Positions 1 through 45,565 of a DNA stretch of 45,565 bases are shown in pieces. Position numbers and translations under genes: made by a program. Numbering within the stretch: the first letter of the stretch is position 1; each line of letters opens with the position of its first letter. Origin of the DNA: Flavobacteriales bacterium (GTDB lineage Bacteria > Bacteroidota > Bacteroidia > CAIKAF01); NCBI GenBank assembly GCA_025055575.1, contig JANWWP010000005.1, positions 1 to 45,565 of the forward strand, written 5' to 3'. The notes beneath the pieces are model-generated. The model did not search any database. It had not been told where the DNA came from and saw only the letters and a list, made by a program, of their open reading frames with translations.

Positions 1-998
1 AGACGGCGTTCTTTGCGACCGAGCACCGGTCCAATGCGCAGGGATGTGAGACCGCAGGAGCAGGGCTTGCGCCACACCCGCACCATATCCCCTGTAGCAT
101 ACCTCAGAAGAGGCATACCTTGCACGCCTAAGTGCGTAAAAACCAGCTGACCTTCCGCACCATCCGGCACGGGGTTGCCATCCTCATCCAGAACCTCGGA
201 GAAAACCAACTCCTCTTGTGCATGAAGCCCTTGACCTGCCGGACATTCTGTGAAAGCCGTCTGAAGCTCCGTGGATGCATAGGTGGACACTATTTTCAAT
301 GGCCAACGACTCAGGATTTCACGAGCTAAAGCATTGGGGCGGCCCCCATCCTCCAAGGTGGGCTCTCCCACGGCGATAAGGGTGCGGACGGAAAGTCCTA
401 AAGGGCTTATTCCGTGGCTCTCTGCATAGTCCAAAAGACGCAACAGGAAAGAAGGTACAGCCAGAAGTGCTGTGACTCTTCTTTCACTCATGACAGCCCA
501 TTGAACAGGCGCCATGCCCGGCCCGCACCGGACTACGGAAATGCCGAGACGCCGGGCGCCCAACCAATAGGCCAGTCCAGCCATAAACCGCTTATCTAAA
601 GTGATCATGATCTGCATAACATCGCCCCGCCGCAACCCGGCTAAGGTGAAAGTCCAGGCCTCATTCTGGGCCAGCCGACGCAGATCTTTTTCCGTGAGCC
701 CCACATATACCGGGGTGCCTGTGGTGCCGGAAGTGCTGGTCCATTCTTGTATCTGACGCGAAGAAACGCATAAAAAACGGTCGTTAAAGCGGGCGAGGTC
801 CGATTTGCCGCTAAGGGGCAATTGAAAAAAGGCCTCCCAGGTCCACCTTTCCGGATCTTTGGGCATGACCGCTTGGATGATGGGGGCATAAAAAGGGGAT
901 TTACTTTTTAAATACAGCAAGGCTTTCCTGAGATTGGAAGGCAAGGCTGAATGGGACCAGAGCCCTTGGGCTGCAAAGGGGCTTTGACGCAGGTCCAT
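1..998 (-). CDS. Phenylacetate-CoA ligase-like (PaaK-type) adenylating enzyme, 3' end outside the window
   Basis: Translating the minus strand from an ATG at 998 gives an open frame that runs off the window start, about 332 residues seen. An in-frame TGA lies 15 nt upstream and a GAGGGA purine run precedes the ATG. The phosphate-binding motif of the ANL superfamily is clear (STSGTTGTP, about residues 81-89), followed by the glycine- and leucine-rich core, a YASTEL segment and a late TGD motif (RYATGDMVRV) as in PaaK and LuxE-like enzymes. Such enzymes activate a carboxylic acid as acyl-AMP and usually pass it to CoA. The substrate cannot be read from the sequence. The gene follows the small secreted-protein gene by 21 nt, so it is probably in one transcript with it and the ftsE-like gene. 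The family is well supported; exact activity is uncertain. Confidence 0.82.
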   Translation of the reverse strand, partial: MDLRQSPFAAQGLWSHSALPSNLRKALLYLKSKSPFYAPIIQAVMPKDPERWTWEAFFQLPLSGKSDLARFNDRFLCVSSRQIQEWTSTSGTTGTPVYVGLTEKDLRRLAQNEAWTFTLAGLRRGDVMQIMITLDKRFMAGLAYWLGARRLGISVVRCGPGMAPVQWAVMSERRVTALLAVPSFLLRLLDYAESHGISPLGLSVRTLIAVGEPTLEDGGRPNALAREILSRWPLKIVSTYASTELQTAFTECPAGQGLHAQEELVFSEVLDEDGNPVPDGAEGQLVFTHLGVQGMPLLRYATGDMVRVWRKPCSCGLTSLRIGPVLGRKERR

Positions 999-1019
999 CC
1001 CACTAAATCTCCCTCAAAG

Positions 1020-1463
1020 TTAGGGACGATCGGGCAATGGGAAACGACAGCGCACACAAGTGCGCTGCACCGTGAGGGTGAGGGTATCCGGAAAAGGTTC
1101 CCTCAATTCAAATATGTGGTTCGGCTCCGCTTTCCAGCGCTGACAAGCAGTGTCTTTTTCGGCGATACTGCCATAATGACGCCGCTTTTCCTGGGTAAAA
1201 ATCTGCCATAATCCGGCCTTCGGATTCACCGAAATACAGGACTGGTCATCGGCCGTGACTTTTAATTCTTGAGCGCTGCCCGGCGCCCTTAAATAAAAAA
1301 TTTGCCCCCCTGAATGTTTGGGATACGAAAATTCTTCCGCCACCACTCGATTGGGCTTGGATTTGCAGTTTTCGATTGTATAGAAAATCCGAAGGGTCAG
1401 ATTTTTTTGTCCGAAGAGGGCCGTCCAGCAAAAGAAAAAACCGATTCCCAAAAGGGTTTTCAT
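1020..1463 (-). CDS. Small secreted protein of unknown function
   Basis: A 147-residue protein with an N-terminal signal peptide (hydrophobic LLGIGFFFCWTALFG, probable cleavage near residues 18-20). The mature part has several cysteines (N-terminal ENCKSK, DDQSCIS, DTACQRW and a final CVRC) and no domain I recognise. A CxxC near the C terminus could form a disulfide or bind metal, which is inference. Its ATG overlaps the stop codon of the upstream ftsE-like gene (ATGA), so translation is probably coupled. The adenylating-enzyme gene follows after 21 nt. The export signal and operon position support a real gene; the function is unknown. Confidence 0.65.
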   Translation of the reverse strand: MKTLLGIGFFFCWTALFGQKNLTLRIFYTIENCKSKPNRVVAEEFSYPKHSGGQIFYLRAPGSAQELKVTADDQSCISVNPKAGLWQIFTQEKRRHYGSIAEKDTACQRWKAEPNHIFELREPFPDTLTLTVQRTCVRCRFPLPDRP

Positions 1464-2146
1464 CCGCGCTTAGGAGGTATAAATTCTTTCAACATTTTAT
1501 TTTCAAAAATAAACATGCGGCTGGGAAATCTTTCCACCACGTTCATATCGTGGGTGGCCACGAGTACCGTGACACCCGTCATGCTCAAATTGCGCAAAAG
1601 ACGAATAATATCGTAGGAGGTTTCCGGATCCAAGTTGCCTGTGGGTTCATCGGCCAGAATGACTTCCGGCCCATTTAAAAGAGCCCGTGCAATGACCACA
1701 CGCTGCTGTTCGCCCCCTGACAATTCGTGCGGCATCTTTTCAAGAATATGGTCCAAACCCACCAGCGCCAAAACTTCCTGGCTGCGCGTCTGGATGTGCG
1801 ATTTTTGAGTGACCCCTACAGCCCGCATGACAAACTCAAAATTTTTTCCGACACTCCTGTCGAAGAGCAACTGAAAATCCTGGAAAACCATACCCAGTCT
1901 GCGGCGCAGCAGGTGCACCTGGCTCCGGCGCAAAGACAACAAATCTGTGTGGCAGATTATTGCTTCTCCGGAGGCGGGCTTCACTTCGCCATACAAAAGT
2001 TTTAGGAGGGAACTTTTCCCGCTGCCGGTTTTTCCAATCAAATACACAAACTCGCCAGGCTGCACTTCAAAAGAAACATTTTCCAATACCAAATGATGGT
2101 CCCGGAATAGAGTTACGTCCTTCAGCCGAATGAGGGGCTCTGCCAT
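1460..2146 (-). CDS. ftsE: FtsE-like ABC transporter ATPase
   Basis: A 228-residue ABC ATPase starting at [10 protein letters not shown]; a longer reading of 238 residues from 2176 exists, but the conserved start and a promoter-like box just upstream favour 2146. Walker A is GKTGSGKSS, the signature LSGGEQQR, Walker B VILADEP followed by TGNLD, and the switch histidine is in VATHD. The DEPTGNLD string and the length match FtsE, which with the membrane protein FtsX controls peptidoglycan hydrolases at the division site. No ftsX lies beside it here, which is frequent in Bacteroidetes. A LolD/MacB-type ATPase is the main alternative. The gene heads a three-gene minus-strand group. Confidence 0.85.
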
Positions 2147-2152
2147 GGATAG

Positions 2153-2160
2153 TAAAAGTA
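2153..2160 (-). promoter_or_regulatory. Candidate -7 box of the ftsE-like gene
   Basis: The minus strand reads TACTTTTA six bases before the ATG at 2146. It matches the Bacteroidetes TAnnTTTG box except for the last base. The spacing is the same as at several better matches in this window, so the mRNA may be leaderless. Confidence 0.4.
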
Positions 2161-2209
2161 GTTCCTGACCACACAAGGGTCTCTTTTAGGCACAATAATT
2201 TTCAAAGGC

Positions 2210-2233
2210 GGGAGGTTAATAAAAAAACCTCCC
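2210..2233. promoter_or_regulatory. Perfect 8-bp inverted repeat between divergent genes
   Basis: GGGAGGTT, an 8-nt A-rich loop, then AACCTCCC. It sits between the divergent ftsE-like and TPR genes, about 64 bp from each start. On the plus strand it is followed by moderately T-rich sequence. No gene ends here, so a terminator has no obvious client; an operator or an mRNA 5' hairpin is possible. Confidence 0.45.
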
Positions 2234-2296
2234 TCTTTCCGCTCCCCTTTTATTGACCTTTACTTTTACAAGTCCGGTTGCGAAGATTTCTTCCGT

Positions 2297-5200
2297 ATGC
2301 GCTGCCTTAAAAATTTTATTCTTGCTGCTTATTTTACTACATGGGTGGGGGCGGGAAAGAGTCTGGCTCAAAAGACCACATGGTTTCAGGATGCCTCGGC
2401 ACCATTTCATCAGGCTGTAGAATTGTACCAAAACCAGCGCTATGCCCCAGCGCTGGGTTTATTCAATTCCTGGCTGGAAAGTCCTGTTAAAAATTTTCCG
2501 GAATTTGCTGATGCCCATTACTACCGCGCCGCCTGCGCTTACCACCTGGATCATTCGGATGCATTAAATTGGCTAAGGCAGTTCATTCGGGAATTCCCTC
2601 ACCATCCTTACTGTGCACGAGCTCAATTCCTGGCAGGCATGATTCTTTTCCGGAGCGGTCGGTTTGGCCCGGCTTTTCAGTCTTTTCAATCGGCGGACCC
2701 TGCTCAGCTGTTGTCCGAGGAGAAAGCCCACCGCACCTTTTATTCGGCCTATTGCCTTTTTCAAATGAAGCAATACGACCGGGCCCTTCCATTGCTGGAC
2801 GCCGCAGCGGTTTCAGACAATCCACACCAGTGGGACGCGCTGTACTACCGAGGCCATATTTTTTTTGAAAAAGCCCGTTGGGAGGCCGCCCTGAAAGACT
2901 TTAAACAGGTGGAGACACACCCGCCTTACAATCGGGTGGCGCCTTACTATATTGCTCAAATATATTACCGGCGAAAAGAATATGATAAAGCCGGCAGCTA
3001 TGCGCGCCAGGTGGCCGATACAGCGCGTGGAAAATATCTTTTGCAGATGCTTGCCATCTGGGCTGAAAGCGATTTCAGAACGGCGCAGTACCACCGGGCA
3101 GTGGAAGCTTTTGAGCGCATGGAAGCGGCCGGCGCCACTTTAGACCCTCCCCAGGCTTACCGCTATGGTATCAGCCTGCTGAAAGCCGGACGCTATGATG
3201 CGGCTTCGGAGAAACTGTCCAGGGTGGCCTCCGGGCAAGATTCCCTTGCCCAAAACGCCGCCTATCACCTGGCGGAAGCCCTGATGTTGGCCGGCCGCAA
3301 GAAGGAAGCGCTCCAGGCTTTCAAAACCGCTTGGAAACTGGGTCATGATAAAAATATGGCCGAGGATGCCCTGTTCAATTTTGCCAAACTAGCTTATGAA
3401 CTCGATTTTGATCCTTACCACGAAGCCATAAAAGCTTTGCAAAGTTACTTGGAAGCTTATCCCAATTCTCCCCGCAGCGACGAGTTGTACACTTTTTTGT
3501 CAGAAATCTACATGGGCACGCGCAACTACAAGGAAGCCCTGGAAGCATTAGGGAAAATAAAAAACAAAACCCGAAAAATCCGGGAAGCTTTCCAGCGCAC
3601 GGCTTTTTTGAAAGCCGTGGAGCAATTTAACATGGGTAATTTTAGCGAAGCCATACGGTATTTCAATATTTCAGCCACCTATCCAGAATCTGAAAAATTG
3701 ATGGCCGAATCGGTGTATTGGACCGGAGAGTCTTTTTACCGAGTTGGTAAAATTAAAGAAGCCTTCGAGGCCTTTGAAGAATTTCGGCTGATGCCGGGCA
3801 CGCGGTCCTCTGAATTATATCCCCTGGCCGTGTACAATCTGGCCTACATTCAGTTTCGCCAAAGCAAATACAAAGAAGCTTCAGTCCTGTTTCGCCAGTT
3901 TTTGGAACTTGAAAACGCACCCCGCGGCCGACGTTATACAGATGCTCTACTGCGCACCGGCGATTGCTTTTATGCCCAACGCAACTACGACGAAGCCTTG
4001 CGCTATTATGAATCGGCGCTGCAAGCCCCCGAAAAAGAAAAATTTGAAGAAGACTATGCTCTTCTCCAAAAAGCCGTGGTGTATGGCATACTGAACAAAC
4101 CCCGCGAAAAACTGGCTGCGTTGGATGCCTTGCTGGAGAGGCACCCGCGTTCTGTGTATCTCGCTGAAGCTCTATATGACAACGGCAACACCCGCCTCCG
4201 CCTGGGCGAAACAGGCCCTGCCGAAGCCCACTTTGAAAGAATTATCCAGGATTTCCCCCAAAGCCGACTGCGACCAAAAGCCATGCTGAAACTTGGTCTC
4301 ATCGCTTACAATAAGGATGATAATGCCACGGCTCTGGGTCTTTACAAAAATGTCTTGGAACAGTATCCGGGGTCTTCCGAGGCCAGCGAGGCTTTGCGAT
4401 ATGTGCGGAACATTTATGTGGAAGAAGGAAAAATGGAGGAATTTACACAGTTTCTGGGAAAAGTAAAAGGCGTTTCGTTGTCGGAAGGAGCCATGGACTC
4501 CGCTTCATATCAATCCGCTGAAAATCGCATGCTAAAAGGCGACTGCGCCGGTGCCATAGAAGGCTTCACCCGCTATCTGAATACATATCCCCAAGGGGTT
4601 TTTGCCCTGAGCGCACGATACTTCAGAGGAGAATGTTTGCAAAAAGCCGGACGATCGAGCGAAGCGCTGAACGATATGGAACAGGTGGCCAACGCTTCGG
4701 CGAATGCATTTACGGAAAATGCCTTATATGCGGCTGCCTCCATCGCGTTAGCCGACAAAAACTGCCTGCGGGCAGCCCCCTTTCTGGAGCGTTTGGAAAA
4801 AACTTCGGAGCTCCAGGAGAATACATATTATGCCGTGCGCAATCTGATGCTGTGTGCCTACTTGTCTGGAGATTATAGCCGGGCCGCCGAATTTGGAAAA
4901 AAGGTTTTGGACAATCCCAAAGCTCCTCAAACCGATGAAGAAATTGCCTGGATGGCCCTGGGGCATGCCCATCTTTTAAAAAGCGATACCGCCGAAGCCG
5001 AAAAATACTTCCAGCGCACGGCGCAGCGTCATGCCTCCTATTACGCTCCGGAAGCCAAATACCAGATTTGCCGAATTTTATATTTGAAAAAACAATATGA
5101 AACCTGCGAAAAGAAAATACTGGACTGGGCCAACAGCCTGAGTGCACAAAGAAAGTGGTTGGCCAAAATGTATATTCTATTGGGAGAAACCTATGCGGCC

Positions 5201-5356
5201 CGTCAGAATTATTTCCAGGCCAAAGCCACATTTCAAAGTATTATTGATAACCACGACGGTCCTGAGGAAGTGGCGGAGGCCCGACAAAAACTGGCCCAAA
5301 TTGAACGTTATGAAAGGGCCCATGAACCCTTAAAGCAGGAAAAAGATGAAGAATAA
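2297..5356 (+). CDS. Large periplasmic tetratricopeptide-repeat protein
   Basis: A 1019-residue protein with a signal peptide (hydrophobic stretch to about residue 24, ending SLAQ). The rest is almost entirely helical TPR-type repeats: repeated patterns such as A-L-x-x-F, YxxAxxxFxxxxxxYPxS and AxYxxGxxxxxxGxxxxA recur from about residue 35 to 1000. The C terminus is charged (EPLKQEKDEE). TPR superhelices are protein-protein scaffolds; the spacing resembles the Tol-Pal/YbgF and BamD-like repeats used in envelope assembly. It overlaps the following outer-membrane barrel gene by 11 bp, so the two are probably made together and may act as a pair. No catalytic domain is visible. Function beyond scaffold is inference. 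Confidence 0.88.
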   Translation: MRCLKNFILAAYFTTWVGAGKSLAQKTTWFQDASAPFHQAVELYQNQRYAPALGLFNSWLESPVKNFPEFADAHYYRAACAYHLDHSDALNWLRQFIREFPHHPYCARAQFLAGMILFRSGRFGPAFQSFQSADPAQLLSEEKAHRTFYSAYCLFQMKQYDRALPLLDAAAVSDNPHQWDALYYRGHIFFEKARWEAALKDFKQVETHPPYNRVAPYYIAQIYYRRKEYDKAGSYARQVADTARGKYLLQMLAIWAESDFRTAQYHRAVEAFERMEAAGATLDPPQAYRYGISLLKAGRYDAASEKLSRVASGQDSLAQNAAYHLAEALMLAGRKKEALQAFKTAWKLGHDKNMAEDALFNFAKLAYELDFDPYHEAIKALQSYLEAYPNSPRSDELYTFLSEIYMGTRNYKEALEALGKIKNKTRKIREAFQRTAFLKAVEQFNMGNFSEAIRYFNISATYPESEKLMAESVYWTGESFYRVGKIKEAFEAFEEFRLMPGTRSSELYPLAVYNLAYIQFRQSKYKEASVLFRQFLELENAPRGRRYTDALLRTGDCFYAQRNYDEALRYYESALQAPEKEKFEEDYALLQKAVVYGILNKPREKLAALDALLERHPRSVYLAEALYDNGNTRLRLGETGPAEAHFERIIQDFPQSRLRPKAMLKLGLIAYNKDDNATALGLYKNVLEQYPGSSEASEALRYVRNIYVEEGKMEEFTQFLGKVKGVSLSEGAMDSASYQSAENRMLKGDCAGAIEGFTRYLNTYPQGVFALSARYFRGECLQKAGRSSEALNDMEQVANASANAFTENALYAAASIALADKNCLRAAPFLERLEKTSELQENTYYAVRNLMLCAYLSGDYSRAAEFGKKVLDNPKAPQTDEEIAWMALGHAHLLKSDTAEAEKYFQRTAQRHASYYAPEAKYQICRILYLKKQYETCEKKILDWANSLSAQRKWLAKMYILLGETYAARQNYFQAKATFQSIIDNHDGPEEVAEARQKLAQIERYERAHEPLKQEKDEE

Positions 5357-7067
5357 ACGCCCCCGGGGGAAATATCTGAAGCTGTTCACTATAGTTCCGT
5401 TTTTGCCCCTTTTTATTTTGGAAACAGCCTTCCTGAAGTCCATAAACGGACAAACCATTGTGGACGAGGTGGATGTGCATGGCAACTATATCCCGCGCCT
5501 TAAACCCAGAGAAAAGTTTTTTGACAGGCCCATGATGCAGGATACTTTTCGCATAACCCTGAAGCCACAATACGCCCTGGAGGCCCCCATTCAAGAAACC
5601 CACTTTGAACCCGATTCCATCCGTCCCCAAAAATTCAAACCGGAGCCACTGCCCAAGGGAAAAAGATTGTTCGTCAAATTAGGGTTTGGTAATTATCTGA
5701 CACCCTATGCTGAAGTGCGGGCCGGCAGTATAAAAAACAGACAGCATGTGTATGATGTAGGCTATACATTTCTGGCAGGCGCCGGGAAAATATCCGACCG
5801 GGGGCATCCCGGTGTGGCCAGGCATGATGTTCAAGCCCGATGGCGTTTTAGAAATGAACAAAAACAACTGTTTCAGGCCTCTGTGGGTTATGAAAACCAG
5901 CGTGTACATTATTATGGATTCCGAGCGGCTGATTTCCCAGAATTATCCCGAAAAGATTACCGCCAAACTTACAACCACTTGGGGCTGCACCTTGGTTTTG
6001 AAAACGCTCCCGACAGCGATTCTTCACGTTGGCGGTTGGCGCCCGGATTGCAATATGGCTTTACCACCGACCGTTTCGGATCGGCTGAAAACAGCCTGTC
6101 GGGCGGGATCGGTCTAGGAAAAAGCTGGAAAAATGTGCGGATGGAGGATCGGGTGGAAGGAGGCTTTTTCTACAATTCCTCAGCTGGTTCAGCCGGATTT
6201 GCCTCTGGTTGGGCCATGCTCAATCCGGCTGTGGTGATGACGGCTTCCCGGCTTTTTCTGCGGCTGGGAGCCGCCGGCTACGTGACCGCCCAGCCCGGAG
6301 GTATCCGCTGGCACGCCGTGCCCGATGTTCTTTTGAAGCTCCATATTGCAGACCGATACCTCCTTTTCGAAGGGGAGGCCGGGGGGCAAGTGTACCGCAG
6401 TTCTTTAGACCGCCTGCGGCGCGATAATCCCTTTCTTCTCACCGCGCCCCGCCTGGATTTTACGCGGCACCAACTGGCTGCAGGAGGCCGGCTTGCCGGG
6501 GCCTTTGGACAGGCTTTTCAATGGTCCGCCGGGGGACGTTTTGACCTCATCGAGCGTCAGGCTTTTTTTGTGAATGCTTGGGCGGATACCCTGCACCGCA
6601 TTCCCGAATTTGCCGGTTTCGAAGTTGTTTACGGACGCCTGACCCGCACTACTGTGGCGGCTATGGTGCAATATCAGTATCAGGAAAAATATCAGGCTTC
6701 GTTGAGCTGCGAGTACTATTTCTTCCACCAAACCAACCCTGGATTCCCAGAGCGCATCGTACCTTATCACCCACAGTTCAGAATAACCGCCAGAGGACAA
6801 GTACGCCTTCTTGAAAGAATCCTACTTCGGGCTGATATTTACTACATCCACAAACAAACCGGCTTCGCGCGCGATACTATCAATACCTTCTCGACCTATT
6901 CTCTAAAAGGCGTTGCGGACATCAATGTCGCTGCCGAATACCGGTTCAATGAATTTTTGGGATTCTGGGCAGGATTTTACAACATGGGAGCTTTTGCCTA
7001 CAATCGCTGGTATCGCTATCCCACGCAGGGATTCAATGCCCTGGGCGGTGTTACGCTGCGCTTTTAG
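5346..7067 (+). CDS. Outer-membrane beta-barrel protein (TonB-receptor-like barrel without plug)
   Basis: A 573-residue exported protein. The N terminus has a basic start and a hydrophobic signal segment (FTIVPFLPLFILETAFL). A proline-rich stretch (residues 35-110) precedes many alternating amphipathic strands with aromatic girdle residues (for example LFVKLGFGNYLTPYAEVRAG). The chain ends in Gly-Gly-Val-Thr-Leu-Arg-Phe, the C-terminal aromatic signature of outer-membrane barrels. I see no TonB plug domain, and the length suits a 16- to 22-strand barrel. It starts inside the end of the TPR gene in another frame, so it is translationally coupled to it. In Bacteroidetes such genes are often annotated as TonB-dependent receptors; here a barrel partner of the TPR scaffold is the better-supported statement. 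Confidence 0.75.
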   Translation: MKNKRPRGKYLKLFTIVPFLPLFILETAFLKSINGQTIVDEVDVHGNYIPRLKPREKFFDRPMMQDTFRITLKPQYALEAPIQETHFEPDSIRPQKFKPEPLPKGKRLFVKLGFGNYLTPYAEVRAGSIKNRQHVYDVGYTFLAGAGKISDRGHPGVARHDVQARWRFRNEQKQLFQASVGYENQRVHYYGFRAADFPELSRKDYRQTYNHLGLHLGFENAPDSDSSRWRLAPGLQYGFTTDRFGSAENSLSGGIGLGKSWKNVRMEDRVEGGFFYNSSAGSAGFASGWAMLNPAVVMTASRLFLRLGAAGYVTAQPGGIRWHAVPDVLLKLHIADRYLLFEGEAGGQVYRSSLDRLRRDNPFLLTAPRLDFTRHQLAAGGRLAGAFGQAFQWSAGGRFDLIERQAFFVNAWADTLHRIPEFAGFEVVYGRLTRTTVAAMVQYQYQEKYQASLSCEYYFFHQTNPGFPERIVPYHPQFRITARGQVRLLERILLRADIYYIHKQTGFARDTINTFSTYSLKGVADINVAAEYRFNEFLGFWAGFYNMGAFAYNRWYRYPTQGFNALGGVTLRF

Positions 7068-7112
7068 AAACGTGGGAGCGTATTTTCGGGCCTCGGATTT
7101 TCTATAAATATT

Positions 7113-9560
7113 ATGAGGCTTTTTTTCACCTGCATTGCGCTCTTTTTTTTAAAATCCCTGTTTTTTTTGTATTCTCTTAAGAGCCAGCGCCTTATATGCC
7201 AGCTGGACGATCCTGCGCGTTCGCCCAGGGAACACCATACCGATTTTGAATGGCTGGAGGCCACTTTACGCTTTCGCCCTGAAATCGGGTTGGTCATAGG
7301 CGAGGTGGAACACACCTTTTCCTGGATTCGGGATGGCATAGATACCCTGTTTCTGGATGCGCCCAAAATAAAAATTCAGGCCGTGGAAAGCCAGGGAAAA
7401 CCCTTGTCCTTTAAAATGACGGAGGCCGGGGTGATAATTCGCTTTCCTGAACCCTCCAAAACCGGCCGCCAGGAAAAAATCACCCTCCGTTATGAAGCCC
7501 TTCCCAGGAAAGGATTGTATTTTATAGGATGGCAGGATGCCGGCGGTGCCTCCAGGCGCCAGATATGGTCTCAAGGCCAAGGCATAGACAACCGTTATTG
7601 GCTCCCTATGTATGATGAAATGAATGATAAAATCCGCACACGCCTTCGGATCTATTTTGACACAGCTTATGCCGTTCTAAGCAACGGAAAACTCGCCCGT
7701 AAGGAACTTCAAAAAGATGGAACCTATCTCTGGGAATATGTGATGGAAAAACCTCACGCCCCATACCTCATCATGCTAGGAATTGGCCGCTATACCATAA
7801 AAAACAGCACGGCATCCTCAGGAATTCCTCTGCATATGTACATGTATCCTGACCGACTGAACGACTTTGAAACCACCTTTAAAAACAATAAAGAAATTTT
7901 TGATTTCATGGAAAAAGAGGTGGGTGTGCCGTACCCCTGGCCCGCCTATTCGCAAATTCCTGTGCAGGAATACATCTATGGCGCTATGGAAAACACCTCC
8001 GCCACGGTGTTCGGAGACTTCTTTATCGTGGATAAGAGAGCCTTTCACGATCGCAACTACATCGCTGTGAACGCCCACGAACTGGCCCATCAGTGGTTCG
8101 GGGACTTGGTGACGGCCCGCAGCGCGCGCCATCATTGGCTTCAGGAGAGTTTTGCGACGTACTACAACTGGTTGTATGAGAGCGAATTTTTCGGACAGGA
8201 CCATTATGACTGGAATCGACGCCAAGCTCAGGTGGCCGCTTTAAATGAAGGGACCAAAAACACTTTTCCGATAGCCCACTCTCAAGCCGGATCCACACGT
8301 CACTATCCAAAGGGGGCTTTTGTCTTGCACATGCTCAGTGCGTTTGTCGGAAAAGAAAACTACCAGCGGGCCATCCGGCGCTACCTTCAAACCCATGCCT
8401 ATGGTAATGTGACGAGTGATGATCTTCTGAAAGCCTTTCACGATGAGCTGGGTCTAGGCTTGGAATGGTTTTGGGATCAGTGGATTTATGGCGGGGGTGA
8501 GCCAAAGTTGGAAGTGTCGGAGACAACTGAAACCGGGTGGCATATAGTCCAAATCCAGCAGGTTCAGGATGGCGCTGGAGTAGCCAGGCCCTTCCGTCTG
8601 CCTTTGCAAATGGATGTGTATTATGAAAATGGACAAAAGCAACGTCTGACCCATTGGATGGATTCCTTAAAAACAGAAATCCGCGTACCCCTCCGGTCAG
8701 GAGCACGGGTTGTCTGTGTGGTAGTGGACCCGGGTAATACTCTACTGCGTGACCTGCGCCATGAAAAATCCACTGAGACATTAAAATTTCAAACCTTAAA
8801 GGCCGAACACATGCTAGACCGCTGGGACGCCCTGGTAGCCCTGCGTGAAAAAGAATTTCCTCAAAAAAAAGAATTTCTGCAGGAAGTTTTTAAAAGAGAA
8901 ACGTTTTGGGCCCTAAAAGGTGAAGCCATAAAACAGCTTATGAAAAACTTTCCTCGCGATGCCGCAGTCCAAAAACTCTGGAAATCGGCCTTACGCTCAT
9001 CTGACAACGCACTCCGGAAAGAAGCCGTAGCCGCCTTGGAAACTGTGGAGTCCTCTGATCTTTTTGAGGACTTACTGGCTTTGGCCGACATCCCTGACGC
9101 TTCGTATGGATTGTTGGAATCTGCTTTGCGTTTGCTGGCAAAGCGCAATACGGGCCTTGCCAAAAACTTCAGGGAAAAAATCTGGCCCCTGTGCGAACAT
9201 CCAAACGCAGCCTCCTTAAAAGTGGCTCTTTGGGAGGTGAGCTACGGTCTTGAACCTCAGAAAGCCGCCCAAGCCATTGATGAACTCCTTGCGCTTGCCG
9301 CATCGGACAAAGAATTTCGGACCCGCATCGCCGCTTTCCAAGCGCTCTCCCGGCTGCGATATTTCGGTGAGAAGGCATTAGATTCAGCCGTCCAGGCTTA
9401 TCTGAGCACCAATATGCGCTTGTCCGGTGCCGTAGCCACTTATCTGAAAGAAGGTTTGAGAACCAACCAATTTTCACGCCGCCAGTTGGAAATAGCAGCT
9501 GAAAGATTCCCGTCCTTCGAGGGAAAAGAAAAACTTTTAGAGGAACTTTGGCTTAAATAG
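7113..9560 (+). CDS. M1 family zinc aminopeptidase with C-terminal helical repeats
   Basis: An 815-residue secreted or surface-bound peptidase. After a hydrophobic N terminus (signal peptide, about residues 1-24) comes the beta-rich N-terminal domain. The substrate-binding GAMEN motif is at about residue 290. The zinc site is HELAH at residues 322-326, with the third ligand Glu345 in WLQESFATY, the correct HEXXH-X18-E spacing. The tail from about residue 555 is a run of alpha-helical HEAT-like repeats. M1 enzymes remove N-terminal amino acids from peptides. The gene lies 45 bp after the barrel gene and may share its transcript. Its stop codon is only 6 bp from the stop of the convergent waaA gene. 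Confidence 0.95.
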   Translation: MRLFFTCIALFFLKSLFFLYSLKSQRLICQLDDPARSPREHHTDFEWLEATLRFRPEIGLVIGEVEHTFSWIRDGIDTLFLDAPKIKIQAVESQGKPLSFKMTEAGVIIRFPEPSKTGRQEKITLRYEALPRKGLYFIGWQDAGGASRRQIWSQGQGIDNRYWLPMYDEMNDKIRTRLRIYFDTAYAVLSNGKLARKELQKDGTYLWEYVMEKPHAPYLIMLGIGRYTIKNSTASSGIPLHMYMYPDRLNDFETTFKNNKEIFDFMEKEVGVPYPWPAYSQIPVQEYIYGAMENTSATVFGDFFIVDKRAFHDRNYIAVNAHELAHQWFGDLVTARSARHHWLQESFATYYNWLYESEFFGQDHYDWNRRQAQVAALNEGTKNTFPIAHSQAGSTRHYPKGAFVLHMLSAFVGKENYQRAIRRYLQTHAYGNVTSDDLLKAFHDELGLGLEWFWDQWIYGGGEPKLEVSETTETGWHIVQIQQVQDGAGVARPFRLPLQMDVYYENGQKQRLTHWMDSLKTEIRVPLRSGARVVCVVVDPGNTLLRDLRHEKSTETLKFQTLKAEHMLDRWDALVALREKEFPQKKEFLQEVFKRETFWALKGEAIKQLMKNFPRDAAVQKLWKSALRSSDNALRKEAVAALETVESSDLFEDLLALADIPDASYGLLESALRLLAKRNTGLAKNFREKIWPLCEHPNAASLKVALWEVSYGLEPQKAAQAIDELLALAASDKEFRTRIAAFQALSRLRYFGEKALDSAVQAYLSTNMRLSGAVATYLKEGLRTNQFSRRQLEIAAERFPSFEGKEKLLEELWLK

Positions 9561-9566
9561 TTTCTT

Positions 9567-10823
9567 CTAATTTGGTTCTGGATTGGAATCCAAAACATGG
9601 AGCACCTGATGGGTGATGCGATCGGATGCTCCGGCGTGTCTGAGAAAATATGCGTCACAAGCGGTTCTAACTTGTTCCAAGTACTGAACATTGAAGGCTG
9701 CGAGTGCGGTTTTCAGTTCCCGGGCATCCTCAATAATGCGTAATACACCGGCTTCCTGAAGTTCTAAAGCTTCGCGAAACCTTTCTACACGCGGCCCGCA
9801 AAATACCGGTATCCGCCAGACCGCGGCTTCCAATGTATTGTGAACTCCCCGCCCAAAACCGCCTCCGACATAGGCCCACTCGGCCAGCCCATATAACCAC
9901 GACAAAACGCCCATCTCCAGCAACACATGCAACCCGGGCCGGGCGTTTTTCAGCAATTCGGAAACACGCTCCCAGGTCTCGCATTCAAGCTTTTTTAGTT
10001 GGGTCTCCAAAGTCTGCAAAAATTCCCGGGGTTTATGAGGACAGACAATACATACACATGTGCTCCTGAGTTCTTTAAATACCGGTTCTAATACCGGCAT
10101 ATCTTGCGGCCAAACACTGCCGAGTACCACAAGGGGATGCGCCGGCCTCGAAAAAGCCTGCTCCACGGATGCCCTTCTACTACGAATATCGAGCACGCGG
10201 TCCACCCTTGTATCGCCAACAATTTCGGCTTCTGCACCGCAGGCTTCCACAAATTTTTGGGAAACGCCGTCCTGGACCCAAATTTTTGTAAACAAGGGCA
10301 GCACCCTTCGGAAAAAAAGCAAAAGGCGCTTGTGACGGGGTGTAAAGTGCGCTGAAATCAAAAAAAGGGGAATACCCCGTTGGCGCACCTCATTTAAAAT
10401 ACCCCACCAAAACTCATACTTTACAAAGATCGCAAGCGTAGGATTCCATTGATTTAGAAAGCGACGGATGTCTTCTGGACGGTCGTCCGGCAAAAATGCC
10501 AGGGCATGGGCCGGCCAATCCTTTTTGCGCAAAGCAAAGTTGAAACCCGACCCCGAAAACACCGTAACAAGCAGGAAGGCTTCAGGCCGTGCATAGCGTA
10601 ATCGTTCAAGGATGGGAATAGCCTGTTCCAACTCGCCGGCCGAAGCACAATGAAACCATACAACTTTATCCCCTGGAGCCGGATGTTTCCAGCACTTGGG
10701 CGGTTTGGAGAGGCCTTGAACCCTCTGGCGGGCTGCCGAATGCCCCAAAGCGGCCAAAAAATGCAGAATAGTAAAATAGGCCCGTGTGGCTCCCTTGTAA
10801 ATGCCGAACAAAAGGCGGTTCAT
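9567..10823 (-). CDS. waaA: 3-deoxy-D-manno-octulosonic acid (Kdo) transferase
   Basis: A 418-residue GT-B glycosyltransferase of family GT30. The N terminus has a hydrophobic anchor; then the family's WFHCASAGELEQA segment gives the catalytic Glu (about residue 63) that acts as general base. KYEFWWGIL and the LFLISAHF segment are diagnostic of WaaA, and the C-terminal half has the nucleotide-sugar site (YVGGGFGRGVHNTLEAA). It moves Kdo from CMP-Kdo to lipid A precursor at the cytoplasmic face of the inner membrane. It overlaps the upstream barrel-like gene by 4 bp (ATGA), so the two are coupled, and the convergent aminopeptidase gene ends 6 bp away. Confidence 0.95.
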   Translation of the reverse strand: MNRLLFGIYKGATRAYFTILHFLAALGHSAARQRVQGLSKPPKCWKHPAPGDKVVWFHCASAGELEQAIPILERLRYARPEAFLLVTVFSGSGFNFALRKKDWPAHALAFLPDDRPEDIRRFLNQWNPTLAIFVKYEFWWGILNEVRQRGIPLFLISAHFTPRHKRLLLFFRRVLPLFTKIWVQDGVSQKFVEACGAEAEIVGDTRVDRVLDIRSRRASVEQAFSRPAHPLVVLGSVWPQDMPVLEPVFKELRSTCVCIVCPHKPREFLQTLETQLKKLECETWERVSELLKNARPGLHVLLEMGVLSWLYGLAEWAYVGGGFGRGVHNTLEAAVWRIPVFCGPRVERFREALELQEAGVLRIIEDARELKTALAAFNVQYLEQVRTACDAYFLRHAGASDRITHQVLHVLDSNPEPN

Positions 10824-11581
10824 CGGGTGTAATAAAACTCCGAAGGCCTTATGTAAGCCGGGATCATCCAGGCCAGTTTAATGGCGAAGGCAATATCGGA
10901 ATAGGTGCGCGCATCGGGGGTCCCACTGTCATAATTAAACCCTCTCAAACTCCGAGTAAAAGCTTCCTGAAAAGCCACGCCGGTGCGAAAAGTAATGCGC
11001 TTGTTGTTGCTGAAAAAAATGTAGCCGACCTCCTGTACGAGGCCTATTCCTCCGCGCAGTCGGTCGTAGCCTTTTTTATACTCCCCTTGAAGCGCCGGCA
11101 CATTATTGTTTTGTACTTCTATTCGTATTTTATGACCGTGCCAACCCGCCCCGGCCTTCAAATACAAACCGCAGTTGGGATTGGGCCCCCAGCGCACCAA
11201 CAGCGTTCCCACAGAAAATACTGCGTGCCAACCCCTAAATAAAATGCGAACATCGGCAAAACCCCCGTCCTGGGCTATGATAAATCCATCGTCGGTGGCC
11301 AGGCGCGTGAGGGCATCTTTTTCCCGGATGCGATTGCCGGTGAAAAAGGCACCTTCCCCTTCCCAATAAAAATTACGGGAAGTTTTGTAAAAAATACTGC
11401 CACCCACCCCATAGAATACCCCCGTGCGCTGCCGCAAGTCGGCCATTGGAAAATAAAAACCTGCTCCCGGCGCAAACACCACGGCACGCACTGTGGAATC
11501 CCTGACATTGATTTGTTGCCAAGCTCGGGAGCCGGAAGCAGCTGCTAAAAGAAACCCTAAACAATAGGTTCTGAAGGCCAT
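10820..11581 (-). CDS. Outer-membrane beta-barrel-like protein upstream of waaA
   Basis: A 253-residue exported protein with a signal peptide (about residues 1-20, ending near SRAWQ). The mature part has alternating strands rich in Gly, Phe and Tyr (GAGFYFPMADL, YGVGGSIFY, GLYLKAGAGWHG) as in small outer-membrane barrels of 8-12 strands. It is not a known enzyme. The ATG at 11581 is preceded 12 nt upstream by a perfect TAAGTTTG box. Its stop overlaps the start of waaA, a lipopolysaccharide gene, so a role in outer-membrane biogenesis is plausible but inferred. Confidence 0.72.
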   Translation of the reverse strand: MAFRTYCLGFLLAAASGSRAWQQINVRDSTVRAVVFAPGAGFYFPMADLRQRTGVFYGVGGSIFYKTSRNFYWEGEGAFFTGNRIREKDALTRLATDDGFIIAQDGGFADVRILFRGWHAVFSVGTLLVRWGPNPNCGLYLKAGAGWHGHKIRIEVQNNNVPALQGEYKKGYDRLRGGIGLVQEVGYIFFSNNKRITFRTGVAFQEAFTRSLRGFNYDSGTPDARTYSDIAFAIKLAWMIPAYIRPSEFYYTR

Positions 11582-11593
11582 GAGAGTTTACGG

Positions 11594-11601
11594 CAAACTT
11601 A
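11594..11601 (-). promoter_or_regulatory. -7 box (TAAGTTTG) of the barrel-waaA operon
   Basis: A perfect match to the Bacteroidetes TAnnTTTG box on the minus strand, ending 12 nt before the ATG at 11581. Predicted leader 5-8 nt. Confidence 0.55.
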
Positions 11602-11658
11602 TAGAAACTAACCTGGAGATTTTGCCGCTACATGAGGGGGCAAATACAGGTCTTGACT

Positions 11659-11665
11659 TATTTTG
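11659..11665 (+). promoter_or_regulatory. Candidate -7 box (TATTTTG) of the amidohydrolase operon
   Basis: TATTTTG is one base shorter than TAnnTTTG and lies 5 nt before the ATG at 11671. It faces away from the divergent barrel-waaA promoter 60 bp to the left. Support comes mainly from the same geometry seen elsewhere in the window. Confidence 0.4.
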
Positions 11666-11670
11666 CAACC

Positions 11671-12984
11671 ATGCATTCCAGCCTTCTTTTGACTTTATTC
11701 CTGTTTCTAACAAGCCATTGGTTTTGTCTTTTAAGCCAGCGCCCCGTGCCCCAAAATGCCCCTGACAAGCCTCTCGTTTTTAAAGGTCTGACTTTGCACA
11801 TGGGCAACGGACAAAAAATCCAGGACGGCGTTTTGGCGATACACCAGGGACGTATTGTTTATTCCGGCCCCAGAGCGGGGTTTTCTGAAATTCCCAATGC
11901 AGAAGTTCGTGAGTTTAAGGATGCCCATGCCTATCCAGGTTTCATTTTGATGGACAACATACTAGGACTCACGGAAACCGATGCGCTCAAGCCCACGCAT
12001 GATTTTCGGGAAACCGGTGAAATAAACCCGGAAGTACGGGCCTGCGTAGCGTTCAACACCGATTCCAAAATAATTCCCACCGTTCGCAGCAATGGGATAC
12101 TCCTTGTGCAAAGCACCCCGCGGGGCGCTTTATTAGCGGGAACATCGGCCGTGATGCGTCTGGATGGCTGGAACTGGGAAGACGCGGCCGTGCTGTGTCA
12201 GGATGGCGTCCATGTGTATTGGCCAGAAAGCCCAGTGCGCACGCGCCAAAAGTCCGAAGATGCTAAGGAAGACCCGGACATTTCCCGAAAATCAAAACTA
12301 CAACGTTTGGAACTTTTCTTTAGGCAGGCCCAGGCGTATGCTTTCAACCAGAATCCTCCCCAGGAAAAAAATATTCATTTGGAAGCTCTAAAACCTGTTT
12401 TAAAGGGAACCTCGCCGTTATACATTCACGCCTCCGGTGCGGTGTCAGTGGTGGAAGCTCTGGATTTTTTCAAAGCCTTTGGAAATATCCGGCGCGTGCT
12501 ATGTGGTATGCCGGATACAGGCCGAGCCCTCGATTACATTCAGGAAGAAAAGATACCTGTCATCCTCTCAAGGATTCACGCTTTGCCGCCGCGGGATGAC
12601 GCCGACTACGATTTGCCCTACCGCATGCCGGCCATTTTGGAGCGCCGCGGCATTCCCTTTGCGCTCAGTTATGCGGGAGACATGGAAGCCATGGGGTCCA
12701 GGAACCTCCCCTTCCTGGCAGGCACGGCAGTAGCATTTGGCCTGGACTATGAACGTGCGGTGGCCGCCATCTCTTCCGTTCCTGCGAAAATACTGGGGAT
12801 CGAAAAAGACTACGGCTCGCTGGAAAAGGGTAAAAGCGCTACTTTTTTTATTTCGCTTGGGGATGCTTTAGACATGCGGACCCAGGATGTTAAAATAGCT
12901 TTTATAGATGGCCGACCTCTGGACCTCGATAACCACCAAAAAGTGCTGTACCGCCAATATCTTCAAAAATACGGCCTCAATTGA
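11671..12984 (+). CDS. Secreted amidohydrolase-superfamily protein lacking the first metal motif
   Basis: A 437-residue protein from the ATG at 11671, which gives a clean signal peptide (MHSSLLLTLFLFL). An upstream in-frame start at 11632 would add 13 residues and spoil the signal. The fold is the amidohydrolase TIM barrel with its beta-sandwich (LVFKGLTLHMGNGQKIQDG at the front; DYGSLEKGKSATFFISLGD at the back). The HxH motif expected after PGFI is replaced by LMDNILGL, so the binuclear metal site is incomplete. A His (YIHASG) and an Asp (SYAGD) remain. Similar HxH-less proteins occur in Bacteroidetes, so this looks like a family trait. Substrate unknown. The glycosyltransferase gene starts 8 bp after its stop. 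Confidence 0.78.
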   Translation: MHSSLLLTLFLFLTSHWFCLLSQRPVPQNAPDKPLVFKGLTLHMGNGQKIQDGVLAIHQGRIVYSGPRAGFSEIPNAEVREFKDAHAYPGFILMDNILGLTETDALKPTHDFRETGEINPEVRACVAFNTDSKIIPTVRSNGILLVQSTPRGALLAGTSAVMRLDGWNWEDAAVLCQDGVHVYWPESPVRTRQKSEDAKEDPDISRKSKLQRLELFFRQAQAYAFNQNPPQEKNIHLEALKPVLKGTSPLYIHASGAVSVVEALDFFKAFGNIRRVLCGMPDTGRALDYIQEEKIPVILSRIHALPPRDDADYDLPYRMPAILERRGIPFALSYAGDMEAMGSRNLPFLAGTAVAFGLDYERAVAAISSVPAKILGIEKDYGSLEKGKSATFFISLGDALDMRTQDVKIAFIDGRPLDLDNHQKVLYRQYLQKYGLN

Positions 12985-12992
12985 GAGGCGCC

Positions 12993-14135
12993 ATGCGCAT
13001 TGCCCACGTCATTCCCAACCTGGCCCGCGGGGGCGCGGAACGCCTCACGCTGGACGTGGTGCACCATCTTCGACAATTGGGCCATGAAGCAGAAATCTTC
13101 TGTCTTGAAAACACCTATTTGTACCGAAGCGATTACCCTCTCATACAACCCATAGTAATAGAAGATCACTTTAAACCTTCCCTGAAGAAACCCCTATTGG
13201 GCCCATCCCGGGACACCTTATGCCTGGAATTGGAAAAGTGGAAACCCGATGTGGTGCACAGCCACCTCTGGGCGGCGGAAGTGGCCCTGGTGCCTTATTG
13301 GAAAGCCCCGCGCTTCGTGACCCATGTTCATGACAATATGCCCCAACTCAGCGCGTCATTGGGGGCAAAAAAATTACAACGCCGAGCCCTCACAGACAGC
13401 TATGAACGATTTCTCGTATTAAGAAGTTGGCGAAAAAAAAAGGCCCGATTACTATGTATTTCAAAAGATGCGATGGCCTACATCCAATGTCATACACCCC
13501 GCTCCATAGCCCGGAATGCTTTGTACTGGCCCAATGCCATTGACATAGAACGCTTTCGCACTTGGCAAGGGAAAAGCCGCATCCCCAAAGAGGGCCGCCC
13601 CCTCACCCTGGTGAATGCCGGCAGCTTTGTTCCCAAAAAAAATCAGGCCTTTCTATTAGAAGTGCTGAGATCCTTAATCAGCACTTACCAGACCGATGCC
13701 CGGCTCATTTTATTGGGAGAGGGTCCATTAAGAGAAGAAGTGATCCAAAAAGCGCGGGAAATGGGTTTGTCAGAAAAAGTGGAGATTCCAGGCAATGTGG
13801 CTCAGGTGGAAAACTGGTTTCAAAGGGCGGATATCTATGTACACAGCGCTCTTTACGAACCCTTTGGTCTTGTGATTTTGGAAGCCATGGCTGCGGGGCT
13901 ACCTGTGGTGGCTTTAGATGGTCGTGGCAACCGGGATTTCATGCAGGATGGGAAAAACGGATACCTCATCCCCCAAGCGGAAGCCGGTGTATTCGCAGAG
14001 AAAATTTGGAATATCCACCACCACGAATCTCTAAGACAAAAGTTTATCCAGGCCGGACTGGCCACAGCTGAGAACTACGATATGCGCCGGTATTGTGAAA
14101 AGCTCCTGCAAGAGGTGTATGGAGTCCCAACCTGA
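12993..14135 (+). CDS. Glycosyltransferase family 4 (GT-B)
   Basis: A 380-residue enzyme from the ATG at 12993 (MRIAHVIPNLARGGAER). That N-terminal string is the usual start of this family, so the TTG four codons upstream is not chosen. The C-terminal half has the nucleotide-sugar site with the E-x7-E region (YEPFGLVILEAMAAGLPVVA). It transfers a sugar from a nucleotide donor to a glycan or lipid acceptor. The gene overlaps the acyltransferase gene by 17 bp and follows the amidohydrolase-like gene closely, so the three form one operon, probably for a surface polysaccharide or glycolipid. Donor and acceptor are unknown. Confidence 0.88.
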   Translation: MRIAHVIPNLARGGAERLTLDVVHHLRQLGHEAEIFCLENTYLYRSDYPLIQPIVIEDHFKPSLKKPLLGPSRDTLCLELEKWKPDVVHSHLWAAEVALVPYWKAPRFVTHVHDNMPQLSASLGAKKLQRRALTDSYERFLVLRSWRKKKARLLCISKDAMAYIQCHTPRSIARNALYWPNAIDIERFRTWQGKSRIPKEGRPLTLVNAGSFVPKKNQAFLLEVLRSLISTYQTDARLILLGEGPLREEVIQKAREMGLSEKVEIPGNVAQVENWFQRADIYVHSALYEPFGLVILEAMAAGLPVVALDGRGNRDFMQDGKNGYLIPQAEAGVFAEKIWNIHHHESLRQKFIQAGLATAENYDMRRYCEKLLQEVYGVPT

Positions 14136-15147
14136 GACGCCCAAACCGCTGCAAAGACGGCCTTGGTTGGACCTCATGCGGATGCTGGCCGCCGTGTGGG
14201 TGTTCTTATTTCACTTTGCCAGAGAGCATCCCGTTTTTCAAACCTGGCCATGGCGATATGTGGCCGCCTCGGGCGCGTGGGGCGTGAGTTTTTTCTTTAT
14301 GCTGTCCGGGTATGTGCTCATGCGGCAATATGGGCCTAAGGGTCAATTTTCAATAGACGTTTCTTCAATTGGTCTTTTCTATAAACGCCGCTTGCTTCGA
14401 ATTGCCCCCGTTTACTATGCTACACTTTTCGTTTTTCTTTTTTTTAACTTTTTTGTACTGAGTGAAGAACCCCCGCTAAAAGCAGTTTTCCTGCATTTGT
14501 TGGGTATTCAGGCCTGGTTTCGGGATTATGCACTGAGCCTCAACTTCCCATCCTGGAGTCTTTCCTGTGAAGCATTTTTTTATTTGACTTTTCCGCTGTG
14601 GGTGAAAATCTTCCGGTATTTTCCTGATAATATCAGATCGGAATGTGCCAGATGGGGCTGGCTGCTGCCGATGGTATGGTGTGCCTGCGGTATAGAAAAA
14701 TGGCTGGGGTTATACCACCCTATCACCAATTTGCCCCTGTTTATTTCAGGCATCTTTTTGGCCTTGTACCGCGGCCCGATGATCTGGCCGGCCGCTATGG
14801 CCTTTCTGTGGCTGCTTATGGGCACCGGCCTGCCTTACGATATGTGGCGTCTTTGCGAAAGCAATGGAGTCTCTGCAAGCCCGGTTTTTGCATGCTTGAT
14901 CCTGGTGGGCGCCCGTGGCGCCGGAAAAGTGGCACAACTCTCGGATGTGTGCCGCATTTTGGGAGAAATCAGCTATCCCTTTTATCTTGGTCAGTACCTA
15001 AGCTTTTTAATCACAAAATATCTGTACTGGCAATTTTTCCATCCCCTGTGGAAGGGTTTCCATGCAGGGCATATATTCTTGATCAATACTTGCCTGGCTC
15101 TCATTTTCGTTTTTTGTGTAGAACGACCGTTGAGAAGAAGTTTTTAA
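14119..15147 (+). CDS. Membrane acyltransferase, acyltransferase-3 (OafA/YrhL-like) family
   Basis: A 342-residue polytopic membrane protein from ATG 14119; a GTG at 14095 would add eight residues. About ten hydrophobic helices are visible. Family marks are the first-helix segment LDLMRMLAAVWVFLFHFAR with its catalytic His, the YKRRLLRIAPVYY basic loop, and PSWSLSCEAFFYLTFP. Such proteins move acetyl or other acyl groups across the inner membrane onto sugars. The gene starts inside the end of the glycosyltransferase gene, which suggests that it decorates the same glycan. Confidence 0.9.
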   Translation: MESQPETPKPLQRRPWLDLMRMLAAVWVFLFHFAREHPVFQTWPWRYVAASGAWGVSFFFMLSGYVLMRQYGPKGQFSIDVSSIGLFYKRRLLRIAPVYYATLFVFLFFNFFVLSEEPPLKAVFLHLLGIQAWFRDYALSLNFPSWSLSCEAFFYLTFPLWVKIFRYFPDNIRSECARWGWLLPMVWCACGIEKWLGLYHPITNLPLFISGIFLALYRGPMIWPAAMAFLWLLMGTGLPYDMWRLCESNGVSASPVFACLILVGARGAGKVAQLSDVCRILGEISYPFYLGQYLSFLITKYLYWQFFHPLWKGFHAGHIFLINTCLALIFVFCVERPLRRSF

Positions 15148-15181
15148 AATTTTAAGAAGTGTTCACAGACCGGATTTTTCG

Positions 15182-15189
15182 GAAATTTG
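15182..15189 (+). promoter_or_regulatory. Candidate -7 box (GAAATTTG) of the OmpA-family gene
   Basis: Only TTTG is conserved (the leading TA is GA), but TTTG followed by CCCTT and then the start codon is identical to the arrangement at 34742-34755. It argues for the GTG at 15195 as the true start. Confidence 0.35.
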
Positions 15190-15194
15190 CCCTT

Positions 15195-17207
15195 GTGAAA
15201 ATTCTGAATGCCTGGCTTTGTATAAGCCTTCAGGCATGGGCTGCTGCGGTGAGCGCCAGGGCTCAGAATCTGGTAGTGAACGGAAGTTTTGAGGAACACA
15301 TTGGATGTGTTTATCACTATTTGAAGGACCTGAATTCCTGCAACTTCAACCCATTGGCGCGCGCTGTGGTGGAAGGGTGGTTCACCCCGGCCGACCGCCG
15401 CGCCGATTACTTCCACCCCTGCAATACCGCCGATGGCTACAAACCACCAAAAACCCAGTACGGCCTGGTGTATCCGGCCGATGGCGAAGCCTGTGTAGGC
15501 CTTTGGTATTATCGGGACGCCGAAACCTCGGCCTCGCGGGATTACCTTATCGGCACGCTGAAGGAACCTTTACAAGCAGGTAAAACCTACTATGTTTCTT
15601 ACAAAGTGCGCTTGTCGGAATATTCCCAGTTGGCCGGTCCGGCTCCGGGCCTCTGGGTCACCAGCCGCAAGCTGAAGCCTGAGGATCTGGCCATTGGGTT
15701 CAGCGCCCGTGAAGCCCAGATCAACCCTGACACGGCCCAGTATATTTGGGACAAAACACGCTGGTACACCATCACCGGCAGCTTTAAAGCCGAGGGCCAC
15801 GAAAGATACATAGTGATTGGCTACTTCGGAAAACGAAAAGATCCCCCTCTTTTATATCTAAAAGACCACAAAGCCGAAGGGTTTTCACCTGAATGTTATC
15901 ATCTTCTGGACGATGTGTATTTGGGTTTGGAGCCTCCGTCAGTTCGGGAGCCTCTGCCAGCCGCTAAACCCGTAAATTATGTGATCTATAGGAGAGGCTA
16001 CCAGTGGCTGGAGGGACGCGTCACCGACCGGGAAACGCAAACACCCCTGCCCAACGCTGAACTTTTGCTTTACGAAACAGAACGCCCCCAATTTGCTGAA
16101 AAAATTCGCCTTTCCAAAGATGGCCGTTTCCGCACCTCCGTGCCTCGGGGCAAATACATTGCCGTCGCCCGACATCCGGGGTATCTGCCCCGTGCAGCCT
16201 ACTGTGAGTCCGCCGTTTTTGAGGAAACTATGGACCTGAAACTCACACCCGTAAAAAAAAGTCATACCATGCAGCTCCTCAATTATTACACCTACTCGGA
16301 CGGCCAGTTGAGATTTCAAAGGTTTTGTCCGGAAGAACTCCGTGAACTTGCGGCTTTCCTTATTGAAAATCCGAACGTAAAAATCCAGATTAACAGCCGG
16401 GGATATCGCCAGCGGGATAAGCAGGAGTCGGCTGAGGATATCCAGTATGAAACCGAAGCCAGAGCCCGAGAAATTGCCGATTTTCTCACGGACGCCGGCG
16501 TGCTGGGATACCAAGTGACAGCGCGCGGGCTGGGCCTCAGCCAAGGCCAAGGCTTTGCCGATGAAGTAGAGGTGATCGAAGTGCTGCAAAAACCAGACAA
16601 TCGGCCACGCTTTCCATTGCTCATCCAGCTTTTTCATGCTGAAACAAAAATGCCTGTCTCTGGCTCCGTGAATCTTATGAATTTGGAAAGTGGCGCCGTG
16701 AAAGTGCTGGAGGCCCAGGACGGCAGGGCAGTGAGTAAAATTTTGCCTGGCGCCTACACCATATCGGCCGTAATTCCTGGCTTTTTACCCGTGGCCGAAA
16801 ATTTTGAAATGCCATTGGATGAACACCGCTTGACGCTGTATCTGACCCCGATTGAAAACAATACCTTCACGCTGAGAAACATTTCATTTCCACCGAACAG
16901 CACCCAGCCCGACCCTGCATCCTACCCCGTGCTGGACAAAATCGTGGCCCTCATGAAACTGCGGCCTGAAATAGGATTGTCTGTGGAGGGCCACACCGAT
17001 GGATCCAACGAGCGCACGGCCGATGAATACCTTAACGATTTATCGCTGCGCAGAGCGGAAGGAGTCAAAGGTTATTTGGTTTCAAAAGGAATTGATGCCA
17101 GCCGCATCCAGTGCCAAGGATTTGGTCGCAGCCGTCCGGTGGCCGATAACGATACCCCCGAAGGCCGCGCCCTGAACCGACGCATTGAATTCCGTATTTT
17201 GGAATAA
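15195..17207 (+). CDS. Multidomain OmpA-family outer-membrane protein
   Basis: A 670-residue protein from GTG 15195; a longer reading from GTG 15159 is possible but blurs the signal peptide. Order: signal peptide (1-24); a secreted beta-rich domain starting NLVVNGSFEE and ending near DDVYLG (about 24-240), resembling a carbohydrate-binding jelly roll; a carboxypeptidase-regulatory-like beta domain (about 268-335); a degenerate OmpA-like domain (about 356-468); a second regulatory-like domain (about 472-552); and a clear C-terminal OmpA peptidoglycan-binding domain (about 555-670) with EGHTDG and RRIEFRI. The last domain anchors the protein to the cell wall. The interleaved layout suggests a long link between wall and surface. 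Start choice is moderately sure. Confidence 0.85.
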   Translation: MKILNAWLCISLQAWAAAVSARAQNLVVNGSFEEHIGCVYHYLKDLNSCNFNPLARAVVEGWFTPADRRADYFHPCNTADGYKPPKTQYGLVYPADGEACVGLWYYRDAETSASRDYLIGTLKEPLQAGKTYYVSYKVRLSEYSQLAGPAPGLWVTSRKLKPEDLAIGFSAREAQINPDTAQYIWDKTRWYTITGSFKAEGHERYIVIGYFGKRKDPPLLYLKDHKAEGFSPECYHLLDDVYLGLEPPSVREPLPAAKPVNYVIYRRGYQWLEGRVTDRETQTPLPNAELLLYETERPQFAEKIRLSKDGRFRTSVPRGKYIAVARHPGYLPRAAYCESAVFEETMDLKLTPVKKSHTMQLLNYYTYSDGQLRFQRFCPEELRELAAFLIENPNVKIQINSRGYRQRDKQESAEDIQYETEARAREIADFLTDAGVLGYQVTARGLGLSQGQGFADEVEVIEVLQKPDNRPRFPLLIQLFHAETKMPVSGSVNLMNLESGAVKVLEAQDGRAVSKILPGAYTISAVIPGFLPVAENFEMPLDEHRLTLYLTPIENNTFTLRNISFPPNSTQPDPASYPVLDKIVALMKLRPEIGLSVEGHTDGSNERTADEYLNDLSLRRAEGVKGYLVSKGIDASRIQCQGFGRSRPVADNDTPEGRALNRRIEFRILE

Positions 17208-17261
17208 CGTCGGTCGTTTATAACTTTTAATCGAAAAGTCATCCCATTCTGAATACCTAGC

Positions 17262-17269
17262 TAACTTTA
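17262..17269 (+). promoter_or_regulatory. Candidate -7 box (TAACTTTA) of the DivIC/FtsB-like gene
   Basis: Matches TAnnTTTG except the last base and lies 4 nt (CCCT) before the TTG at 17274. The next promoter at 17682 has the same TAACTTT-x-CCCT string. Confidence 0.5.
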
Positions 17270-17273
17270 CCCT

Positions 17274-17642
17274 TTGAAAAAACCCAAAATGTTCAAAATC
17301 CACCGGTTACAAGATTTGGTGAGAAAATTTCAGCCCAAAAGCCGGGTGGCCCGGTGGTGCATTAACAAATACACCCTTACGGTGGGCGTTTTTATAATTT
17401 GGATGTTGTTCTTTGATAAGCAGGATTATTCATATTATCGTCATCTTCAGAAAGAACACGACGAGCTCGTGCGCGACACCACCTATTACCATCAGGAAAT
17501 TCAGAGCGCTCAAGCCCAAATTAGAAAGCTGAAGGGGGATAAAAAGGAATTGGAAAAATTTGCCCGTGAAACATATTTCATGAAGCGGGACGATGAGGTG
17601 GTGTACGTGTTTCTGCCAGATTCGGCTTCCGTCAAGAAATAA
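17274..17642 (+). CDS. DivIC/FtsB-like septum formation protein
   Basis: A 122-residue bitopic membrane protein: a basic cytoplasmic start, one transmembrane helix (LTVGVFIIWMLFF, about residues 35-47), then a coiled coil (about 55-100) and a short conserved region (ARETYFMKRDDEVVYVF) typical of the DivIC/FtsB family, whose FARE/Y-x-M-K-x-x-D/G-E motif is well conserved in Bacteroidetes. These proteins join the division complex with FtsL/FtsQ. The start is TTG if the promoter box just upstream is used; an ATG at 17289 would remove five residues without harm. It lies between the OmpA-family and mutase genes, each with its own promoter. Confidence 0.85.
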   Translation: MKKPKMFKIHRLQDLVRKFQPKSRVARWCINKYTLTVGVFIIWMLFFDKQDYSYYRHLQKEHDELVRDTTYYHQEIQSAQAQIRKLKGDKKELEKFARETYFMKRDDEVVYVFLPDSASVKK

Positions 17643-17681
17643 TCCCGGCCAACACCTTCTGAACCGGCTGGCTGGCTTCAC

Positions 17682-17689
17682 TAACTTTG
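17682..17689 (+). promoter_or_regulatory. -7 box (TAACTTTG) of the mutase small-subunit gene
   Basis: A perfect TAnnTTTG box ending 4 nt before the ATG at 17694. Transcription would begin at or next to the A of ATG, so a leaderless mRNA is predicted. Confidence 0.6.
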
Positions 17690-17693
17690 CCCT

Positions 17694-19109
17694 ATGCAGA
17701 GCTGGAACGAACTGACCGGCTGGCCGTCTGGCACATTTGAAGACTGGCTGAAGCTGGCTCAGGCAAGCAATACCGAAGAGGAGCTCAAAAAAGCCTTGAC
17801 CTGGACCGACGAAGACGATATCCAGGTGAATGCCCTGTATTTGCCGGATCCGGATTTAAAGCCTTTAAATTCTACATTTCCCAGGACTTCCTTTCCTACC
17901 CTCGTCCAGTGGGTGTGGCTAAAAGAAGAGTCCGAAATGCAGAGAATTCTTGAGGAAGCCCTCGGCGGAGGCGCAGAAGCTTTGGAATTTTTCGGGGATT
18001 TTCCTTCCTCTCCTTCCTTTTTCAGCGACTTGCTTTCAGGCTATAACCCCGAAAAAAATCCCCTGTGGTTTGACTTTGGCGAGGGCAACAGCGCCTTACT
18101 CTTCATCCTGTTTGACGAACTGGGCCGCCACCTCCTTAATCCCGATAGCGTGCGGGGCGGCGTAAATTATGATCCGTTGACGGCCGCGGCTTTTTCGGGA
18201 AAATTTGATATTTCTGAAACCGAAACCCTGCGCACATTACGCACCGTTCTTCAAGAAGGTACTTCTCTTCTGCCCGCCTTTCATCTTCTTGGCCTCAACG
18301 GGGTGTCTTACTACGAAGCCGGAGCCTCTCCGGCCCTTGAACTGGCTCTTTCCCTAGCCCTGGCCGATGCTTATTTGGAAGCTGTGCAGCCGGCCTCCCC
18401 TGAGGAATTTTGGAAAAAAATTCACTTCCGGTTGGCCGCTGATACGGAATTCCCGGTAACCCTGGCCAAGTTCCTGGCATTCCCTGTGCTATGGAAAAAC
18501 TACTGCGCAGCCCTGGGAATTCAGGCCGATCAACCTTTCACCACCGCGGTGCTGTCTCGACATTGGTTTTCGGCCTTTGATGTACACAACAATCTGGTCC
18601 GGCAAACCCTTCAATCCGTGGCGGCCACTTTAGGCGGTTGTGATGCGTTGGTAGCCGAGACTTATGACGTGGTTAAACAACCACCGACACGACGCTCCTA
18701 CCGATTGACGCGCAACATCCCCCTCCTCCTTCGTTACGAATCGGATCTTGCAGAATGCCAAAGCCTGGGAGCAGGAAGTCTTTTTTTCCAGCAATATGCT
18801 GGCAAAATGGCCCAGAAAGCCTGGCAATATTTTTTGGAAATCCAAAAGACCGGTGGCTTTTTAAAAGCGCTCCAAAATGGTTTTATTCAAAATTTAATAC
18901 AGAAAAAACTTCAAAACCGCATCAGCCGACTGAACAGTTTAAAAGCCCCCGTAGTCGGAGCCACACGCTATGCGAACCCGCAAGAGGAACTCAAAGCATT
19001 GCCCTTGCTGCCGTTTCGGTACCCTGCCCCGGCAGGGACTACCCCCTTCGAGCCGCTTCAGGAATACGCGATGTTGCGAAAACTGGACGAAATGCGCATC
19101 AAACCATGA
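17694..19109 (+). CDS. mutA: Methylmalonyl-CoA mutase, small (beta) subunit
   Basis: A 471-residue protein with the TIM-barrel substrate domain of methylmalonyl-CoA mutase. The segment NLVRQTLQSVAATLGGCDAL and the downstream RLTRNIPLLLRYES are the family's barrel strands. No C-terminal cobalamin-binding domain (DxHxxG) is present, as expected for the non-catalytic subunit; 450-480 residues is the short form common in Bacteroidetes. Paired with the large subunit MutB it interconverts methylmalonyl-CoA and succinyl-CoA. No mutB lies beside it in this window, which is unusual, since the two are normally neighbours. The stop overlaps the next start (ATGA). Confidence 0.87.
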   Translation: MQSWNELTGWPSGTFEDWLKLAQASNTEEELKKALTWTDEDDIQVNALYLPDPDLKPLNSTFPRTSFPTLVQWVWLKEESEMQRILEEALGGGAEALEFFGDFPSSPSFFSDLLSGYNPEKNPLWFDFGEGNSALLFILFDELGRHLLNPDSVRGGVNYDPLTAAAFSGKFDISETETLRTLRTVLQEGTSLLPAFHLLGLNGVSYYEAGASPALELALSLALADAYLEAVQPASPEEFWKKIHFRLAADTEFPVTLAKFLAFPVLWKNYCAALGIQADQPFTTAVLSRHWFSAFDVHNNLVRQTLQSVAATLGGCDALVAETYDVVKQPPTRRSYRLTRNIPLLLRYESDLAECQSLGAGSLFFQQYAGKMAQKAWQYFLEIQKTGGFLKALQNGFIQNLIQKKLQNRISRLNSLKAPVVGATRYANPQEELKALPLLPFRYPAPAGTTPFEPLQEYAMLRKLDEMRIKP

Positions 19110-19564
19110 ATGTTCCGCCATCCTCTCAAGCCCATGTTTCCGATAATGCGGCCAAGGAGGCCCTTGAAAAAGCCCGGCAGCAATTTGAAAAACGAAATTT
19201 TTCGGTGGCCCAAAACATCCTGAAAGCTTGGATCCCCTATTCAAATCCCGAAGTATTAATGCTGGGCTACGAAGTGGAAAAAAAACTGGGGCGTTTCCGC
19301 TCAGCTTTCAAACTTCTTCAAAAACTTCAGCCTTTTGTAGGGCCGGAAAAAACCCCTTGGTTTCAGACAGAGTGGCAATTATGTCGAAAAAAAATCCGCC
19401 ACAGCAACGCCGATACCTTATTGTTTTTTGGAGTCTGCTTCACCTCGTTCTACATCACAGCCCGCTTCGGAATGAACTACCGCAACGATTATTTCCTTTG
19501 GGCCGGATTCGGATTTTTTTTCGGGGGCTTCGCTCTGCGCAGGTTTTACTATTGGGATAAATAA
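19106..19564 (+). CDS. Small membrane protein with N-terminal helical repeat
   Basis: A 152-residue protein; the ATG at 19106 overlaps the mutA stop (ATGA), which fixes the start. A longer in-frame reading back to 18755 is only a shadow of mutA. Residues 17-95 look like one or two TPR-type helix pairs (ALEKARQQFEKRNFSVAQNIL, then YEVEKKLGRFRSAFKLLQKL in the same register), followed by two C-terminal transmembrane helices (about 108-124 and 130-146) and a short basic tail. Unknown function. Coupling to mutA suggests co-expression only. Confidence 0.6.
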   Translation: MNVPPSSQAHVSDNAAKEALEKARQQFEKRNFSVAQNILKAWIPYSNPEVLMLGYEVEKKLGRFRSAFKLLQKLQPFVGPEKTPWFQTEWQLCRKKIRHSNADTLLFFGVCFTSFYITARFGMNYRNDYFLWAGFGFFFGGFALRRFYYWDK

Positions 19565-19593
19565 ATTTTGTTCGGCTGTTGCTGAGATCCCAA

Positions 19594-19609
19594 CGGGCCA
19601 ATCAGCCCG
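19594..19609. terminator. Weak bidirectional hairpin between convergent genes
   Basis: CGGGC, a 6-nt loop, then GCCCG, between the stop codons of the small membrane protein (plus) and the M23 peptidase (minus). The T tract is poor. Position is the main support. Confidence 0.35.
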
Positions 19610-19624
19610 CGGTTCTATTTCAGC

Positions 19625-20473
19625 CTACTGAACCCTCAGACGGAGATCGAGCGGCAAAAAGCCAGCTTCGTCCAAATCGTTTAAGGCCATGAGCTGCCGA
19701 AGGGACAAACAATAATCCCGACAAATCTTCTGCCAGGTATCCCCCGGCTTGACGATGTGGTATTTTTCCACCGGCGTCAGTTTCACCTTATCCCCTTTGG
19801 CTGTAATATCAAAGGATTCACTAACAATTTCAAAGGTTTTCGGATGGATGATGTGCAAAGGATTGAGAGCAACACCCAAGTACCGAATTTCAAAATGTAA
19901 GTGATCGCCACGGGAACGGCCTGTATTGCCTCCCAAGCCAATGATGGTGCCAGGCTGCACGTAATCCCCGGGTTTTACCTTAATTTCAGAAAGATGGGCA
20001 TAATAGGTTTCCAGACCGTTGGGATGTCGAATGATAATAACGTTGCCATAGGATTTGTTATACCGCGCAAACCGAACCTTGCCTTCAAAAGCAGCATACA
20101 CGGCCTGGCCGGTCTCTAAATCAATGTCAATCCCTTTATGCATGCGCCGCCAACGCCTTCCGTATTCGCTGGTGATGACAGGATTGTCCACAGGAAACAC
20201 AAAATCGCACGTGCGGTTATATACCAGCCGCAGGCGTTTTTCTGCCAATTGTTCTAAAGACTGGCCTGTGGTGGCATGCACAACCCCTGTATCCCACCAC
20301 TGATACAACTCGCCGGCGGGAATCAAATCATCGAGGGATTCATCACAGTAATTGACGGTTTCAGACGTAATGGACTGGGCGGGTAATTTTCCAACGGAAA
20401 GAATAAGGAAAGCGAAAAAGCTTTTAAATATTAAAAATTTGATTTTCAGTGCTTTGCTTTTTGTTTTTAACAT
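19625..20473 (-). CDS. M23 family peptidoglycan endopeptidase with LysM domain
   Basis: A 282-residue exported protein. Signal segment about residues 12-32 (ending LPAQS). The LytM/M23 domain (about 90-205) has the zinc ligands His112 and Asp116 (MHKGIDID) and His193 in HLHFE, with the catalytic His160 in YYAHLS and His191. The LysM peptidoglycan-binding domain is at the C terminus (about 236-282, EKYHIVKPGDTWQKI). All catalytic residues are present, so it is likely an active wall hydrolase rather than an EnvC-like activator. It has its own upstream box (TATTTTG at 20484-20490) and ends against the plus-strand mutase cluster. Confidence 0.93.
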   Translation of the reverse strand: MLKTKSKALKIKFLIFKSFFAFLILSVGKLPAQSITSETVNYCDESLDDLIPAGELYQWWDTGVVHATTGQSLEQLAEKRLRLVYNRTCDFVFPVDNPVITSEYGRRWRRMHKGIDIDLETGQAVYAAFEGKVRFARYNKSYGNVIIIRHPNGLETYYAHLSEIKVKPGDYVQPGTIIGLGGNTGRSRGDHLHFEIRYLGVALNPLHIIHPKTFEIVSESFDITAKGDKVKLTPVEKYHIVKPGDTWQKICRDYCLSLRQLMALNDLDEAGFLPLDLRLRVQ

Positions 20474-20483
20474 TTTCGGGGGC

Positions 20484-20490
20484 CAAAATA
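20484..20490 (-). promoter_or_regulatory. Candidate -7 box (TATTTTG) of the M23 peptidase gene
   Basis: TATTTTG, one base shorter than TAnnTTTG, ends 10 nt before the ATG at 20473. Confidence 0.35.
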
Positions 20491-20514
20491 GAAGCCCGGT
20501 TCCTTTATTCTGTT

Positions 20515-21105
20515 TTAATAGAACTTAAATAACAATTCATTAACAAAAATCCGGGTGTCCAAATACAGTTTCCATGCTTTTTCTTCGGCCAAAGGCCGCG
20601 CCACCATCATTACCTGCCAGCAAGTTTCTGGATGCGGGCCGTGGCTCATCCGCCGGCAAACGCCCTGCACTAAGGTTTTCAAATGCGCGGAAGCCCGGTA
20701 GCTTTCAAGCCAACCCGGTTTACTTATCCGATGGTAGTGCTCCAGCCGGCCCGGCGGAACAAATGGCCTTAAAACCCCAAACTGCGCGCGGAGTTGCGTC
20801 ACATACCGTCCAAAATCTTCCTTGGCGGGAAAAATTTCTAAATTCTGACTCAGAATGTGATCCACAAGAATATCCGCAAAAACACCTCTGTAGCGCCCCA
20901 GTTCTTCCAAAAGGCGGCCAATGCCCTTATGGGCGGGATGCTTATCCGTAAAATCATCCACCGCACGGTGCAGCCGAATAGCGGCTTTCAATGCTTCGGG
21001 AAATTCTGCGGGAGGCGTTCCTTTATAGTAGTCTCCCAACACATTTCCCGCCACAAACAAGGGATCCTGCCAGGGAATCACCAGGGCATGCGCCAGATAA
21101 TTCAA
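20515..21105 (-). CDS. acpH: Acyl carrier protein phosphodiesterase (AcpH, DUF479 family)
   Basis: A 196-residue protein matching AcpH: MNYLAHALV start, GNVLGDYYKG, IRLHRAVDDFTDKHP (the HD-like metal site), and FADILVDHILSQN. AcpH cleaves 4'-phosphopantetheine from holo-acyl carrier protein. The start is TTG at 21105: an in-frame TAA lies just upstream and no ATG precedes the conserved NYLAHA motif. It follows the acylphosphatase gene by 26 nt and is the last gene of the ugd-uxs operon. Why an ACP-turnover enzyme sits with nucleotide-sugar genes is unclear. Confidence 0.88.
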   Translation of the reverse strand: MNYLAHALVIPWQDPLFVAGNVLGDYYKGTPPAEFPEALKAAIRLHRAVDDFTDKHPAHKGIGRLLEELGRYRGVFADILVDHILSQNLEIFPAKEDFGRYVTQLRAQFGVLRPFVPPGRLEHYHRISKPGWLESYRASAHLKTLVQGVCRRMSHGPHPETCWQVMMVARPLAEEKAWKLYLDTRIFVNELLFKFY

Positions 21106-21131
21106 TGGAAATGCGTTTTAAAACAGTGTTT

Positions 21132-21413
21132 TTAGCGCCGGATATGAAAGTCTTCGATGTGGCGGGTTTCTATGGGTGTGCTCAGCACTTGCTTCACGAC
21201 GGCTTCGGCAGGTCCCATCCAGCATAATTGCTCCAGTTGATCCAGAGCCTGTGGCGAGCCTGTGGCTTCGGCATACACTGAGCCATCCGGTTGGTTGCAC
21301 ACGTAACCCCGGAGCCCAAGATTGCGGGCCGTACGCATCAGCCATGCCCTATAGCCCACGCCCTGCACGTGTCCTGTGATCACCAGTGACCTTGAGAACC
21401 TGTTTTCCATCAT
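21132..21413 (-). CDS. acyP: Acylphosphatase
   Basis: A 93-residue enzyme with the acylphosphatase signature [11 protein letters not shown]. The catalytic pair is Arg22 (GYRAW) and Asn40 ([11 protein letters not shown]). It hydrolyses acyl phosphates such as carbamoyl phosphate and 1,3-bisphosphoglycerate. The ATG overlaps the uxs stop by 4 bp, so it is translationally coupled to the sugar-nucleotide genes. Confidence 0.95.
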
Positions 21414-22378
21414 CTGTGCGATGCCTCAGAAGCACTGTCCATTATACGCTTGTAGAATTCATAGGTTTTTCGCAAGCCGTCTTGCCTAGAAATTCGGGGC
21501 TCCCAGCCCAGAATCTGGCGGGCTAACGATATATCCGGACGCCGCTGTTTAGGATCGTCCGTGGGGAGGGGTTTAAAAACAATTTCTGAAGAACCCCCTG
21601 TGAGTTCACGTATTTCACGGGCAAATTCCAGAATAGAAATTTCTTCGGGATTTCCCAGATTGACGGGCCCCACATAATCGGAATGCAAAAGGCGGAAGAT
21701 GCCTTCAATCAGGTCGTCCACGTAACAGAAAGATCGGGTCTGTGAACCATCGCCAAACACAGTGAGCGGTTCCCCGCGGAGGGCCTGCCCGATAAAGGCG
21801 GGTAACGCACGTCCATCGTCGAGGCGCATGCGGGGGCCATAGGTGTTGAAAATGCGGGCAATGCGTGTTTCAAGTCCGTGGAAATTGTGATAGGCCATAG
21901 TCAAGGATTCCATAAAGCGTTTGGCCTCATCGTACACCCCTCGTGGGCCCACGGCATTCACATGCCCCCAATAACTTTCTTTTTGCGGATGTTCCAACGG
22001 ATCGCCGTACACTTCGCTGGTGGAAGCCACCAGAATGCGCGCTTTTTTCACTTTGGCCAGCCCCAGCAAGTTATGGGTACCCAAGGAAGACACTTTCAGC
22101 GTCTGGATGGGCATGCGCAGGTAATCCGCCGGGCTGGCCGGAGATGCAAAATGCAAGATAAAATCCAGCGGTCCCGGAACAAAGACAAATTTGCTGACAT
22201 CGTGATGATAGAACTCAAAGCGGGATTCCTTAAACAAATGGGCGATATTGGCCAAATCTCCGGTGATCAGGTTGTCCATTCCGATCACATGGTAGCCCTC
22301 TTTAAAGAAGCGATCACACAGGTGGCTGCCCAAAAAACCGGCCGCCCCGGTGATTAAAATGCGCGGTACCTCGGGCAT
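21410..22378 (-). CDS. UDP-glucuronate decarboxylase (UDP-xylose synthase)
   Basis: A 322-residue short-chain dehydrogenase/epimerase. The NAD-binding motif is [10 protein letters not shown] (residues 11-20), the catalytic motif YDEAK (149-153), and the strings [14 protein letters not shown] and [16 protein letters not shown] are typical of UXS enzymes rather than of UDP-galactose epimerases. It decarboxylates UDP-glucuronate to UDP-xylose in the cytoplasm. It starts 3 nt after the ugd stop, and ugd supplies its substrate. UDP-xylose would feed a surface glycan; which one is not shown here. Confidence 0.9.
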
Positions 22379-22381
22379 ATT

Positions 22382-23677
22382 CTAAAGGCGTCCTACGGAA
22401 AAATATTCAAAGCCAAGTTGCCGCATTTGATCCGGAGGATACAAATTGCGGCCGTCAAAAATAATTTTACGTGTCAGCGCGGCCGCGATTTTTTCAAAAT
22501 CCGGGGTTCGGAATTGCGTCCATTCCGTGCAAATCACCAAGGCATCAGCGCCCTCCAGCGCAGCATACATATCGTTGATTTTGGGCAATTCTGGTATTTC
22601 TTTCCAGGCATTTCCAAATGCTTCCGGGTCAAACGCCTGGATGCGAGCCCCTTCCCTCAGCATCCATCGGATAAGTTTGAGGGCTGGCGCTTCCCGCACA
22701 TCATCGGTATCCGGCTTGAATGCCAGGCCCCAGACCGCAAACGTTTTTCCTTGTATTTCCCCGTCAAATCGTTGACGAATCTTGTTTTTAAAGAATTCCA
22801 ACTGGCTGTCGTTGACCTGCAAAGTGGCTTCCGTAAGGGCCAGGGTGAGGCCATAGGATCGGGCTGTGTGGGCCAAGGCTTTCACGTCTTTGGGAAAGCA
22901 ACTTCCGCCATAACCCAGGCCTGCAAAGAGAAAACGTTTGCCGATACGGTCATCGGCGCCCATGGACAAGCGGACGTCATCAATGTTGGCGCCACATTTT
23001 TCGGCTAAGCGGGCCAGCTCATTCATAAATGAAATTTTCATGGCCAGGAAAGCATTGGCAGCGTATTTGGCCAACTCCGCCGATTCTTCGGACATAAAAT
23101 AAATAGGATTGCCCTGCCGCACAAAAGGTTGATATAAGCGCGCCATGATTTCCCGGGCCTCAGGATGGGAAGTGCCCACCACAATCCGTGTGGGTTTCAT
23201 AAAATCTTCAATGGCAAACCCTTCCCGCAAAAATTCAGGGTTAGAGACCACGATGGCGGGCGATCCCTCTGCCTCCAGAAGTTTTTTCATTCGGGCCGCC
23301 GTACCCACAGGCACGGTGCTTTTGGTGATTATCAGCCGTCGGCGGTCCTTCAGCCGGGCTAATATTTCCGTCACCGCGAGGACGCGGCTCAGGTCGGCGC
23401 TTCCATCTTCCTGCTCCGGGGTTGGCAAAGCCAAAAAAATGAGTTCGGACCGGGCGGCGGCCTCTTCCAGGTTTTCCGAAAAAATCAAACGGCCCTGGGA
23501 GGTGACGCGGCGGAAGATCGGCTCCAGGCCGGGCTCGTAGATGGGAATTTGTCCCTGACGCAGCTGAGCCAGTTTGTGGGGATCCTTATCCACGCACACC
23601 ACCTGATTGCCCGTTTCTGCCAGACAAACACCCGTAACCAAGCCCACGTAGCCCGTGCCGATAACGGCAATTTTCAT
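22382..23677 (-). CDS. ugd: UDP-glucose 6-dehydrogenase
   Basis: A 431-residue enzyme that oxidises UDP-glucose to UDP-glucuronate with two NAD. The Rossmann motif is GTGYVGL (residues 7-13); the catalytic cysteine is Cys260 in GYGGSCFPKD; FLREGFAIEDF and AVWGLAFKPDTDDVREAP are family strings. It is the first gene of the ugd-uxs-acyP-acpH operon. The -7 box TATTTTTG (23683-23690) ends 5 nt before the ATG, and an inverted repeat overlaps the expected -33 position. Confidence 0.96.
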   Translation of the reverse strand: MKIAVIGTGYVGLVTGVCLAETGNQVVCVDKDPHKLAQLRQGQIPIYEPGLEPIFRRVTSQGRLIFSENLEEAAARSELIFLALPTPEQEDGSADLSRVLAVTEILARLKDRRRLIITKSTVPVGTAARMKKLLEAEGSPAIVVSNPEFLREGFAIEDFMKPTRIVVGTSHPEAREIMARLYQPFVRQGNPIYFMSEESAELAKYAANAFLAMKISFMNELARLAEKCGANIDDVRLSMGADDRIGKRFLFAGLGYGGSCFPKDVKALAHTARSYGLTLALTEATLQVNDSQLEFFKNKIRQRFDGEIQGKTFAVWGLAFKPDTDDVREAPALKLIRWMLREGARIQAFDPEAFGNAWKEIPELPKINDMYAALEGADALVICTEWTQFRTPDFEKIAAALTRKIIFDGRNLYPPDQMRQLGFEYFSVGRL

Positions 23678-23682
23678 ACGGG

Positions 23683-23690
23683 CAAAAATA
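23683..23690 (-). promoter_or_regulatory. -7 box (TATTTTTG) of the ugd operon
   Basis: A perfect TAnnTTTG match on the minus strand, ending 5 nt (CCCGT) before the ATG at 23677. Predicts a leaderless mRNA. Confidence 0.55.
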
Positions 23691-23708
23691 TGCGGTGGAA
23701 TTGGGCTT

Positions 23709-23730
23709 TTAGGGATTAGTTAATACCTAA
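23709..23730. promoter_or_regulatory. Near-perfect inverted repeat over the ugd -33 region
   Basis: Arms TTAGG-x-ATTA and TAAT-x-CCTAA around a central GT: 22 bp with one mismatched pair. It begins 18 bp upstream of the -7 box, where the -33 element should be, so a bound dimer would block or recruit polymerase. Terminator use for the lipoprotein genes is less likely because no T tract follows on the minus strand. Confidence 0.5.
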
Positions 23731-23798
23731 CGGCTTTCTGGGGCGAATTTCCATTTTAAAATATTGAATACGGAAATTTCCCGCCAAAGGAAAAGGCT

Positions 23799-24185
23799 TC
23801 AGGGCGTCACAAAAAAAGTTTGCGTTTGGCTGGTCGCATGCTGCCCTTCGCCGGCTGTTGCTTTTAAATGCAGTTCCCGGGTTTCGGGAAGTGAGATAAA
23901 AAGCGAATCCCTGAGTTCAAAATTTTTCTGATGAACGTGAGTGGAATACACATAGACAATTGGATCGCCTGGCTTTAAAAGATCTTTTATTTCAACTGAC
24001 AGGTCATGTATTTCCTCTTCCGCGCTGAACTTCACATGCAGCAGAAAAGGGTTATTCACCGTTGCACCCTGGGACGGGCTCAAGATATCAATGCGTACCT
24101 CATCGTGCCGGTGCTTTTTACAGGCTGGAAGTAGGAATATTGAGAAGAAACTTGCAGCCAACCAGATTTTAAGGGTTGTTCTCAT
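23799..24185 (-). CDS. Small lipoprotein, possible Ig-like fold
   Basis: A 128-residue protein with a lipoprotein signal (hydrophobic FFSIFLLPAC, lipid-bearing Cys22). The mature part is short and beta-rich (VRIDILSPSQGATVNNPFLLHVKF and a closing Thr-rich strand), as in Ig-like surface domains, and carries several His residues (KKHRHDE, HVHQ). It follows the DUF4625-type lipoprotein by 14 nt and shares its layout, so the pair may be related and cotranscribed. Function unknown. Confidence 0.68.
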   Translation of the reverse strand: MRTTLKIWLAASFFSIFLLPACKKHRHDEVRIDILSPSQGATVNNPFLLHVKFSAEEEIHDLSVEIKDLLKPGDPIVYVYSTHVHQKNFELRDSLFISLPETRELHLKATAGEGQHATSQTQTFFVTP

Positions 24186-24199
24186 GATAATTTAATTTT

Positions 24200-24946
24200 T
24201 TAAGGAGAAAGATTAACGGATTTTTGCAGTCGCGTGAGGTTGAAGGTCCCGTCCCAGACCTCCACCGCCAGCGTGGCCGGGCCCGGAGGCATGGAAGTTG
24301 TGATGTTGAGCAGGTGGGTATATGAAAACGTCATGGGTTGGTCATTCAAGGTGTCGCTGACGGAGTAGAGGATTTGCGTGGCAGAGCGCCGAATGGATGT
24401 TCTAATAATATAAATTCCGCTTTGGTTGTCGGAGATGTCCACCGCCAGGTTGACCGTTCCGCTGAGTGTTTGGCCGTCCGTAGGAAAGTCGGTGGGGCTG
24501 ATTTCTGGAGCCAGCGTATCGTAGAGATTTTTTACTATCAAGGTCTTTAAGAGAAACTCAGCTTCATTGCCGGCGGCATCCACAGCCCGCACAATCAGGT
24601 GATATGGGCCGGCAGCCGCAGAGTCAAACACCGGTATTTTTTCGATCACTTTTTGTAACGTCCCGCTTAAATCGCCTATTTTTATTCTGGACCAGGGACG
24701 CGCCCTGTATATTTTGCCATGCGTGTGTCCATCAAAAGCCTCATGGATGTCTATTTTGTACTGAGCCAATTTCTGATTATCCGAAAAACGCAAATGGAGT
24801 TCCAGAGTGTCCCCGGTGGCCAGTCGCACGCTGTCGGTCAGATTTTCCAAGGCAATAACAGGCTTTTCACGATCCTGCGGAGCGCAAGCAGACAGAAGAG
24901 CCAAAAAGATTCCCAGCCCGACCGATTGAAAACGATTTTTTTTCAT
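24200..24946 (-). CDS. DUF4625-type lipoprotein
   Basis: A 248-residue lipoprotein from ATG 24946; a frame open back to 25021 is rejected because the promoter box and lipoprotein signal both point to 24946. Signal and lipobox: GIFLALLSAC (Cys21). The mature part has two beta-sandwich modules. The first contains YKIDIHEAFDGHTHGK, a string I associate with the Bacteroidetes DUF4625 family; the second is bacterial Ig-like (LSGTVNLAVDISDNQSGI). Its likely location is the outer membrane or surface. Role unknown. A perfect TATCTTTG box lies 7 nt upstream, preceded by a 17-bp inverted repeat. Confidence 0.75.
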   Translation of the reverse strand: MKKNRFQSVGLGIFLALLSACAPQDREKPVIALENLTDSVRLATGDTLELHLRFSDNQKLAQYKIDIHEAFDGHTHGKIYRARPWSRIKIGDLSGTLQKVIEKIPVFDSAAAGPYHLIVRAVDAAGNEAEFLLKTLIVKNLYDTLAPEISPTDFPTDGQTLSGTVNLAVDISDNQSGIYIIRTSIRRSATQILYSVSDTLNDQPMTFSYTHLLNITTSMPPGPATLAVEVWDGTFNLTRLQKSVNLSP

Positions 24947-24953
24947 TCCCCCG

Positions 24954-24961
24954 CAAAGATA
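24954..24961 (-). promoter_or_regulatory. -7 box (TATCTTTG) of the lipoprotein pair
   Basis: Perfect TAnnTTTG on the minus strand, 7 nt before the ATG at 24946. Confidence 0.55.
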
Positions 24962-24979
24962 ATGGAAGAAAGTGTCTAA

Positions 24980-24996
24980 ATGCAACAATGTTGCAT
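24980..24996. promoter_or_regulatory. Perfect 7-bp inverted repeat, operator or terminator
   Basis: ATGCAAC, AAT, GTTGCAT on the plus strand. It starts two bases after the J-domain gene stop and lies 18-35 bp upstream of the lipoprotein -7 box, over the -33 region. Both a small terminator hairpin and an operator fit. Confidence 0.45.
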
Positions 24997-24998
24997 CT

Positions 24999-25541
24999 TT
25001 ATTTTGGTTGATCCCAAACAAACCGCATGTGGATTAAGAATTGAAAACAAAATACCCAGGGCAAACTCAAAACCATCAGGCTTCCCAAGCACACTGCAAG
25101 GGCATCCGGGATGGGGAATGCAACGGCTCTTAAAAGCAAAAAAAACCAAGCCGGCGGCGCGCCGACAAAAAACAAAAAAGAAATCCCGTACATTGCCCTG
25201 AGAAAAAGGACACGGGACGAAGCCATGCACCACAGGCGCGAAGCCAGGATGGCTTCGGCAGCCCGACGTTTTTTTTGTTCCTGCCGGCGTCGCAGGATTT
25301 CATGCCGTACTTGACGGCCGTAAAGAGTTGATGAAGAGATTTTCTCAGCAGGGCGCTCCAGATGATGTTTCAAGACCTCATAGGCCCTTTTTATACGGAT
25401 AAAATTTTGATGGTTGGCTTCTGAGGGTCCCTGGACATCCGGGTGATAGCGCCAGACTTGCTTCAAGTAAGCCCTACGCACAGCGCGCAGGTCTGCATTT
25501 TCGGGAACGCCAAGGATACGGGCCGCTTCTGGGAGGTTCAT
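24999..25541 (-). CDS. Membrane-anchored J-domain (DnaJ-like) protein
   Basis: A 180-residue protein. Residues 1-60 are a J domain with the essential HPD tripeptide at 33-35 (RYHPDVQGPSEANHQ), preceded by ILGVPENADLRAVRRAY. J domains stimulate Hsp70 ATPase. A basic linker (about 75-95, RRRQEQKKRR) leads to hydrophobic segments forming about two transmembrane helices (roughly 108-132 and 142-168). It lacks the Gly/Phe, zinc and C-terminal domains of full DnaJ, so it is a type III J protein that would bring DnaK to the inner membrane. Client unknown. Confidence 0.82.
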   Translation of the reverse strand: MNLPEAARILGVPENADLRAVRRAYLKQVWRYHPDVQGPSEANHQNFIRIKRAYEVLKHHLERPAEKISSSTLYGRQVRHEILRRRQEQKKRRAAEAILASRLWCMASSRVLFLRAMYGISFLFFVGAPPAWFFLLLRAVAFPIPDALAVCLGSLMVLSLPWVFCFQFLIHMRFVWDQPK

Positions 25542-25648
25542 GGCGCCATTGGCTTTAAAATAGCACAGTTTTTTGAGACTTTAATTACTTTTTGAGAACC
25601 CAAGAAAAAAAACGGGAACTTTTCAATTTTTCAAAATTAACAAAACCC

Positions 25649-25656
25649 TACATTTG
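25649..25656 (+). promoter_or_regulatory. -7 box (TACATTTG) of gcvT
   Basis: Perfect TAnnTTTG, 5 nt before the GTG at 25662. The same octamer occurs at 34742 with the same spacing. Confidence 0.6.
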
Positions 25657-25661
25657 GCCCC

Positions 25662-26741
25662 GTGAAAAAAACGGCCCTTCATCCCCGTCATTTACAGCTT
25701 AAGGCCCGCATGGTACCTTTTGCCGGTTTTGAGATGCCGGTCTCTTATTCTGGGATCACACAGGAGCACATGGCTGTGCGGCAAGCCGCTGGAATTTTTG
25801 ATGTTTCCCACATGGGCGAATTTTTTGTGGAAGGTCCGGATGCTTTACCCTTTCTGGAATATGTGACCACCAACTATGTTGCGGGCCTGGATGTGGGGCA
25901 GGCTCAATATTCCTGTATGCTGCGGGAACATGGCGGGATTGTGGACGACCTGCTTGTGTATTGCCTGGGAGAAGATCGCTACATGATGGTGGTGAACGCG
26001 GCCAATATTGATAAAGATTTTGAACACCTGCGCGAGCAATCGCATCGATTTAACGTCAATCTGCTCAATGCTTCAGAGGTCTGGTCGCTGATGGCTGTTC
26101 AGGGTCCTAAAGCCTTGGAGATTGTCCAGAAACTCACCGAAACAGACCTATCAGAAATTCCATATTACCATTTCGATTTCGTAGCCCTCAACAGCGTGGA
26201 GGAAGCTTTGATTTCAAACACTGGCTATACCGGCGCCGGCGGTTTTGAAATATATGTGCCTCAGGAAGTGGCCTTGCACACCTGGGATATTCTCATGGAA
26301 GCCGGCGCCTCCGCTGGCCTTGTTCCTTGCGGGCTGGGCGCCCGTGATACGCTTCGTCTAGAAAAAGGCTATTGCCTCTATGGCCAGGATATTGACGAAA
26401 CCACGACTCCGTTGGAGGCCGGTCTTTCCTGGATCGTGAAATTTCAAAAGGATTTTCTGGGGAAAGAGGCTCTGCTCCAACAGAAAGCACAGGGGATCAC
26501 CCGGAAGCTGGTGGGGCTGGTCTTACATGAAAAAGCCATTCCCCGCACGGGGTATTCTGTCTGCGACACAGAAGGAAAGCCCATCGGCCGTATCACATCC
26601 GGAGCTATGTCACCTGTGCTAGGCCTTCCGATTGCTCTGGCATATGTTTCCTCGGATTATTCCTCCCCGGGTTCCCGCCTAAAAGTTTCTGTACGGGAAC
26701 GACTTGCGGAAGCCGAGGTGAAAAAATTGCCTTTCCTGTAA
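25662..26741 (+). CDS. gcvT: Glycine cleavage system aminomethyltransferase (T protein)
   Basis: A 359-residue tetrahydrofolate-dependent enzyme. The start [28 protein letters not shown] and the segment [15 protein letters not shown] are diagnostic; the catalytic Asp (about residue 97, GIVDDLLVY region) and [18 protein letters not shown] are present. It takes the aminomethyl group from lipoylated H protein, releasing ammonia and making 5,10-methylene-THF. The start is GTG, set by a promoter box 5 nt upstream. No gcvH or gcvP is adjacent, as is common in Bacteroidetes. Confidence 0.96.
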
Positions 26742-26768
26742 AATTTTCTGCATCAAATATCCTTTGTA

Positions 26769-26787
26769 ACCCGAACCTGGTTCGGGT
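26769..26787. promoter_or_regulatory. Perfect 19-bp palindrome between gcvT and tetR
   Basis: ACCCGAACCTGGTTCGGGT: two 9-bp arms around one T. It is 28 bp after the gcvT stop and followed by AGAATTGTTTT, which suits a terminator. It is also about 71 bp upstream of the tetR -7 box, and TetR-type repressors commonly bind such operators. Both roles remain open. Confidence 0.55.
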
Positions 26788-26857
26788 AGAATTGTTTTAG
26801 ACACAGAAACCAGAGAAACTATTGAACTATATTTCGTTTCCTATGTTTCTCCTTTCA

Positions 26858-26865
26858 TAATTTTG
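26858..26865 (+). promoter_or_regulatory. -7 box (TAATTTTG) of the efflux operon
   Basis: Perfect TAnnTTTG, ending 10 nt before the ATG at 26876. Confidence 0.5.
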
Positions 26866-26875
26866 CAGCCCCAAC

Positions 26876-27484
26876 ATGACGGCTGAAGAAATTTTGCACG
26901 TGGCCACGCAGCAATTCTTAAGGCATGGGCTCCGGAATGTGTCCATGGATGACCTGGCTCGAATCTGCGGGATTTCAAAAAAAACCATTTATAAATTTTT
27001 TGAGGATAAAGAAAGCCTGATACGCAGAGCTTTAGAAGAATTCCTGCATCATCAGCGCCTCATTTCAGATCTGTCCGCCCAGCAAGCCCAAAATGCCATA
27101 GAAGCCCACTGCCGCATGGTGCGACAGCTTTCGCTTCAAATGCAGGAATTCACCACCCATGTCACCTATGAGCTGCGCAAATACTATCCGGCTTTGTGGG
27201 AACTCATAGAAAACTTTCATAAAACCTACGTCACCGGTTTTATTCGGGAAAATCTGAAACGCGGAATTCGGGAAGGTTTGTATGAAAAAGATGTGGATAC
27301 GGAAATGACCCCTTCTTTTTATGTGGCGCTCATCCGCGGTGTGCTGATGTTTGACACCGACCTCATGAAGAATTATTCCTTTCCAAAGGTGTATCAATAT
27401 CTGATCCTGTATCACCTGATGGCCATCACCACCCCCGCAGGCAAAGAAGAAATTAAGCGTCAGTTTTCCGAATTGAACCTATGA
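26876..27484 (+). CDS. TetR-family transcriptional regulator
   Basis: A 202-residue regulator. The N-terminal helix-turn-helix is clear (FLRHGLRNVSMDDLARICGI, then SKKTIYKFFEDKESL, about residues 16-50); the rest is the helical ligand-binding and dimer domain. It is the first gene of an efflux operon: its stop overlaps the start of the TolC-like gene (ATGA), and adaptor and RND pump genes follow. It most likely represses its own operon and is released by a pump substrate. The palindrome at 26769 is a candidate operator. Confidence 0.92.
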   Translation: MTAEEILHVATQQFLRHGLRNVSMDDLARICGISKKTIYKFFEDKESLIRRALEEFLHHQRLISDLSAQQAQNAIEAHCRMVRQLSLQMQEFTTHVTYELRKYYPALWELIENFHKTYVTGFIRENLKRGIREGLYEKDVDTEMTPSFYVALIRGVLMFDTDLMKNYSFPKVYQYLILYHLMAITTPAGKEEIKRQFSELNL

Positions 27485-28827
27485 CCCCCGTATTGAAAAT
27501 TCTGATCGGTGGGGCCTTTTTGCCCACCCTTTTATGGGCCCAGACCCGGCTCACCCTGGAAGAGGCCCTGCGTCGCTGCCGCCAGGGCAATCTCAACCTT
27601 CGAATAGCTCAAAACGAGGTGCACGCCGCCCAGCAACAGGTGCGTCAATTTCTTAGTACCGGCTTGCCTCAGATTAACGCTACAGGCAATTATTATTACA
27701 ACATTCAGCCCCAACAATTCATACTACCCGGGGAGTTTTTTGGTCAACCTGGCACTTTTCAGAGGGTCAACGCGTCTCCACCGTTTCAGGCCAGCGTAGG
27801 GATATCGGCCAACTTAAGGCTCATAGACGGCAGCTACATCTACGGACTTCAGGCCAGCCGGCTCTACAAAGACATTACAGGGGCTCAAGCCCTTCAAACA
27901 GAGGCGGCTTTGGTGCGGGATGTAAAAGAAGTCTTTGGGCAAATTCTGTACATGAGAGAAAATCTCCAGCTGCTGGAAGAAGACATTGCGGATGCCCAAA
28001 AACTCAGAAATGAAACGGAAGCCTATGTGAAGCAAGGGTTCAGGGAGTGGGTTGACGCCCGACTGGTGCAATTTTCCACCGATACCCTCCAACTGACGCG
28101 CCGACGGCTGACAGTGGCCCTGGAAGGTTTGGAACTGATGCTCAAAAACTATCTCAGTCTGCCCCCTGAGGAGCCTCTGCAATACTCCGAAACCCTGGAG
28201 TCGCTTTGTCAATCCATGATGCACGGCATTCCAACGTCCGATAGCTTGGGAGCGATGGATCTGAAAGCCCCGGAATTAAAAATTCTGGAATTGTCGGCCC
28301 GTGCCCGCAGCCTCAACGAAAAGGTGGAATTCGCACGCTCTTTTCCGAGCCTGAGCACTTTTCTCAACTGGGGCTATGCCGGCTTTTCCAATGAATTGAG
28401 CCGGCCTTTGCTTTTCACCTCCTCAGGTCAGTATTTTCCATCCGGGACGGTGTGGGGATTTTCTCTCAATATTCCTGTTTTTTCCTCTCTGTACCGGCTT
28501 TCGTCCCAAAAACAAGCCCGCCTTCAAACGAAAAACAGTCAACTTTTACTGAAGGCCACCACCCAGTCCTTAGACACCCGGTTGCGCCTTGTGAAGGCCC
28601 AATTGAGACTGGCCTTGGAAAGCCTACACCAGGCCGAGCGGAATGTGGCTCTGCAGCAGGAAATTCAAAGCCTCAACCGAACAAAATACAGGGAAGGTTT
28701 GCTAAGCAGCTTTGAACTGCTCCAGACCGACGGCCAATTTAGGGCAGCGCGGAGGTCCCAGCTTGCAGCACGGTATCAAATAATTTCTCTACTTGCTCAA
28801 TATGAATATCTTACAGGAAAATTTTAA
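27481..28827 (+). CDS. TolC-like outer-membrane efflux protein
   Basis: A 448-residue exported protein with a signal peptide (ending LLWAQT, about residue 20). It has the two-fold TolC layout: a first helical/strand half starting RLTLEEALRRCRQGNLNLRIAQNEV and a second half with VWGFSLNIPVFSSL and long coiled helices (residues about 340-448). It forms the trimeric outer-membrane duct for the RND pump encoded downstream. It overlaps tetR by 4 bp and the adaptor gene by 26 bp from its chosen start. Confidence 0.93.
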   Translation: MTPVLKILIGGAFLPTLLWAQTRLTLEEALRRCRQGNLNLRIAQNEVHAAQQQVRQFLSTGLPQINATGNYYYNIQPQQFILPGEFFGQPGTFQRVNASPPFQASVGISANLRLIDGSYIYGLQASRLYKDITGAQALQTEAALVRDVKEVFGQILYMRENLQLLEEDIADAQKLRNETEAYVKQGFREWVDARLVQFSTDTLQLTRRRLTVALEGLELMLKNYLSLPPEEPLQYSETLESLCQSMMHGIPTSDSLGAMDLKAPELKILELSARARSLNEKVEFARSFPSLSTFLNWGYAGFSNELSRPLLFTSSGQYFPSGTVWGFSLNIPVFSSLYRLSSQKQARLQTKNSQLLLKATTQSLDTRLRLVKAQLRLALESLHQAERNVALQQEIQSLNRTKYREGLLSSFELLQTDGQFRAARRSQLAARYQIISLLAQYEYLTGKF

Positions 28828-29959
28828 GTTTCTTGCCATGCCGGCACATTTTTGGCCTGCAGGAATTCTCCTCTGTGGATTTCTTTTGGGAAGCCCAGGA
28901 TGCCGACGGCCTTCCCATGCTTCTAATCCCGAAGCCCGCTTGCAGGAACTCCTGGCCCAACGCCAAATCCTGAACGCAGAAATAGATTCCCTTCAAAAAG
29001 CTCTGCATCAATACGATACGTTGCCCACATTGGTGAAGGGTCTGGCTCTTCAAGAAAAACTTTTTGAAACCATCACAGAATTTCAAGGGGTTGTTGCTTC
29101 CGACGATATGGTGGACCTGAGACCCGAAATGAGCGGACGCATTTTGAAAATTCACGTCCGTGAAGGCGATGCGGTAGCCCCTGGCCAGAAGTTGGCCACG
29201 CTGGATGGAGAACCTTTTCGAAAAAACCTGGAAGAAGCTGAAAAAGCCCTGGAATTGGCCCGTATTGCCTTTGAGCGTCAGCAAGCATTATGGGAACAGA
29301 AAATTGGATCTGAAATTCAGTTTCTGCAGGCTAAAAACCAAAAAGAACAGATGGAACTTCGCGTGGAGTCTCTGAAAAACCAACTGGACAAGTTCATTTT
29401 GCTGGCGCCCGTGGCGGGTACTGTGGACCGCCTCTACATGCGCGCCGGGGATGTGGCATCTCCGGCAGCCCCCATCCTGAGGATCGTAAATAACCGCAGC
29501 GTCAAAGTGGAAGCTAATGTCTCGGAGCGTTACGTTGGCGCCTTTGATAAAAATGCCCGTGTGGCGCTTCACTTTCCCGCCACGGGGCTTTCCATGCCTG
29601 GCCGGTTCCGATCCATCGGGCAAAGCATTGACCCCGACAACCGCACTTTTTTAGTCGTCATCGATCCCCAGGGCGAGGGACGCCAGCGCCTTATCCCCAA
29701 CATGCTGGCCCGTGTGGAAGTGGTTTTAAAATCTCAACCCAAAGCCTTGGTAGTTCCCACCCAAGCCATCCTCTTTGAAAAAGATCAGGCCTTCGTATGG
29801 CTGATGCAGAATGGAAGAGCCCGAAAAGTTCGTGTCAAAACCGGCGATACCCGACAGGGAGAAACCGAAATTCTCGAAGGCTTGCACGCCGGCGACACCC
29901 TGATCACGGAGGGACTGCGCAGCCTGCGCCATGGAGATCCCGTTCAATGTGTATTTTAA
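28802..29959 (+). CDS. RND efflux periplasmic adaptor (membrane fusion protein), lipoprotein
   Basis: A 385-residue adaptor from ATG 28802, inside the end of the TolC-like gene; ATG 28838 is an alternative start. The N terminus is a lipoprotein signal ending LLGSPGC. Next come an N-terminal coiled coil, the lipoyl domain split by a helical hairpin (VDLRPEMSGRILKIHVREGD and ILLAPVAGTVDRLYMRAGD), then beta-barrel and membrane-proximal domains (LRSLRHGDPV at the end). It links the RND pump to the TolC-like duct. A coiled coil before the lipoyl domain (about residues 40-75) is longer than in AcrA and occurs in Bacteroidetes adaptors. Confidence 0.93.
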   Translation: MNILQENFKFLAMPAHFWPAGILLCGFLLGSPGCRRPSHASNPEARLQELLAQRQILNAEIDSLQKALHQYDTLPTLVKGLALQEKLFETITEFQGVVASDDMVDLRPEMSGRILKIHVREGDAVAPGQKLATLDGEPFRKNLEEAEKALELARIAFERQQALWEQKIGSEIQFLQAKNQKEQMELRVESLKNQLDKFILLAPVAGTVDRLYMRAGDVASPAAPILRIVNNRSVKVEANVSERYVGAFDKNARVALHFPATGLSMPGRFRSIGQSIDPDNRTFLVVIDPQGEGRQRLIPNMLARVEVVLKSQPKALVVPTQAILFEKDQAFVWLMQNGRARKVRVKTGDTRQGETEILEGLHAGDTLITEGLRSLRHGDPVQCVF

Positions 29960-30119
29960 AATATACTGCTTGGGCTGTAGATACATGGTCAGGGATGAAA
30001 TGGAGGGCCTCCGTCTTACCTGCTTTTAGGCTCTATCCATTTGCGATGAACAAAGCGCTGAATGACATAGTGACACATACAAGAGCGCCCCAGCGCCTGA
30101 TAAAAAGTTAGCATTCAAC
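29960..30119. other. 160-bp non-coding gap inside the efflux operon
   Basis: No ORF or RNA gene is evident. A short GCGC-CCCA-GCGC hairpin lies just before the pump gene. No clear TAnnTTTG box precedes the ATG at 30120, so the pump is probably read from the tetR promoter. Confidence 0.4.
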
Positions 30120-33100
30120 ATGAAAGACGTTTCACAAAACAAAACATTTGGCCTCTCTGAATGGGCAATAAAAAATAAAACCAGTATATACATTCTGGTA
30201 GGTATCATTTTTATTTCAGGGCTTATGGCATATATTGGTATGCCTAGGGAGTCTTTCCCTGAAATAGTTCAGCCCACCATATACATCGGCACAGCCTACC
30301 CGGGCAATTCGCCTTCTGACATCGAAAACCTTGTGACGCGACCTATTGAGAAGGAGCTCAAAAGTTTAAAAAAAATAAAGAAGTTTCGTTCCACCTCGAT
30401 CCAGGATTACTCCACCATCATTGTAGAGTTTGAATCGGACGTCGCCCCAAAACAGGCTTTGGCCGATGTGAAAGACAAAGTGGACAAAGCCCGCAATGCA
30501 TTACCCCAAGATTTGCCGGCCGAACCCAACGTATTTGAATTGGATTTTTCCGAAATCCCGGTGCTCAATATCAATCTTTCAGGAGAATTCAGCTATGATG
30601 AACTGAAAGAGTTTGCCGAATATCTTGAAGAAGAAATCGAAAAAATTCCCCAGGTATCCCAGGTGGATATTCGCGGCTTGGTGGAAAAGGAGGTAGAAAT
30701 AGCCGTGGATTTGCCGGCCATGGAAGCCAACAAAATCAGCTTCGCCGATATAGAAAATGCGGTGCGGGCACAAAATGTTTCCTCTGGGGCTGGCGACATT
30801 CTAAGCGTCAGCGGCTCGGGCTACACCCGAAGGTCCATCCGCATCAGCGGGGAGTTTGAAAAGCCCGAAGAACTGGAAAATGTCATCGTAAAAAACGAAT
30901 TCCAAAAAGTGGTGTATTTGCGGGATATTGCTCGTGTGAGGTTTGGCCCCAAAGAACCTACCAGCTTTGCCCGCTTGGACGGCCAGCCGGTGGTGATGCT
31001 GGACGTGAAGAAAAAAAGCGGCGAAAATCTGGTGGCTGCAGTGGATGCCATTCGCAAGGTTCTCCAGGAGGCCCGGAAGCGCAGGTTGCCAGAGACGCTA
31101 AAAATCACCCTCACCAACGACCAGTCTGTCATCACGCGCAGGATGGTGAATAATTTGGAAAATAACATCATATCCGGCGTCCTGCTGGTGGTGGGTGTAT
31201 TGCTCTTTTTCCTGGGCTTTCGAAACGCCATGTTTGTGGGATCGGCCATACCGCTTTCCATGATTTTGGGAATCCTGGTTTTGAATGCCACCGGTGGCAC
31301 CCTTAATATGATGACGCTTTTTTCCCTGATACTGGCATTGGGCATGCTGGTGGACAATGGTATTGTGGTGGTGGAAAACATTTACCGTCTGCACAGCGAA
31401 GGTTTTGGCCGGCGGGATGCTTCCCGTTATGGGGTGGGCGAGGTGGCGCTGCCAATAATATCTTCCACGGCCACCACCTTGGCGGCCTTTTTGCCTTTGC
31501 TTTTCTGGGATTCGCTGATTGGTGAGTTTATGAAATACCTCCCCATCACACTTCTGATCACCCTCAGCGCTTCTCTTTTTGTAGGTTTGGTAGTGAACCC
31601 TGTGCTCACCAGCGATTTTATGCGCATTTACCCTCCGGGCTACCGCTACCCGGCGGGTCGATTTTGGCGGGGGCTGGCTTTGGCCGTTCTGCCAGGGCTG
31701 GTAATGATCTTTTGGCCCGGCACCCGCGCTGCAGGAACCCTCTTGCTGGCTTTATCCATTCTGGCTCTGAGCTACAGGTATGGCATTCTCCCCTTGTCGG
31801 AGCGGTTTCAGGGGGGCTTTATGCCGGCTTTGGAAAAAGGCTATCAAAGATTTCTCCGTTGGGCTTTGGGGCGCTGGCGTCCATACATCCTCCTTGCCGG
31901 AATGCTGGTGCTTCTTGTGGGAGCTCAAATTTTCTATTTTGCCTCTCAACCCAGAGTTTTCTTTTTTCCCGAAACGGAACCCGACTATGTGAATGTATTT
32001 GTTGAATTGCCTCTAGGCACCGATATTCTCACCACCGATTCTGTCACCCGGCTTTTAGAACGCCGCATTGCGGCCCGACTAAATCCTGAAAAGGCTGTGG
32101 TGGAAGCCATTCTGGCCCAGGTGGGCGAAGGCACTTCGGATCCCTCAGAAGGCCCTCAGATGGGGGCATCTCCTCATAAGTCCCGCATCACTATTTCTTT
32201 CAGGCCTTACGAAGAGCGGGTCCGCCTCACCTCCCATTCCACCACAGAACTGCAGGCTTGGATTCGTGACACTGTTCAAGGAATCTCCCAGGCCAGCATC
32301 ACCGTTGAAAAAAACAACGATGGACCGCCCGTGGGCAAGCCTATCAACATTGAAGTGAGCGGAGAGAATTACGATACGCTGACCGCACTTTCCGGACGAA
32401 TACTTCAATATTTGGAGGAAGCCCGCGTGCCCGGCGTGGATAAGCTTAAAAGTGATCTCGAAACCGGCAAGCCTGAACTTCTTGTGGAAATTGACAAGGA
32501 AGCTGCCAAGCGGTTCGGGGTATCCACCTACGACGTGGTTACCGTGCTGCGGACCGCCCTTTTTGGAAAAGAAATATCAAAATTTAAAGAGGGCGAAGAT
32601 GATTACAAAATTTATGTGCGCCTGAAACCCGAATACCGATATAATTTGGATAATTTGATGAACATGCCCGTCACTTTCCGCAACATGGTGACGGGGCGGC
32701 TTGTTCAGGTACCTCTTTCAGCCATCGCCTCGGCGCGCTTATCTTCCTCCTTTGGCGCCATCAAACGTAAAGATATGGACCGGGTTATTTCTATTTTCTC
32801 CAACGTGGTCCCCGGCTACAACGCCAATGAAATTATTGCCCGCTATAAGCAATTGCTGGAAGACTTTCCCATGCCTGATGGATATTCATGGAAATTTACG
32901 GGAGAGCAGGAAGAACAAAATGAAAGTGTGGGTTTCCTGACCAAGGCCTTGATCATTGCTGTATTTCTCATTTTCCTGATTATCGTTTCGCAGTTCAATT
33001 CAATAGTATCTCCCTTCATCATAATGTTTTCGGTTTTATTCAGTACCATAGGGGTTTTCCTTGGGTTTGGCCTTTTTAAAATGGATTTCGTGATCCTGAT

Positions 33101-33560
33101 GTGTGGGATTGGTATTATATCCTTGGCCGGGGTGGTGGTGAACAATGCGATTGTGCTTATTGATTATAATTTGCTCTTGCGTCGGCGCTACCGTCAGGAA
33201 CATGGCCTTCCGCGCCACGAACCTTTGCCCATGCGTGTGATTGTGAGCACCATGGTGGAAGCCGGCAGCACGCGTCTGCGCCCCGTGCTTCTCACGGCCA
33301 TCACCACAGTGCTGGGCCTCATTCCTTTGGCCATCGGCCTGAACATTGATTTCATCAGCCTGCTGAACAACTGGGATCCCAACGTTTATGTGGGGGGCGA
33401 CAGCGTGGCTTTCTGGGGACCCATGTCCTGGACTGTCATTTTCGGACTCACTTTTGCGACCTTCCTTACACTGGTGATGGTGCCTGTGATGGTCGTTCTC
33501 TCAGAACGCTGGCAGCGTGCATTTGTGAAAGCATTTCGCTCCATTCAGGCACGTTTCTGA
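30120..33560 (+). CDS. RND-family efflux pump, inner-membrane permease
   Basis: A 1146-residue polytopic transporter of the AcrB/HAE family. Family marks: first helix then ESFPEIVQPTIYIGTAYPG, the porter domains, LGMLVDNGIVVVENIYR in TM4 (Asp412-Asn413) and VVVNNAIVLIDYN in TM10 (Asn1008). AcrB has Asp-Asp and Lys at these sites, so the proton relay is modified. An extra hydrophobic pair (about residues 515-560) lies between the two halves, giving perhaps 14 helices. It is longer than AcrB (1049). With the adaptor and TolC-like protein it forms a tripartite pump; the substrate is unknown. Confidence 0.94.
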   Translation: MKDVSQNKTFGLSEWAIKNKTSIYILVGIIFISGLMAYIGMPRESFPEIVQPTIYIGTAYPGNSPSDIENLVTRPIEKELKSLKKIKKFRSTSIQDYSTIIVEFESDVAPKQALADVKDKVDKARNALPQDLPAEPNVFELDFSEIPVLNINLSGEFSYDELKEFAEYLEEEIEKIPQVSQVDIRGLVEKEVEIAVDLPAMEANKISFADIENAVRAQNVSSGAGDILSVSGSGYTRRSIRISGEFEKPEELENVIVKNEFQKVVYLRDIARVRFGPKEPTSFARLDGQPVVMLDVKKKSGENLVAAVDAIRKVLQEARKRRLPETLKITLTNDQSVITRRMVNNLENNIISGVLLVVGVLLFFLGFRNAMFVGSAIPLSMILGILVLNATGGTLNMMTLFSLILALGMLVDNGIVVVENIYRLHSEGFGRRDASRYGVGEVALPIISSTATTLAAFLPLLFWDSLIGEFMKYLPITLLITLSASLFVGLVVNPVLTSDFMRIYPPGYRYPAGRFWRGLALAVLPGLVMIFWPGTRAAGTLLLALSILALSYRYGILPLSERFQGGFMPALEKGYQRFLRWALGRWRPYILLAGMLVLLVGAQIFYFASQPRVFFFPETEPDYVNVFVELPLGTDILTTDSVTRLLERRIAARLNPEKAVVEAILAQVGEGTSDPSEGPQMGASPHKSRITISFRPYEERVRLTSHSTTELQAWIRDTVQGISQASITVEKNNDGPPVGKPINIEVSGENYDTLTALSGRILQYLEEARVPGVDKLKSDLETGKPELLVEIDKEAAKRFGVSTYDVVTVLRTALFGKEISKFKEGEDDYKIYVRLKPEYRYNLDNLMNMPVTFRNMVTGRLVQVPLSAIASARLSSSFGAIKRKDMDRVISIFSNVVPGYNANEIIARYKQLLEDFPMPDGYSWKFTGEQEEQNESVGFLTKALIIAVFLIFLIIVSQFNSIVSPFIIMFSVLFSTIGVFLGFGLFKMDFVILMCGIGIISLAGVVVNNAIVLIDYNLLLRRRYRQEHGLPRHEPLPMRVIVSTMVEAGSTRLRPVLLTAITTVLGLIPLAIGLNIDFISLLNNWDPNVYVGGDSVAFWGPMSWTVIFGLTFATFLTLVMVPVMVVLSERWQRAFVKAFRSIQARF

Positions 33561-33593
33561 TTCCGAAAAGCTTGGTTTTGGGAAAATTTGAAT

Positions 33594-34472
33594 TTAAGGT
33601 TTTAGAAGTGGCCTAAAAAAAGCTGTCATTTTCTGCACAGCATCTTCCGCCTGATAGTAATTGAAACCGTGAAAGGCAAGCACCTCGTGGTATTGGCGCG
33701 GTACGCCAAGACTATGCAGACGGGCGTTGAGCCAATCGCTCTGGTACTTCGGCACAATGGGATCGAGAATCCCGTGGAAAATAATGGTAGGCGGCGCCTG
33801 AGAAGTAGCCTGCCAATAAGGACTGGCGGCGCAATAAGCCGCCGAATCAAAGGGCGCACCCACATATTCCGCCAGCACATCGCCCACCAGTGCACCCAGC
33901 CACAAATTGGCGCTGGAATACCAACTCCAGTCATACAAGGTGGACGGACCATACAAATCCCCCACGGCGCGGATGAGGCCGGCCTCGTTGAAGCGGTATG
34001 CATACATCATGGATAAATGGGCTCCGGCGCTCTCTCCGGCCATTGCCATCCGGCCTGCTATACGATACTCCGCCCGATGCGCAATAATATGTTGGACGGC
34101 TTCCTGAAGGTCGGTCATTATTTCGGGATGATGAATTCCTTCGCTCCAGCTGGCCAGCCGGTAATTCATATTAATGATGGCCGCCTCAGGATACACTTTT
34201 CTAAAAAGATTCACCCACATTTGCATGTCTTCCTTTTGACCATACTTCCAACCGCCCCCGTGCAACAGCAGCACGCCAGGGGTCTTTATGGTATCGCGGC
34301 CGGCAGGCAAATAAAGGTCATACTTGTGGCGCGGGTGGGGCCCGTAGGCCACGTCATACATTACTGTATCCTTGGGCCAAACTGTTTTATCGGGTTTTTT
34401 AGGTTTCAGGCAAGCCTCACTTAAAATCATAATCAACAGCGCCACCTTCAGAAAAGAATTTTTATTCAGCAT
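33594..34472 (-). CDS. Secreted alpha/beta-hydrolase (esterase/lipase-like)
   Basis: A 292-residue hydrolase of the BD-FAE/HSL-like group. The oxyanion motif is HGGGW (71-75); the catalytic triad is Ser148 in GESAG, Asp237 in GILDPIVP and His268 in AFHGFNY. The N terminus is a signal peptide; a cysteine at 21 after SEA could be lipidated although the lipobox is weak. It likely cleaves carboxyl esters of small or polymer-bound acyl groups at the envelope. It is convergent with the RND pump gene and divergent from the two-domain amidohydrolase. Confidence 0.86.
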   Translation of the reverse strand: MLNKNSFLKVALLIMILSEACLKPKKPDKTVWPKDTVMYDVAYGPHPRHKYDLYLPAGRDTIKTPGVLLLHGGGWKYGQKEDMQMWVNLFRKVYPEAAIINMNYRLASWSEGIHHPEIMTDLQEAVQHIIAHRAEYRIAGRMAMAGESAGAHLSMMYAYRFNEAGLIRAVGDLYGPSTLYDWSWYSSANLWLGALVGDVLAEYVGAPFDSAAYCAASPYWQATSQAPPTIIFHGILDPIVPKYQSDWLNARLHSLGVPRQYHEVLAFHGFNYYQAEDAVQKMTAFFRPLLKP

Positions 34473-34754
34473 GGTGTATTATTAAATCAAAATTAATCCA
34501 TGAACATAACCCATCTCTTTTTAATGTTTTAAAGATGTGTAAGTGTTCGGCAGCAAAAATTTAGGACGCTCTGAGGCTCTTTGGCAAACCCGCCTACCAG
34601 ATTAAGACAAACCGCAATTTTTTTTTAAAGCTGACGACAGGAAACCTATTCAAAGAACTCCAATTCCACTTCATCGAATAATTTTTCCTGCCTGATATCG
34701 AAATGCCTTTTCTATCCTTTCGGCCCTCCGGCTTGGAAAACTACATTTGCCCTT
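34473..34754. promoter_or_regulatory. Divergent intergenic region with two promoters
   Basis: 282 bp, A+T-rich. On the minus strand TAATTTTG (34488-34495) ends 15 nt before the esterase ATG. On the plus strand TACATTTG (34742-34749) ends 5 nt before the ATG at 34755, with a TTTC about 20 nt further upstream as a possible -33. Nothing else is recognised in between. Confidence 0.5.
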
Positions 34755-37745
34755 ATGAACAGGCTCTGGTTTGGATTTTTTTTGATATTGATTTTAAGGC
34801 AAGCGTGGGCTCAATCGCCTTTTGCTGAAAGCTATTTGCACTACGACGACCGAAACACTTATGCACTCGTTCATGCGACGGTAATTCCTGAAGCAGGCCG
34901 AGAAATCTCCAACGCCACGCTGGTTTGGAAAGAGGGCAAGATTCTTTCCTGCCTGTCCGGAGGACCTGTGCCACAGGGTGCGGTGGTCCTGGATGGAACA
35001 GGCTATTTTGTGTATCCGGCAATTGTGGACTTATGGGCCGATTATGGCTTGCCGGCCGAGTCCCGGAAAGAAAAATCGGCCGGGGTGGCCTACGAAAGCG
35101 AAAGAACAGGTCCAGTAGGTTCTTACGAGTCCAACCGGGCCGATTATGCCGCAGGACGCCTCTTTCAGCCGGATGAAAAAATGGCCGCAGCTTACCGAAA
35201 AGCCGGTGTGGCGGTCGTTCTCTCGCACAAGGCCATCGGCAACATCCGAGGATCGGCCGTGCTGGTGTCCACAGGAGCCGATAACGCTTCCCGCGAAATC
35301 ATCCGCAACGACGCAGCCTTTGTGTTTTCGCTGAACAAAACCGATCACATCCGTCAGTTTTATCCCACATCGCTGGCCGGAGCCATTGCCCTCATCCGAC
35401 AAACTTTTCTGGATGCCGAGTGGTACCGCCGCAGCGGTAAAAACAGCGCGTATTATGAAACCCTGGAAAGATTTTCCTCTGTGGTTCCAAAAACTCCCTT
35501 ACTGTGCGAAGTGATGGATAAATACGACATATTCAGGATGCAAGAAGTGGCCGCTGAATTTGGCGTAAACTTCGTGTTCAAAGGTGTGGGCAATGAATAT
35601 CAGAGGGCGTCGGAAATCGCAGCCACCGGAGCGCGTGTGGTGGTGCCTCTCCAGTATCCGGAAGGCTGGGATGTTTCGGACCCGGAAGAAGCTAAAGCCC
35701 TGTCATTCAATGACTTAAAACATTGGGAGCTGGCCCCCCATAACGCCCTTTTTCTGCATCAGAAAGGCGTGCCCTTTGCCTTCACCACGCACGGTTTAAA
35801 AAATCCCTCCGAGGTGTGGGACCGCGTGCGCCGGCTGGTGCGCAGCGGTCTGCCGGAAGAAGTCGCCCTGCGGGCCTTGACTTCCCGTCCGGCCGAATTT
35901 ATAGGTGCAGGAAATCTGTTGGGCGTTATCCAACCCGGGGCAGAGGCCCATTTCATTCTGGCCTCGGGGCGCCTTCTGCAAAAACCTGAAAGCATTTTTT
36001 ACACCGTGGTGCGCGGCCGATTGTACCTCAATGAATCGCCGCCCCGCCGGGATTTGCGGGGCATTTATAAATGGGAAATCCCGGAGCTTCAAATTTCCAC
36101 GGAAGCCATCCTGAGCGGCACCCCCACCCTGCTTAAAGTGGCGCCCCGCAACAAAAAAGAGCGTTGGCCTTCCACCACCATCAAAGTGGAGGACGGGCGC
36201 CTGAGTTTTTCCATAACCCTGCCGAATGATAGTATCACGCGTTGGCACTTTTCTGGGGCTATTCCTTTCAATCCTGCGGATCCCCTGACCGGTCAACTGG
36301 TTTCCCCCGAAGATCGTAAAATCCTTTGGAAAGCTTCCCGAATAGGTGCCGACACCACAAAGTCTGATGAAGAAACCCCGCCTACGCCTCCCGGGGTGGT
36401 ACCCGTACCTTTTTCTGCATTTGGACTTCTGCCCATGCCCTCCCCGAACAACTTTGTGGTGCGCGGGGCAACCGTCTGGACCAACGAACCCGAAGGGATT
36501 CGGGAAAATTGTGATGTGTATGTAAAAAATGGTAAAATTGAGGCTGTAGGGCAAGGCCTACGTGTGCCTTCCGGCACACCGGAAGTGGACGGTCGCGGAC
36601 GCCACCTCACCTGCGGCATCATTGATGAACACTCCCATATTGCCCTCACCCGCGGGGTCAATGAATGGGGCAGTCACGCCTCTGCAGAAGTCCGCATGTA
36701 CGATGCCGTGGAGCCCGACGATGAAGATATTTACCGCCAGTTGGCCGGCGGGGTTACAGCCGCTCAGCTTTTGCACGGCTCCGCCAACCCCATTGGGGGT
36801 CAAAGCGCTCTGGTGAAGTTCCGATGGGGTGCCCTGCCGCAAAAAATGCGCATCGAAGGCGCAGACAATTTTATAAAGTTTGCTTTAGGCGAAAATGTTA
36901 AGCAAGGCAACAACCCCCAGGATGGTTACCGCTACCCTCAGTCCCGCACCGGCGTAGAAGCCACATTTTATTATTATTTTCTCAAAGCCCGCGCTTATGG
37001 GGAAGCCCTGAAAAAAGACCCCGTCGGCACCCGCCGCGACCTCCGGCTGGAAACCCTTTTGAGAATCTTAGACAAAAAATGTTTCATCACCTGCCACAGC
37101 TATGTGCAAAGCGAAATCAACATGCTGATGAAGTTGGCGGATTCTTTGGGCTTCAAAGTCAACACGTTCACCCATATTTTAGAAGGATACAAAGTGGCCG
37201 ATAAGATGAAAGCCCATGGGGTCCACGCTTCATCTTTCAGCGACTGGTGGGCCTACAAATGGGAAGTGATGGAAGCCATACCCTACAATCCGGCACTTTT
37301 AATACGCGTAGGCGTGAATACCGCCATCAACAGCGACGACGCCGAGATGGCGCGGCGCCTGAACCAGGAAGCTGCCAAAGTGGTCAAATACGGCGGAATT
37401 TCTGAGGAAGACGCCTGGAAAACCGTGACCCTCAATCCGGCCAAAATGCTTCATTTGGATCACCGCATGGGCAGCATCCGACCCGGAAAAGATGCCGACC
37501 TTGTGCTGTGGGACGGGCCGCCCCTCAGCATCTATTCCAAACCTCTTTCCACTTGGGTGGACGGCGTGGAAATGTTTTCCATAGAGCGGGATAAAGCGCT
37601 GCGCGATGCCTTGCAAAAAGAGCGCCGCAGGCTCCTGGAGCTTATGGTCAAAAGCCCGAACGGAGGGAAAAAACCCACTTCCAAAACCGACAGACATTAT
37701 CATTGCGATACTCTGGACGAAGCCTGGGAAGCGGCCGAAGAATAG
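34755..37745 (+). CDS. Two-domain secreted amidohydrolase
   Basis: A 996-residue protein with a signal peptide (ending RQAWAQ, about residue 20). Two amidohydrolase domains are fused. The first (about 30-440) keeps the fold but has DLWADYG where HxH should be, so it looks inactive. The second (about 560-960) has a full metal site: His626 and His628 (EHSHIA), His781 (CHSY), His807 (THILE) and Asp861/862 (NSDD). This layout is typical of secreted Bacteroidetes imidazolonepropionase-like amidohydrolases of unknown substrate. It ends in an acidic tail. The first domain resembles the HxH-less protein at 11671-12984. Confidence 0.87.
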   Translation: MNRLWFGFFLILILRQAWAQSPFAESYLHYDDRNTYALVHATVIPEAGREISNATLVWKEGKILSCLSGGPVPQGAVVLDGTGYFVYPAIVDLWADYGLPAESRKEKSAGVAYESERTGPVGSYESNRADYAAGRLFQPDEKMAAAYRKAGVAVVLSHKAIGNIRGSAVLVSTGADNASREIIRNDAAFVFSLNKTDHIRQFYPTSLAGAIALIRQTFLDAEWYRRSGKNSAYYETLERFSSVVPKTPLLCEVMDKYDIFRMQEVAAEFGVNFVFKGVGNEYQRASEIAATGARVVVPLQYPEGWDVSDPEEAKALSFNDLKHWELAPHNALFLHQKGVPFAFTTHGLKNPSEVWDRVRRLVRSGLPEEVALRALTSRPAEFIGAGNLLGVIQPGAEAHFILASGRLLQKPESIFYTVVRGRLYLNESPPRRDLRGIYKWEIPELQISTEAILSGTPTLLKVAPRNKKERWPSTTIKVEDGRLSFSITLPNDSITRWHFSGAIPFNPADPLTGQLVSPEDRKILWKASRIGADTTKSDEETPPTPPGVVPVPFSAFGLLPMPSPNNFVVRGATVWTNEPEGIRENCDVYVKNGKIEAVGQGLRVPSGTPEVDGRGRHLTCGIIDEHSHIALTRGVNEWGSHASAEVRMYDAVEPDDEDIYRQLAGGVTAAQLLHGSANPIGGQSALVKFRWGALPQKMRIEGADNFIKFALGENVKQGNNPQDGYRYPQSRTGVEATFYYYFLKARAYGEALKKDPVGTRRDLRLETLLRILDKKCFITCHSYVQSEINMLMKLADSLGFKVNTFTHILEGYKVADKMKAHGVHASSFSDWWAYKWEVMEAIPYNPALLIRVGVNTAINSDDAEMARRLNQEAAKVVKYGGISEEDAWKTVTLNPAKMLHLDHRMGSIRPGKDADLVLWDGPPLSIYSKPLSTWVDGVEMFSIERDKALRDALQKERRRLLELMVKSPNGGKKPTSKTDRHYHCDTLDEAWEAAEE

Positions 37746-37984
37746 AATTTAAGGAGCTAAAGGCTTTTATTTCCTATTAATGTAAAATTTCTTGGGGATT
37801 ATTCTTAATCCTATTCGTTATTATTAATTTTTCCGCATGTCTTTTTATTACTTTTTCATTTTAACAGCCCAAAACCGCAATAATTTTCTGTATTTTACTT
37901 AACAATCTTGAGCGTTTTTCATACTTCGCCCAAACCTAGCTAAATAATTCATGTAAAAATTGAAATTTATTTTTTTCCCAGCTC
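37746..37984. other. A+T-rich intergenic region between convergent genes
   Basis: 239 bp without a plausible gene. It holds one hairpin (37796-37811). Confidence 0.4.
37796..37811 (+). terminator. Hairpin downstream of the two-domain amidohydrolase
   Basis: GGATTA, TTCT, TAATCC: 6-bp stem and 4-nt loop, 50 bp after the stop, followed by T-rich sequence on the plus strand. The stem is weak. Confidence 0.4.
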
Positions 37985-40795
37985 TCATCGGCTCAAATAC
38001 AAATTCCTCTGGGCATAAACTTCCCTGAAAAATTTGTCCCGCAAATTTTCTATAAAATAGATGGCTTCGCCTGTGGAGCGCATTTCGGGGCCCAGCTCCT
38101 TCTGCACGTCCGGGAATTTTTCAAAAGAAAACACGGGCACTTTAATGGCATAACCGGACAGCTTGGGATCGTATTTAAAATCCTTTAAGGTGTTGTGCCC
38201 CAGCATTATGCGGGTGGCCCAGTTCACGTAAGGCTGACCGTAGGCTTTAGCAATGAATGGCACGGTGCGCGAGGCCCGTGGATTGGCCTCAATCACATAC
38301 ACGGTATCGTTCTGAATGGCAAATTGCACATTAATGAGCCCGCGCACGCCCAAAGCCAGGGCGATCCGGCGGGTGTATTCGCGCATTTGATCCTGCACCA
38401 GGTCGCCCAGGTTGAAGCAGGGCAGGACGGCATAACTGTCACCGCTGTGGATGCCCGCCGGCTCAATATGTTCCATCAGGCCAATGATGAGCACATCCTC
38501 GCCATCGGCAATGGCATCGGCTTCGGCTTCTATCGTGTGTTCCAGAAAGCGGTCCAGCAGAACCCGGTTGCCCGGAAATTCCTTGAAAAGCTCAATCACG
38601 TGGGCCTCCAACTCTTCCTCGTTCAGCACAATTTTCATCCGCTGCCCGCCCAGCACATAGGAAGGCCGCACCAGGAGCGGGTATCCCAAATGGCGGGCCA
38701 GGCTCAGAGCTTCGTCCGCAGATGTGACGGTGCCAAACTCGGGATAGGGAATCCCCAGCTCCCGCAGAAGATTGCTGAAGCGCCCGCGATCCTCAGCCAG
38801 GTCAATACTGTCGTACGAAGTGCCGGCGATGGGGATGCCATGGCGATGCAGTTTTTCAGCCAGCTTCAGGGCCGTCTGCCCTCCCAGCTGCACTATCACG
38901 GCTTCCGGCTGCTCGTGCAGGATGACGTCGTACACATGTTCCCAGAACACCGGTTCAAAGTAGAGCTTGTCGCTCACGTTGAAGTCGGTGGACACCGTCT
39001 CCGGATTGCAATTGATCATGATGGCCTCAAAACCGCATTCGCGGGCGGCCAGAACGCCGTGCACACAACTGTAGTCAAACTCTATACCCTGCCCGATGCG
39101 GTTGGGGCCCGAGCCCAGAATCACCACTTTGGGCCGGTCGCTGCGGCGGCTTTCATTTTCTGCTTCAAAAGTAGAGTAATAGTAAGGCGTGAGGGCTTCA
39201 AACTCGGCTGCGCAGGTGTCCACCAGCTTGTAAGTGCGGCGGATCCCCAGCTCTTCCCGCCGACGGTGCACCTGACTTTCCAGGCAGCCCAGGATGTGGG
39301 CAATCTGCCGGTCGCCGTAGCCCCATTGCTTGGCCAGTAGCAGGATGTCTCTGGGCACAGTGTCCACAGCATATTTTTTCAGCTCTTGTTCCAAATGGAT
39401 AAGCTCTTCCATCTCCCGCAAAAACCATGGATCAATGCGGGTGACTTTGTGGATTGTGCTCACCGGGAGACCCAGCTTCAGGGCATCGTAGATATGAAAC
39501 AGGCGGTTCCAGGACGGATTTTCCAAACTGTTTAACAGTTTGTCGCGATCGGTGAGTTCCCGGCCGTCGGCGCCAAGCCCGTTGCGGTTGATTTCCAGGC
39601 TTTGGCAAGCCTTCTGCAAGGCTTCTTTAAAACAACGGCCAATGCCCATGGCCTCGCCCACGCTCTTCATCTGAAGGCCCAGCCGGCGGTCGGCTCCGGG
39701 AAATTTATCGAAATTCCAGCGCGGTACTTTCACAACCACATAGTCCAGAGTGGGTTCAAAAAAAGCCGAGGTGCCGGTGATAGCGTTGGGCAATTCCGTC
39801 AGGTGGAAGCCCAAAGCCAGCTTGGCCGCCACACGCGCGATGGGATAGCCGGTTGCTTTAGAGGCTAAAGCCGAGGAGCGCGACACGCGCGGGTTGATCT
39901 CCACAGCCAGAATGTCCTCCGTTTCCGGGTGCACAGCAAACTGCACGTTGCAGCCCCCGGCAAAATTTCCGATGGAGCGCATCATGCGGATGGCCATGTC
40001 CCGCATGCGTTGAAACACTGTATCCGGCAGGGTCATGGCCGGGGCCACTGTGATGCTGTCGCCCGTGTGGATGCCCATCGGGTCAAAATTTTCAATCGTG
40101 CAAATGATCACCACGTTGTCGTGGCTGTCCCGCAGCAGCTCCAGTTCAAATTCCTTCCATCCGAACACGGATTTTTCGATGAGCACCTCATGGATGGGCG
40201 AGGCCATCAAACCGCGGTGCAGCAAGGTGTCAAAGTCTTCCCGCCGGTGGACAAAGGCGCCGCCCGTGCCACCCAGCGTGTAGCTGGGCCGTATCACCAG
40301 GGGAAACCCAATACGTTGCGCAATTTCCTTGCCCTGCAGAAAAGAATTGGCCGTTTGCGACTCGGCCACGGGCACCCCTATGTCTTTCATCAGTTGACGG
40401 AAGGCCTCTCGGTTCTCAGTGCGCTCAATGGCCTGGATATCCACCCCGATCAGACGCACGTTAAACTCCTTCCAAATCCCCAGTTCTTCGCATTGCTTGG
40501 CGAGGTTCAGCGCTGTCTGTCCTCCCATAGTGGGCAGCACGGCGTCGGGCCGGTGCTTTTCCAGAATTTTCACAATGCTCTCGGGTTCCAACGGCCACAA
40601 ATACACGTGATCGGCCGTCACGGGGTCCGTCATGATGGTGGCGGGGTTGTTGTTGATGAGAATCACCTCCACGCCCTCCTCGCGAAGAGCCCGGGCTGCC
40701 TGGGAGCCCGAATAGTCAAATTCACAGGCCTGGCCAATGATGATGGGGCCGCTGCCGATGATAAGCACCGAACGAATACTGGGGTCTTTGGGCAT
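37985..40795 (-). CDS. carB: Carbamoyl-phosphate synthase large chain, lacking the allosteric domain
   Basis: A 936-residue enzyme from ATG 40795 (MPKDPSIRSVLIIGSGPIIIGQA); a frame open to 40837 adds 14 unlikely residues. Two ATP-grasp halves are present: the first (about 1-400, FDYSGSQAARALREEG, NPRVSRSSALASKATGYP) makes carboxyphosphate, and the second (about 550-930, GSGPNRIGQGIEFDYSCVH, EANPRASRTVPF) makes carbamoyl phosphate, with the oligomerisation domain between. It stops where the MGS-like allosteric domain of the E. coli enzyme (1073 residues) would start. It supplies arginine and pyrimidine synthesis with CarA, which is not in the window. Confidence 0.96.
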   Translation of the reverse strand: MPKDPSIRSVLIIGSGPIIIGQACEFDYSGSQAARALREEGVEVILINNNPATIMTDPVTADHVYLWPLEPESIVKILEKHRPDAVLPTMGGQTALNLAKQCEELGIWKEFNVRLIGVDIQAIERTENREAFRQLMKDIGVPVAESQTANSFLQGKEIAQRIGFPLVIRPSYTLGGTGGAFVHRREDFDTLLHRGLMASPIHEVLIEKSVFGWKEFELELLRDSHDNVVIICTIENFDPMGIHTGDSITVAPAMTLPDTVFQRMRDMAIRMMRSIGNFAGGCNVQFAVHPETEDILAVEINPRVSRSSALASKATGYPIARVAAKLALGFHLTELPNAITGTSAFFEPTLDYVVVKVPRWNFDKFPGADRRLGLQMKSVGEAMGIGRCFKEALQKACQSLEINRNGLGADGRELTDRDKLLNSLENPSWNRLFHIYDALKLGLPVSTIHKVTRIDPWFLREMEELIHLEQELKKYAVDTVPRDILLLAKQWGYGDRQIAHILGCLESQVHRRREELGIRRTYKLVDTCAAEFEALTPYYYSTFEAENESRRSDRPKVVILGSGPNRIGQGIEFDYSCVHGVLAARECGFEAIMINCNPETVSTDFNVSDKLYFEPVFWEHVYDVILHEQPEAVIVQLGGQTALKLAEKLHRHGIPIAGTSYDSIDLAEDRGRFSNLLRELGIPYPEFGTVTSADEALSLARHLGYPLLVRPSYVLGGQRMKIVLNEEELEAHVIELFKEFPGNRVLLDRFLEHTIEAEADAIADGEDVLIIGLMEHIEPAGIHSGDSYAVLPCFNLGDLVQDQMREYTRRIALALGVRGLINVQFAIQNDTVYVIEANPRASRTVPFIAKAYGQPYVNWATRIMLGHNTLKDFKYDPKLSGYAIKVPVFSFEKFPDVQKELGPEMRSTGEAIYFIENLRDKFFREVYAQRNLYLSR

Positions 40796-40806
40796 GATAC
40801 AAAGGA

Positions 40807-40814
40807 CAAAAGTA
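40807..40814 (-). promoter_or_regulatory. -7 box (TACTTTTG) of carB
   Basis: Perfect TAnnTTTG on the minus strand, ending 11 nt before the ATG at 40795; supports that start. Confidence 0.5.
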
Positions 40815-41136
40815 CCTGCCAGGCCCCGCAAGGCCAAGCGCAGCTTTTTTCATGTGCCATAAGGTTTATGGATCAGGATAAAAATCGCACAGAGTTCCGA
40901 TTCGGATGCGGACCCCTGGACAGGTTAGCTGACTGAAGACTCACGAGGAAGCCATTAAACACATTTCAGGGCTCCCTAGCTTCCATAACAAAGCCATTGC
41001 ATAAATGCCGACATGCCTGGAGACCGCAGGTGCCCATGGATCTGAGTTACATTCGTTGAAACCCACAATAGATTAGGTTTTGCCTCTGGATTAATTTTAC
41101 CATGGTTCCCTTACATTTTAAGACCTCTGATCCGGC
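40815..41136. other. Intergenic region at the edge of the accessory segment
   Basis: 322 bp with no plausible gene and no tRNA. A TACATTTT resembling a -7 box lies near 41110, about 20 nt before the restriction gene. Base composition falls from the G+C-rich carB gene to the A+T-richer segment here. Confidence 0.4.
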
Positions 41137-44100
41137 ATGAATCTTGAAAATCCCATTCTTAACAGCCCTTACGAAGAACCTAAGTTGCATTACGCTACAC
41201 ACCATGACGGTTCTTTGAACTATGAAGATATCCGCCAAGGCCGGCGGATTTTCACGCCCGACATACAAGCGATACCTACAAAGCAAGGTCCGCAACCTTC
41301 CTTTTTCGAAGTCAATGACTTTGCCGCTGAATACGGCGACCACCTGATCAACCTTTGCCGCAGAGAAGTGGGCAAGTGGAGAGCCGAAAAATATCCCAAC
41401 ACAACAAGAGTAACAAAAGAACTGCTGCTGTTTTGGTTTGAAAATTCCGAACGACACGCAATAAAAAAACTTTTCTTTGCCCAACGGGAGGCGATCGAAA
41501 CTGCTATTTGGCTGAACGAAGTGGCCGGCAGGTCAAATGCCGGACAGAACATTCTCAATAAAATTCGTGATGCACAGAAAACCGTAAGCGAGAAGCCGGA
41601 AGATCAATTGCCTCGAATTGCATTTAAAATGGCCACAGGAACCGGCAAGACCGTTGTAATGGGTTGCTTAATTCTTTACCATTATTTCAACAGACAAGAA
41701 TATAAAAACGATGCCCGTTTTGCCGACTACTTCTTAATTGTTGCACCGGGCGTTACCATTAAAGACCGTTTGGGCGTTTTGTTTGTGGACACCAAAAACA
41801 AACACCAGCGCGAAGATTACTATTTCCAAAGGGGTTTGGTTCCGCAAAGTTTGGAACACCGACTGGAAAACTTAAATGCACGATTGGTCATTACCAACTA
41901 CCACGCCTTTGAACCCAAAACACTGCAAGGCAACAAAAGAAGTCCGTTTGATGGCAAGTTAGATTCAGACGGCAAAAAGCAAGAAGCCAATGAAGATTTC
42001 TCACAAGTCATTCGCAGAATTTTAGGCAAATTCAAAAAGGACAGCCGCCTGCTCATTATTAATGATGAAGCCCATCACTGCTATTTACCTAAATCATCAG
42101 GTAAGACAGAAGACAATGAAGAAACAGACGAGAATGCAAGAGCAGCCGTTTGGTTTACAGGCCTGAGAGAAATTGCACAGCGTTACAAAGTGCAATATGT
42201 GTACGATCTATCGGCAACACCATATTACTTACAGGGTTCGGGCTACACACCTTACAGTTTATTTCCCTGGGTGGTTTCTGATTTTGGATTGATAGAAGCC
42301 ATTGAAAGCGGGTTGGTGAAAATCCCTTTCCTTCCTGAAAGCGACAACACACAGGAAATTACACAAGCCAAATTGCGTGACATTTATTCGTATGTGAAAG
42401 ACGAATTGCCACGCAAAGGACAACGCAGGAAAAAATCTGAAGCGAAAGAAGAAGGCACAACGCTGAAAGAAGCTCCGCCAAAACTTCCTGCATTGGTGAA
42501 AGGTGCGTTAGACCAGTTTTACAATCACTATAAAGACTATTATGATGGCCACCGCAAGCAACTTGAAGAAAGGCTAAATCTTTTCTCGTCACCGCCTGTA
42601 TTTATTGTTGTTTGCAACAACACCTCGGTTTCCAAAGAAGTTTATAAATACATTGCCGGCTATGAATTTGAAAATGAAAACGGAGAATTAATTACCGTTC
42701 CCGGACATTATGAATTGTTTTCAAACTATGACCGCACAACGAATAAGCCGCTGAAACGACCTCCCACTTTGCTCATCGACAGCGATGCGCTGGAAAACAA
42801 CGACCAAATCAATGATGAGTTTAAAAAAATTTTCGCTTCGGAAATTGAAGAGTTTAAAAAAGATTATGCACGTATCTATGGCCAGGGCAGCGCTGAACGC
42901 ATTACCGATGCTCAAATTTTACGTGAAGTGGTCAACACAGTGGGCAAGCCCGGCAAATTAGGTGCTCACATTCGTTGTGTGGTTTCCGTTTCCATGCTCA
43001 CAGAAGGTTGGGATGCAAACACCGTAACCCACATCATGGGTATTCGCAAATTTGGTTCTCAATTGCTTTGCGAACAGGTGGCTGGTCGTGCCTTGCGTAG
43101 AATGAATTACTTTTTGCAGGGTTACGACAAAGACGGAAACCCCACCAACGACAAGAGAAAAATTGTGGTGGAGAAATTCCCGCCCGAATATGCGCACATC
43201 ATTGGTGTGCCTTTCAAAATGTTTAAAGGCGGAAAAACAACTACACCACCTAAACCGGTTGAGCTTACACACATTTACGCATTGCCCGAACGACAATTAG
43301 CATACGAAATCACTTTCCCGAATGTGATCGGTTATAGGGTAGAGAATGCAGACAACGAACTGGAATACGATTACAGCAAATTAGAAAACTTTGAAGTGGA
43401 TTGTACCAAATTTCCTTTGCAAACCACCATGGCATCAGCATTCCTTCCCAAAGAAGAAACACTGGAAGTGCAAAGTGTGTTTGAAAAACGCAAACAGGAA
43501 ATCATTTTTTTGCTCACCAAAGAACTCATCAATTATCATTTCAGTGATGACGACCAAAACCCCAAATTTCAATACTTCGGCAAGTTGAAAGAAATTGTTT
43601 CTTATTGGTACGACAACAAAGTGGTATTGATAGGAGAAAGAGATGAAAAATACAAAAAGCTGCTTTATTTCTTTGATCCAAAAGTAATGTCAGACCATAT
43701 TCGCAGGGGCATCAATCCCCAAATCAATACTACCGAGTTTATTCGCCCGGTGTTCAACTACTATAACAAGTTCGGCAGCACCAAATATGTAAATGGAAAC
43801 ACGGCTAAAGAAGTTTACCCCACACGGAAAAGCCATGTGAATTATGTGGTAGCCGATACCGACTCGTGGGAGCAAATAGCCGCTAAAACCCTGGAAGAAT
43901 TACCACAAGTGGAAAGCTATGTAAAAAATGCTTTTCTCGGTTTTGCCATTCCGTATGTAAAGGATGGCAAAGACAAACAGTATTTCCCCGATTTCATTGC
44001 ACGGGTGAAAGGCAGAGACGGCAAAGTGAAAAACCTAATCATTGAAATCTCCGGCATGAGTCATGACAAAGCGGAGAAAAAATGGTATGTGGAAAACCGT

Positions 44101-44223
44101 TGGCTGCCGGCTGTGAATGCCGTAAAAGACAAGTACGGTTATCCCGAATGGCATTTCATTGAAATTGCCCACGATATAAGAGACATAAAAAATCAATTGA
44201 CAGAAAAAATCGCAAGCATTTAG
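41137..44223 (+). CDS. Type III-like restriction subunit (DEAD/DEAH helicase-nuclease)
   Basis: A 1028-residue protein. Helicase motifs: Walker A ATGTGKT (166-172), DEAHH (310-314), SATP (359-362) and motif [11 protein letters not shown] (647-655). The C-terminal nuclease-like region has FPDF (Asp952) and then IIEIS (Glu970), a PD-(D/E)xK core in which Ser972 replaces the usual lysine. It resembles the Res subunits annotated as BPTD_3080-type restriction endonucleases. A partner methyltransferase should be nearby; the reading frame that begins at 45549 is a candidate. Codons are A/T-richer at the third position than in carB, as expected for acquired DNA. The stop lies one base before the transposase ATG. 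Confidence 0.88.
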
Positions 44224-44224
44224 T

Positions 44225-44686
44225 ATGGCTGGAACATTCTCACAGATTTACATTCAGGTCGTTTTTGCCGTAAAGGGCAGGGAGAGTCTAATTCATGCCT
44301 CTTGGGAGGAGGAGTTGTATAAATATATCAGCGGAATTGTGAGGAATAAGGAACAAAAAATATTGGCAATAAATGGTATGCCGGACCATATTCATTTTTT
44401 GATTGGCATGAAGCCCTCCTGTTGTTTATCGGATTTGGTCCGGGAGATCAAGAAGTCATCAAATGATTTTATCCGAGAGAAAAAATTTTCCAAGTTCAGG
44501 TTTCAATGGCAGGAAGGATATGGCGCGTTTTCATATAGCCATTCGGCGTTAGATAATGTCATCAGGTACATAGACAACCAGAAGGAGCATCATAAAAAAC
44601 AAACGTTCAGGGAGGAATACGTGGAGTTCTTAAAGAAATTTCAAGTAGATTACAAAGATGAGTATTTGTTTGAATGGATTGAATAA
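44225..44686 (+). CDS. IS200-like / REP-associated tyrosine (Y1, HUH) transposase
   Basis: A 153-residue Y1 transposase. The HUH metal motif is HIH at 55-57 (MPDHIHFLIGM) and the catalytic tyrosine is probably Tyr115 in RYIDNQ, giving the usual YxxxQ pattern; EGYGAFSYSHSALDNVI and QKEHHKKQTFREEY are typical of the single-domain Bacteroidetes proteins. Such enzymes cut and join single-stranded DNA at hairpins. RAYT relatives are single-copy, domesticated and tied to dispersed REP palindromes rather than to a mobile element. Here it starts one base after the restriction gene and is followed two bases after its stop by a palindrome array, which fits a RAYT. A TnpB gene is absent. Confidence 0.9.
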   Translation: MAGTFSQIYIQVVFAVKGRESLIHASWEEELYKYISGIVRNKEQKILAINGMPDHIHFLIGMKPSCCLSDLVREIKKSSNDFIREKKFSKFRFQWQEGYGAFSYSHSALDNVIRYIDNQKEHHKKQTFREEYVEFLKKFQVDYKDEYLFEWIE

Positions 44687-45509
44687 GCGAACCCGAAGGG
44701 TTCACATGTTTGTAGGGACGGCCGTAAGAAAAACATACGACCCCTACGAGGTCGCATTAACGGGTTTGTATTATGATGTTATAAACATAACATCCCTTCG
44801 GGATGGTGCACAAACCCATACAGATGGCAAGCGAACCCTTCGGGTTCGCATGTTTATAGACGGCGGTATCAAAAAAACATTCGACCCCTTAGGGGTCGTA
44901 TTATTGGGGGCATATCGTTATTCTATAAATATTTCATCCCTTCGGGATGCAGGGAGAACCCGAAGGGTTCACATGTTCGTAGACGGTGGAGGCTACATAA
45001 GCATTCCATCCCTTTGGGATGTCATCCGAACCCGAAGGGTTCACATGTTTATAGACGGTGACAACATCGAAACATTCGACCCCCAAGGGGTCGCATTTAC
45101 GGGCTTCTATTATGGTGCTACACGCATTTCATCCCTTTGGAATGTCATCCGAACCCGAAGGGTTCACATGTTTATAGACGGCGGTATCCACAAAACATTC
45201 GACCCCTTAGGGGTCGTATTAAAACCGGCATTTCGATTTTCTATAAACATTCCATCCCTTCGGGATGGTGCACAAACCCATTCAGATGGCAAGCGAACCC
45301 GAAGGGTTCACATGTTTATAGACGGTGACCCCCCCAAAACATACGACCCCTACGGGGTCGCATTAACGGGCTTCTATTATGGTGCTATACGCATTTCATC
45401 CCTTTGGGATGTAGGGAGAACCCGAAGGGTTCACATGTTTATAGACAAATATGGAGATAATGAACCCGACCCTGAAAGGGTCGTATGTAAAACATGTGTT
45501 TTTCCATAA
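44658..45509 (+). other. 283-codon frame open through the palindrome array, doubtful gene
   Basis: An ATG inside the transposase tail opens a frame through the whole array to a TAA at 45507-45509. Its product is a repeat of RTRRVHMF...DP...SL(R/W)D modules, seven in all. It has no promoter or signal of its own. The frame stays open because all unit lengths are multiples of three. It may be a by-product of the repeat, but the frame preservation deserves testing. Confidence 0.2.
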
Positions 45510-45529
45510 TTTTTCATCCCTTCGGAATG
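44689..45529. repeat. Seven-unit composite palindrome array (A-B-C) downstream of the transposase
   Basis: Seven copies of palindrome A (GAACCCGAAGGGTTC; starts 44689, 44833, 44956, 45028, 45151, 45295, 45418), six of B (CGACCCC-N3-GGGGTCG; 44738, 44882, 45077, 45200, 45344, 45467) and seven of C (CATCCC-N3-GGGATG; 44791, 44935, 45007, 45130, 45253, 45397, 45515). Order is always A-B-C; unit 3 lacks B through a 51-bp deletion. A to B is 49 bp in all six cases and A to C is 102 bp in all full units except the last (97). Unit lengths are 144, 123, 72, 123, 144 and 123 bp. A is followed by ACATGTTTATAGAC in most copies. Copy A2 has its loop inverted (TTC) and 8-bp arms. B1, C4 and C7 have one arm mismatch. 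Confidence 0.93.
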
Positions 45530-45548
45530 TATTTTAAAAATATTCATT

Positions 45549-45565
45549 ATGGCAAAGAAAATAGA
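45549..45565 (+). CDS. Start of a following gene, cut by the window edge
   Basis: ATG GCA AAG AAA ATA GA: MAKKIE or MAKKID, only five complete codons. It begins 20 bp after the last palindrome. Its position downstream of a Res-like gene makes a modification methyltransferase plausible, but this cannot be decided from five codons. Confidence 0.25.

Follow-up and report, generated by a model that had tools for sequence, protein, structure and literature searches.

Tagged hairpins beside an IS200-like subclass 1.2 transposase of Bacteroidota suggest a REPIN-like partnership

Near the end of the window, the whole 45,565-nucleotide stretch of Flavobacteriales DNA that was analysed, a Y1/HUH transposase gene is followed by a seven-unit array of three palindromes. 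We read the gene product as a catalytically intact IS200-like transposase of subclass 1.2, the hairpins as its cognate substrate, and the unit of two inverted hairpins around a central one (A>B<C) as a REPIN-like composite, with a probability of about 0.72. An independent REPIN/RAYT-like system on an IS200-type enzyme, which would bind, cleave and mobilize the hairpins, is the best reading. The enzyme family, the catalytic residues, the geometry of tags and hairpins, the covariation of stems, the gain and loss of units and purifying selection were established by computation; binding, the cut site and growth of the array by the enzyme we infer.

The transposase ORF occupies 44225-44686 on the forward strand and the first palindrome begins 2 nt past its stop codon, at 44689, as the original prediction had described. 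The array (44689-45529) lies directly 3' of the gene, stopping 36 nt short of the contig end at 45565. Palindrome A, GAACCCnnnGGGTTC, starts at 44689, 44833, 44956, 45028, 45151, 45295 and 45418; B, CGACCC(C)..(G)GGGTCG, at 44738, 44882, 45077, 45200, 45344 and 45467; and C, CATCCC..GG(G/A)ATG, at 44791, 44935, 45007, 45130, 45253, 45397 and 45515. Seven A-B-C units had been proposed: seven A and seven C were found, with six B, since unit 3 has none, and the last C is imperfect. The register first noticed was reproduced, with an A-to-B start-to-start distance of 49 bp in all six units that have B, and an A-to-C distance of 102 bp except in units 3 (51 bp, B missing) and 7 (97 bp). Steps from A to A are 144, 123, 72, 123, 144 and 123 bp, a higher-order alternation of two unit types, with unit 3 a clean one-step deletion. 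The tag of A points right and that of C left, so that both face the central B. The parts are as follows.

41137..44223, + strand: BPTD_3080 family restriction endonuclease (context), stop codon 1 nt before transposase start
44225..44686, + strand: TnpA, HUH/Y1 single-strand transposase, IS200-like, Quentin subclass 1.2; H55-x-H57, W95-Q96, Y115...Q119..H122-H123
44689..44703, + strand: A1 hairpin, tag GTAG 44712-44715
44738..44754, no strand: B1 hairpin, central, one mismatch
44791..44805, - strand: C1 hairpin, inverted, tag degenerate (TTAT)
44833..44847, + strand: A2 hairpin, loop inverted (TTC), tag ATAG 44856-44859
44882..44898, no strand: B2 hairpin, central
44935..44949, - strand: C2 hairpin, inverted, tag CTAT 44923-44926
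44956..44970, + strand: A3 hairpin (unit 3, without B), tag GTAG 44979-44982
45007..45021, - strand: C3 hairpin, tag lost
45028..45042, + strand: A4 hairpin, tag ATAG 45051-45054
45077..45093, no strand: B4 hairpin, central
45130..45144, - strand: C4 hairpin, one mismatch, tag in degenerate context
45151..45165, + strand: A5 hairpin, tag ATAG 45174-45177
45200..45216, no strand: B5 hairpin, central
45253..45267, - strand: C5 hairpin, inverted, tag CTAT 45241-45244
45295..45309, + strand: A6 hairpin, tag ATAG 45318-45321
45344..45360, no strand: B6 hairpin, central
45397..45411, - strand: C6 hairpin, inverted, tag CTAT 45385-45388
45418..45432, + strand: A7 hairpin, tag ATAG 45441-45444
45467..45483, no strand: B7 hairpin, diverged (CGACCCTGAAAGGGTCG)
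45515..45529, - strand: C7 hairpin, one mismatch, tag lost, array end

The array contains 17 perfect hairpins (6-bp stem, 3-nt loop) within 854 bp, compared with a mean of 0.29 and a maximum of 2 in 1000 dinucleotide shuffles, and with 0.47 per kb in the remainder of the window. Between units, the hairpins diverge by 7-12% and the spacers by 39-43%. The loop of A2 (44833-44847) reads TTC, inverted relative to GAA in the other A copies, as inversion of the hairpin would give. A CRISPR array was rejected on anatomy alone, the repeats being palindromes with tags and the spacers being common to the units.

The transposase protein (153 aa) matches Pfam Y1_Tnp with E=2.8e-27 and scores above the cut-off of the NCBIfam IS200/IS605 transposase model. 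It had been called RAYT-like; assignment to the RAYTs (TnpA_REP, class 2; PMC6006769) was rejected because the defining motifs are absent, with Y115-I-D-N-Q in place of Y---NP, and because REP_Tyr_transpos (NF047646) gives 32.8 bits against a cut-off of 80. The class proposed was therefore wrong, the kind of partnership right. Both its sequence signature and its fold place the enzyme in TnpA subclass 1.2 within class 1 (IS200-like); it combines HUH and Y---Q--HH motifs, short length, low copy number (one gene copy in its own genome) and relatives in Bacteroidota. Quentin et al. (2018) described this subclass by Y---Q--HH, about 150 aa, low copy number and a distribution mostly in Bacteroidota and Cyanobacteria; they set it apart as IS200-like enzymes that have neither IS ends nor REPs, and their table gives no REP for it (PMC6006769). 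H55, H57, Y115, Q119, H122 and H123 are conserved in 117-121 of the 121 proteins compared (window and homologues), among which H57, Y115, Q119 and H123 are invariant or nearly so, and the catalytic residues of the transposase are intact. The best PDB matches of the AF2 model (pLDDT 95.8) are the TnpA proteins of IS608 and ISDra2, in many cases in structures that include hairpin DNA. The RAYT structure 4er8 is also among the matches; TM-scores are ~0.55-0.73, with a large rmsd that perhaps reflects a different placement of the C-terminal helix.

Hairpins accompany the gene well beyond the window. At 121 Bacteroidota loci (the window and 120 homologues), perfect hairpins are five times denser near the gene than far off, on both sides, with 2.19/kb at less than 700 bp and 0.43/kb beyond 1500 bp. 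A second, named set of 52 loci, partly overlapping the first, gave 1.74/kb near the gene and 0.46/kb far from it. When hairpins were picked first, 138 arms near the gene, from 46 loci, had [GA]TAG at precisely 14 nt past the loop; among 151 distant hairpins, [GA]TAG occurred at no single offset as often as four times. In the converse test, starting from 141 tag motifs, at least five of six stem pairs were present at the expected offset in 78%, compared with 0-4% when the frame was slid by 1-4 nt, and 29 different stems satisfied the rule. The consensus sequence, RYYCC-(3-4 nt loop)-GGRRY-n-A-n-ATRTTKRTAG-AAA, places [AG]TAG 6-8 nt beyond the stem; on the opposite strand, a CTAY element lies 5' of the tagged hairpin, on the side where guide and cleavage sequences are located in IS200/IS605 and REP elements. 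Distances from one loop to the next peak at 46-51 nt. On the strand carrying the 3' [AG]TAG, the 5' flank of the hairpin shows no conservation. Many distant homologues have few perfect hairpins under the strict definition, which counts against our explanation. Two distant homologues (L156 and L158) adjoin another hairpin type, such as CCCCGGAATGAATTCCGGGG and CCCAGGGATTCATCCCTGGG, possibly a separate recognition class.

Tagged hairpins thus adjoin the gene across a family whose published traits include having no associated REP. The automatic search of 2018 demanded GT[AG]G 0-2 nt 5' of the hairpin (PMC6006769), as at the hairpin foot in RAYT systems, and would have missed an [AG]TAG lying 14 nt 3' of the loop. 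The hairpin partner extends the published description of subclass 1.2; it is not a sequence criterion of membership.

Stem similarity tracks enzyme identity (Mantel r 0.36, 0 of 2000 permutations), a value that is only indicative as the loci are not independent. Similarity is 2.6 of 6 at 30-45% enzyme identity and 4.65 at 65% identity or more, even between host families, and different enzymes within one genome have unlike stems (3.0 of 6). Each enzyme thus has its own palindrome family, as RAYTs do, and these comparisons are indicative of stems following enzyme relatedness rather than the host. Of 395 genomes sampled from the phylum, 165 had homologues of the enzyme, and the enzyme was present in 44 of the 64 with the tag pattern (Fisher P = 2e-6, 395 genomes). 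The original prediction would have been contradicted by arrays in strains lacking the transposase, and this was partly borne out: in 19 of 20 sampled genomes with tagged hairpins and no close homologue, the enzyme is absent even by profile search, while the association across genomes is strong. Dispersed tagged hairpins ..ATATTGGTAG were seen without a subclass 1.2 enzyme in G071, G225, G010, G117, G213 and others (family f19, genus g60); most of the checked genomes of this kind have only longer, weaker Y1_Tnp proteins.

The A and C hairpins form an inverted pair with the same fixed tag, flanking B, in keeping with two inverted palindromes acting as one unit in REPINs. Units of this form with other stems also stand next to homologues of the enzyme from other families and orders, namely in a Chitinophagaceae locus (L164), in Parvibacillus (L165, tags partly degenerate) and in G123, G011, G016, L173, L174 and L100. 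That the three palindromes make up a composite substrate, as had been suggested, is well supported by the inverted A and C with their common tag, by this recurrence and by stems that track the enzyme. We propose that each A>B<C unit makes up a REPIN-like, presumptively non-autonomous composite element. Of 199 loci, a strict search recovered this form at 8; what the family shares is therefore not the triple unit but tagged hairpins in other layouts. These include direct 50-bp tandems (L051), paired hairpins on each side of the gene in Chryseobacterium, and a gene-less four-hairpin form (G206). The Parvibacillus array is built of some 6.5 copies of a 236-bp unit, with 90% matches.

Dispersal within the genome is minimal. 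Pattern searches of the window's own genome found a single further A>B<C unit outside the array, standing alone on contig 39 (about 9752-9880; about 1455-1580 in L245), with the same geometry, different A and C stems and no transposase on the stretch read. The expectation of units scattered genome-wide therefore failed here, as does the high-copy dispersal that marks REPs and REPINs, and mobility in this genome would be weak or old. Other genomes have up to 27 tag-pattern matches. The units of the window are too different from one another for recent copying. At an orthologous locus with flanks 86-89% identical, two genomes (G011 and G016) differ by whole units. The gene itself is under purifying selection. 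In several Chryseobacterium species it lies between fadB and fadA, with a median dN/dS of 0.10, and one species of that group has hairpin remnants without the transposase gene; this relic and the four-hairpin copy of G206, both lacking the transposase, look like non-autonomous derivatives. In some species of the group (L261, L269, L274, L278), the fadB-fadA site holds another small gene (MHNFR[DE]LEVW..), whose product resembles four-helix-bundle proteins.

The window protein has its closest relatives (90%, 86%, 82%, 80% and 78%) in four different orders, which suggests horizontal transfer. Only two long, clear homologues were found among 72,556 plasmid records, so the gene is not typically plasmid-borne. 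Homologues on contigs labelled Anaerolineales, Neomarinimicrobiota and Verrucomicrobia (L204, L207, L221, L234, L239), some with tagged hairpins, reflect either transfer across phyla or mis-binned contigs.

The hairpin module is very probably the enzyme's own recognition substrate. In the mechanism we propose, the enzyme would bind hairpins that fold where the DNA is single-stranded, probably in the lagging-strand template. It would then cleave at the CTAY/RTAG tag and rejoin the ends. New units would land at an existing tag, which would account for both in-register tandem growth and rare dispersed units. In IS200/IS605 and REP systems a guide 5' of the hairpin picks the cut site (PMC8266576); by analogy, the strand with CTAY before the hairpin would be the likelier substrate.

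Recombination between repeats is a serious rival for the growth of the array. The hairpins could be cognate sites while replication slippage or homologous recombination, rather than the enzyme, changes the array size, a plausible account to which we give somewhat less than even odds. The varying unit lengths (72, 123 and 144 bp), the two alternating unit types, the one-step deletion in unit 3 and the Parvibacillus repeats all fit it, whereas dispersed single units would be left unexplained by slippage or recombination alone. That the hairpins have nothing to do with the enzyme and serve the operon by terminating transcription or stabilizing mRNA is very unlikely: GC-rich hairpins do follow a gene, and E. 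coli REPs have such side effects, but here hairpins lie on both sides of the gene, are followed by the fixed RTAG tag rather than a run of T, and have stems that follow the enzyme. We rejected, as scarcely credible, a repeat protein encoded by the array. A 283-aa open frame does span 44658-45509, the unit lengths are all multiples of three and the Chitinophagaceae locus also has an open frame; however, differences between units fall on the three codon positions 88, 119 and 74 times, with no third-position bias, conservation follows hairpins and tags rather than codons, and unit steps elsewhere are not multiples of three.

The restriction-modification (RM) surroundings of the window raise a further alternative, in which the array lets the enzyme swap specificity or other genes of RM operons, as attC sites do in integrons. 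In the window, 1 nt separates the stop codon of the BPTD_3080 family restriction gene from the start of the transposase gene, and five relatives (L164, 90%; L165, 86%; L166, 82%; L168, 79%; L169, 75%) are located within or next to RM operons of various types. The transposase is placed between hsdR and hsdM in L164, L166 and L168 and upstream of hsdR in L169, the Parvibacillus order is hsdM-tnp-2.6 kb hairpin array-hsdS, and at three of these loci (the window, L164 and L168) the transposase gene adjoins or overlaps the restriction-gene stop codon. On the other hand, the close relatives L167, L170, L171 and L172, like most of the family, adjoin unrelated genes, and no rearranged operons were seen among the loci compared; we consider this cassette function unlikely, and the RM setting may be functional or may reflect hitch-hiking. 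Over the family, upstream neighbours are diverse, with no Pfam family shared by more than 4 of the 95 loci, and PADLOC tallies reach at most 3 of 95. A family-wide link to defence genes was therefore rejected, being seen only among the window's closest relatives. That in one lineage the hairpin system was built into RM operons, with the array used to rearrange or exchange RM genes, is a doubtful proposition.

The reading of the hairpins as cognate substrate of a subclass 1.2 enzyme can be set against known systems. The published subclass (PMC6006769) has the same signature, size, low copy number and IS200-like core; here tagged hairpins, often in arrays, are added. RAYT/REP/BIME/REPIN systems share a low-copy Y1 enzyme under purifying selection, enzyme-specific palindromes on both sides, inverted pairs, a TAG-containing tag and the WQ motif, but differ in having Y---NP instead of Y---Q--HH, in tag position and distance, in lacking a third central hairpin, and in dispersal, with few dispersed copies here. 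Elements of IS200/IS605 (IS608, ISDra2; subclass 1.1) share the HUH/Y1 fold, the catalytic residues, the closest structures and subterminal hairpins near cleavage tetranucleotides. Unlike these, the window has one gene copy and multiple regularly spaced hairpins rather than one per end, and no left-end hairpin of the array kind occurs upstream of the gene. An IS would have a hairpin at each end and several identical copies; the window has neither, while Chryseobacterium copies do have hairpins at both ends. No TnpB gene was seen upstream in the window, and the downstream side ends with the contig. The GTAG- and CGTC-tagged palindromic repeats (PMC3733652) are also short palindromes with a fixed tetranucleotide tag; there the tag marks the repeat end, whereas here it lies 14 nt from the loop, 6-8 nt past the stem, in three-hairpin units. 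Integron attC arrays are likewise single-strand hairpin sites in series between genes, served by a tyrosine integrase instead of an HUH/Y1 enzyme and separated by gene cassettes, which are absent between the hairpins here.

Among open-licence papers, we found no account of hairpins with subclass 1.2. For specialists the surprise is that a subclass reported to be REP-less has a strict hairpin-and-tag partner across Bacteroidota. The rule provides a predicted substrate, testable with oligonucleotides, for enzymes previously without a known one, and a simple means to annotate such hairpins in Bacteroidota genomes. If true, it would point to more than one origin of REPIN/RAYT-like partnerships among IS200-type transposases.
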